Assembly (NCBI RefSeq): GCF_900167535.1
Contig: NZ_FUYE01000009.1
Coordinates: 1 to 64,000, forward strand
Direction of reading: 5' to 3'
Origin: Prosthecobacter debontii
GTDB lineage: Bacteria > Verrucomicrobiota > Verrucomicrobiia > Verrucomicrobiales > Verrucomicrobiaceae
DNA length: 64,000 nt
Notes under the pieces: model-generated
Told to the model about the DNA's origin: nothing
Databases searched by the model: none
Seen by the model: the letters and a program-made list of their open reading frames with translations, nothing else
In this document: positions 1 to 64,000 of the stretch, in pieces
Numbering within the stretch: the first letter of the stretch is position 1
Layout: the number at the start of each line of letters is the position of its first letter
Translations under genes and position numbers: made by a program

Positions 1-274
1 CTATGTGGATCAAGGTTACACAGGAGAGCAGCCCGCCGAAGCTGCCCAAACAGAGGGCATCAGGCTGGAAGTGGTGAAACTTCAAGAAGCCAAGAAGGGC
101 TTTGTGTTACTGCCCAGGCGCTGGGTGGTAGAACGCTCATTTGCTTGGTCAGCGCGGTTCCGGCGTCTGGCAAGAGACTATGAACGGTTGACGACCTCCC
201 TGGCAGGCATCCACTGGCTGGCCTTTGCCGTGCTGATGCTTAACTCCCTCTTCTCAAGAGTTCATAACACGCTC
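1..274 (+). mobile_element. Right end of an IS5-type insertion sequence
   Basis: The transposase runs to the edge of the element. The sequence GAGTTCATAACACGCTC (258-274) is the probable right terminal inverted repeat (seen on the minus strand as GAGCGTGTTATGAACTC), and TAG at 275-277 is the probable target duplication. The left end is outside the window, so neither the inverted repeat pairing nor the duplication can be confirmed. The insertion lies within the 3' end of the neighbouring beta-helix gene. Confidence 0.55.
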
Positions 275-277
275 TAG
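2..277 (+). CDS. IS5-family transposase, C-terminal fragment (5' end outside window)
   Basis: This is the last ~91 residues of a DDE transposase of the IS5 family. The frame is already open at base 2 and continues upstream of the window. The visible sequence contains the YVDQGYTGE stretch and then [10 protein letters not shown], which carries the glutamate of the DDE catalytic triad in this family, followed by an RRLARDYE segment and a hydrophobic tail ([13 protein letters not shown]). It would catalyse cut-and-paste transposition of its own element. The stop codon TAG (275-277) lies exactly where the element seems to end, so the stop may be supplied by the target site. The family call is firm; the subgroup and whether the gene is intact cannot be judged. 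Confidence 0.85.
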
Positions 278-1438
278 GCGCACTTGATTTTGCTGACCAT
301 TGTCCAGGACCAAGGTTGGTGCGTTTGCTTCATCGCTTGAAGGTCTTATAAAATTTTCCATTTCCAGGCCTTTTACCGCTGTCTGAATGTGGATCAGCGG
401 CCGCAGCCCCGGTGAGCGTTGTTGGCTAAAATCGTCAGGCATCTTGCGGATCCTAAAATCGCGGAAGGTCACGTTGTGGATGTTTCCACCCCCTTCAGGA
501 AAACGCCACCGATCCATATTCACCGCATAGAATCGGCAACCTCCTTCCACATCCCTCACGGTGACATTTTCTATCAATTCCTGATGACTAAGCAGCCGCA
601 CAAAAGTGAAGGCACTTTTTGCCCGTAGGTGCTCGACTGTGATATCTCTGATTGGGCCAGGCACCATGTCCTGCTGAATGACATATTCCTTGGCACTACC
701 ATCATCTGCATTCAATGCCACCATATCGTCGTTGGTCGCAAAAGGTGAAAGGGCCGTTAGATGGCGGATGGTGCCACGCTGGCAGAAGCCATCCAGATGC
801 ACACCATCCTGATTCATTCGCAAGACACTGAAATCGAATCCGATGTGCTCGATAACAAAGTCTTCGATATGGCAGGCACGGATGGCATAGGCGTCTGGAT
901 TCCGAATGGTCAGATTGCGCAAAGTGAGTCGCTGGACCTGGATGAAGTTGAGGGCCACTCCTGTGTAACAGGGCATTTCTTCGGGTAGACCGCGAACATT
1001 GTGCTCGTTGTTTCCATCCCAGGTTCCGCCTTCGACGGTAATGTCCTGATTGCCTTGCTTGCGATCTCGGTTCGTTAAGAGAAAGAGATTCACGTCGTTG
1101 CCTGAATGATCAGCCAGCCGGATCACCGCCTTTTCATCCAGAAGCAGGCTAGTATGAGAATCCAGAAGCAAGGCAGCGCTGATCATGTATTTGCCAGCAG
1201 GAATGACCACAGTGCGATTACCACCGTCGAGTGCCTTTTGAATCGCGGAGGTATCATCAGTGGCTCCATCTCCCTTCGCTCCCATCTCACGAACATTGAC
1301 TGTCAGTGCGGAAATCGGACCAGACTCAGCCGCAGTTGATGGCGTCTGACAGCCAACAAAGAGACACAACACGGCAGCGCAGAAACCAAAGAAGGAGCGT
1401 AGGAAATGGCTTTTTACTTCGAGGGGGAGACTCCACAT
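254..1438 (-). CDS. Pectate-lyase-like beta-helix lipoprotein, 3' end disrupted by IS
   Basis: A 394-residue secreted protein of the right-handed parallel beta-helix type (pectate lyase 3 / GH28-like). After a signal sequence with a lipobox (LFVGC, residues ~27-31) comes the family hallmark [20 protein letters not shown], then repeated short beta-rungs ([32 protein letters not shown]). Such proteins usually bind or cleave polysaccharides; the substrate cannot be told. Its last codons, encoding roughly RVMNS plus the stop, lie in the terminal repeat of the adjoining insertion sequence and overlap the convergent transposase by 24 bases. The natural C-terminus has therefore probably been replaced. 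Most of the fold seems present, so it may still be functional. Confidence 0.75.
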
Positions 1439-1494
1439 AGGAATCTAACGTTGTTGGGTGCATTTCTCTTCAAAGGTTCCGCTGAAACGGATAC

Positions 1495-2148
1495 CTAGCG
1501 CAACCTCTCCACCACCACATTCCTCACTTTGGCAGTCGTTCCCCAAGTGGCGAAGCCGAAGGGGAGGCATTGGTCTATGAAACCGGGGCGTAGGGTAATG
1601 TTCTTGCCTTTGATGGTGGCATTCACCACGATCCGATCCTCCACCCAGGCCCGCAGATCCTCAGGACGCACCTCCACCCGCACGCGATACCAGCGGCCGT
1701 TTTCAAACCGCTGCTCGCCGCGGGTTTGATTCTCATTGGCATCCTTAAAGTTGATGCTGGAGATGCCTGTCACGGTGCCGCCCCAACCGCCGAGAACGAA
1801 GGTGGCGTAGGCGGCGTGACTGCCGACGGGGAAGGTGACCATGCCAAAGATGTCCTCCCCCTCCACCCGCTGGGCTTCATACTCGATGGCGTAGTTCGTC
1901 TGCGGCAGGTGGTCATCCCAGCCCAGCCATTTGGCCCCGGTCATGGGCAGACCGGCGCTGAGATGCAGCTCGCCATTTTTCACTTCGATGGTGCCCTCAT
2001 CGGGAATCCCTGCCTGCTGCCACTGCGCGGCTGCAGTTCCCTCCAGCAGATGCCATACCTGCGGGGGCGGGGCGACCGGGGGCGGGTGGCGACCGCAACT
2101 GGCGAGCAGGAGCAGGACCAAACCGAGAAGACCAGAGAGACGCCGCAT
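1495..2148 (-). CDS. DUF1080-like (3-keto-disaccharide hydrolase type) lipoprotein
   Basis: A 217-residue lipoprotein. The start chosen is the ATG at 2148, because it gives a clean signal peptide MRRLSGLLGLVLLLLASC with lipobox LASC; an in-frame ATG 45 codons upstream would add a non-signal Pro/His-rich leader. The mature part has the jelly-roll pattern of the DUF1080/concanavalin-like family: GELHLSAG, YAIEYEAQRVEGEDIFGMVTF, a GGWGG turn, GRWYRVRVEVRPEDLRAWVEDR, and a final ATWGTTAKVRNVVVERLR strand. Members are found in secreted carbohydrate-related proteins of Verrucomicrobia and Planctomycetes. No catalytic residue can be assigned with confidence. It shares its strand with the beta-helix gene 56 bases downstream and may be co-transcribed with it. 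Confidence 0.7.
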   Translation of the reverse strand: MRRLSGLLGLVLLLLASCGRHPPPVAPPPQVWHLLEGTAAAQWQQAGIPDEGTIEVKNGELHLSAGLPMTGAKWLGWDDHLPQTNYAIEYEAQRVEGEDIFGMVTFPVGSHAAYATFVLGGWGGTVTGISSINFKDANENQTRGEQRFENGRWYRVRVEVRPEDLRAWVEDRIVVNATIKGKNITLRPGFIDQCLPFGFATWGTTAKVRNVVVERLR

Positions 2149-2381
2149 GGGGTGAGAGAAAAGGGATGAAGGAGCGCTCAAGATGCGAGGAAAGCGGGCG
2201 GGCAGCAAGGATAAGACGGGGGCGAGGTGGATTAATGGATGGTGGATGGGGAAGTGGGCCTGATGGGTTGAGGGCAACGTCATTCCCTGGTGAGCGCGGG
2301 GGAGACAGGTCTGCTTTTAAGATTGACTCTGCCCTGGCGGGGCCTTTAAAACCTGAGGCACTTCATTTCCCCCCCGACCTT

Positions 2382-2921
2382 ATGAAGATTCCACGGCATC
2401 GTGCCACCCTTGTTATCCTGGGGCTTTGCCTGAGCCTGACCAGCGGTTGTCGAATGGCCGATTGGGTGTTTTGCGACGAATATGTCAACCATGTCTGGAA
2501 CAGTGTTGGCATGGCCGCCATCGCCGCCTTTACCTTGCCTGTCTTGCTCGTGCCCTGGACTATGATTTGGGGGCTAGCCATGAGCGATCCTTATCCGAAG
2601 CCCCCGGTCACGCTCTGGCATTGGGCTCCGGGGAATCATGTCCGGCAGGTGTTTTGGGCGCTGTTCTTGGGTCTGCATGCCTTGGTGAGTGTGGCGTATG
2701 CATGGACCTTCGTATCTTTCATCGGCCCTCTTAGGACGGATGGTTTTGATGAGGCGGCTCTGGATGCCGGCTATAACGCCGTGGCCAGCCTTGGCGGGTT
2801 CTGGTATTGGGCCAGTCTGCGTGCGCTGGCCAGTTATCACTCCACGTTCAAGCTCTCGGCCAAGCACCGACCTACGCCTGCGGCTGAGCTACCGCCGACG
2901 ACTGAGCCTTCCGCTGCGTGA
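2382..2921 (+). CDS. Membrane lipoprotein of unknown function
   Basis: A 179-residue protein not recognised as a known family. The ATG at 2382 is preferred over an in-frame ATG at 2166 because it opens a typical lipoprotein signal (MKIPRHRATLVILGLCLSLTSGC). The mature protein has two or three further hydrophobic segments: VGMAAIAAFTLPVLLVPWTM, a second around FWALFLGLHALVSVAYAW, and a possible third around GGFWYWASLRALA. It ends in a Pro/Thr-rich tail. It is followed after 40 bases by the MazG-like gene on the same strand. Codon use resembles its neighbours, so I take it as a real gene. Confidence 0.6.
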   Translation: MKIPRHRATLVILGLCLSLTSGCRMADWVFCDEYVNHVWNSVGMAAIAAFTLPVLLVPWTMIWGLAMSDPYPKPPVTLWHWAPGNHVRQVFWALFLGLHALVSVAYAWTFVSFIGPLRTDGFDEAALDAGYNAVASLGGFWYWASLRALASYHSTFKLSAKHRPTPAAELPPTTEPSAA

Positions 2922-2961
2922 TCGGTCATGGACTTACGCCGAGCGCCGTGTTTCTTAGCCC

Positions 2962-3312
2962 ATGAGCATGACTCTCGAAGCCCTGACCGAACGCATCTGC
3001 GCCTTTCGTGATGCACGTGATTGGAAGCCCTTTCACAATCCCAAGGACATGGCCGTGGCCATTGCGGCAGAGGCTGGGGAGCTGATGCAGCATTTTGTCT
3101 GGAAGACGCCGGAGCAGATTGATGAGGTGGTGGTGGCCAAGCGCGCCGAGATCACCGATGAAATCGCCGATGTGGCGATCCTGCTCTTCGAGCTGGCGCA
3201 TAATCTGGACATTCCCCTGGCCGAGGCCATGAGCGCGAAGCTGGATCGCAACGAAAAACGCTACCCCGCCGACAAAGCGCGCGGCAACAATCTGAAATAC
3301 AACGAGCTGTAA
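2962..3312 (+). CDS. MazG-like nucleotide pyrophosphohydrolase
   Basis: A 116-residue all-alpha pyrophosphohydrolase of the MazG / dCTP-pyrophosphatase (RS21-C6-like) superfamily, predicted to hydrolyse (d)NTPs to monophosphates and pyrophosphate with Mg2+. The metal-binding motifs are visible: EAGE in AIAAEAGELMQHFVW (residues ~36-50) and EITDEIADV (residues ~62-70). The length fits the single-domain members, not the duplicated E. coli MazG. It is a cytoplasmic house-cleaning enzyme. The start ATG at 2962 is followed two codons later by another ATG, so the start is uncertain by two residues. Confidence 0.85.
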   Translation: MSMTLEALTERICAFRDARDWKPFHNPKDMAVAIAAEAGELMQHFVWKTPEQIDEVVVAKRAEITDEIADVAILLFELAHNLDIPLAEAMSAKLDRNEKRYPADKARGNNLKYNEL

Positions 3313-3576
3313 ACGTCTCTGTCATTGACGATGGCTGCTGTTACTTGGGTCAGGTAGGGCACCTCACAAAACGCTCTGGGGCAGGTCCTGGCAGGCTCCA
3401 CGGGTCCATCCATGTGGGCGTTTGATCCAGCTTAACTGGAGATGGGGCCAAGTTGATCCCCCCTGATGCGAGATGGGCCCCATCGCAACCCAAGAAACGG
3501 TTTTTCGTCCGATTGTGTCCGTGATGTCCAATTTCTTGCATCCCCCGGCTTCCTCGCTATCAAAAGCCGTTCTCCA

Positions 3577-4023
3577 ATGACACGTCTTTTCGAAATCCTC
3601 GGTAAATTTGATCATGAAAGCGACTGCCAGAAGCTGCTCTATGCGCCGCTGCCGCAGAAGCTGACTTATCGGGAGACGACCGTGTATAAAGTGGACTTTG
3701 AAGGCGATGCCGCTGCGCTGGAAGCCTTTGTGGGCCAGGTGCTTCAGGACCCGATCAGCCAGACACTGCGTGACGGCGAGACCCTCGCTTTCGACAAGGC
3801 TAGCTTCACGCTGGAATACGGCATGAAGGGCGGTGCGCTGGACCTGGAGAAGGAGATGATCCTTAACTACTACCGCGCTTTGGAAAACCCAGCCTTCCAG
3901 ATCACCAAGCTGACTTTGCGTAAACGCGTGTATGTCTTCGGTGACAAGGCCGATTCCAAGCCCTTCGTTCGCGATATCTGCAACCCTGCGATCCATACCT
4001 GGGAAGTGAAGCAGGCGGCCTAA
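3577..4023 (+). CDS. Conserved small protein of unknown function (weak PurS resemblance)
   Basis: A 148-residue soluble protein starting MTRLFEILGKFDHESDC. I do not recognise the family securely. The segment YRETTVYKVDFEGDAAALEA followed by QVLQDPISQTL resembles the C-terminal half of PurS-type subunits or the N-terminal domain of FGAM synthase (a strand, then a helix, then a 'NPvie'-like turn). The second half (ILNYYRALENPAFQITKLTLRKRVYVFG) has no match I can name. The ATG at 3577 is chosen because upstream in-frame codons are low quality. It sits 33 bases before the M50 protease gene on the same strand. Confidence 0.55.
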   Translation: MTRLFEILGKFDHESDCQKLLYAPLPQKLTYRETTVYKVDFEGDAAALEAFVGQVLQDPISQTLRDGETLAFDKASFTLEYGMKGGALDLEKEMILNYYRALENPAFQITKLTLRKRVYVFGDKADSKPFVRDICNPAIHTWEVKQAA

Positions 4024-4056
4024 TGGCGGCAAGCTCCTTCGTGCCGCTTCAAGCTC

Positions 4057-4698
4057 ATGCTCCGTTTTTCCTTCCTCGGTTTTCCCGTGATCATTCACTG
4101 GACCTTCTGGCTGACGCTGGCGCTCCTGGGTGGATTGATCGGTGCGGATACCCCCGAGGAGATGCAGCGCGTGCTCGTCTGGGTCATTGCCGGGGTGCTT
4201 TCCATCTTTGTGCATGAGCTGGGGCACGCGCTGACCATGCATCACTATGGGGCGCGGCAGGTGCACATGGTGTTTCACAGCTTTGGTGGTTATGCGGCCA
4301 GTGAGCGCCGGTTTGGCCGCAGTGAGTCTTTTTTTGTCAGTGCCGCAGGCCCGTTCGTGCAGATCGCTGCCGGGGTGGCCATGTGGTGGGTGATGGATGC
4401 CTGGCAGACCCCGAGCCTGATGGCCAGTTACTTCATGCGTTCCTTTGTGAACGTCAGCCTGTTTTGGGCCGTGCTGAATCTCTTCCCCATCGTCCCTCTG
4501 GATGGTGGGCATATCCTGGCGGCGGTGCTCGGTCCGCAGCGGATGAAGATCACCCTGACCATCAGCCTCGTCTGTGCCGTCGGGTTTGGGATTCTTGCGG
4601 CTTTACGCGGGCAGATCTTCATCGCCATCTTCTTCGGTATGTTCGCGTATAACAACTGGAAGCAGCTCCAAGGTGAGCGCCCCAGCATGATGCCTTGA
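4057..4698 (+). CDS. Site-2-type M50 family zinc metalloprotease
   Basis: A 213-residue multipass intramembrane protease of the M50 family. The zinc-binding HELGH is at residues 53-57 inside the second hydrophobic segment (VLSIFVHELGHALTMHHYGA). The second conserved block NLFPIVPLDGGHILAA (residues ~141-156) supplies the third zinc ligand in the LDGGH motif. There are about five or six membrane segments and no PDZ domain, as in the short M50B-type peptidases. It is expected to cleave membrane-spanning substrates in the cytoplasmic membrane; the target is unknown. It follows the preceding small gene by 33 bases, so the two may be co-transcribed. Confidence 0.9.
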   Translation: MLRFSFLGFPVIIHWTFWLTLALLGGLIGADTPEEMQRVLVWVIAGVLSIFVHELGHALTMHHYGARQVHMVFHSFGGYAASERRFGRSESFFVSAAGPFVQIAAGVAMWWVMDAWQTPSLMASYFMRSFVNVSLFWAVLNLFPIVPLDGGHILAAVLGPQRMKITLTISLVCAVGFGILAALRGQIFIAIFFGMFAYNNWKQLQGERPSMMP

Positions 4699-4721
4699 GG
4701 CATCGGTGCAGGCTGGGCTTT

Positions 4722-4740
4722 CCGCACATGGAGTGTGCGG
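4722..4740 (+). other. Stem-loop downstream of M50 gene
   Basis: CCGCACA pairs with TGTGCGG around a five-base loop, 23 bases after the M50 stop codon. There is no T-run, so it may be a processing or stability hairpin rather than an intrinsic terminator. Confidence 0.35.
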
Positions 4741-4872
4741 GGGACGGCATTCCTATGGAAACGGACCTCTTCGGGCAACTCGTGAGCACGAATGATTTTG
4801 ATTCACATCTGTCAGTGATTAGTGTCGATTCGTGCCTCATTAGTGGTTCTTAACTCAGCTTCTGCTTACTCC

Positions 4873-6201
4873 ATGTCTGCCGCCCTTGAAGATCTCCTCA
4901 CTTGCCTGCGCTTCCCCAGCGTTTCCACGGATTCCAAGCATCATGCCGATACGCGTGCCTGTGCGGAGTGGCTGGTGGCGAAGCTGACCTCCATGGGGCT
5001 GAGCACCACTCTGCATGAGACTCCGGGGCATCCGGTGGTGGTGGCGAAGAACAAACACATCGCCGGTCGTCGCACGGTGCTGCTCTATGGCCACTACGAT
5101 GTGCAGCCGGCGGAACCCTTTGCCGAATGGAAGTCCCCACCTTTCGAGCCGACGATCCGCGATGGCGTCATCTTCTGCCGTGGGGCGACGGATAACAAAG
5201 GCCAGTTGATGGCTCACGTAGCCGGGCTGGCTGAAACCCTGGCGGCTCATGCCGATCTGCCCGTGAACTTGACCATCCTCTTCGAAGGTGAAGAGGAGAT
5301 CGGTAGCCCGAACTTGAAGCCTTTCCTGGAAGCCCACCGCGAGGAGTTGGCCTGTGATGTGGTGGCCATCTCGGATACGGGTATGGTCGGCCCAGGCATC
5401 GGCACCTTTACGTACGGTCTGCGCGGCATCGCCTGCATGGAGGTGAAGGTACATGGCCCGAGCATTGACCTGCACTCCGGCATCTTTGGCGGGGCGGTGC
5501 CCAATCCCGCCACCATGGCGGCGCGTTTGGTGGCCTCGCTGCATGATGCGCAGGGTAAGGTGCAAATCCCTGGCTTTTACGAGGCAGTGAAACCTCTCCA
5601 GGATTGGGAGCGGGCTGCCTGGGCCGAGCTTGGCGATGGTGATGCAGAAACCCTCATGCTCACGGGTGTGCCCGAGTTGTTTGGCGAACCTGGATTCACC
5701 GAGCGCGAACGCCGCTGGGCGCGCCCTACGGCGGAGGTGAATGGCATCGGCGGTGGGTATCAGGGCGAAGGCTCGAAGACGGTCATTCCACGTGAGGCTT
5801 TCTTTAAACTATCCTTCCGCCTCGTGCCGGACCAGAACCCCGAGCAGATTCTCGATTTGGCGACGGCATACCTCCAGTCCAAAGCTCCCTCCAGTGTGCG
5901 CCTGGATATCTATCGCGGTCACACGGGGCAGGCTTACCTCATGGATCCCCAGGGTTCACTCGGTCAGGCCGCACAGCGGGCCTTGTTGAAGACCTTCGGA
6001 GGCAAAACCGCGCTCATTCGTGAAGGCGGGAGCATCCCGATCGTGCAGGCCTTTAAGGACGTGCTGAATGCCGATACCCTGCTTCTCGGTCTGGCCCTGC
6101 CGGATTGCCAAGCTCACGCGCCGAACGAGAACTTCCCGATTGCCAACTTCGAAGCGGGCATTCGCCTGAATCAGAACCTGCTCGCTGAGTTGGGGGCGTG
6201 A
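4873..6201 (+). CDS. M20 family metallopeptidase (dipeptidase / ArgE-DapE type)
   Basis: A 442-residue di-zinc aminoacylase-type peptidase. Metal-binding blocks appear in order: LLYGHYDVQPAEP (His and downstream Asp), FCRGATDNKGQLMAH (bridging Asp), and LFEGEEEIGSPNL (the catalytic Glu-Glu). The dimerisation or lid domain follows (GLRGIACMEVKVHGPSIDLHSG), and the final His lies in the DCQAHAPNENFPIAN block. Members cleave dipeptides or N-acylated amino acids in the cytoplasm; the substrate cannot be predicted. The ATG at 4873 is chosen over an upstream GTG at 4822 because homology begins at SAALEDLLTCLRFPSVS. Confidence 0.88.
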   Translation: MSAALEDLLTCLRFPSVSTDSKHHADTRACAEWLVAKLTSMGLSTTLHETPGHPVVVAKNKHIAGRRTVLLYGHYDVQPAEPFAEWKSPPFEPTIRDGVIFCRGATDNKGQLMAHVAGLAETLAAHADLPVNLTILFEGEEEIGSPNLKPFLEAHREELACDVVAISDTGMVGPGIGTFTYGLRGIACMEVKVHGPSIDLHSGIFGGAVPNPATMAARLVASLHDAQGKVQIPGFYEAVKPLQDWERAAWAELGDGDAETLMLTGVPELFGEPGFTERERRWARPTAEVNGIGGGYQGEGSKTVIPREAFFKLSFRLVPDQNPEQILDLATAYLQSKAPSSVRLDIYRGHTGQAYLMDPQGSLGQAAQRALLKTFGGKTALIREGGSIPIVQAFKDVLNADTLLLGLALPDCQAHAPNENFPIANFEAGIRLNQNLLAELGA

Positions 6202-6251
6202 AGGTGATCGTTAACAGGGCCTCTGGATTCGCTGCTTTTGTTCGGCCAGTT

Positions 6252-6281
6252 TTGGTGAGGGTTTCAGAGAAACGTCACCAA
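6252..6281. terminator. Hairpin between convergent genes
   Basis: TTGGTGA/TCACCAA outer arms and GTTTC/GAAAC inner arms form a long interrupted stem in the 87-base gap between the M20 gene and the convergent O-antigen ligase-like gene. The symmetry suits a two-way transcript end, though neither side has a strong T-run. Confidence 0.4.
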
Positions 6282-6288
6282 TACTCGC

Positions 6289-7698
6289 CTACAGGTTTTT
6301 GAGCACATAGTCCCAGGTGGTCAGTACGGCCCATGTGGCAGCGACGCCTACCCCGATGTCCACTGCCGTGATGCGATTCCAGAGCCTTTTGCCACTGTTC
6401 AAGAAAGCCATCAAGGGTTCAGGAATCTGCTCTTCGGGTCGTTGGGGTGCGGTTTTCTCTCCGTCAGCTTCTGGATTTGTCGATGATGATGTTTCAGCTC
6501 CTGCCTGCAAGAGCAGATCTTGGGCACGTTTGAATTCTGCTAGATTCAGGCGGTGTATTGCAGCGGCTACGGCGATCACCAGGAAGTATTCGTTGTGATA
6601 TTGGCGGTTGATCATCCAACCTGACATGCAATACGCGATCAGTAAAAGCATGGCTGCTCGACGACAGCGTTCATGATCCGTCTCGGGTTGGGTGAGCTGA
6701 GAACCGACCAGGAGCGAACGCCCAGCGATCCAGAGCAGGAGGAGGTAGCAAAAGAGTCCATTGATGCCTAGCTCCGCACCAACCTGAACGTAACTGGAGT
6801 GGGTGGCTTTATTTTCCATTTGGCCTTCCCAAATGATGTATCCTTTAAACTGTCCCCACCCTTCTCCTGTGGACTTGGTGCGGGTGATTTCACGGGCCAT
6901 TTCCCACACCATCAGGCGGCCTTGCACACCTTCATCGGCACGAAGATTCCCCATTTTTTCCATGCGAGGTAGGAAACTCAGCGCGGACACGCCTAATGTG
7001 GCGGCGATGGCGATGGCGAAGATCTGCACCGCTTTTGGACGGCCGATGACAAAGACTAAGACACACAGCACTCCGCCCACCAGGAAAGAGCCCTTGGATT
7101 GGGTGCTGTAAGCACAGTGTGCTGCTAGGGCCGAGCAGAGCGGGAATATGATGATTCTGCCCGTGAAGCCGCCTTTCCAAAAATATAAAACGTAGCTGAG
7201 CGGAATGGCCACGATGACGGAGTGAGCGAGCGCGTTCGGATTATTGTGAAGCCAAGTGCCGATGCAGAGGCGGTCAAAGAACATGGAGGTCATGTCCTTG
7301 GCGCCGGTCAGATCCAAGCCGTAGAGACTGGCCACAGCCATGAAGGCCACCCCGAGCAGCATAAAGTTCCAGAACTTCAGGTAGCCTAAAACCCGTTCCC
7401 AGGTGGTAAGCGAGTGTAGTGTGAAGAAATAGAAGACGACGTAGGGTAAGAAGGCCTTGAACGTGCCATTTGAGTCAGGCGAAGTCCACACGATGTATCC
7501 GTAGTAGGCCAGCATAGCCCAGTCGTGCGGGGTCTTGAATACTCCCGGCACCGGAGACCGTGACCGGGCATTCATGAAGCTGGCGATCCAGATGAGGATA
7601 ACGGGCCGCACAATATTGAAGCCGACCATCGCCGGTATCCAATCTTGAGGCCGGATATAATACAGAAATAGGAATAATAGAGCGGCTCTGTATTCCAT
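6289..7698 (-). CDS. O-antigen ligase / polymerase-like membrane protein
   Basis: A 469-residue polytopic membrane protein of the Wzy/WaaL superfamily, closest in look to the 'putative O-glycosylation ligase' group. It opens with YRAALLFLFLYYIRPQDW, a start typical of that group. It has about ten hydrophobic segments and a large periplasmic loop containing the conserved GEGWGQFKGY and ATHSSYVQVGAELGINGLF blocks (the Wzy_C domain). The last ~90 residues are a hydrophilic linker plus one more helix. It probably joins or polymerises surface glycan on lipid carriers. It ends a minus-strand cluster with a glycosyltransferase and a methyltransferase, which supports a role in surface polysaccharide. 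Confidence 0.75.
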   Translation of the reverse strand: MEYRAALLFLFLYYIRPQDWIPAMVGFNIVRPVILIWIASFMNARSRSPVPGVFKTPHDWAMLAYYGYIVWTSPDSNGTFKAFLPYVVFYFFTLHSLTTWERVLGYLKFWNFMLLGVAFMAVASLYGLDLTGAKDMTSMFFDRLCIGTWLHNNPNALAHSVIVAIPLSYVLYFWKGGFTGRIIIFPLCSALAAHCAYSTQSKGSFLVGGVLCVLVFVIGRPKAVQIFAIAIAATLGVSALSFLPRMEKMGNLRADEGVQGRLMVWEMAREITRTKSTGEGWGQFKGYIIWEGQMENKATHSSYVQVGAELGINGLFCYLLLLWIAGRSLLVGSQLTQPETDHERCRRAAMLLLIAYCMSGWMINRQYHNEYFLVIAVAAAIHRLNLAEFKRAQDLLLQAGAETSSSTNPEADGEKTAPQRPEEQIPEPLMAFLNSGKRLWNRITAVDIGVGVAATWAVLTTWDYVLKNL

Positions 7699-7801
7699 CA
7701 GGAGGCGAGGCGGCGGCTAGAACGTCAGAATTCCTTTAAGCTGCAACAGCTTTCAAACAAGAGCAAAACGGCTTTTGGAAACATTCGTGTACATTTAACG
7801 G

Positions 7802-9118
7802 CTATTTCCAACTCCGATCCAGCAGATGCGCCGGGAAGAGGTCTGGACGGAACTGGTGCAGTTCTTCATAAGCAGGGCGCACAGCGTCTTTTGCCTCGGG
7901 GGATGCGTAAGTCGGGTGAGGCCTCCATTGCGGCTGAATGATGTCCCGGGTCCAGGGGCGATTTTCCAGTTCACTCTGAGACTTGAACAGGGCGTTGACC
8001 TTGGCGTGGGAGACTTGGCAGGCCAGGTTCTCTTGTGCCCAGACGTGGGGACGGAGCTTCGGGGTCTTCTGAAGCAGTGCTTGCAGATCTGCTGCCGCGT
8101 GGCCGTGGCGGAGTCGGCTGCCCGTTTGATCGTTGATGTAGGCGAGCGGGCCCACGTGGGCATCTTCTCGCATGGCCAGTGCACAGCCTGCAAAGAGCGA
8201 CTCAACTGCCGCCACACAGCAGCCTTCGCGGCGGCTCATGATGACGGAGACCTTGGCTCGGCATTGATGGGCAGCCACTTCATGGATCGGGATGGATTCA
8301 TGGATCTCGATGTGGTGGTTCACTCCAAAAGACCTGGCCAGTTGGCGAATTGTGTCTTGAGTCCGGCCGGGCTCTTTTTGACCGATGAGAACCACCTTTA
8401 ACTCTCCTGGAATCTGGGCCAGGATTTGGAAGAGTTCCCAGTGTCGTTTGAACTCGCCCCAATTCGCAACCATCACGATGTCGGTGCTGCGTTGCTCATA
8501 GGGCAGGGGCTGGTAAAGGGTGGGATTGATCCAGTCACAAGGCAGGGTCGGCAGGCACTTCAAGCGAGGGTGAAAGCTCTCAATGATTGGAATCTCCTGA
8601 TAATTACAGCTCTGCACATACACCGTGCCTGGAACGCGAGATACGGCACAGGCCAAGGCAGCGTAATCGGTGGGGGACCAACTGGTAGAGAGGACGAGAT
8701 GGTAGCGATCATTTAGCCACCGAAACTCCGTTTCAGAGAGAGCGGTTAACAGTCGTGCCCAGTTATATTCAAAGGTCATCAACAAGATGCCTTTCTCGCC
8801 TCCCTCGGACGGTGTCTTCAGCAGGATGCTGCGGCTCAGTCCAGGATCGTCTGCAATGACCTTACGATAGCGTGAATTACAACGAACCACGGCGTCCCAA
8901 AGGGGGGCGTTTTCGATCCCGGGCTTTTTTTGAAGACTAGCGAGGATCCGTTGCTTCAGAATCGGAGATTCAGCCAGATCAAAGGCGCGGGCCAACCGAG
9001 CGGCTCTCTCTTCGAGGTCTACAGAAAGACGGCCACGGACTGCTAATGCACTGGCGAAGAGGGAACGGGCGAAAGTGGAATGCCGAATTTCGTCTTTGAG
9101 TCGTAGCAGTTGGACCAT
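7802..9118 (-). CDS. GT-B type glycosyltransferase
   Basis: A 438-residue protein with a C-terminal glycosyltransferase group 1 (GT4-like) domain. The Rossmann start of the second domain is visible as STDIVMVANWGEFKRHW, followed by LKVVLIGQKEPG. The donor-binding stretch is SVIMSRREGCCVAAVESLFAGCALA, with the E-x7-E type pattern. The N-terminal ~150 residues are atypical and partly helical. Expected to transfer a sugar from a nucleotide donor to a growing surface glycan in the cytoplasm. The acceptor and linkage are unknown. It lies between the methyltransferase (36 bases upstream) and the ligase-like gene on the same strand. Confidence 0.72.
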   Translation of the reverse strand: MVQLLRLKDEIRHSTFARSLFASALAVRGRLSVDLEERAARLARAFDLAESPILKQRILASLQKKPGIENAPLWDAVVRCNSRYRKVIADDPGLSRSILLKTPSEGGEKGILLMTFEYNWARLLTALSETEFRWLNDRYHLVLSTSWSPTDYAALACAVSRVPGTVYVQSCNYQEIPIIESFHPRLKCLPTLPCDWINPTLYQPLPYEQRSTDIVMVANWGEFKRHWELFQILAQIPGELKVVLIGQKEPGRTQDTIRQLARSFGVNHHIEIHESIPIHEVAAHQCRAKVSVIMSRREGCCVAAVESLFAGCALAMREDAHVGPLAYINDQTGSRLRHGHAAADLQALLQKTPKLRPHVWAQENLACQVSHAKVNALFKSQSELENRPWTRDIIQPQWRPHPTYASPEAKDAVRPAYEELHQFRPDLFPAHLLDRSWK

Positions 9119-9153
9119 CGGAGATTGAGAGCTTCAGCGTGTATGACAGGCCC

Positions 9154-10029
9154 CTAGGCCACGTATGATCCTGGTAACTGCATGACCTGCTGATGCAATG
9201 CGGCGTCAGGGGTCATGAAGAACCAATCCTGGAGGCCTTTGCGGTCCTCATTGACCAAATCATTGATCTCTCGGAAAAGGAGATCACGCAGGATAGGGTA
9301 TTGTTTATAATCCACACCGGCGTTGGTGATCTTAGTCAGGTGATGAGTGGGGGAAAAGAAGCTCTGCACTTGGTCAGTCACACCTTTGCGCAGGCAGTCA
9401 TGCAGTTCGATGAGAATGTCGGCCTTATTGAGCCAAGAGACGCCGCCTTTCACCAGAAGCTCGATTTCATAACCATCGACATCGCATACGACCAGCGTCG
9501 TTTCAGGATTGACCTCTTTTTCCAGAGCGATCAAGCCCTGGGGATCGCAGGCACCTCGGATGTCGAAACGATTCTCGACACCGTTGAGTTTAGCGACTTT
9601 GGTGAGAGTGGCCCTCGACGGATCGTGCATTTCAAAAGCCACCGTTTTAGATTCCGGGAAAGCCAATGCCAGCCCCACGGCGTAGTAGCCATCTGCGGCG
9701 CCGATGTTGATGATGTGGGTGTAGCGGCGGTTCGCGGCCAAGTAGCTCACCAAGCTGTGTAGCTCATGCTCATAGGTGCCGATGACTTTTTGAAAGCGGC
9801 AGGAGATGTAACCTTCCGAAGGATATTGGAAGCCTTTGAACGGGCCTTTCTGCACGATGTCCCCGTAAGCACCTTTTTCCTTGAGACGTTTTTCAACCAC
9901 ACGGCGGCGGGCTCGTTGATGTTGATATTGCAGATAATCCATCCCCCGGCTCGCCAGGGGCTTGCTGAAGAGGTTGAGGGTAGGACCGTCTATGAGACGT
10001 CTGATCGACTGCACGAGCGGGTTTGCCAT
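9154..10029 (-). CDS. SAM-dependent methyltransferase (FkbM-like)
   Basis: A 291-residue class I methyltransferase-like protein. Motif I is THIINIGAADGYYAVGLALA, where the usual GxGxG is INIGAADG. Acidic motif II is KTVAFEMHD, and a later VVCDVDGYEIELL resembles the xDxDGyE block of FkbM-type enzymes. The N-terminal ~90 residues are basic and helical. FkbM-like enzymes commonly methylate sugars or other small surface-glycan groups. The context (glycosyltransferase and ligase-like genes downstream) supports methylation of polysaccharide, but the substrate is inferred. Confidence 0.7.
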   Translation of the reverse strand: MANPLVQSIRRLIDGPTLNLFSKPLASRGMDYLQYQHQRARRRVVEKRLKEKGAYGDIVQKGPFKGFQYPSEGYISCRFQKVIGTYEHELHSLVSYLAANRRYTHIINIGAADGYYAVGLALAFPESKTVAFEMHDPSRATLTKVAKLNGVENRFDIRGACDPQGLIALEKEVNPETTLVVCDVDGYEIELLVKGGVSWLNKADILIELHDCLRKGVTDQVQSFFSPTHHLTKITNAGVDYKQYPILRDLLFREINDLVNEDRKGLQDWFFMTPDAALHQQVMQLPGSYVA

Positions 10030-10050
10030 AAGTTTTCGGGAGTCTTGGAG

Positions 10051-10143
10051 TTACTTAGCGAAGGCTAAAGCCTCTTCACCCGTCCGTATAATTCCGGGTA
10101 AGGCATCAATCAACTGAGGGAGAAAATTTTGTGATAACATCAT
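10051..10143 (-). CDS. Candidate 30-residue small protein upstream of methyltransferase
   Basis: A short open frame begins with a double ATG (10138-10143) and encodes an amphipathic peptide, SQNFLPQLIDALPGIIRT followed by GEEALAFAK. It ends 21 bases before the methyltransferase start, on the same strand. Nearly the whole gap between the methyltransferase and the divergent SDR gene is taken up by this frame. It could be a small protein, a leader peptide, or a remnant of a larger gene. There is no homology evidence. Confidence 0.3.
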   Translation of the reverse strand: MMLSQNFLPQLIDALPGIIRTGEEALAFAK

Positions 10144-10182
10144 GGGGCATTCTCTTTAATGATGGACTCGCCATTTACGCTC

Positions 10183-10935
10183 ATGAATCAAATCGATCTT
10201 TCTAACAGAAGCGCCATCGTCACCGGCAGCGCACGCGGTATTGGGTATGCCATTGCGGAACGTTTATTGAGATCAGGTGCGGCAGTGTGCTTGTGGGATG
10301 TGGATGCAGGAGCCCTGGCTGGGGCCCAGCAGAGTCTCGCCTCCCTCGGGCAGGTAGTGACAGCCCAAGTGGATGTCACGGATTCGGCCTCCTGCCAATC
10401 GGCTGCCCAAGAAACAGTCAGCGCTCTCGGGAAGGTGGATATCCTGGTCAATAATGCGGGCATCGCCGGAAATAACGCGAAGACTTGGGAGCTGAAGCCC
10501 GAAGAGTGGGCCAAGGTGGTGGGGGTGAATCTCACCGGAATTTTTCACTGCTGTCATGCGGTGGTGCCCCATTTGCTGAGCAATGGTTACGGGCGCATCG
10601 TCAATATCGCTTCCATCGCAGGGAAGGAGGGGAACCCGAACGCGGCCCATTACAGTGCGTCGAAGGCAGGGGTTATTGCCCTGACCAAGAGCTTGGGCAA
10701 GGAACTGGCGACCTCCAATGTCGTGGTGAATTGCATCACCCCGGCGGTGATCGAGACGGATATCTTCAGCCAGATGACCCAGACGCACATCGACTACATG
10801 CTGGCGAAGATCCCCATGGGGCGGTTCGGCCAGAAGCACGAGGCCGCTGCCATGGTGGCCTGGTTGTGCTCGGAGGAGTGCTCCTTTACGACCGGAGGCG
10901 TCTTTGATCTCTCGGGAGGCCGCGCCACCTACTGA
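10183..10935 (+). CDS. SDR family oxidoreductase (FabG-like)
   Basis: About 250 residues in a classical short-chain dehydrogenase fold. The NAD(P)-binding TGSARGIG follows IVTG near the N-terminus. Then come the LVNNAGIAGN motif, a catalytic Ser in IVNIASIAGKEG, and the catalytic YSASK tetrad element. The C-terminus has FTTGGVFDLSGGRATY, as in 3-oxoacyl-ACP reductase-like enzymes. The exact substrate is not predictable. In-frame ATGs at 10159 and 10162 would add up to eight residues; I prefer 10183 because conserved sequence begins at NQIDLSNRSAIVTG. It is divergent from the polysaccharide cluster, with which it could share a promoter region. Confidence 0.85.
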   Translation: MNQIDLSNRSAIVTGSARGIGYAIAERLLRSGAAVCLWDVDAGALAGAQQSLASLGQVVTAQVDVTDSASCQSAAQETVSALGKVDILVNNAGIAGNNAKTWELKPEEWAKVVGVNLTGIFHCCHAVVPHLLSNGYGRIVNIASIAGKEGNPNAAHYSASKAGVIALTKSLGKELATSNVVVNCITPAVIETDIFSQMTQTHIDYMLAKIPMGRFGQKHEAAAMVAWLCSEECSFTTGGVFDLSGGRATY

Positions 10936-11100
10936 AGATGACATCCGCCCCGTCTCGTTCTGCCGATCTTTCGGGGTAAGAAATGTGGCAGGAGTGGCCC
11001 CCCTCTCACCCCTGTCGTTGACAAACCCGCTGCGCGCTCCTTTTTAGCCAGCCCTCCCCGGGGAAACCCGCACAACCATCCAGACCGCACCTTTCCCATT

Positions 11101-12267
11101 ATGGACTTCATCGCCAAAAACATCGCCGAACTCTCGCCTTCCATGACCCTTGCCATCACCAGCCAGGCGAAGGCGCTGAAGAAACAGGGCGTGGATGTGC
11201 TCAGCTTTGGGGCGGGAGAGCCTGACTTTAACACCCCGGACCATATCACCGCGGCGGCTATCGAGGCGCTGAACACGGGCAAGACCCGTTACACGGAGAG
11301 CGCTGGCCTTATTGAGTTGCGCGAGGCGATCGCGGCTAAGCTGCTGGTGGATAACGGCATCCAGTATGACCCTGCCCAGATCAGTGTGAACTGCGGTGCC
11401 AAGCACTCCTGTTACAATGCAATCGCCGCCGTCGTGAATCCTGGTGATGAAGTCATCATCCCGGCTCCTTACTGGACCAGCTACCCTGAGATGGTGAAGC
11501 TGGTGGGCGGTATCCCGGTTATCGTCGAAACCAAACTGGAAAACGACTGGAAGATCACTCCTGAAGAATTCGAGGACGCCATGTCCCCGATGACCAAGAT
11601 GATCATCATCAACAGCCCAGGCAACCCAACCGGCTCTGTCTATTCTCGTGAGGAACTGAAGGCCATCGGTGAAATCGCTGCGGCTGAGGACATCCTCATC
11701 CTTTCCGACGAAATCTATGAGAAGCTGGTCTATGGCGAAGAGAAGCACGTCAGTATCGCCAGCATCAGCAAGGATATCTTCGACCACACCATCACCATCA
11801 ATGGTTTTTCCAAAGCCTATGCTATGACAGGCTGGCGCCTCGGCTACACTGCGGCTCCGAAGAAGATCGCTGACGCCATCGACACGATCCAGAGCCACAC
11901 CACCAGCAATCCCACCACCTTTGCCCAATATGGTGCCATCGCCGCTCTCCAGGGGGATCAACAGATCGTGGCTGACATGCGCGATGAGTTCGACGTGCGC
12001 CGCCAGTATATGCTGAGCCGCCTGCAGGCCATCAAAGGCCTCAAGGTCGTCGAGCCGAAGGGTGCTTTCTACTTCCTGGTCGGCATTGAGTCCTACGGCA
12101 TCAAGTCCATCAACTTCTGCGAGAAGCTGCTCAGCAAAGGTAAAGTGGCTGCCGTTCCTGGCGTCGCCTTCGGTTCGGAATACACCCTCCGCTTCAGCTA
12201 CGCCACTGGCCTTGATGTGATCAACGCTGGCATGGACCGCTTTGAAGAGTTTTGCGGTCAGCATTAA
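11101..12267 (+). CDS. aspC: Aspartate aminotransferase (class I/II, subgroup Ib)
   Basis: A 388-residue PLP-dependent aminotransferase interconverting aspartate/2-oxoglutarate and oxaloacetate/glutamate. The Schiff-base lysine is K238 in TINGFSKAYAMTGWRLGY. The NSPGNPTG block (residues 171-178) and the N-terminal SFGAGEPDFNTPDHI are diagnostic of the bacterial Ib subgroup. Length is normal for the family. The gene stands alone and is followed by a strong intrinsic terminator. Relatives in this subgroup can also use prephenate, so the exact specificity is open. Confidence 0.9.
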   Translation: MDFIAKNIAELSPSMTLAITSQAKALKKQGVDVLSFGAGEPDFNTPDHITAAAIEALNTGKTRYTESAGLIELREAIAAKLLVDNGIQYDPAQISVNCGAKHSCYNAIAAVVNPGDEVIIPAPYWTSYPEMVKLVGGIPVIVETKLENDWKITPEEFEDAMSPMTKMIIINSPGNPTGSVYSREELKAIGEIAAAEDILILSDEIYEKLVYGEEKHVSIASISKDIFDHTITINGFSKAYAMTGWRLGYTAAPKKIADAIDTIQSHTTSNPTTFAQYGAIAALQGDQQIVADMRDEFDVRRQYMLSRLQAIKGLKVVEPKGAFYFLVGIESYGIKSINFCEKLLSKGKVAAVPGVAFGSEYTLRFSYATGLDVINAGMDRFEEFCGQH

Positions 12268-12305
12268 TCCGAGGGCGTCAACTCACAGCACATCACCTTC
12301 TTGGA

Positions 12306-12332
12306 GGGCAGATCTTTGGATCTGCCCTTTTT
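12306..12332 (+). terminator. Intrinsic terminator of the aspartate aminotransferase gene
   Basis: A perfect 9-bp stem GGGCAGATC / GATCTGCCC with a TTTG loop is followed by five T residues, 39 bases after the stop codon. Confidence 0.9.
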
Positions 12333-13215
12333 CATGGAGAGTGCCTGCCCTTCGTCGAGGTGGATTCGCCAAGGATCACTGAACGGCGGAATCTGTTCAG
12401 TTTCAGGCAGTTTGAATGATTGGTCATACCTCTTCGGGCTTTTTGAAATCCAATTTGCAACTAAACATATTTTAATAACTAAATCACATTATAATGTGAC
12501 TAACTCGGATGCGTTTCACCTAGAGCTCACGAGCTTCTCAGAAATGTAAAAGCAAATCGAAATTAGCTTTATTATTAAAAGTAAATATCATATTAATGCG
12601 CTTAATGAAGCAGCAAGTGCGTCGCGTCGTTTCTGCATAAAATGTTTTGAGGCCGCCAACCTGACCGAAGGTTTGTAGATCTAGCCCTGGTGTAAGAGAA
12701 AGAGAAGGCGCCAGTAAATCGTCATCCGAGTTCTAGTTCTACGTTTACAGCTTAAATTCTCCCCTTCTTTGCGTTGAATTTACAGCAAAAAAGACTGTTA
12801 ACCCGCTTATCTCGGTCCTTTCCTAGAGCAACGGTGTTGGAACGACGAAATGGCAAAGCAGTCTTCGATTTCCCAATCAGGTTGGTTTGGATGGCAGCAT
12901 CTGAATGTAATAATTAAGTAATTATCGTGGTCATAAGAGCCTGGAAGCTGCCCGCTTCAAATTTAGTCTCCCAGGATAATATTTAGCATTAGATACAATC
13001 ATGCATTGATGAAATCGTAGGAAATTTATATTAGGTTAAGTTGCTGGCAGTTGCAAAATGTAATTGTATTGGGAAAAGATTAAATTTACTGTAAATATCA
13101 TTACTGGTTCTCACTGGTGCTGATGTGTGTCAGAGCTGGCGACTTCATTCGTGTTTCTCAATTAGCTGGGCCTCTTCAGGCGTTCGATTATAGTAAATAT
13201 AAAAACTATTACCTT
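12333..13215. other. Long AT-rich intergenic region upstream of btubA
   Basis: This ~880-base gap is clearly richer in A and T than the flanking coding DNA, mainly from about 12430 to 13120. No convincing gene is present. It contains several palindromes: TCACATTATAATGTGA (12484-12499), ATAATTA-AG-TAATTAT (12910-12925) and ATTTAC-T-GTAAAT (13084-13096). It must hold the promoter of the tubulin operon unless transcription starts further upstream, but no consensus -35/-10 pair stands out. Confidence 0.6.
12484..12499. promoter_or_regulatory. Perfect 16-bp palindrome, possible operator
   Basis: TCACATTATAATGTGA is its own reverse complement. It lies in the AT-rich gap about 715 bases before btubA and 150 bases after the upstream terminator. 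The symmetry is what a dimeric regulator would bind; there is no evidence of which one. Confidence 0.35.
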
Positions 13216-14709
13216 ATGAAAGTGAACAATACCCTTGTCGTTTCGGTCGGTCAGGCAGGAAACCAGATTGCTTCATCTTTCTGGAGAACGCTCTGCCTGG
13301 AGCACGGCATTGATCCTACAACAGCCCAGTGCAAATCGGGTGCTGCGCCTAAGGGAAACTGGAGTGCATTCTTCTCAAAATTGGGAGATGGAAGCTCTGC
13401 TAGCTATGTGCCACGTTCGGTCATGGTGGATCTGGAGCCGAGCGTGATTAATCAAATCAAGGCGACGACGGGCTCCTTGTTCAATCCAGCCAACCTAATC
13501 ACCCGCATGGAAGGTGCTGGCGGGAACTTCGCCGTGGGTTACATGGGGGCGGGCCGCGAGGTTCTGCCGGAAGCCATGGCCCGCCTGGACTATGAAATCA
13601 GCAAGTGTGACCATGTCGGCGGCATTATCGTGCTGCATGCCATCGGGGGTGGCTCAGGCTCGGGTTTTGGCTCTCTTCTGATCGAGGAGATCAAGGAAAA
13701 GTATCCAGAACATCCCATTCTGAGCTGCGCCATCCTGCCTTCACCGCAAGTGTCCTCTGTGGTGACGGAACCTTACAACACGGTTTTCGCCTTGAGCACT
13801 CTGCGTCGTTTCGCGGATGCGTGTCTGATTTTTGATAATGAAGCTCTTTTCAATGTGGCCTTCCGTCGCTGGGGCATTGAAAGCCCGTCTGTGGATGATC
13901 TCAATTTACTCATCACAGAAGCCTTGGCTGGCCTGACCGCACCGATGCGTTTCAGCGGCTTCCTGACGGTGGAGATCAGCCTGCGTGAATTACTCACCAA
14001 TCTCGTGCCTCAGCCGAGCTTGCACTTCTTGATGTGCACCTTCGCCCCGCTGACTCCTCCCCATCAGAGCAAGTTCGAAGAAATGGGCATTGAGGAGATG
14101 ATCGAGTCCATGTTCAGGAATGAGTCGATGTTTGCCGCGTGTTCTCCCATGGAAGGCCGCTTTTTGAGCACCGCTGTGCTCTATCGAGGGGTGATGGAAG
14201 ATAAACCGCAAGCAGATGCTGCACTGGCTTCCATTCGTGGGCGTCTCCCATTGACCTATTGGATTCCAACAGCTTTTAAAATTGGTTATGTTGAGCAACC
14301 TGGTATCACCCATCGTCGTAGCGTGGTGCTGGTGGCTAATAACACCGAGGTATCGCGAGTGTTTGAGCGCATCTGCTCGAACTTCGATAAGCTTTGGCAG
14401 CGGAAAGCCTTCGCCAATTGGTATCTGAATGAAGGCATGTCCGAAGAGCAAATCACAGCCATGCGTGCCTCGGCGCAGGATCTGATTCAGAGCTATCGAG
14501 TGGCGGAGGAAACCGGCGTCATGAACAGGGGACAGGAAATCCAGCGCAGGACCTCCACACCGGCATTGGCACCTGAGCCTGAGCCAACACCTCAACCCCA
14601 ATACACTCCAGCTCCAGTCTCACGCCCCATCCCAATGCAAGGCTACTATGAGGGGGCACGCAGCAGCAGTTCCACCCACCTGCGAACGTTGGTCGAGCGC
14701 CGCTACTAG
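13216..14709 (+). CDS. btubA: Bacterial tubulin BtubA
   Basis: A 497-residue tubulin-fold GTPase that co-assembles with BtubB into short tubulin-like filaments in the cytoplasm. The start is the ATG at 13216 (MKVNNTLVVSVGQAGNQ), matching the known BtubA N-terminus; a frame-extending ATG at 13117 is rejected. GTP-binding motifs are GQAGNQ (12-17) and the tubulin signature GGGSGSG (144-150). The VEISLRELLTNLVPQPSLHF segment (from ~252) is the T7-loop region that contacts the next subunit's nucleotide. After ~430 the protein departs from the tubulin body: a Pro/Glu/Gln-rich tail (PALAPEPEPTPQPQYTPAP), then a serine run and LRTLVERRY. It is somewhat longer than the P. dejongeii protein (473 residues, from memory). 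No Shine-Dalgarno is visible before the start. Confidence 0.97.
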   Translation: MKVNNTLVVSVGQAGNQIASSFWRTLCLEHGIDPTTAQCKSGAAPKGNWSAFFSKLGDGSSASYVPRSVMVDLEPSVINQIKATTGSLFNPANLITRMEGAGGNFAVGYMGAGREVLPEAMARLDYEISKCDHVGGIIVLHAIGGGSGSGFGSLLIEEIKEKYPEHPILSCAILPSPQVSSVVTEPYNTVFALSTLRRFADACLIFDNEALFNVAFRRWGIESPSVDDLNLLITEALAGLTAPMRFSGFLTVEISLRELLTNLVPQPSLHFLMCTFAPLTPPHQSKFEEMGIEEMIESMFRNESMFAACSPMEGRFLSTAVLYRGVMEDKPQADAALASIRGRLPLTYWIPTAFKIGYVEQPGITHRRSVVLVANNTEVSRVFERICSNFDKLWQRKAFANWYLNEGMSEEQITAMRASAQDLIQSYRVAEETGVMNRGQEIQRRTSTPALAPEPEPTPQPQYTPAPVSRPIPMQGYYEGARSSSSTHLRTLVERRY

Positions 14710-14759
14710 AGCGCTTGCATGACGCATTCATTCAACACTCAAGATCAAGAACTTTTCCC

Positions 14760-14764
14760 GGAGG
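14760..14764 (+). promoter_or_regulatory. Ribosome binding site deciding the GTG start of btubB
   Basis: GGAGG lies seven bases before GTG at 14772. It fixes the start at the codon that gives the known BtubB N-terminus (REILSIHVGQCGNQ), rather than an ATG at 14715. A strong site like this is not seen before btubA or bklc. Confidence 0.8.
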
Positions 14765-14771
14765 ACGAACA

Positions 14772-16052
14772 GTGAGAGAGATTTTAAGCATTCACGTGGG
14801 GCAATGCGGCAACCAGATCGCCGACAGCTTTTGGCGACTGGCCCTGAAAGAGCATGGCCTTACAGAAACCGGAACGCTGAAAGAGGGGGCCAATGCAGCG
14901 GCCAATAGCAATTTGGAAGTTTTCTTTCACCGCGTAAGAGAGGGAAAATACGTCCCTCGCGCCGTCTTGATCGATCTTGAACCTGGAGTGATTGGCAGGA
15001 TCGAGAGTGGGGACATGTCCAAGCTCTTCGATGAAAGCTGCATCGTTCGCAAAATCCCAGGTGCTGCTAACAACTGGGCGCGTGGCTACCATGCGGAAGG
15101 TAAGCGGGTGATCGATCAGATCATGAATGTGATCGACAGCGCGGTTGAAAAGACCAAGGGGCTTCAGGGATTCTTACTCACGCATTCCATCGGAGGAGGT
15201 TCCGGGTCAGGTCTCGGGTCACTGATCCTCGAAAGGCTGCGTCAGGCTTATCCGAAGAAGCGCATCTTTACCTTTTCGGTCGTGCCGTCGCCGCTGATCT
15301 CAGACTCTGCTGTGGAGCCTTACAACGCTATTCTCACCCTGAAGCGCCTGCTGGATCACGCGGATGGTTCGGTGCTGTTGGATAATGAGGCTCTGTTCCG
15401 CATCGCTAAGACGAAGCTGAATCGCAGCCCCACTTACATGGACCTGAACAACATCATCGCTTTGATTGTGAGTTCCGTCACGGCGTCGCTGCGGTTTCCG
15501 GGGAAGCTGAATACCGACCTGAGTGAATTCGTGACTAATTTGGTGCCATTTCCTGGCAATCATTTCCTGACGGCAAGCTTTGCGCCCATGCGCACTGCTG
15601 ATGACGAAAGCCAAGTGCGCATGAGCTTCCCTGAACTGGCCCGTGAGACCTTTGCGCAGGACAATTTTACGGCGGAGATTGATTGGCAAAACGGCGTTTA
15701 CCTCGCTGCCAGCGCCTTGTTCCGGGGCGAGGTGAAGGCCAAGGAGGTGGATGAGAACATGGCCACGATCCGCAAGGAGTTGAACTACGCCAGCTACATG
15801 CCGGCCTCAGGCGGTCTCAAACTAGGTTATGCCGAGACCGCTCCGGCGGGCTTTGCCTCCAGTGGACTGGCTTTGGTCAACCACACCGGCATCTCAGCCG
15901 TGTTTGAGCGCCTGATCGGGCAGTTCGATATCATGTTCGATAATCACGCCTACACCCATTGGTATGAGAATGCCGGTGTGTCTCGCGATCAAATGGCCGT
16001 CGCTCGAGACCAGATTGCCAACCTCGCTCTATCCTACCGGGATGCCAGCTAA
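14772..16052 (+). CDS. btubB: Bacterial tubulin BtubB
   Basis: A 426-residue tubulin-fold GTPase, the partner of BtubA, with the length and sequence of the known Prosthecobacter protein. It starts at GTG 14772. Motifs: GQCGNQ (10-15), as in eukaryotic beta-tubulin; GGGSGSG (141-147); and the VTNLVPFPGNHFLTASFAP block of the T7/H8 region. Unlike BtubA it has no C-terminal extension and ends IANLALSYRDAS. It is 62 bases downstream of btubA on the same strand, so the two are surely co-transcribed. Bacterial tubulins resemble eukaryotic tubulin more than FtsZ; an origin by horizontal transfer or from an ancient tubulin has been debated. Codon usage here looks like that of the flanking genes. Confidence 0.97.
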   Translation: MREILSIHVGQCGNQIADSFWRLALKEHGLTETGTLKEGANAAANSNLEVFFHRVREGKYVPRAVLIDLEPGVIGRIESGDMSKLFDESCIVRKIPGAANNWARGYHAEGKRVIDQIMNVIDSAVEKTKGLQGFLLTHSIGGGSGSGLGSLILERLRQAYPKKRIFTFSVVPSPLISDSAVEPYNAILTLKRLLDHADGSVLLDNEALFRIAKTKLNRSPTYMDLNNIIALIVSSVTASLRFPGKLNTDLSEFVTNLVPFPGNHFLTASFAPMRTADDESQVRMSFPELARETFAQDNFTAEIDWQNGVYLAASALFRGEVKAKEVDENMATIRKELNYASYMPASGGLKLGYAETAPAGFASSGLALVNHTGISAVFERLIGQFDIMFDNHAYTHWYENAGVSRDQMAVARDQIANLALSYRDAS

Positions 16053-16134
16053 CGCACGATACGGCTGAGCCTTCTTACCCCACCCTCCCACTCTCCTCTC
16101 TGTTATTCTTCAACCTTAACCTATCGCCCTCACC

Positions 16135-16914
16135 ATGCCTTACAGTGTCGATACCAAGTTGGATCGTCAGATTGAGATTGCTTCTCGCCATGTGGAAGAA
16201 GCACGGCGTGCCGTCAATCGGGACGCCAGTTTCATAGGTCAACTTGTGGAGCAAATCAGCGTCCTGGCGAGTCTTCGGCAAAAGGACGGTGACTTCCCCA
16301 AGGCAGAGTCCCTTTACCGCGAAGCGCTTTATAGCGCCTTAGAAGCACGGCCTCGAGATGCGGACTTGCTGATCGGCATTTATTCGCTGCTCGCTCACCT
16401 GTATGATCGTTGGGGGCGGATGCCAGAGTCTGCCGAGTTTTATCAAATGGCCTTGGATGCAGCGGAAAAAGCTGGTGTTTGCAACAGCAAGGTGGCCACC
16501 ATCAAGAACAACTTGGCCATGATTTACAAGCAGCAGCATGACTACGCTAAAGCAGAGCAATACTACCTGGAGGCACTCGACATCTTCGAAGCGACGGATG
16601 GCCGCTACAGCGCTAGTGTGGCCAGTGTGTTCAACAACCTCGGTGTTCTTTATTATTTGAACTTGGATGTCGAACACGCCATGCAGATGCACGAACAGGC
16701 GCTCGTGATTCGACAAAATCTCGGAGAAAGTCAGATGGATCCAGCGGATCTCTCTCAAACCTACATCAATCTCGGGGCGGCTTATAAAGCCACGGGAGAC
16801 TTTCAACAGGCGGAGGTGTGGGTGGAGCGCGCGAAAAAACTGCGTGCGCAAATGCACATGAGTCACCCCACGCCCCAGCGAGCCGCTTCCCTTTTGGTGG
16901 ATAAGCCGTTTTGA
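16135..16914 (+). CDS. bklc: Bacterial kinesin light chain-like TPR protein (BtubC/Bklc)
   Basis: A 259-residue protein built from tetratricopeptide repeats of the kinesin-light-chain type. Clear repeats are FPKAESLYREALYSALEARP, MPESAEFYQMALDAAEKAG, YAKAEQYYLEALDIFEAT, VEHAMQMHEQALVIRQNLG and FQQAEVWVERAKKLRAQM, with NNLAMIYKQQHDY and FNNLGVLYYLN helices between them. It has no membrane segment or signal peptide. It sits 82 bases downstream of btubB, the position known from Prosthecobacter btub operons. From earlier work on this genus (from memory), the product binds BtubAB filaments and possibly membranes. It is not a motor and no kinesin heavy chain is present here. Confidence 0.93.
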   Translation: MPYSVDTKLDRQIEIASRHVEEARRAVNRDASFIGQLVEQISVLASLRQKDGDFPKAESLYREALYSALEARPRDADLLIGIYSLLAHLYDRWGRMPESAEFYQMALDAAEKAGVCNSKVATIKNNLAMIYKQQHDYAKAEQYYLEALDIFEATDGRYSASVASVFNNLGVLYYLNLDVEHAMQMHEQALVIRQNLGESQMDPADLSQTYINLGAAYKATGDFQQAEVWVERAKKLRAQMHMSHPTPQRAASLLVDKPF

Positions 16915-16958
16915 ATAAATGGATCCTCGCGATAGTTTACAGGTCAGCTAAGTGGCAG

Positions 16959-16980
16959 CGCTTTGATGAGTTGCAAAGCG
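16959..16980 (+). terminator. Hairpin after bklc, possible end of the btub transcript
   Basis: CGCTTTG pairs with CAAAGCG around an eight-base loop, 44 bases after the bklc stop. No T-run follows, so if this ends the operon it does so with help, or it serves as a 3' stabiliser. Confidence 0.45.
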
Positions 16981-17390
16981 ATGTAAGACCCTTGTGATTC
17001 TGCGTATCTATCTTAATTAGACGGTGGATCTTATAAAAGTGGGCATGAAAATCTCGTCTCGAATTTTCCTTTTCTTTTAGTCTCGGTGTCGTTGTGCTGG
17101 TCGTTTGGTTAGCCCTGCAAACAGAAGGAAAAACGGTCGGCACTCGACATTAGAGAGATGGGCTCTCAAAAACGTTCCGAGTCGAAGAAAACCCTCATCA
17201 AAAAGGAACGGATACCCCAACCCCCATTCTTTCAGGTTTGGTGGAGCTACAGGCTCCGTAATGGCAACGCTTCGTGCCGGTTTTTTCCTTTGCAAGCCTG
17301 CCGTGGCGCTCCTATAAACTTCCCCCTCACGTCCTGGGAGGCGCTGTCGTATTCCAGAACTCCGTTTTGAACCCCCACTCCTGCACTGCC
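16981..17390. other. Intergenic region between bklc and cysK
   Basis: About 410 bases with no convincing gene on either strand. The first part is AT-rich. The last ~130 bases before cysK contain two consecutive small hairpins (see the attenuator-like entry), suggesting a cysK leader transcript. Confidence 0.5.
17242..17286 (+). promoter_or_regulatory. Attenuator-like hairpins upstream of cysK
   Basis: A GGAGC-TACAG-GCTCC hairpin (17242-17256) is followed by a GGC(A)ACG-CTT-CGTGCC stem (17263-17278) and then GG plus six T residues (17279-17286), ending about 104 bases before the cysK start. The second looks like an intrinsic terminator pointing toward cysK. It could be a leader attenuator, or the terminator of a transcript from upstream. 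No known riboswitch consensus was recognised. Confidence 0.4.
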
Positions 17391-18374
17391 ATGGGAAACA
17401 TCTACAACAACATCGTCGAAACCGTCGGTAAGACTCCGCTGGTGAAACTGAACAAGGTCACCGAAGGACTCGACGCCACCATCGCGCTGAAGTGCGAGTT
17501 CTTCAATCCCCTCGGGAGCGTGAAGGACCGTATTGGCATGGCCATGATCGAAGATGCAGAGGCTCGCGGCATCCTGAATAAGGACACCGTCATTGTCGAG
17601 CCGACCAGTGGTAACACCGGCATCGCGCTCGCCTTCGTGGCGGCTGCCAAAGGTTACAAGCTCGTCCTGACCATGCCTGAGACCATGAGCTTGGAGCGCC
17701 GGACCCTGCTGGCCCTGCTCGGCGCAGATCTGGTGCTGACCCCTGGCCCTCAGGGCATGAAGGGCGCCATCGCCAAAGCGGAGGAGATCCTCAAGGAGAC
17801 TCCGAATGCCTGGATGCCCCAGCAGTTTGAAAACCCCGCCAACCCGGCTATCCACATGAAGACCACCGCCGAGGAAATCTGGGCGGATACGGATGGCCAA
17901 GTGGACATCTTCGTGGCCGCTGTCGGCACGGGCGGCACCCTCACCGGCACCTGCGAGGTGATCAAACCCCGCAAGCCAAGCTTCCAGGCCATCGCCGTGG
18001 AGCCTGAGGCCAGCCCGGTCATCAACCAGACATTGGCCGGTGAACCTGTGCAGCCTGGTCCGCACAAGATTCAGGGCACAGGCGCCGGTTTCGTGCCAAA
18101 GAACCTTCACCTCAAGGACAGCGCCGGTAACCCGCAGATCATCGAGTGCATCAAGATCAGCAATGACGACGCTTTCGCCATGGCTCGCCGCCTAGCTAAA
18201 GAAGAAGGCATCCTGGTCGGCATCAGCACCGGTGCCAACGTGTTGGCCGCCATCCGTGTGGCTCAGCGTCCTGAAAACAAGGGTAAGCTGATCGTCACCG
18301 TGGCTTGCTCCACCGGTGAGCGTTACCTCTCCACCGCCCTCGCCGATGAGGCGCGTGCAAAAGTGGGAGCCTAA
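17391..18374 (+). CDS. cysK: Cysteine synthase A (O-acetylserine sulfhydrylase)
   Basis: A 327-residue PLP enzyme making L-cysteine from O-acetylserine and sulfide. The Schiff-base lysine is K45 in [13 protein letters not shown]. The substrate-binding TSGNTG is at residues 72-77. The phosphate-binding glycine loop lies in [13 protein letters not shown], and the C-terminal GISTGAN and [14 protein letters not shown] blocks are typical. The length matches CysK rather than the longer CysM or CBS enzymes. The start ATG at 17391 is chosen over an ATG at 17274 because homology begins at [15 protein letters not shown]. The next gene begins 54 bases downstream on the same strand. Confidence 0.95.
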
Positions 18375-18428
18375 TCTCGTTTCTCCCTCTCGTTACTCTC
18401 CAGTTCGTTCGTTAGACCTCCACGGCTC

Positions 18429-19475
18429 ATGTCTAAAGCCACACCAACCGCCCCCGTCGCCCCCCAGGCCCCCATGGAAGAATACTCCACCCCCATGGAG
18501 CAATTCCTGGAAGCCCACTTCAAAAAGCTCGTCCTCCTATGCGCCGTGATCGCTGTCGCTGCGGTGGCTTATGGGGTGATCAGCTACACCAACCATGCGA
18601 ATGCTGTGGCGGCCGGTGAGGCCTTTGCTTCAGCCAAGACCGTAGAGGACTGTGATCTGGTCGTCAGCCAGTATTCGGGCACCATCTCTGCTGGCAATGC
18701 ACTGCTGTTGAAGGCGGATCTGCTCTGGGAGCAGAACAAGAAGGATTCGTCGGTGGCGACGCTGCGTGAGTTCACAAGCCAATACAGCAGCCACCCGCTG
18801 ATGGCTGAAACCTTGGTAGCGCTGGGCAGTAAGCTGGAGTCGATGAAGGAAGCCGAAGAGGCTCGCCCGGTTTTCGAGCGTGTGATTTCCGAGTTCCCGA
18901 ATACTGACACTGCCGCTCTGGCCCAGCTCCGTCTCGGCGACTTGCTGTGGGCCACTGGAAAAGAAGAAGAGGCCAAGGCTGCGTATGAATCCCTGCCTGC
19001 GAAGTTCCCGAATGCCAATTCAGACTTCATCGAGCAGAGCGAAGGCCGCCTGAAGTGGATCGCCGCTAAGCTTCCTATCAAGGAAGTGGATGGCCCGCCC
19101 AAGCCGAAGGCCCCAAATCCGGCATCTCCTGCCCCTGGCGCTCCTCAGCTCAAGCTGAACACCCCGGGCATCACCCCCACCCTGATTCCAGGAGCTACTG
19201 GCGCAGCACCGACCATCCAGGTCACTCCCTCCACGCCTGAGCCAGCACCGCTGGCTCCGATTGAACTGAAGCCCGCTCCCGCAGAGGCCCCGATGGCCCC
19301 TCTCGAAGCTGTTCCAGTTCCGGTGCCTGCCACTTCAGCACCCGCTGACCCTCAGGTGGAGGTGAAACCTGTTCCTGCTCCGACACCAGCTGCTCCAGCG
19401 GCTCCCAAGGTGGAGGTCAAGCCAACCCCGGCTCCTGTCCCAGCCCCAGCCCCTGAAGCTCCCAAGGCTCCTTGA
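18429..19475 (+). CDS. Membrane-anchored TPR protein with Pro/Ala-rich tail
   Basis: A 348-residue protein. A short cytoplasmic N-terminus (SKATPTAPVAPQAPMEEYST) is followed by one membrane helix (LVLLCAVIAVAAVAYGVISY, ~34-53). A periplasmic TPR-like domain follows, with repeats around LREFTSQYSSHPLMAETLVALG and ARPVFERVISEFPNTDTAALAQLRLGDLLW, as in YfgM- or BamD-like tethered TPR proteins. The last ~130 residues are a low-complexity Pro/Ala/Val/Lys linker (VEVKPVPAPTPAAPAAP). The role is unknown but fits an envelope scaffold or cell-wall-spanning protein. A good intrinsic terminator follows. Confidence 0.65.
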   Translation: MSKATPTAPVAPQAPMEEYSTPMEQFLEAHFKKLVLLCAVIAVAAVAYGVISYTNHANAVAAGEAFASAKTVEDCDLVVSQYSGTISAGNALLLKADLLWEQNKKDSSVATLREFTSQYSSHPLMAETLVALGSKLESMKEAEEARPVFERVISEFPNTDTAALAQLRLGDLLWATGKEEEAKAAYESLPAKFPNANSDFIEQSEGRLKWIAAKLPIKEVDGPPKPKAPNPASPAPGAPQLKLNTPGITPTLIPGATGAAPTIQVTPSTPEPAPLAPIELKPAPAEAPMAPLEAVPVPVPATSAPADPQVEVKPVPAPTPAAPAAPKVEVKPTPAPVPAPAPEAPKAP

Positions 19476-19508
19476 TCTTGCGGGTTTAAAAGACTTGGCA
19501 ATCATTCA

Positions 19509-19539
19509 AACGCTGATGGGATTCCCATCAGCGTTTTTT
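19509..19539 (+). terminator. Strong intrinsic terminator
   Basis: A CGCTGATGGG stem pairs with CCCATCAGCG around an ATT loop, flanked by A/T pairs and ending in a six-T run. It ends the cysK-side transcript and stands between convergent genes. Confidence 0.92.
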
Positions 19540-19557
19540 GTCAGCTGAAACTGAGAA

Positions 19558-20916
19558 TCACGAGCTGCTTTGAGCTGCCTGTTGCTCCCACTGCTGACGG
19601 TAGTAGTCGAGGCGCTCCTTGATCCGCCCTTCCAGACCGTTGGTGGTCGGGTCATAGTATTGTTTACCGCCTTCGAGGCAGCGCTGAGGCACAAAGCCTC
19701 CCTCGAAGTCATGTGGGTAGAGGTAACCTTCTCCATGACCGAACTGCTTGGCCCCTTTGTAATGACTGTCGCGCAGGTGTTTAGGAACCGGCAGTGTGCG
19801 ACCGTTTTTCACATCGTCCAAAGCGGCATTGATGGCCATGTAAGCGCGATTGCTCTTCGGTGCGGTGGCGATGTAAACGACGGCATGGGCGAGGATGATC
19901 CGCGCCTCGGGCATACCGATGACCTCCACGGCCTGCTGAGCCGCCACAGCCACGCGCAAGGCATTGCTATCGGCCATGCCCACATCTTCACTGGCCGCGA
20001 TGACGATACGGCGAGCGACAAAGCGAATATCTTCCCCTGCATAGAGCATCTTCGCCAGCCAGTAGATCGCCGCGTCGGGATCTGAGGCACGCATGGATTT
20101 GATGAAGGCGCTGGCGGTGTCGTAATGCGCATCCCCATCGCCATCATAGACCACAGTTTTCTGCTGCACGGATTCCTCCGAAGTCGTGAGATCAATGGTG
20201 ACCTTCCCCTCCGCATCTGGGGTGGAGGAGAGCACTGCCAGCTCCAGAGCATTGAGGCATTTGCGAGCATCGCCATCCGCCACAGTGGCTAGATGCAGAC
20301 TGGCTTCTTCCGTGAGCGTCGCTTTCCAGGGGCCAAGGCCCCGCTCCTCGTCCTTTAAAGCACGCTCCATGAGCCCTTGCAGATCTTCGATGCTTAGAGG
20401 CTCCAAGGTGAAGACCTGGGACCGACTCACGAGTGGGCTATTGACGTAGAAGAACGGGTTGTGTGTCGTCGCCCCGATGAAGCGCAGCGTGCCCCTCTCC
20501 AGATGCGGCAGCAGCACATCCTGCTGAGCTTTGTTAAAGCGGTGAATCTCATCCACAAACAACACCGTCCCCTGACCAGTCAGTTTCTTCAGCCGTTGAG
20601 CTGCCTCGGCTTCTTTGCGGATATCCGCCACACTGCTCTCTACCCCGCTCAAGGTGACAAAGCGAGCCTTCGTCTCCTGACTGATGATGTGGGCCAGCGT
20701 CGTCTTACCCACCCCGGGAGGCCCATAAAGGATGATGGAGGAGAAACGATCCGCCAGGACCGCGCGGCGCAGCAGTTTACCCTCGCCTAGGATATGACGC
20801 TGACCTGTATACTCCGCCAGCGTTCGCGGACGCATGCGCGAGGCCAGCGGCGCATCCGGCTGGGCGTCCACGACTGTGGCGGGTGCCTCGCTGGATTGGA
20901 AAAGGTCATCGCTCAT
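19558..20916 (-). CDS. rarA: Replication-associated recombination protein A (MgsA/RarA AAA+ ATPase)
   Basis: A 452-residue AAA+ ATPase of the RarA/MgsA/WRNIP1 family, which acts at stalled replication forks. Walker A is GPPGVGKTT (residues 65-73). Walker B is VLFVDE (118-123), continuing into the family motif IHRFNKAQQDVLLP, then sensor 1 in FIGATTHNP and an arginine finger in SPLVSRSQVF. The C-terminal MgsA-type tetramerisation domain is present (ARRIVIAASEDVGMADSNAL, and near the end GEGYLYPHDFEGGFVPQ). Full length. It is divergent from potA, with a 79-base intergenic gap. Confidence 0.93.
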   Translation of the reverse strand: MSDDLFQSSEAPATVVDAQPDAPLASRMRPRTLAEYTGQRHILGEGKLLRRAVLADRFSSIILYGPPGVGKTTLAHIISQETKARFVTLSGVESSVADIRKEAEAAQRLKKLTGQGTVLFVDEIHRFNKAQQDVLLPHLERGTLRFIGATTHNPFFYVNSPLVSRSQVFTLEPLSIEDLQGLMERALKDEERGLGPWKATLTEEASLHLATVADGDARKCLNALELAVLSSTPDAEGKVTIDLTTSEESVQQKTVVYDGDGDAHYDTASAFIKSMRASDPDAAIYWLAKMLYAGEDIRFVARRIVIAASEDVGMADSNALRVAVAAQQAVEVIGMPEARIILAHAVVYIATAPKSNRAYMAINAALDDVKNGRTLPVPKHLRDSHYKGAKQFGHGEGYLYPHDFEGGFVPQRCLEGGKQYYDPTTNGLEGRIKERLDYYRQQWEQQAAQSSS

Positions 20917-20995
20917 GAAGGTAAAGATTGCAGTGGTTGGCAGTTGTTTGCCGTCGTTGGCAATGGTTTCTTACGATTAGCCCCACTCTTTCCCG

Positions 20996-22072
20996 TTGCA
21001 CGATTTTCTCTCCATCGAAAAGGTTTCTCGCCATTTCGGCGCTCTCAAGGCCGTGGATGACGTCTCTCTCTGCATTCGGCAGGGGGAGATCTTTTCCCTG
21101 CTGGGCCCCAGCGGCTGTGGCAAAACCACCTTGCTGAAGATGCTGGCCGGTTTCGAGCAACCCGACGCGGGTCGTATCGTCTTGAATGGGCAGGACATCA
21201 CGGCTCTCCCCCCTGAGCGCCGGCCGGTGAATACCGTGTTTCAAAACTACGCGCTCTTTCCCCACCTGAGCGTCTGGGAAAACATTGCCTTCGGGCCTAA
21301 ACTCGCCGGGAAATCTCGGGTGCAAATCCAGAATGCGGTGGAGAACATGCTCGCGCTCATCCAGATGGGCGACCACGCGCGCAAACGCCCTCAGCAACTC
21401 AGTGGCGGCCAACGGCAGCGGGTGGCCATCGCCCGTGCTCTGGTGAATGAACCCCAAGTCCTCCTGCTGGATGAACCTCTGGCGGCGCTCGATCTGAAAT
21501 TGCGCCAGCACCTGCTTGCTGAGCTACAAACCATTCATCGTGAAGTCGGCACCACCTTCATCTATGTTACCCACGATCAGGGAGAAGCGCTGAGCCTGAG
21601 TCATCGCATCGCGGTCCTGGAGAAAGGTCAAATTGCTCAGGTGGATACCCCTCAGGCTCTGTATGAGGCTCCTGCCAACGGCTTTGTCGCCTCCTTCATT
21701 GGCGATGCCAATTTCCTCACCGGCACGGTGGAGGAGCCTCAGTCGGGGGGATTCGTTCGTGTCAAGGTCACCGGTCTGGATAGTCCGCTCGTCACTGGTC
21801 GTCCAGGCTTGCATTCAGGTCAATGTGTGAAACTCATGGTTAGGCCCGAGAAGCTGCATCTCAGTCTTCAGCGCCCTGCTAGCCACGAACGCGTGAACGT
21901 GGGCCGCTGCCAGATCGAAGCCGCCACTTACTACGGTGCTCATCATCGTCTGCGGGTGCGCTGTGGAGATCGCAGCCTGCACGTACAGCACTCCAGCCGC
22001 GATGCGGAGCTTTCCCCGGGGCAAGAAGTGTGGATCAGCTTCCAACCCGAGGCAGCACGGGTGGTGGATTGA
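20996..22072 (+). CDS. potA: ABC transporter ATP-binding protein, spermidine/putrescine type
   Basis: A 358-residue ATPase of the PotA/MalK group. It appears to start at TTG 20996 (no ATG lies at the conserved N-terminus). Walker A is GPSGCGKT (37-44), the signature is QQLSGGQRQR, Walker B is VLLLDEPLAALD, and the H-loop is YVTHDQGEA. After ~235 it has the TOBE-type regulatory domain (FVASFIGDANFLTGTVEE, then VKLMVRPEKLHL). It energises uptake of polyamines or similar small cations. The permease gene potB lies 576 bases downstream, separated by a toxin-antitoxin pair. No potC or potD is seen. Confidence 0.88.
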   Translation: MHDFLSIEKVSRHFGALKAVDDVSLCIRQGEIFSLLGPSGCGKTTLLKMLAGFEQPDAGRIVLNGQDITALPPERRPVNTVFQNYALFPHLSVWENIAFGPKLAGKSRVQIQNAVENMLALIQMGDHARKRPQQLSGGQRQRVAIARALVNEPQVLLLDEPLAALDLKLRQHLLAELQTIHREVGTTFIYVTHDQGEALSLSHRIAVLEKGQIAQVDTPQALYEAPANGFVASFIGDANFLTGTVEEPQSGGFVRVKVTGLDSPLVTGRPGLHSGQCVKLMVRPEKLHLSLQRPASHERVNVGRCQIEAATYYGAHHRLRVRCGDRSLHVQHSSRDAELSPGQEVWISFQPEAARVVD

Positions 22073-22115
22073 GTTTGGCCGTTGCGAAACCCTTATCGGA
22101 ACGTATCATCCCCTT

Positions 22116-22346
22116 ATGGTAACGTTTTCAGAGATCCAAACAATGGCCTTTGATTTGCCCAAAGCCGACCAATTGAGGCTTGCTGATAATCTTCTCAGTC
22201 ATGCGGCAGATGATCATGCCCTGGAGCCTGAGGAGATTCTCGCTGAAACGATCCGCCGTGATGAGGAGATGGAAAACGGATTGGACCCATCGCTTTCGGT
22301 GGAAGAATTCTGGGCAGGCGTGCGACGCCCCGGCCAAGCCAAATGA
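22116..22346 (+). CDS. Antitoxin of the addiction-module (PF09720-like) family
   Basis: A 76-residue acidic protein. Its FDLPKADQLRLADNLLSHA segment matches the N-terminal helix pattern of the unstable-antitoxin family (LPxxERLxLAxxLLxS). The acidic, Pro-poor C-terminus ends in SLSVEEFWAGVRRPGQAK. The stop overlaps the start of the toxin gene by four bases (ATGA, 22343-22346), the usual coupling in such pairs. It should neutralise the adjacent ParE-like toxin and may repress their shared promoter. Confidence 0.75.
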   Translation: MVTFSEIQTMAFDLPKADQLRLADNLLSHAADDHALEPEEILAETIRRDEEMENGLDPSLSVEEFWAGVRRPGQAK

Positions 22347-22639
22347 AAATCTCCGTTCATTCGCTCGCTCAAAGGGATTACTCCAGGGCGCTTGATTATT
22401 ATGAGCAAGAGAGCGTTGCTTTAGCAGAGCGATTTGAAGCAGCTATCCAACAGGGTTTTGCCAAGATCATCGCTTCGCCTAAAGCCTTCCCTTACCATCT
22501 AAAATCGCAGATTTATCGTCGTTACAAAACGGCCCCTTTTCTTTATCCGATTGTTTATCGCCTCAAAGAAGATGAGATCAGAATCATTGCGATCAAGCAT
22601 GAGAAGCAGCGTCCTTCTTTTGGAATGAACCGAAGCTGA
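22343..22639 (+). CDS. ParE/RelE superfamily toxin
   Basis: A 98-residue basic protein of the ParE/RelE fold. It has the helical hairpin RDYSRALDYYEQESVALAERF, a core YRRYKTAPFLYPIVYRLKEDEIRIIAIKHEKQRP, and a final arginine-rich stretch. The pattern of two N-terminal helices and a three- to four-strand sheet ending 'iiaikHekr.P' is typical of ParE-type toxins paired with small PF09720 antitoxins. It overlaps its antitoxin gene. Lower G+C than the flanking potA and potB suggests insertion into a pre-existing operon. Confidence 0.8.
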   Translation: MKISVHSLAQRDYSRALDYYEQESVALAERFEAAIQQGFAKIIASPKAFPYHLKSQIYRRYKTAPFLYPIVYRLKEDEIRIIAIKHEKQRPSFGMNRS

Positions 22640-22648
22640 ACCTTCTAG

Positions 22649-23476
22649 ATGAAATCGCGCCGTGAAGTCCTTCTCACACTTCCCTCGCTAGGGTGGTTGG
22701 GGATCTTCTTTGCCCTGCCTTGTCTGCTCATCCTCGGGCTGGCTTTTCGCAGCAGTGATCTGCGCGGAGGCGTGGGAGATACCTGGACCTGGTACACGGT
22801 CAAACTGCTATTGGATTCCCAGTATCTCTCCATCGCCTGGCGCACGGTGTGGATCAGTGCAGCGACGACGGTGCTGAGCCTCGCCTTGGCTTTGCCCATG
22901 TGTTGGGCGCTCGCACGGATGAAACCCTTTTGGCGGCAAGTCGTGTTGCTTCTGGTGGTGGTGCCATTCCTCACCAACTTTATCATCCGAATCTTTGCCT
23001 GGCGCTCTCTGCTGCATCCCGAAGGCCTCGTCAAACAAGCGCTGGTCTGGCTACATCTCGCCTCCGAGGATACCTTTCTGCTGAACAATGCCGGGGCGGT
23101 GCTGCTGGTGATGGTGTATACTCAGCTCCCCTTTGCCATCATGCCGCTGTATGCCGCCGCAGAGAAGTTTGACCTCAGCCTAGTGGATGCCGCTCGAGAT
23201 CTGGGTGCCTCGAAATGGCAGGCCTTTACCCGCGTCTTTCTCCCCGGCATTCGCCAGGGGTTGCTGTCCGCTTTAGTGATCGTGTTCGTTTGTTCGTTAG
23301 GCCAATACGTGATCCCTCAATTCGTCGGCGGCACCGGCGATGAATTGATCGGCAACAAGATCGCTCAACGCGCTTTCACAGATCGCAACCTCCCCCTCGC
23401 CAGTGCGTTATCGGGAGCACTTCTGCTCGCCGTGCTCGTGCCAGTTGTGTGGCTAGGAAGAAAGCGCGAGGAGTGA
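22649..23476 (+). CDS. potB: ABC transporter permease, spermidine/putrescine type
   Basis: A 275-residue inner-membrane permease with six membrane segments and the conserved EAA-type loop (VDAARDLGASKWQAFTRVFLPGIRQGL). The FFALPCLLILGLAFRS N-terminus and FIIRIFAWRSLL segment are typical of PotB. It starts nine bases after the toxin stop. It must work with a second permease (PotC) and a binding protein (PotD), which are not in the window. Its TGA stop lies at the very edge of an inverted-repeat element. Confidence 0.88.
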   Translation: MKSRREVLLTLPSLGWLGIFFALPCLLILGLAFRSSDLRGGVGDTWTWYTVKLLLDSQYLSIAWRTVWISAATTVLSLALALPMCWALARMKPFWRQVVLLLVVVPFLTNFIIRIFAWRSLLHPEGLVKQALVWLHLASEDTFLLNNAGAVLLVMVYTQLPFAIMPLYAAAEKFDLSLVDAARDLGASKWQAFTRVFLPGIRQGLLSALVIVFVCSLGQYVIPQFVGGTGDELIGNKIAQRAFTDRNLPLASALSGALLLAVLVPVVWLGRKREE

Positions 23477-23602
23477 TGCGGCCACTCTTGGCCGCAGTCG
23501 AAGATCAAATGAGGTGTTTTGATGTCCTCACATGAAAAGTTGGGAAGCCGAGGGGTAAAGAGGAGCGCCAGAGCACCCTTGCGACCAAGAGTGACCGCAT
23601 CA
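23474..23602. repeat. Imperfect inverted repeat element, MITE-like
   Basis: Left arm TGATGCGGCCACTCTTGGCC (23474-23493, extending as GCA) and right arm TTGCGACCAAGAGTGACCGC (23580-23599, then ATCA) are reverse complements apart from two C/T differences in the inner part. Together they bound a 129-bp stretch without a gene. Its left edge provides the stop codon of potB. The structure suits a small non-autonomous element or a REP-type pair; the copy number is unknown. Confidence 0.6.
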
Positions 23603-23628
23603 CTTTACTTGAGCGAACACGAACCTCC

Positions 23629-24918
23629 TCACCCTCGTGCCCGAATCGCCACCGATTCACCGTGGGCATCCAGACCTTCGACCTTGGCAAATGCACGGAC
23701 GATTGGCTCGGACTTGGTGACGCTTTCCTTGTTCAGGCGAATCATGCTGGTGCGGCGCTGGAACATGTCCACGGTCAAACCGGGGAAGGATTTCCCAGCT
23801 CCACCGGTAGGCAGGGTATGACTCGGACCCGCAAGGAAATCGCCCACCGCCACGGGGGAGTCATTGCCCAGGAAGATGGCACCTGCGGTGCGGATCATCG
23901 GCAGGATATCGCTTTCACGTTCGGTGATCAGCGTCAGGTGCTCGGGCGCGTAGACATTCACCAGACGGGCACCTTCCTCCAGACTTGGAGCGAGCAGCAG
24001 GAACACGCCTTTTTCCAGCACGGGGCCGAGCTGGGCCTGACGGCTGAGGGTTGCGCACTGGCGGTTCACTTCAGCCACCACAGCATTCAGCAGATCCGCA
24101 TCATCGGTGATGAACCCGGCTTGGCTGTCCTTGCCGTGTTCGGCCTGAGCTAAGATATCCGCAGCGATGTAAGCCGGATTGCCACTCTTATCAGCCAGGA
24201 TCAGCACCTCGCTGGGGCCAGGCAGGAGATCGATGGAAACCACGCCAAAGGCTTGTCTCTTGGCCTCCACCACGAAGCTATTGCCGGGGCCAAAGATCTT
24301 CGCCACGGGGCGGATGGTCTCCGTGCCATAAGCCATGGCAGCGATGGCTTGTGCACCCCCGACTTTATAAACCTCCGTGGCACCCGCCAACTTCAGCGCT
24401 GCCAGCAAACCGGGATTCACACTGCCATCGGGACCGCATGGCGTGCAGACGACGATCTCCGGCACCCCTGCCGCAGCAGCGAGAGTCACTGTCATGATGG
24501 AGGTGGACACCAGCGGGGCCGAGCCGCCAGGGACGTAACAGCCCACCCGCTCAAAGGGGTGATACACCTCGCCGACTTCGGCTCCCTGCTCATTGGTGCT
24601 GGACCAATTTTGGCGCAGGCTCTTCTGGGCAAAGGTAAAGACGTTTCGATGCGAGGCAATCAGGGCCTCTTGGAGTTCGGCATCTGCCGTATTCCAGGCA
24701 GCCGCCAGTTCATCCTGGGAGACAGCCAGTGTCTCAGGCGTCAGCTTGGCGCGATCAAATTTCTCCGTCAGCTCGATCAGGGCGGCATCGCCTCTAGCGC
24801 GCACCTGCTTAATCACCCCTGACACGACCTCCTGCACGGCGTCGCTGGCCTCAGCACGGCGGTTCAAAGCGGCAGCCGTTTGCTGCCAAGTTGGGTCGGT
24901 ATGGCGGATGATCTTCAT
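23629..24918 (-). CDS. hisD: Histidinol dehydrogenase
   Basis: A 429-residue NAD-dependent enzyme carrying out the last two steps of histidine synthesis, with a zinc ion. Diagnostic blocks: VGCYVPGGSAPLVSTSIM, VYKVGGAQAIAAMAYGTETI, KIFGPGNSFVVEAK, DLLPGPSEVLILAD, QAEHGKDSQ (zinc-ligand region), NVYAPEHLTLI, and near the end GDFLAGPSHTLPTGGAGKSFPGL. Full length. It stands alone, not in a his operon. Confidence 0.95.
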   Translation of the reverse strand: MKIIRHTDPTWQQTAAALNRRAEASDAVQEVVSGVIKQVRARGDAALIELTEKFDRAKLTPETLAVSQDELAAAWNTADAELQEALIASHRNVFTFAQKSLRQNWSSTNEQGAEVGEVYHPFERVGCYVPGGSAPLVSTSIMTVTLAAAAGVPEIVVCTPCGPDGSVNPGLLAALKLAGATEVYKVGGAQAIAAMAYGTETIRPVAKIFGPGNSFVVEAKRQAFGVVSIDLLPGPSEVLILADKSGNPAYIAADILAQAEHGKDSQAGFITDDADLLNAVVAEVNRQCATLSRQAQLGPVLEKGVFLLLAPSLEEGARLVNVYAPEHLTLITERESDILPMIRTAGAIFLGNDSPVAVGDFLAGPSHTLPTGGAGKSFPGLTVDMFQRRTSMIRLNKESVTKSEPIVRAFAKVEGLDAHGESVAIRARG

Positions 24919-24992
24919 GGAACAGGGGGTTTACGTGCCACGGCCTCCCGTAGCACGCAAGATCAAGTAAAAACCCCTTCGCCCCCTGTCGC

Positions 24993-26198
24993 TCACTCAA
25001 AGCGGATACCGATGCCCTTGAACTTCTCCTTCATATCGGCAGCCAGGGTGGCGTCATCCCGATCCTTGAGCAAGCGGGTCAGCAACTGCTCTGGGCTGGC
25101 GCTTTCCAGTCCAGCCGCCTGGAGTCGAGCCGCTGCGGCATCTGGAGAACGGCTGCGTTTGGAGCGGTCAAAGATATTCCGGTAATACTCATGCAACCCT
25201 GAGCCTGTGCCATCGCCATCCAGGTAGCCAAAGTAATAGATGAGCAGGTAACTATCCATCTGCTGTTCCAGGCGGGATTTGACATCCGAACCGCGCGGTC
25301 CCGGGCGCATGTATTTGAGCATGCGGGGGAGATCGAGAGAGACTTGGCTCTGATCCGCCGCATCCTTCACAGCCTTACGCAGGGAAGAGACTAACTCCGT
25401 GGAGCGCACGGTGCCGTTGTTCTGATAGGCCACAAAACGCAGGAAGTTGGTAAACCCCCAGCCCGTCCAGGGTTGGGTCCAGCCATTCACATCATAGAGC
25501 ATGCCATAGGCCACGATCCCCGTGATGCGCCCCGGCTCTTTTTCCCGAGAGTCGTATTGATACCGCGCTCCCACTTTCTTCAGCCCGAGCGAGCGGAAAC
25601 GGATGAGGCAGGCATCGTTCACCATTTCGGAGGCATTGCTGTCACTACCGCCCAATTCCCGGTAATCCGAATCTGTCTCGGCCATGTAAATGATGAAACG
25701 ATCTCCACTCTTGGGCTTGGGCGACCAGTCCCAGGGCTGGGCTTTCAGATACTTCTCCGTCAGGATGAAATCTCCGGCCACCTCGGCCATCACCGACTTG
25801 GCCAAAGGGGCCGTGGAGATGAACTCGAAGTTCTCCACCTGATAATGGTAACGCCGCGTGGTGGCCCGTTGGTCCCCCTCCTTCACCTCCAGTGTTTTGG
25901 GATCAATCGAGAGCACCTCTGGATTCCAGGTCAGCTTATCTCGTGCCGATGAGGTGGTTGCAGATGAAGGCTGAGCCGCATTTTCCAAAAAGGCCTGATC
26001 CACCTGGGAAAGCGCACCCACGGCCACCGTGCTGCGATTCCCATTGGCGAGTTGCAGAGTCACCTGACCTCCCTGCACGGCCACCAGCGAAGCCGTCACG
26101 GTCCGACCATCCTGGCTGGTCCAAACCCGAGGCGAGTGGAGTTGCTGAGCCTGGATCAATCCATTGCTCATTATCCAGAGGCCGAAGAGACGAGCCAT
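24993..26198 (-). CDS. Secreted SHD1-domain protein, unknown function
   Basis: A 401-residue secreted protein. The ATG at 26198 is chosen because it gives the signal peptide MARLFGLWIMSNGLIQAQQ; an ATG at 26252 would precede it with 18 residues. The first domain matches the SLA1-homology (SHD1) pattern common in Verrucomicrobia and Planctomycetes: PRVWTSQDGRTVTASLVAVQGGQVTLQLANGNRSTVAVGALSQVDQAFL, read here as two pieces of a ~60-residue beta domain. The remaining ~300 residues (around FEFISTAPLAKSVMAEVAGDF and GWTQPWTGWGFTNFLRF) are unrecognised. Role unknown. Confidence 0.65.
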   Translation of the reverse strand: MARLFGLWIMSNGLIQAQQLHSPRVWTSQDGRTVTASLVAVQGGQVTLQLANGNRSTVAVGALSQVDQAFLENAAQPSSATTSSARDKLTWNPEVLSIDPKTLEVKEGDQRATTRRYHYQVENFEFISTAPLAKSVMAEVAGDFILTEKYLKAQPWDWSPKPKSGDRFIIYMAETDSDYRELGGSDSNASEMVNDACLIRFRSLGLKKVGARYQYDSREKEPGRITGIVAYGMLYDVNGWTQPWTGWGFTNFLRFVAYQNNGTVRSTELVSSLRKAVKDAADQSQVSLDLPRMLKYMRPGPRGSDVKSRLEQQMDSYLLIYYFGYLDGDGTGSGLHEYYRNIFDRSKRSRSPDAAAARLQAAGLESASPEQLLTRLLKDRDDATLAADMKEKFKGIGIRFE

Positions 26199-26754
26199 GG
26201 GTCTAAGGTTCAAACACAGGCACCTAGCGCCTACCGGAGAAGTGAAAGTCATGTTTCATGTTCTAGACAAAGCAGGGAAGCGTGAGAAGTAAAATGTCTA
26301 ACTTCTCAATGAAGTTTTTTTGATTCACTTAGGTTCATGGCTGCATCGCCAAATCACCTCATGAGGTGGTTTGCGCAATCTCCTTCACAGGGTCCAGCGG
26401 CTTAGCTAAATCGAAATTACCCTAGGAGTGGGGAGCTGTCCCTGACGGAGGGCATGCAAAGGTGGAGATTTGCAGCATGTCCCTTAGAAACTCACTTTCT
26501 CAGGGCTGAGGAGGCTCAATTCTTAGACACCATGCGAGGGGGGGCTTGGCGCCAAAGATGGCGGTATTGAGATTGATGCCACTAGAGGGCTAACCTGATG
26601 GCTGCCGCACGGCAGCTCAGTCGAAACTGGTGCCCTCAATTCAATAACTTGCCCAGCGGGCCGGTATAAAGGTGAAACCCCGCACTTGCATCTCTGCCCT
26701 GGCGAGGCACTCTCCCAGCTTTCCGGCGGCGGAAGCGCGCCGGGGTTTTCAACC
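26199..26754. other. Structured intergenic region upstream of purM
   Basis: A 556-base gap without a recognisable gene. It holds several stem-loops: a 22-base near-palindrome AAATCACCTCATGAGGTGGT extended by TT (26351-26372), a GGGCATGCAAA hairpin closing with TTTGCAGCATGTCCC (26450-26483), and a GCTGCCG-CA-CGGCAGC hairpin (26601-26616). No T-runs follow them. The last ~75 bases lead into purM. It may encode a leader or a small RNA; no known riboswitch was recognised. Confidence 0.4.
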
Positions 26755-27750
26755 ATGTCCAAGCACACTTACAAACAAGCCGGCGTCGATATCCATGAAG
26801 CAGCATCCTTTGTGGATGATATCGGAGCGCTGGTGAAGGCCACGCAAAAGAAGCGTAAGCTGGCCAATGCCTTCGGTCTTTTTGCCGCCGGTTATGATCT
26901 GAGCAAATACAAGGAGCCTATGATCTTCACTGGTTGTGATGGCGTGGGCACCAAACTGGAACTGCTGCTGAAATACGATCTCCTGGAAAATGCGGGTAAA
27001 GATCTGGTGGCCATGAACGTGAACGACGTGCTCACATGCGGGGCAGATCCCATCATGTTCCTCGATTATGTGGGCGTGAATCAGATCAAGAAGAAGCAAC
27101 TCGCCCGAATCATCGCTGGTATGTCGGAGTATCTCCAGGCCTGCAACTGTATCCTGGCCGGCGGTGAAACCGCTGAAATGCCCGGCGCTGTGCTCGAGGG
27201 CATGGTGGAGCTGTCCGGTTTCGCCATCGGGGCTGCTGAGAAGAAGGACGTGCTGAACCCTGCTGAGATCAAGGAAGGCGATGTACTCATTGGCTGGCCG
27301 AGCGCCGGATTCCACGCTAACGGCTTCAGCCTCGTGCGCCGCATTCTGGAAAAGGAAAGGATCAAGCTTAGCAAGAAGGAAGCCGCCCAACTCCTCACCC
27401 CGACCCTGCTGTATCATGAGCAGTGCTGGGGCCTGAAGAAGGCGAAGATCAAGCCTGCGGCCATGGCCCACATCACGGGCGGTGGTTTGGTGGAAAACCT
27501 GGGCCGCATCTTCACCAAGCGCGGCTTCGGTTGCCATCTGAAGGTGCCTTATTGGAAGAACGACGTGGTGCAGAAAGTGCTGCGCCACGCGGACCCTGCG
27601 GATTGCTGGGATACCTTTAACATGGGCATCGGCTGGGTGGCTATCGTGGACGCCAAGCACGTAAAGAAAGCGCTGAAAGTCGGCACCGGGGGAGTGGTCC
27701 TAGGTGAGATGGATAGGAGCGGTGCAGTCACCTGCGAACTGGTGAAGTAA
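26755..27750 (+). CDS. purM: Phosphoribosylformylglycinamidine cyclo-ligase (AIR synthase)
   Basis: A 331-residue ATP-dependent purine biosynthesis enzyme that closes the imidazole ring of AIR. The N-terminus starts at SKHTYKQAGVDIHEAASFVDDI after ATG 26755. Conserved blocks are FTGCDGVGTKLELLL, DLVAMNVNDVLTCGADPIMFLDYVG, LAGGETAEMPG, DVLIGWPSAGFHANGFSLVR and MAHITGGGLVENLGRI. The length is typical. It stands alone; no other pur genes are adjacent, apart from the weak PurS-like protein far upstream. A strong terminator follows. Confidence 0.93.
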   Translation: MSKHTYKQAGVDIHEAASFVDDIGALVKATQKKRKLANAFGLFAAGYDLSKYKEPMIFTGCDGVGTKLELLLKYDLLENAGKDLVAMNVNDVLTCGADPIMFLDYVGVNQIKKKQLARIIAGMSEYLQACNCILAGGETAEMPGAVLEGMVELSGFAIGAAEKKDVLNPAEIKEGDVLIGWPSAGFHANGFSLVRRILEKERIKLSKKEAAQLLTPTLLYHEQCWGLKKAKIKPAAMAHITGGGLVENLGRIFTKRGFGCHLKVPYWKNDVVQKVLRHADPADCWDTFNMGIGWVAIVDAKHVKKALKVGTGGVVLGEMDRSGAVTCELVK

Positions 27751-27780
27751 GGTTCTATCTCGTCATTTTCCTTTTCAACG

Positions 27781-27815
27781 AAAGCCGTTCCCCTGCGCTT
27801 TGGGAACGGCTTTTT
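27781..27815 (+). terminator. Intrinsic terminator of purM
   Basis: AAAGCCGTTCCC pairs with GGGAACGGCTTT around a nine-base loop and runs into five T residues, 30 bases after the purM stop. Confidence 0.92.
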
Positions 27816-28109
27816 AGTTCATTGATCTGTGGAGAGGGCAACCTCAAAAAGATGCGCTTCGCTTTGAACTAATGAAAGGGTGAGGAAGGCTTTTGCAAAT
27901 CGCAGGGTAGAAGATTGCACATCGCAGCCTAACTGGAAGCGAGATCAAGATCTTGATCATGCAGACTTCACGATCCGGGCTTTTGGTAAAAAATAGGGGT
28001 CCGATCAAATAAAGCGAGTCGAAGCCTCTATGAACCTGGGGCGGGCCACAGGCCTTTGATTTCAAGTCCGCAGGTTTGACCTAACCAACACACAAACCAT
28101 TCCATCTAT
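27816..28109. other. Intergenic region with a perfect 16-bp palindrome
   Basis: No gene is evident. GATCAAGATCTTGATC (27943-27958) is a perfect palindrome about 150 bases upstream of the EF-hand gene and could be an operator. Confidence 0.35.
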
Positions 28110-29009
28110 ATGAAAACATCCATCTTTTCAGCGCTCGTCGCTGCAGGTCTCATTCTGACTCCTGCTGTGATGTGGGCGCAAAGTTCCACAGCCAACCCGT
28201 CTGGTAGCCCACAAGGAGGCCGGGGTGAAACGGCCGGACAGCCCCAGGCTGGTTCTCAAACCAATGCCGGACAGACGACCCCTGCCGTGCCTAACACCGA
28301 TGCAAGTGCGAACCGTGATGCAACCGCTGCTGGCGATAACCGCACGGAAGCCCAGAAGAGTAATGCCAATGCAAATGAAAAGGACGCGAACAATCGTGCA
28401 GCTGCGGCTCGAGGGGAGACTCCTGCTCTCACCGCCGAAGAGCGTCGTCAGGCCCGGGAGGCCCGTCGCGAAGCTCGTGAAGAACGTCAGGACAACGCAC
28501 AGGAGCGCGCTGATCGCCGACGCAGCATGACCTCAGATCAGAATGAGAACACCACCATGAGTTCTCGTGAACAATTCGGCAAATTGGATGCCGACAGCAG
28601 CGGTGGTCTTTCTCAGGCCGAGTTTGCCAACTTTTCGCCCGTCATCCCCAATCCTACCCGTGATGCTAGCAGTTCTACTGGCGTCGGCCGCAATGGTACA
28701 GGTCCAGGCACCCCTGGCAGTACGACCGGTAGCACGGGTGGCATCGTCGGAAAGGACAATGATGCCGACCGCAGCCGCACCGAGCAGACGATGACACCTC
28801 AGCAACGTTTTCAAGCTCTGGACATCGATAACAACGGTATCCTCAGCCCCGACGAATTTGCCCGCATTTCCCCAGTGAACCCCGATGAAGGTCGTGATGC
28901 CAGCAGTTCGACCAGCGCAGGCCGTAACGGCACAGGCCCAGGTACCCCAGGCAGCACAACTGGGAGCACGGAAGCCAGTACTGAAAATCTGAATGGCAAG
29001 AAAGACTGA
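28110..29009 (+). CDS. Secreted EF-hand repeat protein
   Basis: A 299-residue secreted protein, mostly low complexity. A signal peptide (MKTSIFSALVAAGLILTPAV, cleaved near VMWAQ) is followed by a Gly/Asn/Gln/Thr-rich region and a charged Arg/Glu coil (TAEERRQAREARREAREE). Two EF-hand calcium loops follow: DADSSGGLSQAEF (~159-171) and DIDNNGILSPDEF (~237-249). Each is followed by the same ~25-residue tail beginning RDASSST and ending PGSTTGST. The hand-plus-tail unit is an internal duplication. It probably binds calcium outside the cell; no enzyme activity is suggested. Confidence 0.8.
   Translation: MKTSIFSALVAAGLILTPAVMWAQSSTANPSGSPQGGRGETAGQPQAGSQTNAGQTTPAVPNTDASANRDATAAGDNRTEAQKSNANANEKDANNRAAAARGETPALTAEERRQAREARREAREERQDNAQERADRRRSMTSDQNENTTMSSREQFGKLDADSSGGLSQAEFANFSPVIPNPTRDASSSTGVGRNGTGPGTPGSTTGSTGGIVGKDNDADRSRTEQTMTPQQRFQALDIDNNGILSPDEFARISPVNPDEGRDASSSTSAGRNGTGPGTPGSTTGSTEASTENLNGKKD
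28575..28973 (+). repeat. Internal duplication of EF-hand plus tail
   Basis: Two 165-base units (28575-28739 and 28809-28973) encode matching protein stretches: an EF-hand, a short linker, and a tail containing RNGTGPGTPGSTTGST. The DNA identity is highest over the tail. Confidence 0.75.
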
Positions 29010-29067
29010 TTAACTTTTTGTTAGGTTTTCGGTGCCCGGTCTAGAACTCATTTGGGTTCGACATTTG

Positions 29068-29100
29068 CAGGCGGAGCCCACAGGCTCCGCCTGTTTTATT
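29068..29100 (+). terminator. Terminator between the EF-hand gene and the convergent subtilase gene
   Basis: CAGGCGGAGCC pairs with GGCTCCGCCTG around a four-base loop and is followed by TTTTATT. Confidence 0.88.
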
Positions 29101-29110
29101 GAGCGGCTCG

Positions 29111-32100
29111 TTATGGGGTCAAAGTGCGAACATTGAGGCGTGCGAATCTTCGAATTTGGCCTTCCAAGGAAGGGTTGATACGCACCGTCACTAACTCCGT
29201 AAAACCATCGCCCGTGGGCGTGGTGGAGAGCACTTCCGCTGTGGTAGAGTCCGCCAGAACCCAATCCTCCAGTCCTGAGCTCGTCTCAATGTCATAGACT
29301 AGATTCGAGGGTGGGGTAATGAGGCGGCGGTAGCGAAGAATGAGGTGCGCCCTATGAGTCTCGGGATGCAAAGCCGTGCTGAGCGTCGGTAACGCGGAGG
29401 CCGAAGAGGAATTTGCATGGAAGGCATATTCCAGCAGACCAGAGAGGCCATTGGCATCGGCATCGAGATCCAGATCTGGAATGCGGGTGACGGTCCAGGT
29501 GATGCTGCGGGTGTTCGGTGGGGTGGCGTTATCCGTAGCGGTGAGGGTGACGTTATTGAGCCCATCCGTCAGAGTCAGCGGAGTGGTAAAGGCACCTGGT
29601 GTGAAGGGGGTGCCATTGATCTCTAGACTGGCAACGCCACTGGTGGCATCGGTGGTGCTGCCGATGAGGTCGAGGCTGCTGAGCAGGGTGATGCCGTCGC
29701 TCGCACGCTCAAAGTTAAACAAGGGCGCAGTGGCATCCTGAGTGGAACGCTCGACCACTGACCATTGGCCTGAGGCACCCTCTTTCACGCCCCGACCTCG
29801 GTAGTAGTAGAGCTTACCGTCACTGAGCCCTGTGAAGAGATGCTCCGGCGTGTTGAGGGGGCCGCTAGAGACGGCATCGTTAAAGTTAGGCTGGGTGGCG
29901 CGCTGAATCTCATACAGGTGGCCTGCGCTGAGCGCCGCCCCACTGATCTGATTGCTCGTGCCCCCGGTAAAGGTGGGCTCAGTGGCCAGGGTGAAGGCCT
30001 CCACCGCGATGGCATCTATGGCGGAAGAGCTGGAGGTGACGGCGCTATCGACGGTGTCCGTCACCACAAGTTGCGCATCCACACCTGCCGCCTGGAGCGT
30101 GACTTGGCCGCTCCAGCTTCCTTGGTTAAAGGGGGTGGTCGTGGTGGGGGTCAGGGCCAGAGGCTGACTGGCGCGTTGAAGACGCAGATTGGGCAGACCG
30201 TTGTAGGCCTCGGCCGTTGGCGAACTCCCAGACCATGACAAAGGATCTCCATAGTTGCTGTCGGTGCGGTAAGCCAGGGTGCGGTAGTCACTGATGATGG
30301 TGGTGCGGGTGGTGCCGTCCGTGCTGTAGCTGGTGTTGTTAAAGCTGAAGTCCACCATCAGGTTCTGCGTGCCATCGTAATCGAACGGCGTGGTGAAGGT
30401 GAACCACACCCAGCCGGTGGCGGAGAGCGTTTGATCCGCACTGTAAACCGTGGTCCAATCCGACTCCCAGGTGAACCCTCCGCTGAGGTAATCCGTCTTC
30501 GTGGTATGACGCATGCGGATGGTGAAGTTGGTGAGGGTTTGTCCCGGCACGGTGCCGAGGTTTAGGGCCAAGGCGGTGAGCTGGCCTGCAGGACCGGCTT
30601 CCTCTGGGCGGTAGATGCTCTGAATGCGCACATCGTGATAGCTGGTGGAGAGGGGGTAAATCCATGGATAGCTGCCGGTGCCGGTGGTGGATTCAGGTTG
30701 CTGGATTTGCGCGGTCAATTGCGCCTGTCGTCGATAGCCTGTCACAGGGATCTCATAGGCATCCACGGCGGTCACCCGCACTGGAAAAGGCACCCCTACC
30801 GCCACTACTTCAGGCAGTGGATCCCAGGCATAGTGATGCAGCGGACCTGGAGTCACGGTCGTGAAGGTCCAGGAAGGGCCATTGCGGCTGCCCGCACCTG
30901 CCAGGGCCACGACCCGCCAGTGATAAGTGGTGCTGGGCTGGAGCTTGGGCAGGGTCAGCGCCCAATACGGCTCCACGGTGGTGCCGAGCAAATCTTCCGG
31001 GCCATCTCCGGTCCGGAAATAGACTCGGTAGCTGGTGGGCGCAGCGCCGCTGTGGTGATCATAGCTCCAAACCAGCGGGCTGGAGGGGGAGACACTGATT
31101 TGGCCTGCCGAGGGGAAGGGATCGCTCGGCAGGGCCGGCACTTCATCATCGGCAATGATTATCGTTGCCCTGGCAGATGTGAAGTTGGGACTGCTGGCTG
31201 TGATTTCCACCGTTGGATCTCCATCGACCACCGCATCGTCCTGAGGATGCAGGGCAAAGGTAGCGTCGGAGCTGCCCGCAGGAATGGTCACACTGGCAGG
31301 CACGATGAGGTCTTGGGGCCGATTGCTTGTCAGACTGATCGTTAGGGGGGCGGGAACGAGACCGGGGACGCTGACTTGACCTTGGTTAGGCAGTAATCCG
31401 GCACTCTCCAGGCGCTTGGCGGGAAGGGTGAGGGTGATGACGGAGGCTTCATTATCTGTCACGATCATCGTACTCTGCCTGCTCGGCCAATTGACGACGG
31501 ACGCTGTGACGGTCACGGTTTGCGGCCCATCAATGCTGGGATCATCCTGAATGCTGAGAGGGAAAAATACCCCAACTTCGCCTTGAGGAATCGTGACGCT
31601 GGCGGGCACTTGCACTTCCGTCAGGTCATTGGAGCTCAGGTAAACGGTTAGGTCTGTTGGAGCGGGATCATTGATGCTGATCGTCGCCTGATTGGTGACT
31701 GTCCCACTGCCCTCCGGCAGGCTGGCAGGCAGCAGGAGGAAAAGCTGATCCTGCTCGTCATCATGCACCAGGAGGCTCGCGCTACCTGTGGGGTAATCGA
31801 CTGCTGTGGCGGTGAGAGTGACCTTCTGACTTCCATCCTTGAAGTTATCCTGGAGAGGCGTGACAGCAAAGATGGCTTGGGTCTGACCAGAGAGGACGGA
31901 GACAGTCGCTGGCACGCTGACTTCTTCACCGGGGCGACTGGAGGTGAGGGTGACCGACAGATTGGTGGAGGGGGCGGGTGTGACGGTGATGGTGCCCTGG
32001 CCTGCGGCACCACCTTCCGTCACGGACTCAGGCAGAGTGAGCGCCAGCTTCACATTCGGCACACCCTGAATCTGCACATCATCAATGTTCCACCCGGAGT

Positions 32101-34579
32101 AAGGATACGCCCCGAAGCTGGCCACCTGATGCCCCCAGCGCAGATACACTTGAGCTTGGCCATCGGCATAGGCGGAGAGATCGTATTCGACCGGCGTCCA
32201 GGCCCCATCGTTGTAGGCATCCGTGCCGTTGTTCCATAGAGGTGTCCAGGTGCTGCCGTTGGTGGAGACTTCCAGCGTAGCATACACCCAGGTCTGGTAG
32301 TCAGAGTTTAACCAACGTTGAAACTTGAGCCGCGTATTTTGATAACGGGAAAGATTGATCGGCCCCGTCGTCAGATACTGAGCGGCACCGGTGCTGGTGG
32401 AGTAATCCCCAGCCAAATTGATGCCAAAGACGTGGCTGCCCGTGGCGCCACGTTTCGGGTCAGGATAACCAAAGCTGGTGCCCCCCAATCCCTGTGGCAC
32501 GCCGAACTGCCATTGCCCCGTGCGCGTCCAGCCTGGATCGGCATCCAGAGGCTCCGTGTAGATGGTGTCAGGATTCACCACCACCGTCACGGGGCGGGTT
32601 TGGCTGCGGCCTGTGCCGGTATGGGTAAAGGTGAGTGTCGCCGTTTGATTGCCTGCGGTGAGTTGCTCCGTCTGCTCATTCAGGCTCACAGTGACCTTGA
32701 TGCTTTCTCCCGCCGAGAGGGTCCCACTGGTCGCTGAAAGCGTGGCCCAGGGCTGATCCAGACTGGCGGTCCACACGGCGTTCTGCTGGGTGTAATTGGT
32801 GATCGTGTAGGTTTGACTCGTTGGAGTGAATGGTCCGCCGAGCGGGCCTGTGGCCACCAATGCACTGCCAGGCGTCACCAGCATGTCATCGCTGGCCAGG
32901 AGCGCATTGAACACATTCAGCCGCCCCCCCGTGACGTTCTTGCCAGCCAGAACCGGGATACTGTCCACGGATTTCAAGATGATGTCTTTGACCTGAAGAT
33001 GCGTGAGACTTGGTTTGAAAGACTTCACCAAGGCACAAGCTCCCGCGACATGCGGGCAGGCCATGGAGGTGCCGCTGTTGTAGCCATAACCTCCGCCCGG
33101 CACGGTGCTGTAGATGTCCTGTCCGGGAGCCGCCAGATCCGTCGAAACCGCGCCATAGTTGGAAAAATCCGCCAGCGTCTCCTGATAAGTCGTGGCAGCG
33201 ACGGCGATTAAGTTTCCGCTCGTGTAGCTGCCTGGATATTCAGGGAAGGACTCCACATTGTTGCTGCTATTCCCCGCCACGGTCACAAACAGCACACCCG
33301 CTTCACCGGCCTCATCAATGACGTCCTTCATGGCCTGAGCATAATCTCCGCCGCTCCAGGAGTTGGAGGTCAGGGTCACCCCGAGTTGGGTGGCATAAGC
33401 AATGGCCTCCACAGCATCAGTGAGTGAGCCACTGCCAGAAGCATCCAGGAACTTCAAACCGATGAGTGAGACATTCCAGCATACGCCCGCCACGCCGCTG
33501 CCATTGTTTCCCACTGCGCCGATGGTGCCTGCACAGTGGGTGCCATGTCCATTGTCATCGGTGGGATTGGCATCGCTATTGACGAAATCCCAGCCGTGCA
33601 CGTCATCCACGTAGCCGTTGCCATCATCGTCCACGCCGTTACCGGCGATTTCATCCGGATTGGTCCAGAGATTTGGCACCAGATCAGGGTGAGTTTGATC
33701 AATGCCGGAATCGATCACCGCCACTTTCACCGAGGCACTGCCCGTGGCCAGATTCCAGGCTTCAGGAGCATCGATATCCGCATCCACCACGCCGCCTGAC
33801 TCGCCTGTGTTGTTCATGCCCCAGAGCAGATTGAAAGAGCTGTCGTTAGGCACCGCATTGGCGCTCATGATGTAGTCCGGCTCGGCATAGCGAACGAAAG
33901 ACTTCATGGCGCTGATGCGTGCCACCATGTCAGGCACCGTATCCAGCGTCGCAGGGGAAAAAGCCACGAGCCAGTTACCCGAGGCAGGCATTTTTTTCCG
34001 CAGGGTTGCGCCCTGTGCCTGGAGTTGCTCCAGTAAGGCCGCCTCACTCATGTCAGCTTGCTGCGGTTTCACCAGCACATGATCCCCCACCATGGCCACC
34101 TGACGCACGAGGCGATCTCCCTGTGGGCTCCGCACCAGCTCATCCACCACCCGGACAAGGGGGTATTTGAAGGATGGATCACGCACCAGCCGCACCCGCT
34201 CCACCTGGGTCAGGCCCTGCACCTGCTGGACGGTTTCTTTCTCCTCCAGCACTTCCTTGCCCGCATAGCGATCTTTTCTCCCGAGATTTGGCTGCTCGGG
34301 GTCAGAGCCCGAGATCTTGATCTCCCGGCCACTCACCTGAGCTTGGGCTAAACCCGCCGCTGAGAGACGACTCGGGGCCCGCCCTGGACGAGAAAACAGC
34401 GAGTCCTCCATCCGTTGTTCTTTACCTTGGACCGTCGCGACGGTGGCAACTGCGGCTTTCTCTCTCAGGGGATCAATAGGAGGGCTAACTGTTCTCTCAC
34501 CGTTCAGCCACAACCAAGTCGCGATGCCAAAAGCCGATAGAGCAGCCACCACCAAAAGACGTTGGAGGATCGTTTTCAT
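29111..34579 (-). CDS. Large secreted subtilisin-family (S8) serine protease
   Basis: An 1822-residue extracellular protease. A signal anchor (LQRLLVVAALSAFGIATWLW) and a ~230-residue propeptide precede the peptidase S8 domain. Catalytic triad: Asp290 in VKVAVIDSGIDQTHPDL, His345 in DDNGHGTHCAGT and Ser505 in NSGTSMACPHVAG. Downstream come a beta-sandwich linker, a jelly-roll module (around DPGWTRTGQWQFGVPQG), three ~100-residue Calx-beta-like repeats (each starting near LTLPES or LLPAS and ending in DDE or DNE), a fibronectin III-like domain (TSYRVYFRTGDG, TTYHWRVVALAG), further beta domains, and a C-terminal LDLDADANGLSGLLEYAFHA segment common in secreted Verrucomicrobia proteins. It probably digests external protein; the beta repeats would bind calcium or surfaces. 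Confidence 0.9.
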   Translation of the reverse strand: MKTILQRLLVVAALSAFGIATWLWLNGERTVSPPIDPLREKAAVATVATVQGKEQRMEDSLFSRPGRAPSRLSAAGLAQAQVSGREIKISGSDPEQPNLGRKDRYAGKEVLEEKETVQQVQGLTQVERVRLVRDPSFKYPLVRVVDELVRSPQGDRLVRQVAMVGDHVLVKPQQADMSEAALLEQLQAQGATLRKKMPASGNWLVAFSPATLDTVPDMVARISAMKSFVRYAEPDYIMSANAVPNDSSFNLLWGMNNTGESGGVVDADIDAPEAWNLATGSASVKVAVIDSGIDQTHPDLVPNLWTNPDEIAGNGVDDDGNGYVDDVHGWDFVNSDANPTDDNGHGTHCAGTIGAVGNNGSGVAGVCWNVSLIGLKFLDASGSGSLTDAVEAIAYATQLGVTLTSNSWSGGDYAQAMKDVIDEAGEAGVLFVTVAGNSSNNVESFPEYPGSYTSGNLIAVAATTYQETLADFSNYGAVSTDLAAPGQDIYSTVPGGGYGYNSGTSMACPHVAGACALVKSFKPSLTHLQVKDIILKSVDSIPVLAGKNVTGGRLNVFNALLASDDMLVTPGSALVATGPLGGPFTPTSQTYTITNYTQQNAVWTASLDQPWATLSATSGTLSAGESIKVTVSLNEQTEQLTAGNQTATLTFTHTGTGRSQTRPVTVVVNPDTIYTEPLDADPGWTRTGQWQFGVPQGLGGTSFGYPDPKRGATGSHVFGINLAGDYSTSTGAAQYLTTGPINLSRYQNTRLKFQRWLNSDYQTWVYATLEVSTNGSTWTPLWNNGTDAYNDGAWTPVEYDLSAYADGQAQVYLRWGHQVASFGAYPYSGWNIDDVQIQGVPNVKLALTLPESVTEGGAAGQGTITVTPAPSTNLSVTLTSSRPGEEVSVPATVSVLSGQTQAIFAVTPLQDNFKDGSQKVTLTATAVDYPTGSASLLVHDDEQDQLFLLLPASLPEGSGTVTNQATISINDPAPTDLTVYLSSNDLTEVQVPASVTIPQGEVGVFFPLSIQDDPSIDGPQTVTVTASVVNWPSRQSTMIVTDNEASVITLTLPAKRLESAGLLPNQGQVSVPGLVPAPLTISLTSNRPQDLIVPASVTIPAGSSDATFALHPQDDAVVDGDPTVEITASSPNFTSARATIIIADDEVPALPSDPFPSAGQISVSPSSPLVWSYDHHSGAAPTSYRVYFRTGDGPEDLLGTTVEPYWALTLPKLQPSTTYHWRVVALAGAGSRNGPSWTFTTVTPGPLHHYAWDPLPEVVAVGVPFPVRVTAVDAYEIPVTGYRRQAQLTAQIQQPESTTGTGSYPWIYPLSTSYHDVRIQSIYRPEEAGPAGQLTALALNLGTVPGQTLTNFTIRMRHTTKTDYLSGGFTWESDWTTVYSADQTLSATGWVWFTFTTPFDYDGTQNLMVDFSFNNTSYSTDGTTRTTIISDYRTLAYRTDSNYGDPLSWSGSSPTAEAYNGLPNLRLQRASQPLALTPTTTTPFNQGSWSGQVTLQAAGVDAQLVVTDTVDSAVTSSSSAIDAIAVEAFTLATEPTFTGGTSNQISGAALSAGHLYEIQRATQPNFNDAVSSGPLNTPEHLFTGLSDGKLYYYRGRGVKEGASGQWSVVERSTQDATAPLFNFERASDGITLLSSLDLIGSTTDATSGVASLEINGTPFTPGAFTTPLTLTDGLNNVTLTATDNATPPNTRSITWTVTRIPDLDLDADANGLSGLLEYAFHANSSSASALPTLSTALHPETHRAHLILRYRRLITPPSNLVYDIETSSGLEDWVLADSTTAEVLSTTPTGDGFTELVTVRINPSLEGQIRRFARLNVRTLTP

Positions 34580-34882
34580 GTAGGGGGGTCAGAAATGCAC
34601 TCGGAAGAAACTGAAATCAGCGAGGGATAGCCCTGCGAGAGCATGAACGGAGGCTAGCGATTTTTAATCTCAGTGTAAAGCCTAGAAACTGTCGAGGGGG
34701 ATAGGGAGAAGAGGCCGGAGAAAAATGGCAATAGCCTTGGGCATGGGCACCGATCATAGAAAGTCGGATCAAATCCTCTTAAACCTTGGGTGAGGTTGGC
34801 CGTTGCGCCTGATTTCTCTCATGAGCTTTAGCCACAGTCGTTCGGTAGAGAACGCATCCCCGTGAAAGTCTCTTCCTGATAT
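34580..34882. other. Intergenic region before the subtilase gene
   Basis: About 300 bases with no recognisable gene, repeat or terminator. On the minus strand it precedes the subtilase gene and so must contain its promoter, unless it is transcribed from the glycosylase-like gene upstream. Confidence 0.4.
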
Positions 34883-35824
34883 TCAAGATGAACTGATCAA
34901 ACCCCCATTGCCCAATTTGAGCGCAGCCATGTGTAGTTCTTCTCGGAGCGGTGTGGCCTTGGCTGCCAACGCACGTTGTTCCTGTTCATAACGTTGGCGG
35001 CCTTCTTCAGTTTCGATGCATAGGGCTTCGTAGCCCAGATGGCGTAAGTCATAGGGGCTGGCGCGCATGTCCAAATCACGACCCTGACTGGCTAGCTCGA
35101 AGGCGCGGCCGACGAGATCACTGCCGATCCATGGCCAGAGCTTGGCAGACCATTTGTAAAGATCCATATTTGCATGCAGACAAGCGCCTTGCTCCATCTC
35201 CTGCCGGGTGTCTAGCGTCGGATTCAGCAGATTCAAAGGGCGTGCTTCAGGTGTGAAGAAACGGTAGGCGTCGTAATGTGAGCAGCCAATGCTCTGAGAC
35301 TCAACGAATTTAGCAAGTTCTGTGGGGGCTAAACGTAGTTCATAGCCGCTGTGGCGGATCTCTTCTCGAGATTGCTGATAGACCATGGCCCATTCGTGGA
35401 GCCCATAGCAGCGGAAGTGTTGAGAACGCTTCAAGACATTCGCACAAAGCACAGCCACCCATCGTGCTAGGTCTCGTAGGTGCGGCGAAACCTGGGTGCC
35501 ATCCAAGGTGACTGAATTGCCATTTCGGAGAAACCGCTCTCCGGTGAGCCAAGGCATCTGCAACAGATCAGGCTCCTCGATCTCGATGGCAACACCGAGT
35601 GGCGGGAGCCACTGTTTTAGCTTAGCGGGAGAGAAGCTGTAATAGGTAAAAAGAAAGTCGTGAACAGGATGCTTCTGCTGCCGACTGCGGCGTTGGACGA
35701 AGGCGTCCGCTTGCTCCGCAACTCGGGCCGCATGGGCTTCATGCAGCGGTTTCCACCAATGTTGCGGCCAGATCTGACAGGTAGAGAAAACGGTCGATGA
35801 AGTGACCATGCTGACGCTGCGCAT
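34883..35824 (-). CDS. Conserved protein annotated in relatives as 3-methyladenine DNA glycosylase-like
   Basis: A 313-residue soluble protein. The HPVHDFLFTYYSFSPAKLKQW block and the CSHYDAYRFFTPEARPLNLL block match a bacterial family that databases often label 3-methyladenine DNA glycosylase, mostly from actinobacteria. I recall this from the family pattern; a glycosylase activity is not shown by any motif I can see. Its ATG overlaps the stop of the upstream rhodanese gene (TAATG), so the two are translationally coupled. It ends with a charged helix (EEGRQRYEQEQRALAAKA). Confidence 0.6.
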   Translation of the reverse strand: MRSVSMVTSSTVFSTCQIWPQHWWKPLHEAHAARVAEQADAFVQRRSRQQKHPVHDFLFTYYSFSPAKLKQWLPPLGVAIEIEEPDLLQMPWLTGERFLRNGNSVTLDGTQVSPHLRDLARWVAVLCANVLKRSQHFRCYGLHEWAMVYQQSREEIRHSGYELRLAPTELAKFVESQSIGCSHYDAYRFFTPEARPLNLLNPTLDTRQEMEQGACLHANMDLYKWSAKLWPWIGSDLVGRAFELASQGRDLDMRASPYDLRHLGYEALCIETEEGRQRYEQEQRALAAKATPLREELHMAALKLGNGGLISSS

Positions 35825-36399
35825 TAAGCCTCCATTTCGATGTGATAGCGAGGCAGGCTGGGATCAATCTCTCGGCTGTAGGCGTCGATGCCACCAGTTA
35901 GGCATTTCGCTTGGGTGAAGCCATGCCCGATAAAATAAGCGACGGCATCTAGAGAACGAGAGCCTGTGTGATCATAGAGCACAAGGGGAGCGTTTTTATC
36001 CCAATTGGAAAAGGCATCCTGAACCACTTCCTGGGTCATCAAGAGGGAACCCGAGATGTGCACCGCTTCGTGTTCCTCCCGTGTACGGGCATCTAGGACC
36101 TTGAGGTCAGGGGTCTCCTTGCGCAAGGAAGCAAAGTCAGCCGGGGAGATCTGCAGGCTCACATCGCCTTCATGGCTGTCTTGGATGTGCTGAATGACTT
36201 CTGATACCGGAAGATTATCATTACGGGCACAGAGTTGGGCTAATGTTTCCGTCGGGCTAAAAGCACAGCTCTGGCAGCCACCGATGTGATAACGTCCAAA
36301 AAGCGCTCTTTGAGCCCCCGGGTAGCCTTTCAACACCTGGGCCAAGGTGGTGTCTGGAGTAAGTTGTAGAAGATCCTGCGGAGTGGTCATACGAGTCAT
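35824..36399 (-). CDS. DUF1858-rhodanese fusion, catalytic Cys replaced
   Basis: A 191-residue protein with two parts. Residues ~5-70 match the DUF1858 type (TTLAQVLKGYPGAQRALFGR, then GGCQSCAF with a CxxC pair, then ETLAQLCA). Residues ~85-185 form a rhodanese domain (FASLRKETPDLKVLDARTREEHEAVHISGS, LTGGIDAYSREIDPSL). The active-loop position that normally reads CxxGxRS is DHTGSRS here, so the sulfur-carrying cysteine is replaced by aspartate. The rhodanese domain is likely catalytically dead, acting as a fold or sensor, while the CxxC in the first domain may be redox-active. The start ATG at 36399 is chosen; 36438 is a longer alternative. Confidence 0.78.
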   Translation of the reverse strand: MTRMTTPQDLLQLTPDTTLAQVLKGYPGAQRALFGRYHIGGCQSCAFSPTETLAQLCARNDNLPVSEVIQHIQDSHEGDVSLQISPADFASLRKETPDLKVLDARTREEHEAVHISGSLLMTQEVVQDAFSNWDKNAPLVLYDHTGSRSLDAVAYFIGHGFTQAKCLTGGIDAYSREIDPSLPRYHIEMEA

Positions 36400-36551
36400 A
36401 ATACGGATTTTTTTAAAGGGAGACGTGATTTTGTTCAAAAGGAAGGGGGACGAGCAAAGAGAGTGGATACGCTTGCCGACCTCTGGTCATCCTGCTTGCT
36501 TGAGCTTGCCAGGACTCGTTAGCCGCCCTTTCATGGGCGTAGCCCTCCACC

Positions 36552-38963
36552 ATGCGCGCGCTTTTTTCTAAACCCTGGGTTCTAGCTCTCTTTCTCCTGC
36601 TGCTCGTCGTCGCAGGTTTCATGCGTCTGCGTCTGGAGACGGATATTCTGGGCACGCTGCCAGAGGATCTGCCCGAGGTGAAGGCCCTGCGGCTGCTGCG
36701 GGATGGTTTCTCGGGCGGGAGCGATCTGCTCATCGCTATGCAGGCGGAGGATGATGCCCTGGCGGAAGACGCCATGACCACCTTGGCGGAGCGGCTGGAG
36801 AAACGCACCGATCTGGTGAAGGAAGTGCGCTGGGCGCAGCCCATGGAGCAGCAGGCGCAATCCGGGGCGGCGCTCATGGCCTGGGCCCTGCAAAACACCG
36901 ACCCGGCGCAGCTCAAAGCCGTGCGCGAGCGACTGACGGGCGATGGGGCGAAGGCCAAGCTGCAACAGTCTCTACAAACCGTGGCAGGCTCGCTGGATGC
37001 CGAGAAGGTGCAGCGTGCGTCCTACGATCCCCTGGGCCTGCTGGACAGTCTGGATGCCTCCGCCATGAGTGCCCTGGAGGGGTCCATGTTTGGCTTGGTC
37101 TCCGAGGATGGTCTCTTCCGCCTGCTGCTGGTGACGCCCGCTCAGAGTGTGAGCAATTACAAGTCTGCCGCGGCTTGGCTGGATCAAATGAAAGCCGAGA
37201 TCGCTCAATGGCGTCAGGATCAAGACCCGGAGAATAAACTCATCCTTCGTTATACCGGCGAGCCTGCGTTTCAATCGGAGATCGGCGCAGGCATTGAGAA
37301 AGACATGTCGAATACGGTGGGTCTGACGGAGGTGCTCATTGCCGTCTTGTTCTGGGTCATGTTCCGCCGCCTGAAACCACTGCTGTGGATTCAGGGACTG
37401 CTGATGCTCAGCATGATCTTGACGCTCGGCGCGGGCGGCTTGCTGGTGGGTAAACTCTCCATCATGAGCCTGGGTTTCGCAGCCATCGTGCTCGGCATCA
37501 TTGTGGACTACGCCGTGCTCATCATTCAGGAGTCGCGGCAGCATCCGCATCTGGATTCCAAGGGGCTTAGAAAACTGGCGGCACCTGGCATTGTCGCAGG
37601 TGCCTGCACCACCTCCACGGTGTTCCTCTCGCTCCTTTTCAGCGGGCTGCCGGGCCTGTCCGAACTGGGCTTGCTCGTGGCCGTTGGTGTGCTGGTGGGA
37701 TTGGGCGTGATGCTTACTTTTGCGCCCAAGTTTGCCGCCGGTAAACAGCCGCCCAACACGGTGGTGGAGCCCTCCGGTCAGCCTGCCAAGCATGGGCTGG
37801 CCATCGTGGCCACCTTGCTTCTCTTCGGGGGTATGGCAGGCATCTTTGCGGTGAAGGGGTTGCCCAAATTTCAAACCAGTGCTGAGACTCTGAGACCCTC
37901 CAACAGCGAAGCCATGGATACCCTGCAATGGGTGCAGGATCGCTTGGGACAACTCAATGAAGCCAGCCTGCCGGTGCTGATCACCGGGCCGACCGAAGAA
38001 CTGCGTGCTCGCACGCAGAAGCTGGCGGACAAGTTGGCCGCTGCGGTGAAGGATGGCACGCTGGTGCGTCAGGCCATGCCCACGCTGCTCATCGGAGATC
38101 CAGCCGCCCAGCAGGACAATCGTGAGTTCATCCAGTGGTTGCTGGCGGAGCGTCCGCGTCTGGAGAAAGAGATCGATGCTGCAGGCTTTGCCGATGCCGC
38201 TGCCGCCCTGTTGCGCAGTGTCTGCAGTGTCTGGGAGCCTGCTTTGAAAGGCCCCTGGCCACAGGATGAAACCACCGCCGCTGCAGGCTCTGTGTTGAGC
38301 CGACTGCTGGCCACGGGTGAACGTGCGGTCAAAGGTGGTATGCAGCCCGGGCAAGCCGTAGCGCTGGCTTCGGTGAGTGTCACGGGTAAGCCCGGTCTGC
38401 CGGATCGCGATAAATTGGCGGCTGTGCAGGCCCTGCTGACCCCGGATACTGGAGCCTGGGTGGCTGGCTGGGAGACATTGGGTCGTGCGCTCTCCACACT
38501 GGTGCAGCATGATTTGAATCAGCAACTGCTACCCATCATGGGCATCATCGCCTTCACTCTTTTGGTGACCTTCCGCAGTGTGAAGGATCTCTTGTTATCC
38601 ATTTTGTTGTTAGGTGGAGGCCTCGGTGCTCTGGCCGCGACGATGAGCTTGCTGGAGCAGGGATGGAACCTCGCCAGCCTTGCGGCGATCCCTCTCCTGC
38701 TAGGCACTGGCATTGACTATGGCATTCACCTGCTGCTGGCCTTGAAACGATCTGGCAATGACATCCGTCATGTGCAGGCTACCACTGGGAAGGCCGTTTT
38801 CTTCTCTGGCATGACCACCGTCATCGGCTTCGCCAGCCTGTTCTTTGCAGGGAATCGGGGCATCTCCAGCCTGGGCCTCGCTTGCTGCGTGGGCACATTG
38901 TGGATCCTGCTCATTGTGCTCTGGCTGGTGCCGCACTGGCGCGCCTGGCTGCGGGCAAAATAG
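36552..38963 (+). CDS. MMPL-type RND superfamily exporter
   Basis: An 803-residue membrane transporter with the duplicated 2 x 6 helix plan of RND/MMPL proteins. Helix 1 is PWVLALFLLLLVVAGFM, followed by a first large periplasmic loop. The first five-helix bundle runs from VGLTEVLIAVLFWVMFRRL to SELGLLVAVGVLVGLGVMLTF, with the sequence GIIVDYAVLIIQES. A second half follows after a second loop, with GIDYGIHLLLALKRSG as the matching motif. Drives proton-dependent export of lipids or hydrophobic compounds; resembles the hopanoid transporter HpnN group, but that is a guess. It starts 152 bases from the divergent rhodanese gene. Confidence 0.82.
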   Translation: MRALFSKPWVLALFLLLLVVAGFMRLRLETDILGTLPEDLPEVKALRLLRDGFSGGSDLLIAMQAEDDALAEDAMTTLAERLEKRTDLVKEVRWAQPMEQQAQSGAALMAWALQNTDPAQLKAVRERLTGDGAKAKLQQSLQTVAGSLDAEKVQRASYDPLGLLDSLDASAMSALEGSMFGLVSEDGLFRLLLVTPAQSVSNYKSAAAWLDQMKAEIAQWRQDQDPENKLILRYTGEPAFQSEIGAGIEKDMSNTVGLTEVLIAVLFWVMFRRLKPLLWIQGLLMLSMILTLGAGGLLVGKLSIMSLGFAAIVLGIIVDYAVLIIQESRQHPHLDSKGLRKLAAPGIVAGACTTSTVFLSLLFSGLPGLSELGLLVAVGVLVGLGVMLTFAPKFAAGKQPPNTVVEPSGQPAKHGLAIVATLLLFGGMAGIFAVKGLPKFQTSAETLRPSNSEAMDTLQWVQDRLGQLNEASLPVLITGPTEELRARTQKLADKLAAAVKDGTLVRQAMPTLLIGDPAAQQDNREFIQWLLAERPRLEKEIDAAGFADAAAALLRSVCSVWEPALKGPWPQDETTAAAGSVLSRLLATGERAVKGGMQPGQAVALASVSVTGKPGLPDRDKLAAVQALLTPDTGAWVAGWETLGRALSTLVQHDLNQQLLPIMGIIAFTLLVTFRSVKDLLLSILLLGGGLGALAATMSLLEQGWNLASLAAIPLLLGTGIDYGIHLLLALKRSGNDIRHVQATTGKAVFFSGMTTVIGFASLFFAGNRGISSLGLACCVGTLWILLIVLWLVPHWRAWLRAK

Positions 38964-38975
38964 GTCCCAGGGCAA

Positions 38976-40376
38976 TTACAACCTCCGCCCACTCGGCTTT
39001 TCCACCCAACCTGCGGTGCGGTGCCCTGTGCCGGGTTGGCCTGCATCGCCGATGGTTTCCCGCGCGCCGTCTGCCAGTTTCTTGAGGCGGGCGACGATGT
39101 GAGGATGCGCTGTGGCGACTTCGTTCTGCTCGGTGACATCATCGCGCACGTTGAAGAGCTTGAGCGGGGACGAGGCCTGCTTTTTGGCATTCACGCGTTT
39201 GGACTCCAGAGGCAGGTAGAGCTTCCATGGACCACTGCGCACGGCCTGGAGCTGATCACCATGGTAAAAGAAGAAGCCGGTATTATCGGTGGGTGAGTGG
39301 GCGTCCTTTTGACCTAACAATAGAGGTGAAATATCGTGACCATCAATCGGTACGGTGGGCGGTGCGGCACCGATGAGGGAGGTCAGGGTGGGCAGAATGT
39401 CCAGCATGGAGGCGAGTTCTCTGCACTCCTTGCCAGCAGGCACATGGCCGGGCCAGCGGGCGATGCAGGGCACGCGCATGGCCCCTTCGCTGGTGTCGTA
39501 ACCCCAGCCTTGATAGGGGGCGTTGCTGCCTTGCGGCGGCTGGCGGCGTGGAGCGCCATTGTCGGAGGTCCAGATGACCAAGGTTTCCTCGTCGAGCTTC
39601 AGTCGCTTCAGGGCCGCGAGGATCTCGCCCATGGACCAATCCAATTCCTCCACACTGTCACCCCAGTGACCATTGGCGGATTTGCCTTTAAAGGCCGGGC
39701 TGGCGTAGGGATCAGCGGTGCTGCCCGGCATGGCATGGGGCAGGTAAAGGAAGAAAGGAGCGTCTTTTTGAGCTTCGATAAAGCGGATGGCCTCCTCAGT
39801 ATAACGTTGAGTGAGATAGTCGCGATCCACTGGTGCCTCGATTACCTTTTCATCACGCATGAGCGGAAGCTCGGGCCATTCTTCAGGTCGCTTATCCCGC
39901 GTCATGTCATCGCTGTAAGGGATGCCGAAGAAGTGATCGAAGCCTTGGCGGGTGGGGAAAAACTCGGGCTGATCTCCCAGGTGCCATTTGCCAATGATCA
40001 TGGTGGCATAACCAGCACTCTTCATCACCTCCGCTAGGGTCGTTTCCGTGGGGTTGAGGCCCTTGGCGGCGACGGGTTGCAGCACGAGTCCGCCCTTGTC
40101 ACTGACATGCATGTCCAAGCGATAAGGATAACACCCGGTCATCAAGGCCGCGCGGCTGGGTGTGCAAACACCACTGGCGGAGTATAAGCTGGTGAAGCGC
40201 ATGCCCTCGCTGGCCATTCGGTCCAGGTGCGGAGTGCGATGCACCGTTTCGGGATTGAAGCAGCGCACATCGCCATTGCCCAGGTTGTCGCAAAAAACAA
40301 AGATGACGTTAGGCCGCTCGGCTGCGTGTGTGAAAAGGGGGAGGCAGAGCGCTGCGGCGAGGAGTAATCTGAGCAT
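38976..40376 (-). CDS. Secreted sulfatase (arylsulfatase type)
   Basis: A 466-residue secreted sulfatase. A signal peptide (MLRLLLAAALCLPLFTHAA) follows the chosen ATG at 40376. The active-site cysteine C71 lies in GVCTPSRAALMTG, which fits the C-x-P-S-R formylglycine motif, so it needs a maturation enzyme such as an anaerobic sulfatase-maturating enzyme or FGE. Other blocks: NVIFVFCDNLGNGDV (metal site), IIGKWHLGD, and TSDNGAPRR. Likely removes sulfate from polysaccharides. It is on the same strand as the MFS transporter, which lies upstream. Confidence 0.92.
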   Translation of the reverse strand: MLRLLLAAALCLPLFTHAAERPNVIFVFCDNLGNGDVRCFNPETVHRTPHLDRMASEGMRFTSLYSASGVCTPSRAALMTGCYPYRLDMHVSDKGGLVLQPVAAKGLNPTETTLAEVMKSAGYATMIIGKWHLGDQPEFFPTRQGFDHFFGIPYSDDMTRDKRPEEWPELPLMRDEKVIEAPVDRDYLTQRYTEEAIRFIEAQKDAPFFLYLPHAMPGSTADPYASPAFKGKSANGHWGDSVEELDWSMGEILAALKRLKLDEETLVIWTSDNGAPRRQPPQGSNAPYQGWGYDTSEGAMRVPCIARWPGHVPAGKECRELASMLDILPTLTSLIGAAPPTVPIDGHDISPLLLGQKDAHSPTDNTGFFFYHGDQLQAVRSGPWKLYLPLESKRVNAKKQASSPLKLFNVRDDVTEQNEVATAHPHIVARLKKLADGARETIGDAGQPGTGHRTAGWVEKPSGRRL

Positions 40377-40396
40377 GGCGGGTTGGGATTCGAATC

Positions 40397-40600
40397 TCAG
40401 GCGACCGAGCGTGCGGCATCGAGTCCCAGGCAATGGAGTCCAGAGATAACGAAGGCTGCTGCGCAAAAATACAGGGCTTCATGCCAATCGGCATTGGCAT
40501 CAAGGTGTTTGTTGATGAGCGCGATGAAGACAGGGGAGAGTGCTAGGCCAAAAAGAACGTGACCGAGAATCATTTTTTCGGGGCCGTTAAAGCTGACATT
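40397..40600 (-). pseudogene. Remnant of an MFS transporter C-terminus
   Basis: Between the MFS transporter stop and the sulfatase, the minus strand reads in a shifted frame as NGPEKMILGHVLFGLALS, then PVFIALINKHLDAN, then ADWHEALYFCAAAFVISGLH, then CLGLDAARSVA and a stop. The segment DWHEALYFCAAAFVISGLHC lines up with DYQEGIYLCAIAFALAGFLA at the C-terminus of the neighbouring transporter, including the spacing to the conserved LG that follows. Only the last ~65 residues remain. It starts where the intact gene ends, one frame off, so it is probably a leftover from a tandem copy lost by deletion. A 58-residue ORF from ATG at 40573 is possible. Confidence 0.65.
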
Positions 40601-41900
40601 ACATCGTGTCTTCTTTGATCACGGGTTGCTGCGAATTAATACCGAGAGCCAAGAATCCAGCCAAAGCAAAAGCAATGGCACAAAGGTAAATGCCCTCCTG
40701 GTAATCGTGATTGTGATCAAAACTCAGGAGGATAAAGGCGAAGAGCTTCGGCTGGATCGCTGCTCCAAAATTGCCCCACATATTGGACCACCCGAAGAGC
40801 TGTGCCTGATGGCGTCCACTGATATCTTGCATGGTAGCCCAGGTAGCGGGCAGGGCTAGGTCAGCAAAGAAGGCGACGGCTCCAAAAGCGATCGCCAGTG
40901 CAAGAGGTGTATCCAGACTCAACGCCCATAGATAGCTCCCAGCAGCGAGAAATCGTGTCATGGAAAGTGGCAGGAGGCGCCCCCAACGATGTCCCATTTT
41001 GCGAGTGCAGTAGTCCGTCAAAATCCCCCCCAAGGGTAAGGAAGCGATGCCGATTGTCAGAGCCAGAGTTGAGATGGTTCCCGTTTCTTTTTCGCTCAAA
41101 CCCACTGCCTTTGTCAGATAGTCCGGCAGCGAAAGAATCAAAAAGGCCCACCCAATATTTGTGAGGCACTGATAGGCATTCATTAACCATAGGTTCCCGC
41201 TGCGCAGTACCGGTGCCCAGGGGAAGCGTCGCGGGGGGGGCTTTGCACAGGAAAATTCACCCCGCCCTTTCGCCAGTAGAGCCACCTCTTTATCATTGCA
41301 ACCTGGGTGCATCTTGGGGTGCTCCCGATAGACCGCCCAGAAAAGGACTGCCACACCGATGCCGGCAACACCGTAGATCCAGCCAGCCCAGCGCCAATCG
41401 CCCAGACTCAGAATAACGGTGGCTGTTAGCCAGGGGGCCAGGGCACCACCGATACGCCCTCCCATGGAAATGATGCTGCTCGCCAATCCACGTGATTCCA
41501 CATGCGCCCATTTGGTCATGAAACTGCTACTCGTCGGATAAGCTCCGGCTTCAGCTAGCCCGCAGCCGAGCCGGGCCAAAAATAGTGTGGTAAAACCCAA
41601 TGAGAAACTCGTAGCCAGGGTGAATAGCGACCATGTGGCGATGTAAATCGTCATCAAGATGCGTCCACCGAAACGGTCGCTGAGCCATCCTGCAGGAACC
41701 TGAGCTAGAGCATAGGCCCAAAAGAAGGCACCTTTGACCCATTCCATCTCTGTTTCGGTGACATGCAGATTCTCCTTGAATGAGGTTGAGCCAACGATCC
41801 ATGCTAGACAAACGCGGTCCAGATACATCAGGAACGCCGCCAGGGTGGTGACAGTGAGGATGGAGTGGCGGACCTTCGTGGGAGCAGCAGCAACGGCCAT
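40599..41900 (-). CDS. MFS transporter (anion:cation symporter / hexuronate type)
   Basis: A 433-residue major facilitator with 12 membrane helices. Typical blocks are WVKGAFFWAYALAQVPAGWLSDRFGGR after helix 2 and LGLAEAGAYPTSSSFMTKW-like sequence (here LGCGLAEAGAYPTSSSF), as in the ACS (anion:cation symporter) family. The second half has LTIGIASLPLGGILTDYC. It probably takes up organic anions such as sugar acids released by the downstream sulfatase pathway; that link is an inference from position. The two genes lie on one strand, with the remnant between them. Confidence 0.82.
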   Translation of the reverse strand: MAVAAAPTKVRHSILTVTTLAAFLMYLDRVCLAWIVGSTSFKENLHVTETEMEWVKGAFFWAYALAQVPAGWLSDRFGGRILMTIYIATWSLFTLATSFSLGFTTLFLARLGCGLAEAGAYPTSSSFMTKWAHVESRGLASSIISMGGRIGGALAPWLTATVILSLGDWRWAGWIYGVAGIGVAVLFWAVYREHPKMHPGCNDKEVALLAKGRGEFSCAKPPPRRFPWAPVLRSGNLWLMNAYQCLTNIGWAFLILSLPDYLTKAVGLSEKETGTISTLALTIGIASLPLGGILTDYCTRKMGHRWGRLLPLSMTRFLAAGSYLWALSLDTPLALAIAFGAVAFFADLALPATWATMQDISGRHQAQLFGWSNMWGNFGAAIQPKLFAFILLSFDHNHDYQEGIYLCAIAFALAGFLALGINSQQPVIKEDTM

Positions 41901-41996
41901 CCCTAAATTACGGCAGGTGTCGTGCCGCTTTGCAGGGGAGTATGCAGCCGTCTGTGCTGCGTTTCGGTATCCCTGCGTTGTTTGAACTTCGGTGGA

Positions 41997-42497
41997 TCAG
42001 TAAAACAAGAGATTGATCTCCGAATCCGTCAGCAGGGAGGTGTCATGCACCGCCAGGAGATCGCCCATCTGTTCCAGATTCTGCCATTCGGTTTCAAAGC
42101 CGGGCATAAGCGGGAAGTCTACCTCGGCAGTGGCCACCGTCGAAGCGGGCTCGGCTTTTTCAACCGAGGCAATCTCAGCTCTGGAGATAGGGACAGGGGC
42201 AGGGTTCGTGACTGCCGCGAGGTTCGCCGAGGACTCCTCGGAAGCCGCAGGCGTGAACAACACGGCGCTAGCTGTTAGGGCGATCGCCGCTGCGGCGGCT
42301 GCCCAGGTCCAGGTGGCGGCCGTGCCGACTTCCTGTTTCTCCTGCCACCAGCTCTTCAGCCGGGCCAGCCAGCCACGATCTTGCGGGGTCTGGCGGGCCA
42401 TACGCACGACGTTCTGCGTGAAGTTGGGGCGCACCTCCACCCGCTTGGTTTGGCCAAGCACTTTCCAGAGCGGATCGTTGGGGCTGAGGGGTTCCAT
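41997..42497 (-). CDS. Single-pass membrane protein, unknown (anti-sigma-like architecture)
   Basis: A 166-residue protein: an N-terminal soluble part (PLWKVLGQTKRVEVRPNFTQNVVRMARQ), one membrane helix (TAATWTWAAAAAAIALTASAVLF, ~59-81), and an acidic outer part ending LLTDSEINLLFY. Such a layout is common for small regulators or anti-sigma factors in this phylum, but no sigma factor gene is adjacent, so no function is assigned. It precedes the MFS gene on the same strand by 96 bases. Confidence 0.6.
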   Translation of the reverse strand: MEPLSPNDPLWKVLGQTKRVEVRPNFTQNVVRMARQTPQDRGWLARLKSWWQEKQEVGTAATWTWAAAAAAIALTASAVLFTPAASEESSANLAAVTNPAPVPISRAEIASVEKAEPASTVATAEVDFPLMPGFETEWQNLEQMGDLLAVHDTSLLTDSEINLLFY

Positions 42498-42582
42498 GGC
42501 AGGTTCCAGTGTGTTGTCTCAGGGAGTCAAACAGAGTCCAGCAGCGAAAGTTGCGCCAGAGACGAGATTTTTTCAGCGGTCT

Positions 42583-42936
42583 TCAGCCTGGAGGCCAGGC
42601 GAGGTCGCGACCTGCCAGCAGATGCATGTGCAGGTGCGGCACGGTTTCCCCCGCATCATGACCGTGATTGACGACGAGGCGGAAGCCCCTGGAGCGATCT
42701 TTGACGCCGAGCTTGTCCGCGATCTTCCCTGCGGCCAGGAACAGAGCTCCCAGGGTTGCCTGATCCTCCGCCACGGCCTCTCCCACGCGTGGGATCAGCT
42801 TCTTCGGCACGATCAGCACGTGGATAGGGGCCTGGGGATTGATGTCGTTGAAAGCGGCGACGAGATCATCTTCATACACCAGCGGTGCAGGGATCTCGCG
42901 ATCGATGATCTTCTGGAAAATGGTTTTTTCAGACAT
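42583..42936 (-). CDS. HIT family nucleotide hydrolase (HINT type)
   Basis: A 117-residue member of the histidine triad family. The catalytic HxHxH is in VPHLHMHLLAGRDLAWPPG near the C-terminus, and the N-terminal TIFQKIIDREIPAPLVYEDDLVAAFNDINPQAPIHVLIVPK is the HINT-type nucleotide-binding half. It likely hydrolyses nucleotide phosphoramidates (for example AMP-lysine) in the cytoplasm. Start at ATG 42936; an upstream ATG at 42975 is rejected because homology starts at SEKTIF. It lies 43 bases downstream of the membrane protein gene at 42980-43723 and may be co-transcribed with it. Confidence 0.93.
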   Translation of the reverse strand: MSEKTIFQKIIDREIPAPLVYEDDLVAAFNDINPQAPIHVLIVPKKLIPRVGEAVAEDQATLGALFLAAGKIADKLGVKDRSRGFRLVVNHGHDAGETVPHLHMHLLAGRDLAWPPG

Positions 42937-42979
42937 GGCGGGACTGCAAGGTGATGCACGCCGCGTCGGCTGCAAGAGC

Positions 42980-43723
42980 TTAGGCGGGGTTGTTTTGGAA
43001 TTGCTTCACCACCATCCAATTCGCCACGGCATAGAGGAGGATGAAAAGAGCGATCAGGGCTTCCTTCAGCTCGCCAGATTGCAGGCCGTAGTAGCCCGGG
43101 ATGGCCATCTCGAAGTGGTTGGCGATTTTAGCCGGAACCCCGATGGTATTGACCAAGATGCCGACCAAGGCCGAGCGGATGGAGGGCCACAGCCAGAACT
43201 GGATCTTGTGGGAGCGCATGTCCTTTGTGGCAAAGGTGAGACCGAGCCGGGTGTAGAGCCATGGAATGAGCAAACCACCGACGATACAACCCGTGGAAAG
43301 GGCATTGCGCAGCACCTTCGTGAAAAAGAACTCCACGCCACCGGTGAGGTTATGTAGATTGGTTTCGCGTTGGCGGTTGACCTCTTGCCAACCTTCGGAA
43401 GTGGACCAGCCAAAGTAGTGCTGCCCCCAACTGATTTCTTCCCCCAAGAACACGAAGGCTCCCAGAGCTAGGATGATGAGCCAGACCTTGTGTAGAGGCC
43501 CCAGACCACGCGGAATGGCACGCAGAAACAGGATGAAGGCGGAGAGCAGAAACAGCACCGTGAGGTTTTCCATCAACCCGTATTCACGATTCAATTCCTT
43601 TTCCCAGTTCAATGCGGGTATCAAAAGGAGAAAGGGATACACCATCATGAAAACGGGCACGCCATAAGAGAGCCATTTAGGGAGAGGCTGACAATAAGAG
43701 GGGCGAGGAGCGTTCGAGAGCAT
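42980..43723 (-). CDS. Multipass membrane protein, unknown function
   Basis: A 247-residue integral membrane protein with about six hydrophobic segments. The sequence GAFVFLGEEISWGQHYFGW is striking: an acidic/aromatic motif inside the membrane that recurs in a poorly studied bacterial membrane family. No catalytic assignment is possible. It may be co-transcribed with the HIT gene downstream. Confidence 0.6.
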   Translation of the reverse strand: MLSNAPRPSYCQPLPKWLSYGVPVFMMVYPFLLLIPALNWEKELNREYGLMENLTVLFLLSAFILFLRAIPRGLGPLHKVWLIILALGAFVFLGEEISWGQHYFGWSTSEGWQEVNRQRETNLHNLTGGVEFFFTKVLRNALSTGCIVGGLLIPWLYTRLGLTFATKDMRSHKIQFWLWPSIRSALVGILVNTIGVPAKIANHFEMAIPGYYGLQSGELKEALIALFILLYAVANWMVVKQFQNNPA

Positions 43724-43861
43724 CTCACTACTGTGTCCATTTCGTCACCTGAGACCAGTTATCATTTCGGGAAAATTGCCTGAATTTGATATTTATTTAC
43801 CCGTCTTCTGGAGATGATGGAGTGCCGAGGTCCCTGCTTGCAGAGTGGTAATGCCCCACCT

Positions 43862-44857
43862 ATGACGGGAGAAATGGAGTCTGAAGCAAGTAAACCCGAC
43901 TGGCGGAGACGAGTCTTTCTGACACTGCGGATCGGCCTGGCCCTAGCGCTGCTGATCTGGGTATGGACTCGTCTGGATGCGCATCAGCTTCAGGCGCTTT
44001 CCTGGTCAGCCATGAATCTGCGCTGGCTGCTGCTGGCGTTTGCTCTAGGAGGCATCTCAGTGCTCGGGTGGGCAGGCAGGTGGTGGTGGTTTCTGAGGGT
44101 GTATGAGGTGCGCGCCCGTTATCCAGAACTGCTGCGTCTGACCCTGTTTGCGGATTTCTTCAATCTCTACTTTCTGGGTCCCATTGGCGCAGATGGCATT
44201 CGCCTGCTGTTGCTATCCCGCCGGTTTCCTGAGCGTCGGGGTGCCATTCTGGGCTCGCTGCTGCTGGACCACGTGGGTGGGTTCTTTGGCGGCATGCTGC
44301 TGTATCTCTTTTTCGCCAAGCACTCTGGTCTGTCTGAAGGGGTGCTGAAGGCGGCCGACCTTTCCCTTTGGTTCTTTGGTCTGGCCACCTTCTTGGGTCT
44401 GGGTGTGATCATGGAGCCTCCGATCCAGCGGCTCTTTCAGCACATTCCTGGCCTACGCTGGATCTCCCAGCGGGCGGCTTCGATCTACGCGGGCACCTTT
44501 CGGCATCCTTGGTTATTCTCGGGGTTCGCCATCTCCACGCTAGGCACCGCCTGCGCCTATGCGGCCTACTGGGCAGCGGCTCACGCGCTAGGGGCTCATG
44601 TGTCTTTACCTCAGATGCTGGGGCTGATGCCGGTGGTGGATCTCATCGCCTCTCTGCCCGTGACTATCAGTGGCATTGGCGTTAGGGAGGGACTGCTGGT
44701 GGAATGGTTAGGCCATCAGCCCCATTGGGATGCCGCCCACGCCTTGGCCGTCTCCCTCCTCGGTTTCGCCGCCCTTGGCCTCTGGGGGCTGATCGGCGGG
44801 GTGTGGCTGGCGTTTTGGAAGAAGAAAGACGCCATGCCTAGCAAGTCGTTCAGTTGA
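43862..44857 (+). CDS. Lysylphosphatidylglycerol synthase transmembrane-like (UPF0104) protein
   Basis: About 331 residues with around eight membrane helices. The first helix is FLTLRIGLALALLIWVWTRL. The family block FADFFNLYFLGPIGADGIRLLLLSRRF matches the flippase-like domain shared by the LPG synthase membrane half and YbhN-type proteins. No synthetase domain follows, so it is not an MprF by itself. It is likely a lipid-related membrane protein. The start codon is uncertain: ATG at 43862 is used, with alternatives at 43814 and 43874. Confidence 0.72.
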   Translation: MTGEMESEASKPDWRRRVFLTLRIGLALALLIWVWTRLDAHQLQALSWSAMNLRWLLLAFALGGISVLGWAGRWWWFLRVYEVRARYPELLRLTLFADFFNLYFLGPIGADGIRLLLLSRRFPERRGAILGSLLLDHVGGFFGGMLLYLFFAKHSGLSEGVLKAADLSLWFFGLATFLGLGVIMEPPIQRLFQHIPGLRWISQRAASIYAGTFRHPWLFSGFAISTLGTACAYAAYWAAAHALGAHVSLPQMLGLMPVVDLIASLPVTISGIGVREGLLVEWLGHQPHWDAAHALAVSLLGFAALGLWGLIGGVWLAFWKKKDAMPSKSFS

Positions 44858-44874
44858 CTCCAACGGAACGACTT
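44843..44874. terminator. Two-way hairpin between convergent genes
   Basis: AAGTCGTTC and GAACGACTT form a 9-bp outer stem, with GTTG/CAAC continuing inside across one mismatch around an ACTC loop. It overlaps the stop codon of the upstream gene and lies 13 bases from the end of the convergent flavoprotein gene. Confidence 0.6.
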
Positions 44875-44886
44875 TGAGGTTCCATC

Positions 44887-46173
44887 TTACACCACCGCAT
44901 AGTCCGCCGGGTTTTCGTCGTAGATGGCGAAGCGGGTCATGAAGCGGAGGAGATTGCGGCTGTAGGGGTGGTTGGTGAGGCCACCACCTGCCATGCCGGA
45001 GATGTTTTTCTCAAAGTGACGCTGCATGATCATGCTGATCTTGCCCGGGAACATCTGAGACATGCGAGTGCCGGTGCGCTGGAGGGCAAAGATATGGCCC
45101 CCGTAGAAGAGATCCACCAGTTCCTGCCACGCGCAGAGCATATCGCGGAACCAATCGAGATAGTTCTGGAAGGCGCGATCCCAGTTGCCGGGGCGATTTT
45201 TAACAATGGCCTCGGCCAATTCCTCAGCAGAGGTCATGGCCATGCACAGACCGGGGGAGAGCATGGGGTCCACGAAACCAAAGGCATCTCCCACGCAGAC
45301 CCAGCCATCGCCATGGGCTTGCTCGGAGATGAGCTGATAGTTGGCATAGGTGGTCACTGGCGTGATTCGCTTACGCTTCATGCAGGCCTCGGCCAGGGGC
45401 TTGTTCTGATCAATCACTGCCTCGAGCTGTTCCTCGGGGGTCTTCCCGTATTGCTTGGCGTGTTCTTTATCGAACACCACACCGATGCTCAAGGCATTGC
45501 GCAGAGGGATGCGCCAGGACCATCCGTGCTTCAGACGGGTGATCACGGCTTGGCCTTCCGGCTTCGGCATCTCGCAGTTTTCGTAATGAGCGAAGTGAGA
45601 GACGTCCTTGCGGTCACCGATGGCGGCTTTGATGCCCAGCAGCTTGGCAAAGAGACGACGGCGGCCGCTGGCATCCACCAGCAGATCCGGCTGCTGGCCT
45701 TTCCAGTCGGGGACCAGGGCCAGTGTTTCAGGGCTCAGGCGCGGCACCTTTTCACCACGCTCGGTGGTGCCCACCTGCAGCTTCACATCGCAGGGGATGA
45801 AGCGGGCTCCGGCCTTGAGTGCGGTTTCATGGACGAGATCATCAAACTCACGCCGGGGGACGTTGTAGGCGTAGGTGGGTAGCACCCCGCGCATGGCTGT
45901 GAAGGACAGCTCCAGGGCGTCATTTTCATCGAAGATCCACGTCACCCCGGGCTTGTAGGTGCCGAGCTTAGCCACCTCCTCTTCGATGCCGAGATGACGG
46001 AAGACATTCACCAGCCGTGGCACCAGGGACTCTCCCACCACCATGTCAGGCCGCTTGCCATCGTCGAAGAACACAGCATCCACCCCCTTTTTTGCCAGTA
46101 AGCAGGCGAGGGTGGCACCGGCAGGACCAGCGCCGACGATGCCGACGCGGAGGGGTTTGGAAGCGATCATCAT
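44887..46173 (-). CDS. FAD-dependent oxidoreductase with flavin-halogenase motifs
   Basis: A ~428-residue flavoprotein. The FAD-binding Rossmann motif is GIVGAGPAGATLACLLAKKG (11-30), and a second FAD block is GDAFGFVDPMLSPGL. The signature WxWxIP of flavin-dependent halogenases is present as WSWRIP (218-223), along with a VVGESLVP block after the FAD motif and a lysine (K74) in LGTYKPGVTWIF, where halogenases carry the catalytic lysine. This suggests a halogenase or a close non-halogenating relative. The substrate is unknown. It is divergent from trpC with a 155-base gap. Start: ATG 46173, with a second at 46170. Confidence 0.72.
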   Translation of the reverse strand: MMIASKPLRVGIVGAGPAGATLACLLAKKGVDAVFFDDGKRPDMVVGESLVPRLVNVFRHLGIEEEVAKLGTYKPGVTWIFDENDALELSFTAMRGVLPTYAYNVPRREFDDLVHETALKAGARFIPCDVKLQVGTTERGEKVPRLSPETLALVPDWKGQQPDLLVDASGRRRLFAKLLGIKAAIGDRKDVSHFAHYENCEMPKPEGQAVITRLKHGWSWRIPLRNALSIGVVFDKEHAKQYGKTPEEQLEAVIDQNKPLAEACMKRKRITPVTTYANYQLISEQAHGDGWVCVGDAFGFVDPMLSPGLCMAMTSAEELAEAIVKNRPGNWDRAFQNYLDWFRDMLCAWQELVDLFYGGHIFALQRTGTRMSQMFPGKISMIMQRHFEKNISGMAGGGLTNHPYSRNLLRFMTRFAIYDENPADYAVV

Positions 46174-46328
46174 AGGGCAGTCTCGATGTGGAAAAATAGG
46201 TGTGCTGCCGCAGGGCGCAACCTTGAGCAAGAACTGTCTAACTTTTTATCCTCGGGCCTCACGTAAAGCTGCAACTTGCACTGCGGCAGATCGCCCCCAT
46301 CTTCCGCACCCCCTTTCCCTTTCTTTCT

Positions 46329-47111
46329 ATGAATAAGCTGGATGAGATCATCGCGCACAAGCGCACCGAAGTGGAGAAGCTGCTGCCCCGCCTAGAAAAG
46401 CTGCGCGCGGCCGCCACCCTGAGGGATGATTTCCGGTCCCTGGAAGATGCCCTGCGCCTGGACCCCACCCGCCTCGGCATGATCGCGGAGGTGAAGCGCG
46501 CATCCCCCTCCGCAGGCACCATCTCGGCAGATTTCAACCCGCTCACCATCGCTCAGGGCTATGAAAAAGCCGGAGCGACGGCCCTCTCCATCCTCACCGA
46601 TGAAAAGTATTTCCAAGGTCGCCTGGAATACCTCTCCCTCGTGCGTGAGCAGGTGGACATCCCGTGCCTGCGTAAGGACTTCATCATCCACGAGGCCCAG
46701 ATTTATGAAGCCGTCGTCGCCGGGGCCGATGCCATCCTGCTCATCGTTGCCGCACTGAAGCAGGACGAACTCGTCAAGCTGCTCGACATCGCCCACACCT
46801 TCCAGCTCGATGTGCTGATGGAAGTTCACGATCTTCCGGAATTGGAACGCGCTCTGGAAACCGATGTGCGCATCCTTGGCGTGAACAATCGCAATCTGAA
46901 GTCCTTCACCGTGGACATGGCCACCACCGAGGCCCTGGCCGAGGAAGTGCCAGATGACCTCCTGCTGGTCTCTGAAAGTGGCATCAAAACCCCCGAAGAC
47001 GCCGCCCGCCTCGCCGCAGCCGGGGCCGACGCCTTGCTGGTGGGTGAGACCCTGATGCGCAGCCAGAACATTCTCGTGGATCTGCCTCTGCTCCGGGCGC
47101 AGAAGCCGTGA
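46329..47111 (+). CDS. trpC: Indole-3-glycerol phosphate synthase
   Basis: A 260-residue TIM-barrel enzyme converting CdRP to indole-3-glycerol phosphate in tryptophan synthesis. The strand-end motifs are IAEVKRASPSAGTIS, ALSILTDEKYFQG, CLRKDFIIHEAQIYEA, GADAILLIVAAL, LDVLMEVHD, ILGVNNRNLKSF and LLVSESGIKTPEDAARL with GADALLVGETLM. Full length, and a single-function enzyme (no TrpF domain). Not part of a trp operon here. Confidence 0.95.
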   Translation: MNKLDEIIAHKRTEVEKLLPRLEKLRAAATLRDDFRSLEDALRLDPTRLGMIAEVKRASPSAGTISADFNPLTIAQGYEKAGATALSILTDEKYFQGRLEYLSLVREQVDIPCLRKDFIIHEAQIYEAVVAGADAILLIVAALKQDELVKLLDIAHTFQLDVLMEVHDLPELERALETDVRILGVNNRNLKSFTVDMATTEALAEEVPDDLLLVSESGIKTPEDAARLAAAGADALLVGETLMRSQNILVDLPLLRAQKP

Positions 47112-47132
47112 GAGCCAGTAGAAATTAAATGC

Positions 47133-47155
47133 CTGATCGCCGTGTTGGCGGTCAG
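47133..47155. terminator. Hairpin between trpC and the convergent ExbB-like gene
   Basis: CTGATCGCC pairs with GGCGGTCAG (one G-T pair) around a five-base loop, 21 bases after the trpC stop. The tail is weak (ACAAAATTCCTTT). Confidence 0.45.
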
Positions 47156-47220
47156 ACAAAATTCCTTTGCTAAGGGATGGGTCATGTAAGGACCCACGCT
47201 GCCTTTGACTATCTGTCTTC

Positions 47221-48006
47221 TCACCTCAGCCGCTCGGGCCCGGGGGGCGTGGGAAGAGCAGGCGGGGTTGTGGGGTGGTGGGGATCGGCGGAGTGCTTGA
47301 CCTCGAAGTGGGCGAAGAAGGTCTGGATGGTCTCGTGCAGGATGGACTCCAGGCGCACGGCGATGTTATCCAGACGGCGGACGAACCAGGTGTGGGCGAG
47401 CACGGAGGGCACCGCCACGAAGAGGCCAGCGATGGTGCAGCGCAGGGCCACACCGATTTCCTTGGCAATGGTGGCAGTATCTGGCCCGGCCTCGCTGCCA
47501 AAGGCGGAGAACATGCCTACGAGACCTGCGGTGGTGCCCAGCAGGCCCAGCAGCGGGGCCACGGTGACCATGACCTCCAGCACGGAGACGCCGCGCTCCA
47601 GGTGGTGCAGGTCCTCACGAGCGCGGGCGGTGATCGTCTCCACGCACTCTTGACGGCTGGAGAAGGTGCCGCTGATGGCGAGGCCACCCAGGCGGGCGAG
47701 CAGGGAGGGATCGTGGGCGAGGTAGTCTTGCAGGGGTTTGATATCTCCCTTGGCAGCATACTTGGGCAGGTTACGCAGTTGCTCAATGACCGTCTGAGGC
47801 AGCACGAGGTGATCTCTCAGGCGCAGGAAAGCGGAGATCATAACCGTGACTGCGGCCATGGAGCACAGCACGATGAAGAACATGACGAAGCCTCCTGTGC
47901 TGAGGAAATCCCACAGCAGGGACAGCATGCCGGGCTTCGGCCCTGGGGCGACGGCATCTGCGGCGAGGTGCAGGTGGGAGAGCAGGTCAGTAAACAATGG
48001 CTTCAT
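47221..48006 (-). CDS. MotA/TolQ/ExbB proton channel family protein
   Basis: A 261-residue inner-membrane protein of the ExbB/TolQ type. Helix 1 is FVMFFIVLCSMAAVTVMISAFL. The cytoplasmic loop carries RARGDI-like elements, and the two-helix bundle VLEVMVTVAPLLGLLGTTAGLVGMFSAF and IGVALRCTIAGLFVAVPSVLAHTWF contains the family's conserved pattern (P-LLGLLGTTxGL). A Pro-rich C-terminal tail follows. It energises an outer-membrane process with a TonB-like partner, encoded just upstream. The ATG (48006) lies within the 3' end of the preceding gene, overlapping by 20 bases. No ExbD/TolR gene is adjacent. Confidence 0.87.
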   Translation of the reverse strand: MKPLFTDLLSHLHLAADAVAPGPKPGMLSLLWDFLSTGGFVMFFIVLCSMAAVTVMISAFLRLRDHLVLPQTVIEQLRNLPKYAAKGDIKPLQDYLAHDPSLLARLGGLAISGTFSSRQECVETITARAREDLHHLERGVSVLEVMVTVAPLLGLLGTTAGLVGMFSAFGSEAGPDTATIAKEIGVALRCTIAGLFVAVPSVLAHTWFVRRLDNIAVRLESILHETIQTFFAHFEVKHSADPHHPTTPPALPTPPGPERLR

Positions 48007-48439
48007 ATTCGATCTTCACTCGTCCGTCATCGAGAGTGGGCAGGAGGTCAGCGGGTATGGGAGGTATTTGCGCATCCAAGACGGCTCGCAAGGTCAATTC
48101 GCGCAGCACGAGGTCGGAATCAGCGGTGCTGGAGAGGAATTTGATATCTTGCGGGTGGCCCTCGCGATCCACATCAAAGCGGATGCGCACCCGACCAAAG
48201 TTTAGTGGATCTCGACGAAGCCTGATGTTCGTCTGCCACTTATCCTCCACAGCACCGGTCACTTGGCGCATGTATTTTTTGAAAGATTTATTCTCAGAGC
48301 TCTGGGGAGACGTGCAATTGGACAGAGCTAGGCTCAAGCCCAACAGGCCGAAGAGTGACAGCCCCAAAAGGAATCGTCTCACAATGATTGGGGAGATGCC
48401 TGGGCCAAGGCTCATGCCGTCAGTAAACAATGGCTTCAT
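47987..48439 (-). CDS. Short TonB-C-terminal-like protein (duplicate)
   Basis: A 150-residue protein with a hydrophobic N-terminal segment (FLLGLSLFGLLGLSLALSNC, a possible atypical lipobox) and a TonB_C-like domain. The domain runs from KYMRQVTGAVEDKWQTNIRL to the end. Its C-terminal ~35 residues are almost identical to those of the larger upstream gene (LRAVLDAQIPPIPADLLPTL and DDGRVKIEYEAIVY). Its ATG (48439) lies within the 3' end of the upstream gene. It seems to have arisen by tandem duplication of that gene's end. Start might instead be an internal ATG eight codons later. Confidence 0.7.
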   Translation of the reverse strand: MKPLFTDGMSLGPGISPIIVRRFLLGLSLFGLLGLSLALSNCTSPQSSENKSFKKYMRQVTGAVEDKWQTNIRLRRDPLNFGRVRIRFDVDREGHPQDIKFLSSTADSDLVLRELTLRAVLDAQIPPIPADLLPTLDDGRVKIEYEAIVY

Positions 48440-48585
48440 ATTCGATCTTCACCCGGCCGTCATCGAGAGTGGGCATGAGGTCGGCGGGGATCGGAGGTAT
48501 TTGCGCATCCAGGATGGCTCGCAAGGTCAATTCTCGCATGCGGGGGTCGGCATCGCGAGCATCGGAGAGGATTTTCAGGTCTTGG
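47987..48585 (-). repeat. Tandem duplication of the TonB 3' end
   Basis: The stretches 47987-~48150 and 48420-~48585 are close direct repeats (about 85-90% by eye). They include the shared C-terminal coding region and the overlapping ATG context that opens the following gene in each case. This makes both gene junctions look alike: end in TTTACTGA, with the next ATG 20 bases inside. Confidence 0.75.
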
Positions 48586-49625
48586 GGGGTGCCCTTACGG
48601 TCCACGAAAAAGCGGAAGCGAACGCGGCCATAGGTGACGGAGTCCTTCGCCAGACGCACATAGAGGTGCCATTTTTTGCCGACCGCGTCCGTGACTTGAC
48701 GGGTGTAGATCCCCATCGGGGTGGCTTCGGCATCGACGGCATTGGGGCCTTCCTGGTTGATGCTGCCGTCCGTCTTGCTCGTGCGGGTGAAGGGGGAAAA
48801 GGCGTCCGCTTCGGGTTTGGGCGTATTGAGGGTGACGGGGTCATCCATCACAGGCACCGCTTTGACGATAGGCGGCGGGGCCTCTTCAGGCATGCGCACC
48901 TGGGGTTGCTGTTGAGGAGGTGTCGGTGGGGCCGGCTGGGGCGCGGGGGGAGCCGGGGGCGCTTCTTCGGCGATGGTGAGGGTGTCGGGCTTGCGCACCT
49001 CCAGGGGCAGGCGATCATTTTTGTTGGGAACCTGAGCTTGCTGATCCATTTCCGCCATCATTCGGGTCAGCGGCGTGGGGGCTTGTTTAGCCTGAGCTAT
49101 GGGTGGCAGCGGTGGCGGTGTGGCGGCGGCGACGGGCTGGGGATGCAGCGTGCCCGGCTTCGGCGGAGGCGTGGCCATGGCGCTGTCGTTTTTAAACTGG
49201 CCGTCTTTGTAGTCGCGATTGGCCAGTTCATTGGCCGCAGGTGCGGTGCCATCCAGGGTGGGCATTGGCAGGGTGGAGCCTGCAACGGCGTTTTTCTCAC
49301 TGCCCGCGCGGGTATTGCGGTCGGAGATGAACGGGGCGCTGGAGGGCTTGACGGGCGTGGCCTCGTTCTGGGTGGTGCGGATGTAATACTGCGTTTCCGG
49401 GGGGGGGGGCGGTTTGGGCGGCTGGGGCAGGAGCTGATCGGGGAAGATGAGGGTCACCTCCTCCTCTTTGGCCTTGGCCGCCTCGGCCAGCAGGTGTTGC
49501 TCGCGGAGAAACCTCAGCGCCTCTTGGATGCCCAGGGCCCAGGCCAAGATCAGCAGCAACACCACATGGATCGCCACGGAGATGGCGAGGCCCGTCTGGA
49601 AGTTTCTGTCGAGCGTCTGGGTCAC
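48420..49625 (-). CDS. TonB-like energy transducer
   Basis: A 401-residue protein with the layout of TonB: an N-terminal membrane anchor (TGLAISVAIHVVLLLILAWALGI, ~11-33) and a long Pro-rich periplasmic linker (PPKPPPPPE, APPAPPAPQPAPPTPPQQQP). A C-terminal TonB_C-like domain starts at TRQVTDAVGKKWHLYVRLA, contains YGRVRFRFFVDRKGTPQDL, and ends VKIEYEAIVY. It would transmit ExbB-derived energy to an outer-membrane partner, or serve a related TonB-like role. First gene of a three-gene overlapping operon (with 47987-48439 and 47221-48006). Confidence 0.82.
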   Translation of the reverse strand: MTQTLDRNFQTGLAISVAIHVVLLLILAWALGIQEALRFLREQHLLAEAAKAKEEEVTLIFPDQLLPQPPKPPPPPETQYYIRTTQNEATPVKPSSAPFISDRNTRAGSEKNAVAGSTLPMPTLDGTAPAANELANRDYKDGQFKNDSAMATPPPKPGTLHPQPVAAATPPPLPPIAQAKQAPTPLTRMMAEMDQQAQVPNKNDRLPLEVRKPDTLTIAEEAPPAPPAPQPAPPTPPQQQPQVRMPEEAPPPIVKAVPVMDDPVTLNTPKPEADAFSPFTRTSKTDGSINQEGPNAVDAEATPMGIYTRQVTDAVGKKWHLYVRLAKDSVTYGRVRFRFFVDRKGTPQDLKILSDARDADPRMRELTLRAILDAQIPPIPADLMPTLDDGRVKIEYEAIVY

Positions 49626-49788
49626 GTGCAGCTACGATGCCCCGACCTGGGCGGGAAGCAAGAGGGATGGTTCTGGGGTCTTGGTTCGACGTTTGGAGGG
49701 GTGAGGAAAGCGGCAGGGCCTGACCGGGAACTCACAATTTTGTTCCTTGGCTCAATGTTTCTTGATGCTGGTCTTTCACGGAATGGCC

Positions 49789-52700
49789 TTACAGGCTGCG
49801 GATATAAATGTCCTTAAACCAGATGATGCCGCTGTGGCTCTGGAGGCCGATGCTGCCGCTGCCGAGGCTGGCATTGGGGGAGTTCGGCGGTGGCCGCCAG
49901 CCGTCAGGTTGAGTCCATTCGTTGATTTGGGTGCCGTTGAGGAAGACACGGATGGTTTTATCCTGCACGATGATCTTCAGACTGAACCACTGACCGTCGC
50001 TGACCAGTTGATTGGTCAGGGGTTTGATGCCGTGGAGGCTGCCGGTCTTTTGCGTATCAATGCCGTTGTTGCAGATTTGCACCTCCACGCCCGGGGGCTT
50101 GTCATCGGAGGGGTTTCTCGCGGTGTGGATCCAGACACCGCTATTACCTTTGATCTCCGTCATGACTTTGAGATTGAGCTCGAAGTTTTTCCACGGGCCG
50201 ATGGTGCTGATGAGTGAGCCTTTTTGGTGAGCGGCTTTGATGAGGCCACCGGTGACGCTGAAGGCGCTTTTATCCCCTTCGATACGCCAGTTATTGAGAG
50301 TCCTCCCGTCAAAGAGAGCGATCCCCTGCGTGGCGGGAGCAGGGGCTGGGGATGTGCCGATTTGAGGAGGGGCATTTTGGGTGCGGATGTGGGAGAGGTC
50401 CTCACGGGCTTTTTTGACGCGCACGGCTTCGTCCAGACGCTTCTGCTGGGTGAGCTCGGTTTGGTAATCGGCGAGCAACTGCTCATAACGATCATAGAGC
50501 GGTTGGGAGTCAGATTTGCGGCTAACAATGAGTTTGGTGAGTGCGTCACGGTAGGTGAAGCGTAGCTTTTTCAGGCTCTCCGGCAGGGTTTCGAAGTCAT
50601 AGGAGGGCAGGGCTTGCTTGTCCCGGATGCGTTTGATTTCTTCCCGAAGTTTGACAGCTTCATCGAGCTGGCCGGCGGAGCTGGCGGCATCCATGGCACG
50701 CTGGACGGCGGCGAGGTATTTGCCATCCAGCTCGGCCACGGCGGTGTGATGCAGGGCCAGGATGTCGCGGTCGTAGGCGGTCTGGAACTGCGCGGCGAGC
50801 ATGCTTAGCCGCTGAGCCACATCATCTTCATTCTGAACAGGCTTCGGTGATGGTGTGGGGGTGGCGATTGTGGGCGTGCGTCTCTCGGCGTCTGAGACGG
50901 GCTCGATCCAGAGCATGATGCGGGAGAGGCCAGGCTGGAAATCATAGTCCACGTCCAGCATGCGGCCGTTACGTTCCGTGAGGCCGATGAGCTCGGGGGA
51001 GTTTCCCCAGGCACGCCAGGTGCCATCTGGCCGCTGGGCGGCATACAGGGTGCGGCCCGCTTTGACGCTAATGACCGGCGCTAAACCGGGAGGGATGGAT
51101 TGCTCCTTCACAGTCGATTCACGCGGCGGCAGGGAGAACACCTGGGGGCTGCCACTGCTGGTGAGCAAGATGACGGATTGATTGGTGCTGTCCAGTGCGA
51201 CGGTATTGAGGGTGCTGGCTGGAAACGTAGTGCGTGTGCCCAGAGTGATGTCCCAGCCTTCGACAGGCTTGCCCGGCTTGGCGACGACACAGACATCCTG
51301 GCTGGCCGCGACTGCATTGAACCCTTCGAAGAAATCTGCCGGAGGCCCTTTCTTCGTGTTGCTTCCCCACTCGGTGGTTTTGAGGATTTTACCTTCGGGG
51401 TTGAGGGCCAGTACCAGCTGATAGGGATGTAGGCAGATGCTGGCCTGAGGGTGGGTCACCTCATCCCGTCGCAGGGTTTCACCGAGCCACAGAGTGCGGT
51501 AGCCGAGGCCGCCGTTGCCGAGCTGCTCCAAGAGGGACACCATGTGACCGGCGCGGAGATCCTTGGTCTTGAACGGAGCGAGGTGAAGATTGGGCCATGC
51601 GCAGGCATAGGTCTCGCCACCTTTCCGACGCGCTGCCCAGCCATGTTCTCCGACGGCGACCTGCACGAAATCATCGAACTCGATGGCCTTGCCCAGGCTG
51701 AGGGCTTGATCCCTCCAGGTGCCGAAGATCTTTAGCCGGCCACCTTTCTGGCGGGCGTCTTTGAGCCAATCCGAAATCGGCACGGTCAGCTCACGGGCTG
51801 TCACGACGGGCTGCGCCGGAATGGAGGAGAGCGGGGGCGGCAGTGGTGAGGCGTTTTTGGTTAGGCTGGTCTGCGGGGTTGCTGTTTTCGGTTTTTCCTC
51901 TGGGACAGCTTTCACCTCTTGGAGGCCTGAGGTGGCGATTCCTTCGGGACTGTTTTCCGTGGAAGCAGCAGTCTGTTCCTCAGGAACTCGGGAGACCTCA
52001 TAGCGTCTGGAAAGCCAGCCGTAGGCTCCAGCCAGGAGCATGAGCGGCAGAGTCACCGCCCAGAAGAGCCCCATGCCACTTTTCTTGCGGCGCTGGATCG
52101 GCGTGCGGTTGCCGGGGGCAGGCGGTTTGATCGGCTTGGGCTGAGGACCCGGGGCCGCAGTCGGCACCTTTGCTGCGGGAGGAAGTGAGGTTACTTGAGC
52201 AGGCAGAGTGCCGGGAAGGGGAGTGAAGCGGATCTGATCCACATCCGTCTTCATCTCACTGGCCTGCTGATAACGCAGAGACACGTCCTGCTGGAGGGCA
52301 CGGACGACTACCCGATCCAGCCGCACATCCACTCGCACGCGCTTGCTCGGCGGCATCCATGCCCCTCGGGGTGTCTGGCCGGTGAGCATCTCATACAGCA
52401 TCACCCCCAGAGAAAACAGGTCCGCCCGGTGGTCTGCATGGCCGTAGAGCTGCTCTGGGGCGATGTAGTCTGGCGTGCCCATCACGATGTTGCTGCGTGT
52501 GAAGCTGCCGCTTTCTTCATTCATCGGGCGAGCCAAACCGAAGTCTGCCAGCTTGGCCCGGCCATCGGTGGTGAGCAGGAGATTTGCGGGCTTGATGTCC
52601 CGGTGCATCACACCGTGTGAGTGCGCGTATTGCAGCGCCTCACAGACCTGGGCGACGATTTCCAGAACTTGCTCCGGCTTCAAACCCGGGCCGTGGATGA

Positions 52701-53112
52701 TGCGGTGCAGGTCCGTGCCATCCACATACTCCATGACGAAGTAAAGGTGCCCCTGAGCGGTCTGGCCAAAGTCATAAACGGAGACGATGCCCGGATGCTG
52801 GAGTCTGGCCAGCGTGCGAGCCTCCCTTTTAAAACGACCGGTGAACTCGGCATCGTTGGCCAGCTCGGCGGGCAGCAGCTTGATGGCAATCGGGCGGTCC
52901 AGTGCGGTTTGTTTACCTCGATACACCGCCCCCATGCCGCCCCGGCCGATCAAGCACTCGATGGCATACTGGGGCAGCAGTTGGGCCAGCTCTTCCGGCT
53001 TCGGCGGCACCCAGCTCCCAGGGCCGGACGGGGGCTTGAGGCTATCCAGTCCGCGCTGGAGGAGGTCGGCCGGTTTCAGGCCCTCCAAGAGAGGATCTTC
53101 GGGAGTGCTCAT
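49789..53112 (-). CDS. Ser/Thr protein kinase fused to a DUF1080 domain
   Basis: An 1107-residue transmembrane kinase. The Hanks-type kinase domain (~50-300) shows a glycine loop GRGGMGAVY (56-64), a lysine (K78 in PIAIK), HRDIKPAN (170-177, Asp172 catalytic), DFG (190-192), and a GTPDYIAPEQL activation-segment end. After a Pro-rich linker comes one membrane helix (GLFWAVTLPLMLLAGAYGWL). The outside part is a long, possibly propeller-like region, a coiled-coil stretch (VAELDGKYLAAVQRAMDAAS, VKLREEIKRIRDKQ) and a C-terminal DUF1080-like jelly roll (ALFDGRTLNNWRIEG, NSGVWIHTARNP, HSGIIWFKDIYIRSL). It would sense an external ligand, perhaps a sugar. Encoded just downstream of an ECF sigma factor. 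Confidence 0.88.
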   Translation of the reverse strand: MSTPEDPLLEGLKPADLLQRGLDSLKPPSGPGSWVPPKPEELAQLLPQYAIECLIGRGGMGAVYRGKQTALDRPIAIKLLPAELANDAEFTGRFKREARTLARLQHPGIVSVYDFGQTAQGHLYFVMEYVDGTDLHRIIHGPGLKPEQVLEIVAQVCEALQYAHSHGVMHRDIKPANLLLTTDGRAKLADFGLARPMNEESGSFTRSNIVMGTPDYIAPEQLYGHADHRADLFSLGVMLYEMLTGQTPRGAWMPPSKRVRVDVRLDRVVVRALQQDVSLRYQQASEMKTDVDQIRFTPLPGTLPAQVTSLPPAAKVPTAAPGPQPKPIKPPAPGNRTPIQRRKKSGMGLFWAVTLPLMLLAGAYGWLSRRYEVSRVPEEQTAASTENSPEGIATSGLQEVKAVPEEKPKTATPQTSLTKNASPLPPPLSSIPAQPVVTARELTVPISDWLKDARQKGGRLKIFGTWRDQALSLGKAIEFDDFVQVAVGEHGWAARRKGGETYACAWPNLHLAPFKTKDLRAGHMVSLLEQLGNGGLGYRTLWLGETLRRDEVTHPQASICLHPYQLVLALNPEGKILKTTEWGSNTKKGPPADFFEGFNAVAASQDVCVVAKPGKPVEGWDITLGTRTTFPASTLNTVALDSTNQSVILLTSSGSPQVFSLPPRESTVKEQSIPPGLAPVISVKAGRTLYAAQRPDGTWRAWGNSPELIGLTERNGRMLDVDYDFQPGLSRIMLWIEPVSDAERRTPTIATPTPSPKPVQNEDDVAQRLSMLAAQFQTAYDRDILALHHTAVAELDGKYLAAVQRAMDAASSAGQLDEAVKLREEIKRIRDKQALPSYDFETLPESLKKLRFTYRDALTKLIVSRKSDSQPLYDRYEQLLADYQTELTQQKRLDEAVRVKKAREDLSHIRTQNAPPQIGTSPAPAPATQGIALFDGRTLNNWRIEGDKSAFSVTGGLIKAAHQKGSLISTIGPWKNFELNLKVMTEIKGNSGVWIHTARNPSDDKPPGVEVQICNNGIDTQKTGSLHGIKPLTNQLVSDGQWFSLKIIVQDKTIRVFLNGTQINEWTQPDGWRPPPNSPNASLGSGSIGLQSHSGIIWFKDIYIRSL

Positions 53113-53212
53113 GGCGCGGGAGAAAGCATGGAGATTTTAGGAAATGGGGTGGGATTTGGAAAGCATTTGTTAGGCCCAAAGGGGATTCATCTGCCCAAAA
53201 TCCATGGATTCT

Positions 53213-53950
53213 TCATAGGCATTGCATCAATTCTGAGAGCTCCGCCTTGATCTCCTCGGAGCTGGGGTCATCCAGGGTCATGCTGACTTGCTCGAACAAC
53301 AGCTCCCGCCACCGCTGGCGCAGACGAAAGACTTGGGTCTTCGTATTGGTGAGGCTCTGGCCGAGTTTGGCGGCCATGGCCTCATAGCTCTGCTCCGGCT
53401 CTACCCCTAGCCCGAGGTAAGGGCGCAGGTGTTCGAAGAGCACGCCTTTGCCTTTGTCCTCATACTCATCCTTCAGCAGCCGCAGGGTGTGCTCCAGCAC
53501 GGTGAGCGCCCAGCGCCGCTGGTAGAGGCGATCAGGGGTGAGGTGATCCACCGGCTCGTGCAGGTAGCGGTTCTCCGCCCAGGTGGTGTCCATGCTCACG
53601 ATCAGCCCGGCACCGCGTTTCTGGGCCATGCGACGTTCCGTTTCATGCGCCAGAAAGCGGCGCAAGCAGGTGAGCAGAAAGGTGCGCAGCTTTCCACGGC
53701 CGGGGTCGGCCGTCGTGAGGATGTCTCGATCCAGCATGCGGGCAAAGAAACCCTGGGTGAGATCCTCAGCATCCTCTGGACTGTAGCCGCTGCGGCGGAT
53801 GAAGGCGTAGAGGGGATACCAGTAGGCCTCGCAGAGCGTCTCCATGGCATCCAGCGCCTCAGCAGAATCATCGGCCGTGGCCTGGCGCACTAGACTCCAC
53901 CGCGTGGTGTGAAAGCAGCGGGGAATCGCCTGGAGGGAAGACAACTTCAT
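53213..53950 (-). CDS. ECF-type RNA polymerase sigma factor
   Basis: A 245-residue alternative sigma factor. Region 2: CEAYWYPLYAFIRRSGYSPEDAEDLTQGFFARMLDRD. Region 4: LGQSLTNTKTQVFRLRQRWREL, a helix-turn-helix, with a long insertion between them (MDTTWAENRYLHEPVDHL). The length and the ITRWS-like start (here HTTRWSLVRQA) match ECF proteins common in Planctomycetes and Verrucomicrobia that lie beside Ser/Thr kinases. It is 100 bases upstream of the kinase gene on the same strand, so the pair likely forms a phosphorylation-controlled system. No anti-sigma gene is near. Confidence 0.85.
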   Translation of the reverse strand: MKLSSLQAIPRCFHTTRWSLVRQATADDSAEALDAMETLCEAYWYPLYAFIRRSGYSPEDAEDLTQGFFARMLDRDILTTADPGRGKLRTFLLTCLRRFLAHETERRMAQKRGAGLIVSMDTTWAENRYLHEPVDHLTPDRLYQRRWALTVLEHTLRLLKDEYEDKGKGVLFEHLRPYLGLGVEPEQSYEAMAAKLGQSLTNTKTQVFRLRQRWRELLFEQVSMTLDDPSSEEIKAELSELMQCL

Positions 53951-54124
53951 CAGGCCACTGTATTCAGGAATTCAGCAGGGAAGTTGCAAAAAAAGAAAAG
54001 TTCTGAAGGCAAAAATAGTGGATCTGAAATCAGCTGGGAAACCACCGACGTGAAACCATTTCTCCTTCTTGGGTATCGGAGGGGAAGCCGTTTCCGTCAT
54101 TCTAAGATTGTGGAGCCCAGGCGA

Positions 54125-54850
54125 TCAAGGGGCCTGTTTCCGCACCAGTGCAAAGCGATACCACATGGACCCTCCTTGAAGATCGGGGATGTAGATGGAG
54201 TATTCCCCATCGATCAGGTTCGTTTTCACGGGGTCGCGGTTGGTGATGCCAGACTCGCCGCGGTGTGGGGTGACATTGAGGAGTTTGAACTCAATCTTCA
54301 GAGGGTCGAGGTCATCGACGCTTTTGGTGGAGGTCTGGTCCACACCACGGTCCTTTTTCGGTTCCTTCCAGTTCGGTCTCCAGGCCTTGCCGTCCACGTA
54401 GGTGGGCGCGTCTTCGCCGAGATGACGACCGGGTTTGGCGTTGCCTCCATTGATCCAGTAGATGCCGTCTTTTTTCACGCGCAATTCGGAAGGACCATCA
54501 ATCAGGGCCTCGATGATCACAGAGCCAGCGGGGGCAGGTTCCTGGCCGGAAGTTCCGGATCTAGGAGCGGTCTCGGCGAGAGTTTTCTGCTGGCGGAGGA
54601 ACTGGTGATCCGCATCGGAGAAGTTGCTGAGGCTCATGGTAAAGGTCTGGCCGCTATCGTGCTTGAGGATGACGATGCTGCCTTTGAAGGAGACCAGTTC
54701 GGCCTTGAAACTGCGGCCTGTCCGATCCGTAAAGACACGTGGCTCAGCCGCATGAAGCAGCGAGGATAGGGAGGCCAAGACAGCTATGGACCAAGCGGCC
54801 AGGGGTGAGTGAAAAGGCAGACACATACGTTTCCTGGTTTGAACGTTCAT
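54125..54850 (-). CDS. Secreted SHD1-domain protein
   Basis: A 241-residue secreted protein. A signal peptide with a basic start and a hydrophobic core (SPLAAWSIAVLASLSSLLHAA) is followed by an SHD1 domain (RVFTDRTGRSFKAELVSFKG, VILKHDSGQTFTMSLSNFSD, then ADHQFLRQQ). After a short linker comes a ~130-residue domain (SVIIEALIDGPSELRVKKDG, IYWINGGNAKPGR) not recognised. It lies between the kinase/sigma pair and the membrane-linked sigma gene, all on the minus strand. An alternative start at 54826 would remove the basic residues. Confidence 0.7.
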   Translation of the reverse strand: MNVQTRKRMCLPFHSPLAAWSIAVLASLSSLLHAAEPRVFTDRTGRSFKAELVSFKGSIVILKHDSGQTFTMSLSNFSDADHQFLRQQKTLAETAPRSGTSGQEPAPAGSVIIEALIDGPSELRVKKDGIYWINGGNAKPGRHLGEDAPTYVDGKAWRPNWKEPKKDRGVDQTSTKSVDDLDPLKIEFKLLNVTPHRGESGITNRDPVKTNLIDGEYSIYIPDLQGGSMWYRFALVRKQAP

Positions 54851-54887
54851 CGGGTTAGCGAGTGAGTTTCAAGTCGTCTCTGGCCGC

Positions 54888-57551
54888 CTACTTTACCGCA
54901 AGCCGCTTGCCCAAAACCATCTGCAACTGGGCTCGTTCGGCGGGGCTGATGGAGGCGGTCTGGATCCAGACATGGAATTGCTCCACAATGGCAGGCTTAA
55001 GCTGAGGATTCCGGGCGAGTTGCAGCCGGGCCTCACGGCCGATATTGCCGGGCAATTGCTGGGTCCAGGCCAGTGGCGTGGTCACGGGGGCTCGGTTATC
55101 GATCCAGACTTTGCAAAAGTCACTGGCGCGCGCCACTGCTTCCGGGCCGAGCCGCTCCAGGTCGAGATTGAGGATCTCGGCCGCGTTGGCGTCGATATTG
55201 TCTAACTTATTGTAATATAAACTGCTGAGCATACGCAATGCGGCGGGCTCCCAATCACCACGGGAGTGAGCCTGGATGTAAGCGAAGGCTTCTTCAGGCC
55301 GCCCGGGAAACTTCACCATGGCGAGTTGCCCCAGAGCATCGGCATACTTTTTGGGGTCCGTAATCTGTTGAATGAACCGGGTGGACTGAGCGAGGTCGTT
55401 CTTTGCGGCAAACTCCATCACCGCGTGGGCCATGGAAAGATCGTAGTCTTTCCCTTTCAGCCTCTCCTGCTGCACGAGGTCCAGAGTTGCTTGTGGATCG
55501 ACTGCTGCCAGTCGCCGGGCTAGGGCTCTGGCGAGTTCCTGGCGATTCTCTCCCTCAGGCAGCTGCTTGAGCCACTCGGCTGCTGCAGCGGCTTCAGAGA
55601 AGGGCAGCATGCGCATCACCTCCATCGCTGCTTCCACTTGATCAACGATCACGGTGGACTGAGTGATTTTTTGCAGTTGCTCAAACAAGCTGGTGGAGAG
55701 TCGCCCATACAGGGCGGCAAGGGCAATATCTTGGGCCTTGCTGGGGGTGCCTGCCATCCAATGCAGCAGGGTGGTTTCATCCGGCAAGGTGGTTAATCCG
55801 CGCAGGACATTCCTCATGCTGGCGAGGTCCTTTAAGCCACCCGTGTAATGCATGGCGGCCTGTGGATCTGCCGCCGCCCAGGCATAGAGGATATCGATAC
55901 TGAAGTTACTCATGCCGACGCGATCACAGATCTCGGCCAGCTCCAGGGCTTGAAGGTAATCCGTCCCCGCATCACCGCGCACCGCACGGAGGATGTTTGT
56001 GGCACCGACGCTGATGTTCGGATCGGCAGAGCGGGCCAACTCTCGGATCAGTTGATCGAAGTGTGGCGGTGAGACGCCTTCATCCAAAGCCAAGCGCATG
56101 GCTCGGGCGACGATGGCGCTTTTGCCTGCGGCGAGTTTGCGACCAAACGCCGCCCAATCCAAATCTTTCCCTCTATGGAGCAAGGCCAGGTCCACGAGGA
56201 AGCCTTCGTTACCTCCGGTGCCCATTCGGGCGATCAAGGAGGCTGGATTGCCGATCGACTCCAGAGCAATCATCGCCTCCTGACGCATGGTGGGTGTGGT
56301 CAGGGTCCCGATCCATTCGCGCAAGGTCTCCGATGGCACCTGTTTGTTCGCGAGCACATAGAGCAGTTGTTTACGAAGGCCTAAACCGCCATCGGGTTGA
56401 GCCGCCACCCAGGCCAGGGCATCCAGCGGCGCCTCGTTACTCCAGGCCATGAGGTAATTGTCAAAGGCCTCCGCACGATTCGATAGCACCGTGTAGGTGT
56501 CTCGCCAGGAGGCGACACTGGCATCTAAATCTTTGGCAATGAGTTGATCAAACCCAGCCCGCGAAAGCCTCACCCCCATCTGCTGGAGCAGGGCGTATCG
56601 AGCGTCGGGATCACTCTCCAGCAGCACCTGCTTCTTTTGCTGATCCAAGGCCATGGCACTGGTGAAGCGGAAGCTGGCCTCCCACTTGCCTTTCTTTGCC
56701 GCACCGGCAGACGGGGTGCGGGAAGATCCGCTCTGCGCGAGGGTCGCGGAGGCACTGCCACCATGGCTCCCTGGAGCGGTGGCGGAGGAGTGGGTTAAAC
56801 CATAGCTGATGGCGGCGACCGTCACCGTGCTGACCACAGCCACTGTGGTGAGCAGAAACTTCGACTGCACCAGGGTCAGCACAAGAGAAGAACTGACGGG
56901 GGCGGTCATCATCGCGGTGACCATGGCCGAACCACCCACCATCGACGCCGAGGCTCCATGGGTGGCCAGTAAACCTGCTAGAGCCACGCTGCTCACTGCG
57001 ATACGCCGCTGGGTAAAAAACTGCCTCAGGGCCTCCACGGCAGCGCTCAGTTCCCGACTGACGACGCTCTCTGAGCAGCCCAAAGCAGCGGCAGCGGAGC
57101 GCTGCGATTGATTTTGGAAATAGCACTGCAACACCAGATCGCGCTGGCGTTCTGGCAGGGTGAGCATGGCATCATCCAGATGCGGCTCGATCTCTGTCCA
57201 CAGATTGGGTTGGGCATCGGGTGTCATTTGATTCAAGGCCTCCACGGAGTTTTCACGGACTCGGCGGCGGATCGCTGTCCGTTGATGGTTCAATGCCGTG
57301 CGACAGGCGGCATGATACAGCCACCCGGCCAGCGAGGTGCCCGCAGGTAAAGAAGAGGCCTTCTTTACCAAGAGCACAAAAGTTTCCTGCGCCGCATCCT
57401 CCGCCAGTCCTTCATCCCGCAATACCCGCAGGCAGGCGCTCTTCACCAAAGGCCCATACAGAGCCACGATCTTTTCACAGGCGGCTGCGGTCCTGCCCGC
57501 ACGCAGCGCGGCGAGCTCTTCATCCATCGGTGGGTTGGGCATCGCATTCAT
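54888..57551 (-). CDS. ECF sigma factor fused to membrane-anchored repeat domain
   Basis: An 887-residue chimera. Residues ~15-180 form an ECF sigma factor: region 2 (ALYGPLVKSACLRVLRDEGL, AEDAAQETFVLLVKKA) and region 4 (LPERQRDLVLQCYFQNQSQR, AAAALGCSESVVSRELS). These are followed by one or two hydrophobic segments (VSSVALAGLLATHG, and KFLLTTVAVVSTVTVAAISY at ~231-250). The remaining ~600 residues are helical repeats, as in ALAWVAAQPDGGLG, AWAAADPQAAMHYT and AVDPQATLDLV. The sigma part would be tethered to the membrane and the repeat part would lie outside. Start at ATG 57551, since the upstream 102 codons (to 57857) overlap the divergent rhomboid gene. Confidence 0.82.
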   Translation of the reverse strand: MNAMPNPPMDEELAALRAGRTAAACEKIVALYGPLVKSACLRVLRDEGLAEDAAQETFVLLVKKASSLPAGTSLAGWLYHAACRTALNHQRTAIRRRVRENSVEALNQMTPDAQPNLWTEIEPHLDDAMLTLPERQRDLVLQCYFQNQSQRSAAAALGCSESVVSRELSAAVEALRQFFTQRRIAVSSVALAGLLATHGASASMVGGSAMVTAMMTAPVSSSLVLTLVQSKFLLTTVAVVSTVTVAAISYGLTHSSATAPGSHGGSASATLAQSGSSRTPSAGAAKKGKWEASFRFTSAMALDQQKKQVLLESDPDARYALLQQMGVRLSRAGFDQLIAKDLDASVASWRDTYTVLSNRAEAFDNYLMAWSNEAPLDALAWVAAQPDGGLGLRKQLLYVLANKQVPSETLREWIGTLTTPTMRQEAMIALESIGNPASLIARMGTGGNEGFLVDLALLHRGKDLDWAAFGRKLAAGKSAIVARAMRLALDEGVSPPHFDQLIRELARSADPNISVGATNILRAVRGDAGTDYLQALELAEICDRVGMSNFSIDILYAWAAADPQAAMHYTGGLKDLASMRNVLRGLTTLPDETTLLHWMAGTPSKAQDIALAALYGRLSTSLFEQLQKITQSTVIVDQVEAAMEVMRMLPFSEAAAAAEWLKQLPEGENRQELARALARRLAAVDPQATLDLVQQERLKGKDYDLSMAHAVMEFAAKNDLAQSTRFIQQITDPKKYADALGQLAMVKFPGRPEEAFAYIQAHSRGDWEPAALRMLSSLYYNKLDNIDANAAEILNLDLERLGPEAVARASDFCKVWIDNRAPVTTPLAWTQQLPGNIGREARLQLARNPQLKPAIVEQFHVWIQTASISPAERAQLQMVLGKRLAVK

Positions 57552-57710
57552 AGTCTTCACTCTCAAGTGTCCGCCCGACGTGAGAACTTGCATCAAAACG
57601 CAGGGAGTCTTGTCACTCGTTAGAAAAATGAGGGCTCTCGGCCTTACCACCCTTGCCATTTTTTGTAATGTCGAAATCGTGCTGCTGTTCTGAAAAGCTG
57701 GGCATCTCCC

Positions 57711-58382
57711 ATGCTTATCATTCCCTATGAGATCGAAACCCTCCAGCAGGAGCGGCCATGGGCCAATTGGCTCTTGGTGGCCGCGTGCACGCTGACATCG
57801 TTGTTCTTCCTCTTTGATGCGGAGTGCGCCCAGGCGCTGACGCCCCTGGTGCTCCAAGGCTTTTCTCTCACCGGGCTACTGGGGAACGTGCTTCTGCATC
57901 AGGACCTCATTCACTTGGTGGGGAACATGCTTTTCCTCTGGGTCTTTGGCAATGCCATCTGCATGAATATCGGCAATCTCCGCTATTTGGCGGTGTTTGT
58001 GGGCTGCACGCTGCTGGCCGGGGTGGCGCAGGTTCTACTGGATGGTAGCTCCACGGTCGGGGCTAGTGGAGCGATCAATGGGATCGTGGGCATGGTGCTG
58101 GCCATGTATCCGCTGAACCGGGTCTATCTGTTCTGGTTTTTTGCCATCCGTGGCGGCAGTTTTTCCTGTCAAGCCTGGGTAATCATCCTGGCTTGGTTTG
58201 CCTTCGATGTCTGGGGAGCCTTGGGTGGGGGCGACATGGTGGCCTACTGGGCCCACTTGGGTGGTTTTCTCGGCGGGGTGAGCATCGGCCTCAGCGGGCT
58301 GCATCTGGGTTGGTTCCAGCTGATCTGTTATGACAATCGCTCCCTGCTACAGATCCTGCGCAAGGAGCCGCTGGAGGGGTGA
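57711..58382 (+). CDS. Rhomboid family intramembrane serine protease
   Basis: A 223-residue protease with about six membrane segments. The catalytic serine is S119 in STVGASGAINGIVG, and the histidine is H182 in YWAHLGGFLGG. The HLVGNMLFLWVFGNAI block (residues ~68-83) is the conserved loop-1/helix-2 region. It cleaves membrane proteins within the bilayer; the target is not known. It begins 160 bases from the divergent sigma-fusion gene. Confidence 0.92.
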   Translation: MLIIPYEIETLQQERPWANWLLVAACTLTSLFFLFDAECAQALTPLVLQGFSLTGLLGNVLLHQDLIHLVGNMLFLWVFGNAICMNIGNLRYLAVFVGCTLLAGVAQVLLDGSSTVGASGAINGIVGMVLAMYPLNRVYLFWFFAIRGGSFSCQAWVIILAWFAFDVWGALGGGDMVAYWAHLGGFLGGVSIGLSGLHLGWFQLICYDNRSLLQILRKEPLEG

Positions 58383-58472
58383 TCCAAACGTGTCAGCAGG
58401 GGAGCGGAATTAAGGTCGCGCTCAGTCAAGTTGAGGAATGGACTAAACCCCGATCGCTCATAGCAAATCTTA

Positions 58473-59372
58473 TCATTCAAACGCTTCCTCGACGACCTCA
58501 CCATCCAGATTCTCAGGGCGGGCCACATCCAGCAACCAGAGGGCGGTGGCGGCTGTGTCGTAGGTGTAGAGGGTGGGCTTGGTGATGCTGTGCTGCTTTT
58601 TCACGCCCTGACCCCAGGCCACCCAGGGGATGGTGGTGTTGTTGATGATCGGCTCAAAGTGGCCTTTGTCTTTACCCCCATGGTCGGCGGTGAGGATGAT
58701 GGTGCTGGTGTCCAGGATGCCGGCACGCTCGATCGCTGCCAAGACGTTGGCCAGAGCTCCATCACAGACCTTGAAGGCCTCCATCTGCTCTGGGCTGGCC
58801 CAGCCGTATTTATGCCCTGCGCTGTCGATGTCGGGGAAGTGGATGAAGCAAAGCTGAGGTTTCTTTTCCACGATGTAAGGGGCCGCCTGGGCGGCGACAT
58901 CGGTAGCAGGCACCAGCTTTTTTTCCTCGCTGGCTGGGATGGGACCGTAGGTATAGGCACCGCCGCAGTTAAACATGTCCAGGCTGTCCTTTAGCCACAG
59001 GTGACGGAACTTGATCTTGCCACAGAAGAGCGCGGTCGTGAGATCAGGTTTGGCGGCTTTGGTGAGGGAGAAAATCGTCGGCACCTTCACCACGCCACGC
59101 ATGGGAAAGTAGTCGTTCCAGTCGATGCCATGCTGAGAGATATCCACACCGGTGAGCATGGAGGTGTGGCTGGGCAGCGTCTTCGAGGGGATGATGGTGT
59201 TGGCCTGCCAGGTGTGAGCGCCCTCGGCTGCTAGGCGCTTGATGGTTGGGGCCTCCGCTTGCTGGAGGATGGTGGGATTGCAACCATCGAAGCTAAAGAT
59301 GAAAACGTGCTCCGTGCGCGGGGCTGCAACGGCGAGGAGGGGGAGAAGCCAGAGGAAAGTGAGCAGGCGCAT
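58473..59372 (-). CDS. Alkaline phosphatase / phosphodiesterase-type enzyme, secreted
   Basis: A 299-residue secreted metal enzyme of the type I phosphodiesterase/nucleotide pyrophosphatase family. The signal peptide is MRLLTFLWLLPLLAVAA (ATG 59372). Active-site blocks: VFIFSFDGCNP (metal Asp), IIPSKTLPSHTSMLTG (catalytic Thr or Ser), FIHFPDIDSAGHKYGW (Asp/His metal ligands), ILTADHGGKDKGH. The substrate is a phosphate mono- or diester, not further defined. Convergent with the rhomboid gene (58382) and divergent from the small lipoprotein gene at 59520. Confidence 0.85.
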   Translation of the reverse strand: MRLLTFLWLLPLLAVAAPRTEHVFIFSFDGCNPTILQQAEAPTIKRLAAEGAHTWQANTIIPSKTLPSHTSMLTGVDISQHGIDWNDYFPMRGVVKVPTIFSLTKAAKPDLTTALFCGKIKFRHLWLKDSLDMFNCGGAYTYGPIPASEEKKLVPATDVAAQAAPYIVEKKPQLCFIHFPDIDSAGHKYGWASPEQMEAFKVCDGALANVLAAIERAGILDTSTIILTADHGGKDKGHFEPIINNTTIPWVAWGQGVKKQHSITKPTLYTYDTAATALWLLDVARPENLDGEVVEEAFE

Positions 59373-59519
59373 GGGCGAAATCAAAATCAGGCAGGGACGA
59401 ACGCGAGCAAGCCCTGCGTTCTGCCAATCAAAAGGGGGCCTTAGCAAAATAAACTTTTCTCTTCCACGCTGCGTGGGGTGTGATATGAGGCAGCGTTCTC
59501 TCAACACGACCTGCATCTC

Positions 59520-59870
59520 ATGAAGCTCTCGCTTTCTTCCCTCGTCATTCTCACCCTGTCATTTTCCATGGTCAGTTGCAGCACGGAGGAGCGGGATGGC
59601 CGCCAGTATCACGGCAGTGGGGGGAACCCCGTCCAGGGCCGCATGGGCGTGCAGTATAAGCGCATGCGCAGCGCTGCGGGAGAGCCTGCTCGCACCGATG
59701 ACGGCAGCCTCTTTGGCAGTTCCAACAGCACTGAGCCTCCAGGCTTGCTGGACCGCAATGAGACGCCTGACGAACCTGGGGTGAAATACCGCATCAAGGC
59801 CCAGCAGTCCCCCAACCCGGCCCAGAGCCGCATGGGCGTGCGTGTCTCCCGCGAGAAAATCACCGAGTAA
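59520..59870 (+). CDS. Small lipoprotein of unknown function
   Basis: A 116-residue lipoprotein. Its signal MKLSLSSLVILTLSFSMVSC ends in a good lipobox (MVSC). The mature part is hydrophilic, with two similar motifs QGRMGVQYKR and QSRMGVRVSRE that bracket a variable middle. No family is recognised; it may be a small envelope component. Confidence 0.6.
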   Translation: MKLSLSSLVILTLSFSMVSCSTEERDGRQYHGSGGNPVQGRMGVQYKRMRSAAGEPARTDDGSLFGSSNSTEPPGLLDRNETPDEPGVKYRIKAQQSPNPAQSRMGVRVSREKITE

Positions 59871-60079
59871 AGAGAGCCTTTCCAAGAGCATCGAGAGCTC
59901 GTCCAGGGATCGCGTCAAGCGGGCGTGAGTTCCGGGTGATCGGCTGTTTGATCGCTAAAGGTTCAGAGTCTCAAAACCCCACCTTGAATGGAAGGGGGAT
60001 AGAGATTCATGGCGTCAGGGATTCTGCCGAAGCCGAGGCTCGAAATCCTGAGAGAGACCAGCCTTCTAACGGGCGGGAT

Positions 60080-60625
60080 TCACCACCAGAGAATATCCAC
60101 CAGCACGGTGGCCACCATGAGCAGGCTGATGAAGAGGCGTGCGATGAGGCCGGCACCGGTGCCGAGGAGGGTACCCCAGGTGGACTTCACCGCAGGAGCC
60201 ATGCGCTTCTTCGCAAACAGCAGTTCAAAGATCAGACCTCCGGCCAAGGGCCCCAGGATGAACCCCAAGGGCGCAAAGAACAGCCCCACGATGCCCCCGA
60301 CAAACACCCCCGAGATGCCCCAACGACTGGCTCCGAACCAACGTGCGCCTAAGGCCCCGGCAGCCATATCGACAACGTAAGCCAGCACCAGCAACAGCGC
60401 GAGAATCACGATGCCCTGCCAGCTCATGCCCGCCTCTGGTAGCAAGAAGGTATGAATGACCCCGGCGAGGAAAAGCAGCAAAGGGCCGGGAAGTAACGGC
60501 ACCACAGAGCCAATGACTCCGACCAGGAGAAGGCAGGTGGTGAGCGTCCAGACGCCAAGCACCTCAAAGGGGATATTTTGGAAGAACTGAACGAACGCCT
60601 CCCAAGTCTGTGCGAGCCAGTCCAT
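60080..60625 (-). CDS. DUF456 family membrane protein
   Basis: A 181-residue protein with five to six membrane helices. The glycine-rich pattern VVPLLPGPLLLFLAGV and ASRWGISGVFVGGIVGLFFAPLGFILGPLAGG is typical of DUF456. Function unknown. Its ATG overlaps the stop of the nitroreductase gene by one base (TAATG), so it is translationally coupled to it. Confidence 0.85.
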   Translation of the reverse strand: MDWLAQTWEAFVQFFQNIPFEVLGVWTLTTCLLLVGVIGSVVPLLPGPLLLFLAGVIHTFLLPEAGMSWQGIVILALLLVLAYVVDMAAGALGARWFGASRWGISGVFVGGIVGLFFAPLGFILGPLAGGLIFELLFAKKRMAPAVKSTWGTLLGTGAGLIARLFISLLMVATVLVDILWW

Positions 60626-61251
60626 TAGGCGTTAGGGTTCGTGGTGGAGATGGCTGATTCGTGCCAGGTGATTTTGTTCGCGATAGGCTGGCGTACGCTG
60701 CGTGGCCAGCTGAGCCCTGGGCGCGGCCAGCCGAGATACATCAGCCCGACGCAGCGATCCGTGTTTTGCAGGCCTAACCAAGTTTGAAACTCAGGCGTCT
60801 CCAACACGGGAGGCGAGGACCAAAAGGAGGCGAGGCCGGCAGCGGTGGCACTGAGCATGAGGTTCTGTAGCGCACAGGCCATGGCTTCGAGCTCTTCCTG
60901 CTCGGGGATCTTATTCCCGCCTTTACGCTCCATCACACAGGCGACGATGACCGGGGCCAGGAGTGGATTTTCCCCCATCTTCTTCAGCTTGTCCTCGCGG
61001 AACTCAGCGGCAGGAGTGGTCTGGCGATAGAGGTTTTGTAAGCTCTCCGCCAGCGTCTGCCGTGCCTCACCTTGGAAGATGTGAAAGTGCCACGGCTCGG
61101 TCATGCCGTGATTCGGCGCCCAGGTGGCGTTCTCCAGCAGCTCCGTCAGCAAGGCGGCCTCCACAGGGCGCTGCGGGTCCATATCCACAGGCTTGATGGA
61201 GCGGCGATGGCGGATCAGCGCGGTGGTTTCTGCGAGGGAGGGGAGTGTCAT
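60625..61251 (-). CDS. Nitroreductase family protein
   Basis: A 208-residue FMN-dependent oxidoreductase. RHRRSIKPVD binds the FMN phosphate. Other family blocks are ATWAPNHGMTEPWHFHIF, ALQNLMLSATAAGLASFWSS and VGLMYLGWPRP. The compact form lies close to small putative NAD(P)H nitroreductases of the YdjA/TM1586 type. The natural substrate is unknown. The ATG at 61251 is chosen (TLPSLAETTALIRHRRS); an upstream ATG at 61305 gives an unlikely leader. First gene of a two-gene unit with the DUF456 protein. Confidence 0.88.
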   Translation of the reverse strand: MTLPSLAETTALIRHRRSIKPVDMDPQRPVEAALLTELLENATWAPNHGMTEPWHFHIFQGEARQTLAESLQNLYRQTTPAAEFREDKLKKMGENPLLAPVIVACVMERKGGNKIPEQEELEAMACALQNLMLSATAAGLASFWSSPPVLETPEFQTWLGLQNTDRCVGLMYLGWPRPGLSWPRSVRQPIANKITWHESAISTTNPNA

Positions 61252-61380
61252 GGGGGCGGGGTCTCGATCACATTCGAGATACGACACAGAACCGCGCGCG
61301 TCCACTGGCGGAGTGAGTCAGGGTTGATTCAGAATGGGGACCGGAGCGTTTGACTTCTTCGGTATCTGGAGCCAGCGGCC

Positions 61381-62289
61381 TCACGCTCCCCACGCCACTT
61401 CGATCTTTTGCTTGTGCTGCTCATGCGCGGGGTTCAGTGCGCGCAGTTCGAAGACCAGCTTCTCTGCTGTAGCGGTGGCGAGGACCCAACCATTGGGGCG
61501 ATCGGCTCCGAAGACATAGGCCACGGGCGGCAGATTGATCCGATGGATGCCCGTGGCTTCATCCACGCTGTGGCTCCAGTTGTGCGTGTGACCATACACA
61601 AAGGCCTTCACTTTCTTGTGCTTGGCCAGGACCTTGAACATCGCATCGCTATCCTCCAGCCCCGTGTGCTTTTGCCCCTCAGCCACGGGCATCTGGGGAT
61701 TGTGATGCACCATCACTACGGTGGGTTTCGCGGGTAGTTTAGCCAGGGTGCGATCCAGCCAGCCGAGCTGATCCGTGCCGAGTAAGCCAGGCGTTTTGTT
61801 CACCTGATCCAGGGAATCCAGCAGCACCCAGTTCATGAGGGCGCTGGAGAGCGTGCTCACGTGCTTACCCTCCAGCGGGCGCGGGTCCTGCACACTGGTC
61901 AGAGCGGCCATGAAGTTCTTGCGATGATCATGATTCCCCAGCGTGCAGTGCACGGGTAAGCCCGCCTCGCGCAGGGGCTGGATGAGCTTGGCAAAGGTGC
62001 TGTAGTCAGCAGCCTCGCCCGCCAGATACGCACAGTCGCCATTCACCAGCACGCCATGCGGTTTACTACCGAGCTTCAGCACTTGGTTGGCACAGCGGCT
62101 CAGATTCTCCGCCATGATCACGCCTCGCGCCTCAGCAGCCGGATCCGCAGCGATGTGGGTGTCTGAAAACAACACCCACGTTTGCTCCCAGGAAGGTGCG
62201 GCAGCCAAGACGCTACGCGGGGCCAAGGCGGCCGCGAAGGCGGTTTGGATCCAATGGCGGCGGCTGAGAGCTGGCAGGGTGATGGGCAT
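61381..62289 (-). CDS. Calcineurin-like metallophosphoesterase, exported
   Basis: A 302-residue metal-dependent phosphoesterase. An N-terminal SRRHWIQTAFAAALAPRSVLAA signal looks Tat-like (SRR-x-W). Metal-binding motifs in order: LFSDTHIAAD, VNGDCAYL, TLGNHDHR, MVHHNPQ and YGHTHNW, the standard calcineurin-type set. Substrate unknown; exported location is inferred from the signal. Its C-terminal ~50 residues are a beta-rich cap. Confidence 0.88.
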   Translation of the reverse strand: MPITLPALSRRHWIQTAFAAALAPRSVLAAAPSWEQTWVLFSDTHIAADPAAEARGVIMAENLSRCANQVLKLGSKPHGVLVNGDCAYLAGEAADYSTFAKLIQPLREAGLPVHCTLGNHDHRKNFMAALTSVQDPRPLEGKHVSTLSSALMNWVLLDSLDQVNKTPGLLGTDQLGWLDRTLAKLPAKPTVVMVHHNPQMPVAEGQKHTGLEDSDAMFKVLAKHKKVKAFVYGHTHNWSHSVDEATGIHRINLPPVAYVFGADRPNGWVLATATAEKLVFELRALNPAHEQHKQKIEVAWGA

Positions 62290-62429
62290 GATGAGTGGCT
62301 ATTTTAAAAAGGAGCCTATCGGGAGTGGGCATTTCTGACAAGCGTGTCTGAACAGACAGAATACGGAATCAAATAGACCTTTCATTTCATGCAGCACTTG
62401 GCATGCTCGTCGCGCATTCTCTCCCGCGC

Positions 62430-64000
62430 ATGTTTCCCGAAATCTCCTCTGTCGCACGTTCGCTTGGTATTGCTGATGATCACCTCTCCCTCTATGGACG
62501 AGATAAGGCGAAAGTGTCGCTGAAGGCCCTGGAGAGCCGCCCGCAAAAGGGCAAACTCATCCTCGTCTCCGCCATCACCCCCACACCGGCAGGGGAGGGT
62601 AAGACCACCATGTCCATCGGCCTCGCGCAGGGCTTGAAAAAGATCGGTCAAAGTGTGGCCTTAGCCCTGCGGCAACCTTCCATGGGCCCGGTGTTCGGTC
62701 GCAAAGGCGGAGCCACTGGCGGCGGCAAAAGCACTGTGCAACCGGCAGAGTCCATCAACCTCCATTTTACCGGCGACTTCCATGCGATCACGAGTGCGCA
62801 TAATTTGTTATCCTCGGTCATTGATAACCAGCTCTTCAATCAGCAGACCCACCTGCATCCCGGTGGTGTGCTGTGGAAGCGCGTGCTGGATGTGAATGAC
62901 CGCGCCCTGCGTAGCCTCCGCACCAGTGTAGGCAAGAGCACCGAACGCAGCGCCGGCTTTGACATCACCGCCGCTTCCGAGGTCATGGCCATCCTCTGTC
63001 TCTCCGAGTCCCTGGCCGACTTGCGCGAGCGCCTGGACCGCATCGTCATCGGATTCACCGCCGAGGGTACGCCTGTTTTGGCCAAAGAATGCCACGTCAC
63101 TGGAGCCCTGCTCGCTCTCCTGCGCGATGCCCTCCAGCCCAACCTCGTGCAATCCGTGGAGGGCGTGCCCGCCTTCCTGCACGGCGGCCCCTTTGCCAAC
63201 ATCGCCCACGGTTGCAACTCCGTCCTCGCCACCCGCATGGCCCTCGCCCATGCCGACTACGCCGTCACGGAGGCAGGTTTCGCCTTCGATCTCGGCGGTG
63301 AGAAGTTCATGCACATCAAGTGCCGCCAATCCGGCCTCAAGCCCGAGGCCATCGTCATCGTCGCCACCGTCCGCGCGCTGAAGATGCATGGTGGAGTCGA
63401 GCTGGATTCCCTCACACAGCCGGACCCCGCCGCACTTTCCAAGGGTCTCGAAAACCTCGCCGCCCATCTCGATAGCGCCGCTCAGTTTGGCCGCCCTGTC
63501 ATCGTCGCCATCAACAAGTTCACCAACGACAGCGCCGAAGAGATCGCCCTCGTCCACGACTTCTGCCAAGCCCGCGGCGTGCCCTGTGCCACCGCCGATG
63601 TCTTCGGTCAGGGGGGGGATGGCGCCGTGGAGCTGGCGGAAAAAGTCCTCGCCGCCCTGCCTTCCGAGTCCAAGCCCCTGCCTTATCTCTACGACGCCCA
63701 CGCCCCCGTAGAGGAGAAACTGCACGCCATCGCCACCCGTGTGTATGGCGCCAGTGGGGTCGAGCTCACGGAGGCTGCTCGTGAAAAGCTCGCCCTCTTC
63801 ACCCGCAACCACTTCGGCCACCTGCCCCTGTGCATGGCCAAGACCCAAAACTCCCTCTCCGACGACGCCAAGCTCCTCGGTCGCCCGCGCGGTTTCACCA
63901 TCACCGTGCGCGACTTCGAGATCGCCCACGGAGCCGGCTTCCTCGTCGCCCTCACCGGCACCATGATGCGCATGCCCGCCCTGCCCAAAGTCCCCGCCGC
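62430..64000 (+). CDS. fhs: Formate-tetrahydrofolate ligase (3' end outside window)
   Basis: 523 residues visible of an enzyme usually ~555 long; the end is cut by the window. It makes 10-formyl-THF from formate, THF and ATP. The P-loop is TPAGEGKTT (52-60). Other family blocks: PSMGPVFGRKGGATGGG, NLHFTGDFHAITSAHNLL, VTGALLALLRDALQPNLVQS, PFANIAHGCNSV, EAGFAFDLGGEKFM and VATVRALKMHGGV. ATG 62430 is the chosen start; an in-frame ATG at 62403 would add nine residues. It belongs to one-carbon metabolism and can feed purine synthesis together with purM. A long open frame on the opposite strand here is a coding shadow. Confidence 0.95.
   Translation, partial: MFPEISSVARSLGIADDHLSLYGRDKAKVSLKALESRPQKGKLILVSAITPTPAGEGKTTMSIGLAQGLKKIGQSVALALRQPSMGPVFGRKGGATGGGKSTVQPAESINLHFTGDFHAITSAHNLLSSVIDNQLFNQQTHLHPGGVLWKRVLDVNDRALRSLRTSVGKSTERSAGFDITAASEVMAILCLSESLADLRERLDRIVIGFTAEGTPVLAKECHVTGALLALLRDALQPNLVQSVEGVPAFLHGGPFANIAHGCNSVLATRMALAHADYAVTEAGFAFDLGGEKFMHIKCRQSGLKPEAIVIVATVRALKMHGGVELDSLTQPDPAALSKGLENLAAHLDSAAQFGRPVIVAINKFTNDSAEEIALVHDFCQARGVPCATADVFGQGGDGAVELAEKVLAALPSESKPLPYLYDAHAPVEEKLHAIATRVYGASGVELTEAAREKLALFTRNHFGHLPLCMAKTQNSLSDDAKLLGRPRGFTITVRDFEIAHGAGFLVALTGTMMRMPALPKVPA

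Follow-up and report, generated by a model that had tools for sequence, protein, structure and literature searches.

The operon and its proteins

The window analysed here is a 64,000-nucleotide stretch of Prosthecobacter debontii DNA on contig C9 of the source genome (G000; 6.29 Mb, 56 contigs, 99.6% complete). At positions 13216-16914 of its forward strand lie three genes: btubA (13216..14709; ATG start, 497 aa), btubB (14772..16052; GTG start, 426 aa) and bklc (16135..16914; ATG to stop), the last of which encodes a TPR protein of 259 aa, bacterial kinesin light chain. They are separated by gaps of 62 nt (btubA-btubB) and 82 nt (btubB-bklc), and none contains an internal stop, all three frames being intact. 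This operon is referred to below as copy 1, and the other btub operon of the same genome as copy 2.

BtubA of copy 1 has the tubulin GTPase and C-terminal domains (PF00091 and PF03953, both above cut-off), followed by a low-complexity proline-rich tail (about residues 443-487). In a phmmer search against the PDB, its best solved match is 2bto (E 5e-251, residues 1-446), that of BtubB is 7quq/2btq (E 5e-259, all 426 residues) and that of Bklc is 5o01 (E 3e-101, versus E 1e-21 for KLC1). The signature motifs listed in the initial annotation, GGGSGSG and the pair GQAGNQ/GQCGNQ, are present in the two tubulins. BtubA is assigned to its family by the full-length match and the Pfam domains, BtubB by a full-length match, GGGSGSG and the retention of 253 of 254 family-invariant columns, and Bklc by its best match to Bklc structures together with its position downstream of btubB. 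An AlphaFold model of BtubA (pLDDT 43, shallow alignment) was of no use. Judged from these sequences, copy 1 is confirmed as a genuine bacterial microtubule operon consisting of two tubulins and a kinesin-light-chain-like adaptor, and the identity, order and completeness first assigned to it were correct. The btubA-btubB-bklc operon as such is already known from Prosthecobacter.

One of the genomes compared (G016) is P. dejongeii: its BtubA is identical to 2bto over the 446 compared residues and its BtubB is 99.8% identical to 7quq. Copy 1 shares with the P. dejongeii system (2bto/2btq/5o09/7quq) the gene order, the domains, the GTPase motifs and a full-length alignment, but BtubB is 89.9-90.1% identical and the BtubA core 82.0%, in agreement with the earlier impression that BtubA stands clearly apart while BtubB is closer. 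It also differs in having two M-loop substitutions (D283H/R284Q) and a longer proline-rich tail, and in lacking both an inverted repeat upstream and a small gene that overlaps the bklc stop. The P. vanneervenii-type operon, represented by G059, whose Bklc is 99.6% identical to 5o01 and is the source of that structure, has btubA-btubB-bklc in common with copy 1, whereas its tandem kinase-like gene, which precedes btubA by 287 nt in the same orientation, has its counterpart elsewhere in the present genome (G000:C1:34488). Asgard tubulins (AtubA/B) and eukaryotic alpha/beta tubulins share the tubulin fold and a heterodimer-type pair, but their bit scores are about 400 or less versus about 840-860 for Prosthecobacter BtubA/B. 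These tubulins are not known to have a Bklc gene as a neighbour.

In other species, heterodimer assembly, polymerisation with GTP, tubes of 4-5 protofilaments, and binding of Bklc to filaments and lipid vesicles have been described (PMC3232192, PMC10058229, PMC5372463). Polymerisation and Bklc tethering are experimental findings in P. dejongeii and P. vanneervenii, and are carried over to copy 1 by homology: given GTP, its BtubA/BtubB heterodimers would assemble into a thin bacterial microtubule, which Bklc would bind and attach to the membrane.

Chromosomal site and a second operon

Copy 1 is situated between an aminotransferase gene on the left (11101..12267, forward strand) and a cysteine synthase gene, cysK, on the right (17388..18374, forward strand). 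In G017, G023, G059 and G045 the site is empty, with about 47-66 bp between these two genes, compared with 5.1 kb in the window. One ORF of about 2855 codons occupies the gap in P. dejongeii and G013, so the aminotransferase-cysK site is variable. Upstream of btubA is a non-coding stretch of 948 nt (12268..13215, GC 0.41), in which no match to the upstream regions of other btub operons was found. A hairpin read by eye from the sequence of the forward strand (12306..12332; GGGCAGATC-TTTG-GATCTGCCC, then TTTTT) is probably the terminator of the upstream aminotransferase gene; it is absent from the output of a consensus scan. A promoter scan gave nothing above chance.

Is there a second btub pair elsewhere in the genome, as the initial annotation asked? 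There is: copy 2 is a full btubA-btubB-bklc set at G000:C9:234034-237591 (L006:10035-13592), 220 kb from copy 1. Among 68 genomes sampled from 11 genera of the source organism's family, 47 of them of high quality, this is the only one with two complete btub pairs. The operons were reportedly described by Pilhofer in 2007 via gene walking. The literature on P. debontii distinguishes an 'operon 1' and an 'operon 2' (PMC3232192), and the two copies are probably these. The two copies are 78.5% identical in BtubA (81.3% in the core), 88.3% in BtubB and 68.2% in Bklc.

Both copies are complete three-gene operons, but two features of copy 2 are missing from copy 1. The first is an inverted repeat, GAGAA-N15-TTCTC, positioned 61-69 nt ahead of btubA both in copy 2 and in 11 other loci of the same part of the tree, its arms having one or two bases changed in some of them, with one further case in L038; it was not found upstream of copy-1 btubA. 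The second, in copy 2 and its relatives, is a gene of 75-87 aa whose start codon overlaps the stop of bklc (GTGA or ATGA). This small gene was considered as a new btub-specific component and rejected: present as a single copy in 67 of the 68 family genomes, it is a family-wide gene that became linked to the operon within a single part of the family. Either the inverted repeat and the small gene were lost from copy 1 or they were never there. The surroundings differ as well, copy 2 adjoining a pyruvate-phosphate-dikinase-like gene, as the operon of G038/L009 does.

Divergence of copy 1

Copy 1 is the fast-diverging member of the two operons. In relative-rate tests with L081 as the outgroup, the changes seen in copy 1 alone and in copy 2 alone stood at 57:13 for BtubA (p 1e-7), 34:9 for BtubB (p 2e-4) and 39:14 for Bklc (p 8e-4); with the most distant outgroup, L042, the excess was not significant (BtubA 24:15, p 0.2; BtubB 8:3; Bklc 12:8). 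The idea of unequal rates in the two subunits, put forward in the initial annotation, holds for copy 1 and fails for the family at large: the A/B path-length ratio is 1.44 in pairs that include copy 1 and 0.98 in the 532 pairs that do not. Within the family BtubA and BtubB evolve equally fast, the accelerated BtubA being a trait of copy 1 only, and the second operon accounts for the divergence better than a subunit-specific rate does. The dN/dS values of both tubulins are about 0.02-0.08, at saturated dS. Copy 1 has evolved faster than copy 2 under continued purifying selection, with BtubA the most changed against the family background and Bklc also fast.

The changes in BtubA include positions that are otherwise constant. 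Of the 281 columns that do not vary among 37 other BtubA sequences, 19 are changed in copy-1 BtubA and 8 in the next highest row; in copy-1 BtubB one of 254 invariant columns is changed. Two of the 19 are D283H and R284Q in the M-loop, where alignment with the same 37 sequences, invariant at both residues, places the stretch PHQSK (residues 282-286; 14059..14073, forward strand). Among the lateral-contact residues, R284 is thus replaced by Q, and K286 and F287 are unchanged; lateral contacts were abolished in P. dejongeii when all three were mutated together (R284G/K286D/F287G; PMC10058229). Because most of the changes in copy-1 BtubA are conservative, relaxed constraint after duplication explains them equally as well as specialisation.

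The C-terminal tail of BtubA (14518..14706, forward strand) consists of a variable linker and a conserved end motif, (S/H)LR(D/T)LV(D/E)RR. Essentially all complete BtubA sequences have such a low-complexity linker, variable in length and sequence, followed at the end by the peptide (M/V)SLRDLVDRR; in copy 1 the linker is longer and proline-rich, and the terminus reads HLRTLVERRY. No discussion of this motif was found in the literature searched, the 2017 mini-microtubule paper lying outside that search. G018 keeps the end motif and has no kinase-like gene of the kind described below; therefore, Bklc or the polymer itself would be a likelier partner of the motif than the kinase-like protein. 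The layout of a linker and a conserved end recalls that of FtsZ, with different sequences. Equating the motif with the FtsZ C-terminal peptide was rejected, as FtsZ of this genome ends in DVPTWMRLKRKLKR and only the architecture is alike.

From sequence comparison, we place a probability of roughly 0.85 on the reading that one of the two btubA-btubB-bklc operons of this genome lies complete in the window, inserted between the aminotransferase gene and cysK, and that it is a diverging paralogue that would be under separate control and would form a related filament, with an altered adaptor and different lateral contacts or partners. Copy 1 might instead be a redundant duplicate drifting to loss, translated under relaxed selection and with no function of its own, as the acceleration of all three genes, the missing inverted repeat and tubulin loss elsewhere in the family (btubB remnants in G042; neither the kinase-like gene, designated c0, nor btubAB in G048) could suggest; this is unlikely in view of the three intact frames, the low dN/dS, the near-complete conservation of invariant columns in BtubB, and the GTPase motifs and end motif kept in BtubA. 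It is similarly doubtful that copy 1 came by transfer from a related species and not by duplication inside the lineage. Copy 1 groups with G046, not with copy 2, in the BtubB tree (93/100) and in the concatenated tree (89.5/98), and its chromosomal site and flanks differ from those of copy 2, but the concatenated support is only 82/72 in a reduced tree, copy 1 is placed elsewhere in the BtubA tree with a long branch in play, and an AU test of the duplication history did not reject both copies as one clade (p 0.13). Relatives of FtsZ or phage TubZ miscalled as tubulins, with which the GTPase family PF00091 is in common, can be dismissed with near certainty, because the BtubA/B crystal structures come top by hundreds of bits, so that the refuting condition of the initial annotation, a best alignment to FtsZ or TubZ, does not hold, the NCBIfam ftsZ model reaches 30 bits on BtubB against a cut-off of 295, and ftsZ is a separate gene (G000:C1:45894).

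A kinase-like gene, Bklc without tubulin, and the range of the system

In 24 btub loci, which span early-branching genera and the largest clade, a gene for a membrane-anchored tandem kinase-like protein is the immediate upstream neighbour of btubA, in the same orientation and 25-345 nt away in the 19 loci measured. The protein, of about 710-870 aa, is built of two halves that each resemble a degenerate kinase; a single transmembrane helix is predicted, and an IRRAIVPT-like motif is conserved at the C-terminus. The Pfam Pkinase match is weak (E 8e-11), and Foldseek matches Ser/Thr kinases with E 4e-8 on an AlphaFold model of low confidence (pLDDT 58). Domain 1 keeps D(F/Y)G and has no HRD-N, domain 2 keeps D-L-HPSN and has no DFG, and in alignment A1 neither domain combines the catalytic HRD loop with DFG as an active kinase would; since domain 1 is without a catalytic loop and domain 2 without DFG, the protein is probably a pseudokinase. 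The gene has moved away from btub in the window's lineage, to the locus on contig C1 given above. Full-length kinase-like genes and btub co-occur (29/2 versus 3/13 in the 47 high-quality genomes; Fisher p 3.5e-7, uncorrected for relatedness). No mention of the gene was found in the literature searched, a search outside which the 2007 gene-walking paper falls. Comparison of copy 1 with 40 relatives points to this membrane protein as a possible, overlooked fourth component.

Three lineages appear to have lost the tubulins and kept bklc, one of them as a kinase-like-bklc pair. This is the tubulin-less genus g11 (3 genomes), in which a Bklc relative, 36-40% identical, comes immediately after the kinase-like gene; its dN/dS within the genus is 0.07-0.14. 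In the Bklc tree the g11 sequences nest among other Bklc, and the basal branch is that of L042, where tubulins are present; tubulin loss in g11 is therefore more likely, long branches making this unsure, and a pre-tubulin ancestral state of the kinase-like-bklc pair is not favoured. In the other two lineages, G048 keeps bklc and is missing the kinase-like gene and both tubulins, and in G042 an intact bklc adjoins what remains of btubB. These are recent losses that say little about long-term retention, and g11 is the stronger case. A joint view of all these observations, to which we give somewhat less than even odds, is that the membrane-anchored tandem pseudokinase would be a fourth component, its gene directly preceding btubA in most relatives and having changed place in the window's lineage, that Bklc (with the pseudokinase in one genus) would also work without tubulin, and that the diverged operon would make a filament under its own regulation and with changed lateral contacts.

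The notion that bacterial tubulins are confined to very few genera proved outdated. A 2023 paper gives their bacterial distribution as Prosthecobacter species only (PMC9871819), and BtubB matches occur in 43 of the 68 family genomes (31 of the 47 of high quality; 7 of 11 genera), one of the 43, G042, having only the decayed btubB remnant. Of 388 genomes sampled evenly across the phylum, 4 match, all in the source organism's family. A divergent operon (BtubA about 60%, BtubB about 63% identical) is present in L042, a verrucomicrobial MAG of unknown family, where an apparent BtubA-BtubB fusion was rejected, as the frame crosses a 100-N scaffold gap.

Bacterial microtubules serve as a model for the origin of microtubules, and their spread over at least 7 genera, a very divergent relative included, widens the basis on which the origin of these bacterial tubulins can be dated. 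The kinase-like gene and the lineages with bklc and no intact tubulins are new handles on the role of the system at the membrane, and they weaken the view of Bklc as a microtubule adaptor alone. With two diverged operons in one species, it becomes testable whether a single cell runs two insulated tubulin systems.

Surroundings of the operon

The site between the aminotransferase gene and cysK that houses the btub operon of the window is filled in P. dejongeii and genome G013 by one ORF of ~2855 codons (L090:2911-11475; L091:2883-11453). In the second operon copy of the window's genome and in relatives, a gene of 75-87 aa starts within the bklc stop codon (L006:13589-13825 in copy 2); it occurs once in each of 67 of the 68 family genomes and matched no Pfam family. 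An inverted repeat, GAGAA-N15-TTCTC, is conserved 5′ of btubA at -61 to -69 (L006, L008, L009, L010, L012, L013, L040, L041, L043, L074, L077 and L078, and also L038) and is a candidate operator; it is absent upstream of btubA in the window copy.

Protein ends and a divergent operon

BtubA ends in a variable linker followed by a conserved peptide, SLRDLVDRR (window:14518-14706, and relatives), a layout like that of the FtsZ C-terminus. The C-terminal end of Bklc is likewise conserved, with an ASLL(V/I)DK stretch. A highly divergent operon (L042:8375-11860; identity about 60% for BtubA and 32% for Bklc) comes from a verrucomicrobial MAG not assigned to a family, in which a 100-N gap conceals the BtubA tail and the BtubB N-terminus.

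Kinase-like gene and bklc

In most relatives, a gene for a tandem kinase-like, single-TM protein, probably a pseudokinase, lies immediately 5′ of btubA (24 btub loci: L031:6243-8369, L036:6208-8394, L037:365-2665 and 21 others). It has been relocated away from btubA in the lineage of the window, whose genome carries its own at L122:10489 (G000:C1:34488-36584). Intact bklc is found where tubulins have been lost (L154:6420-7190; L083:7400-8700): genome G048 lacks both the kinase-like gene and btubAB, and G042 retains btubB as remnants. Kinase-like and bklc-like genes also stand side by side in a genus without tubulins (L129:8793-11673, L152:1506-4389 and L153:1857-4730, in genomes G067, G065 and G064).
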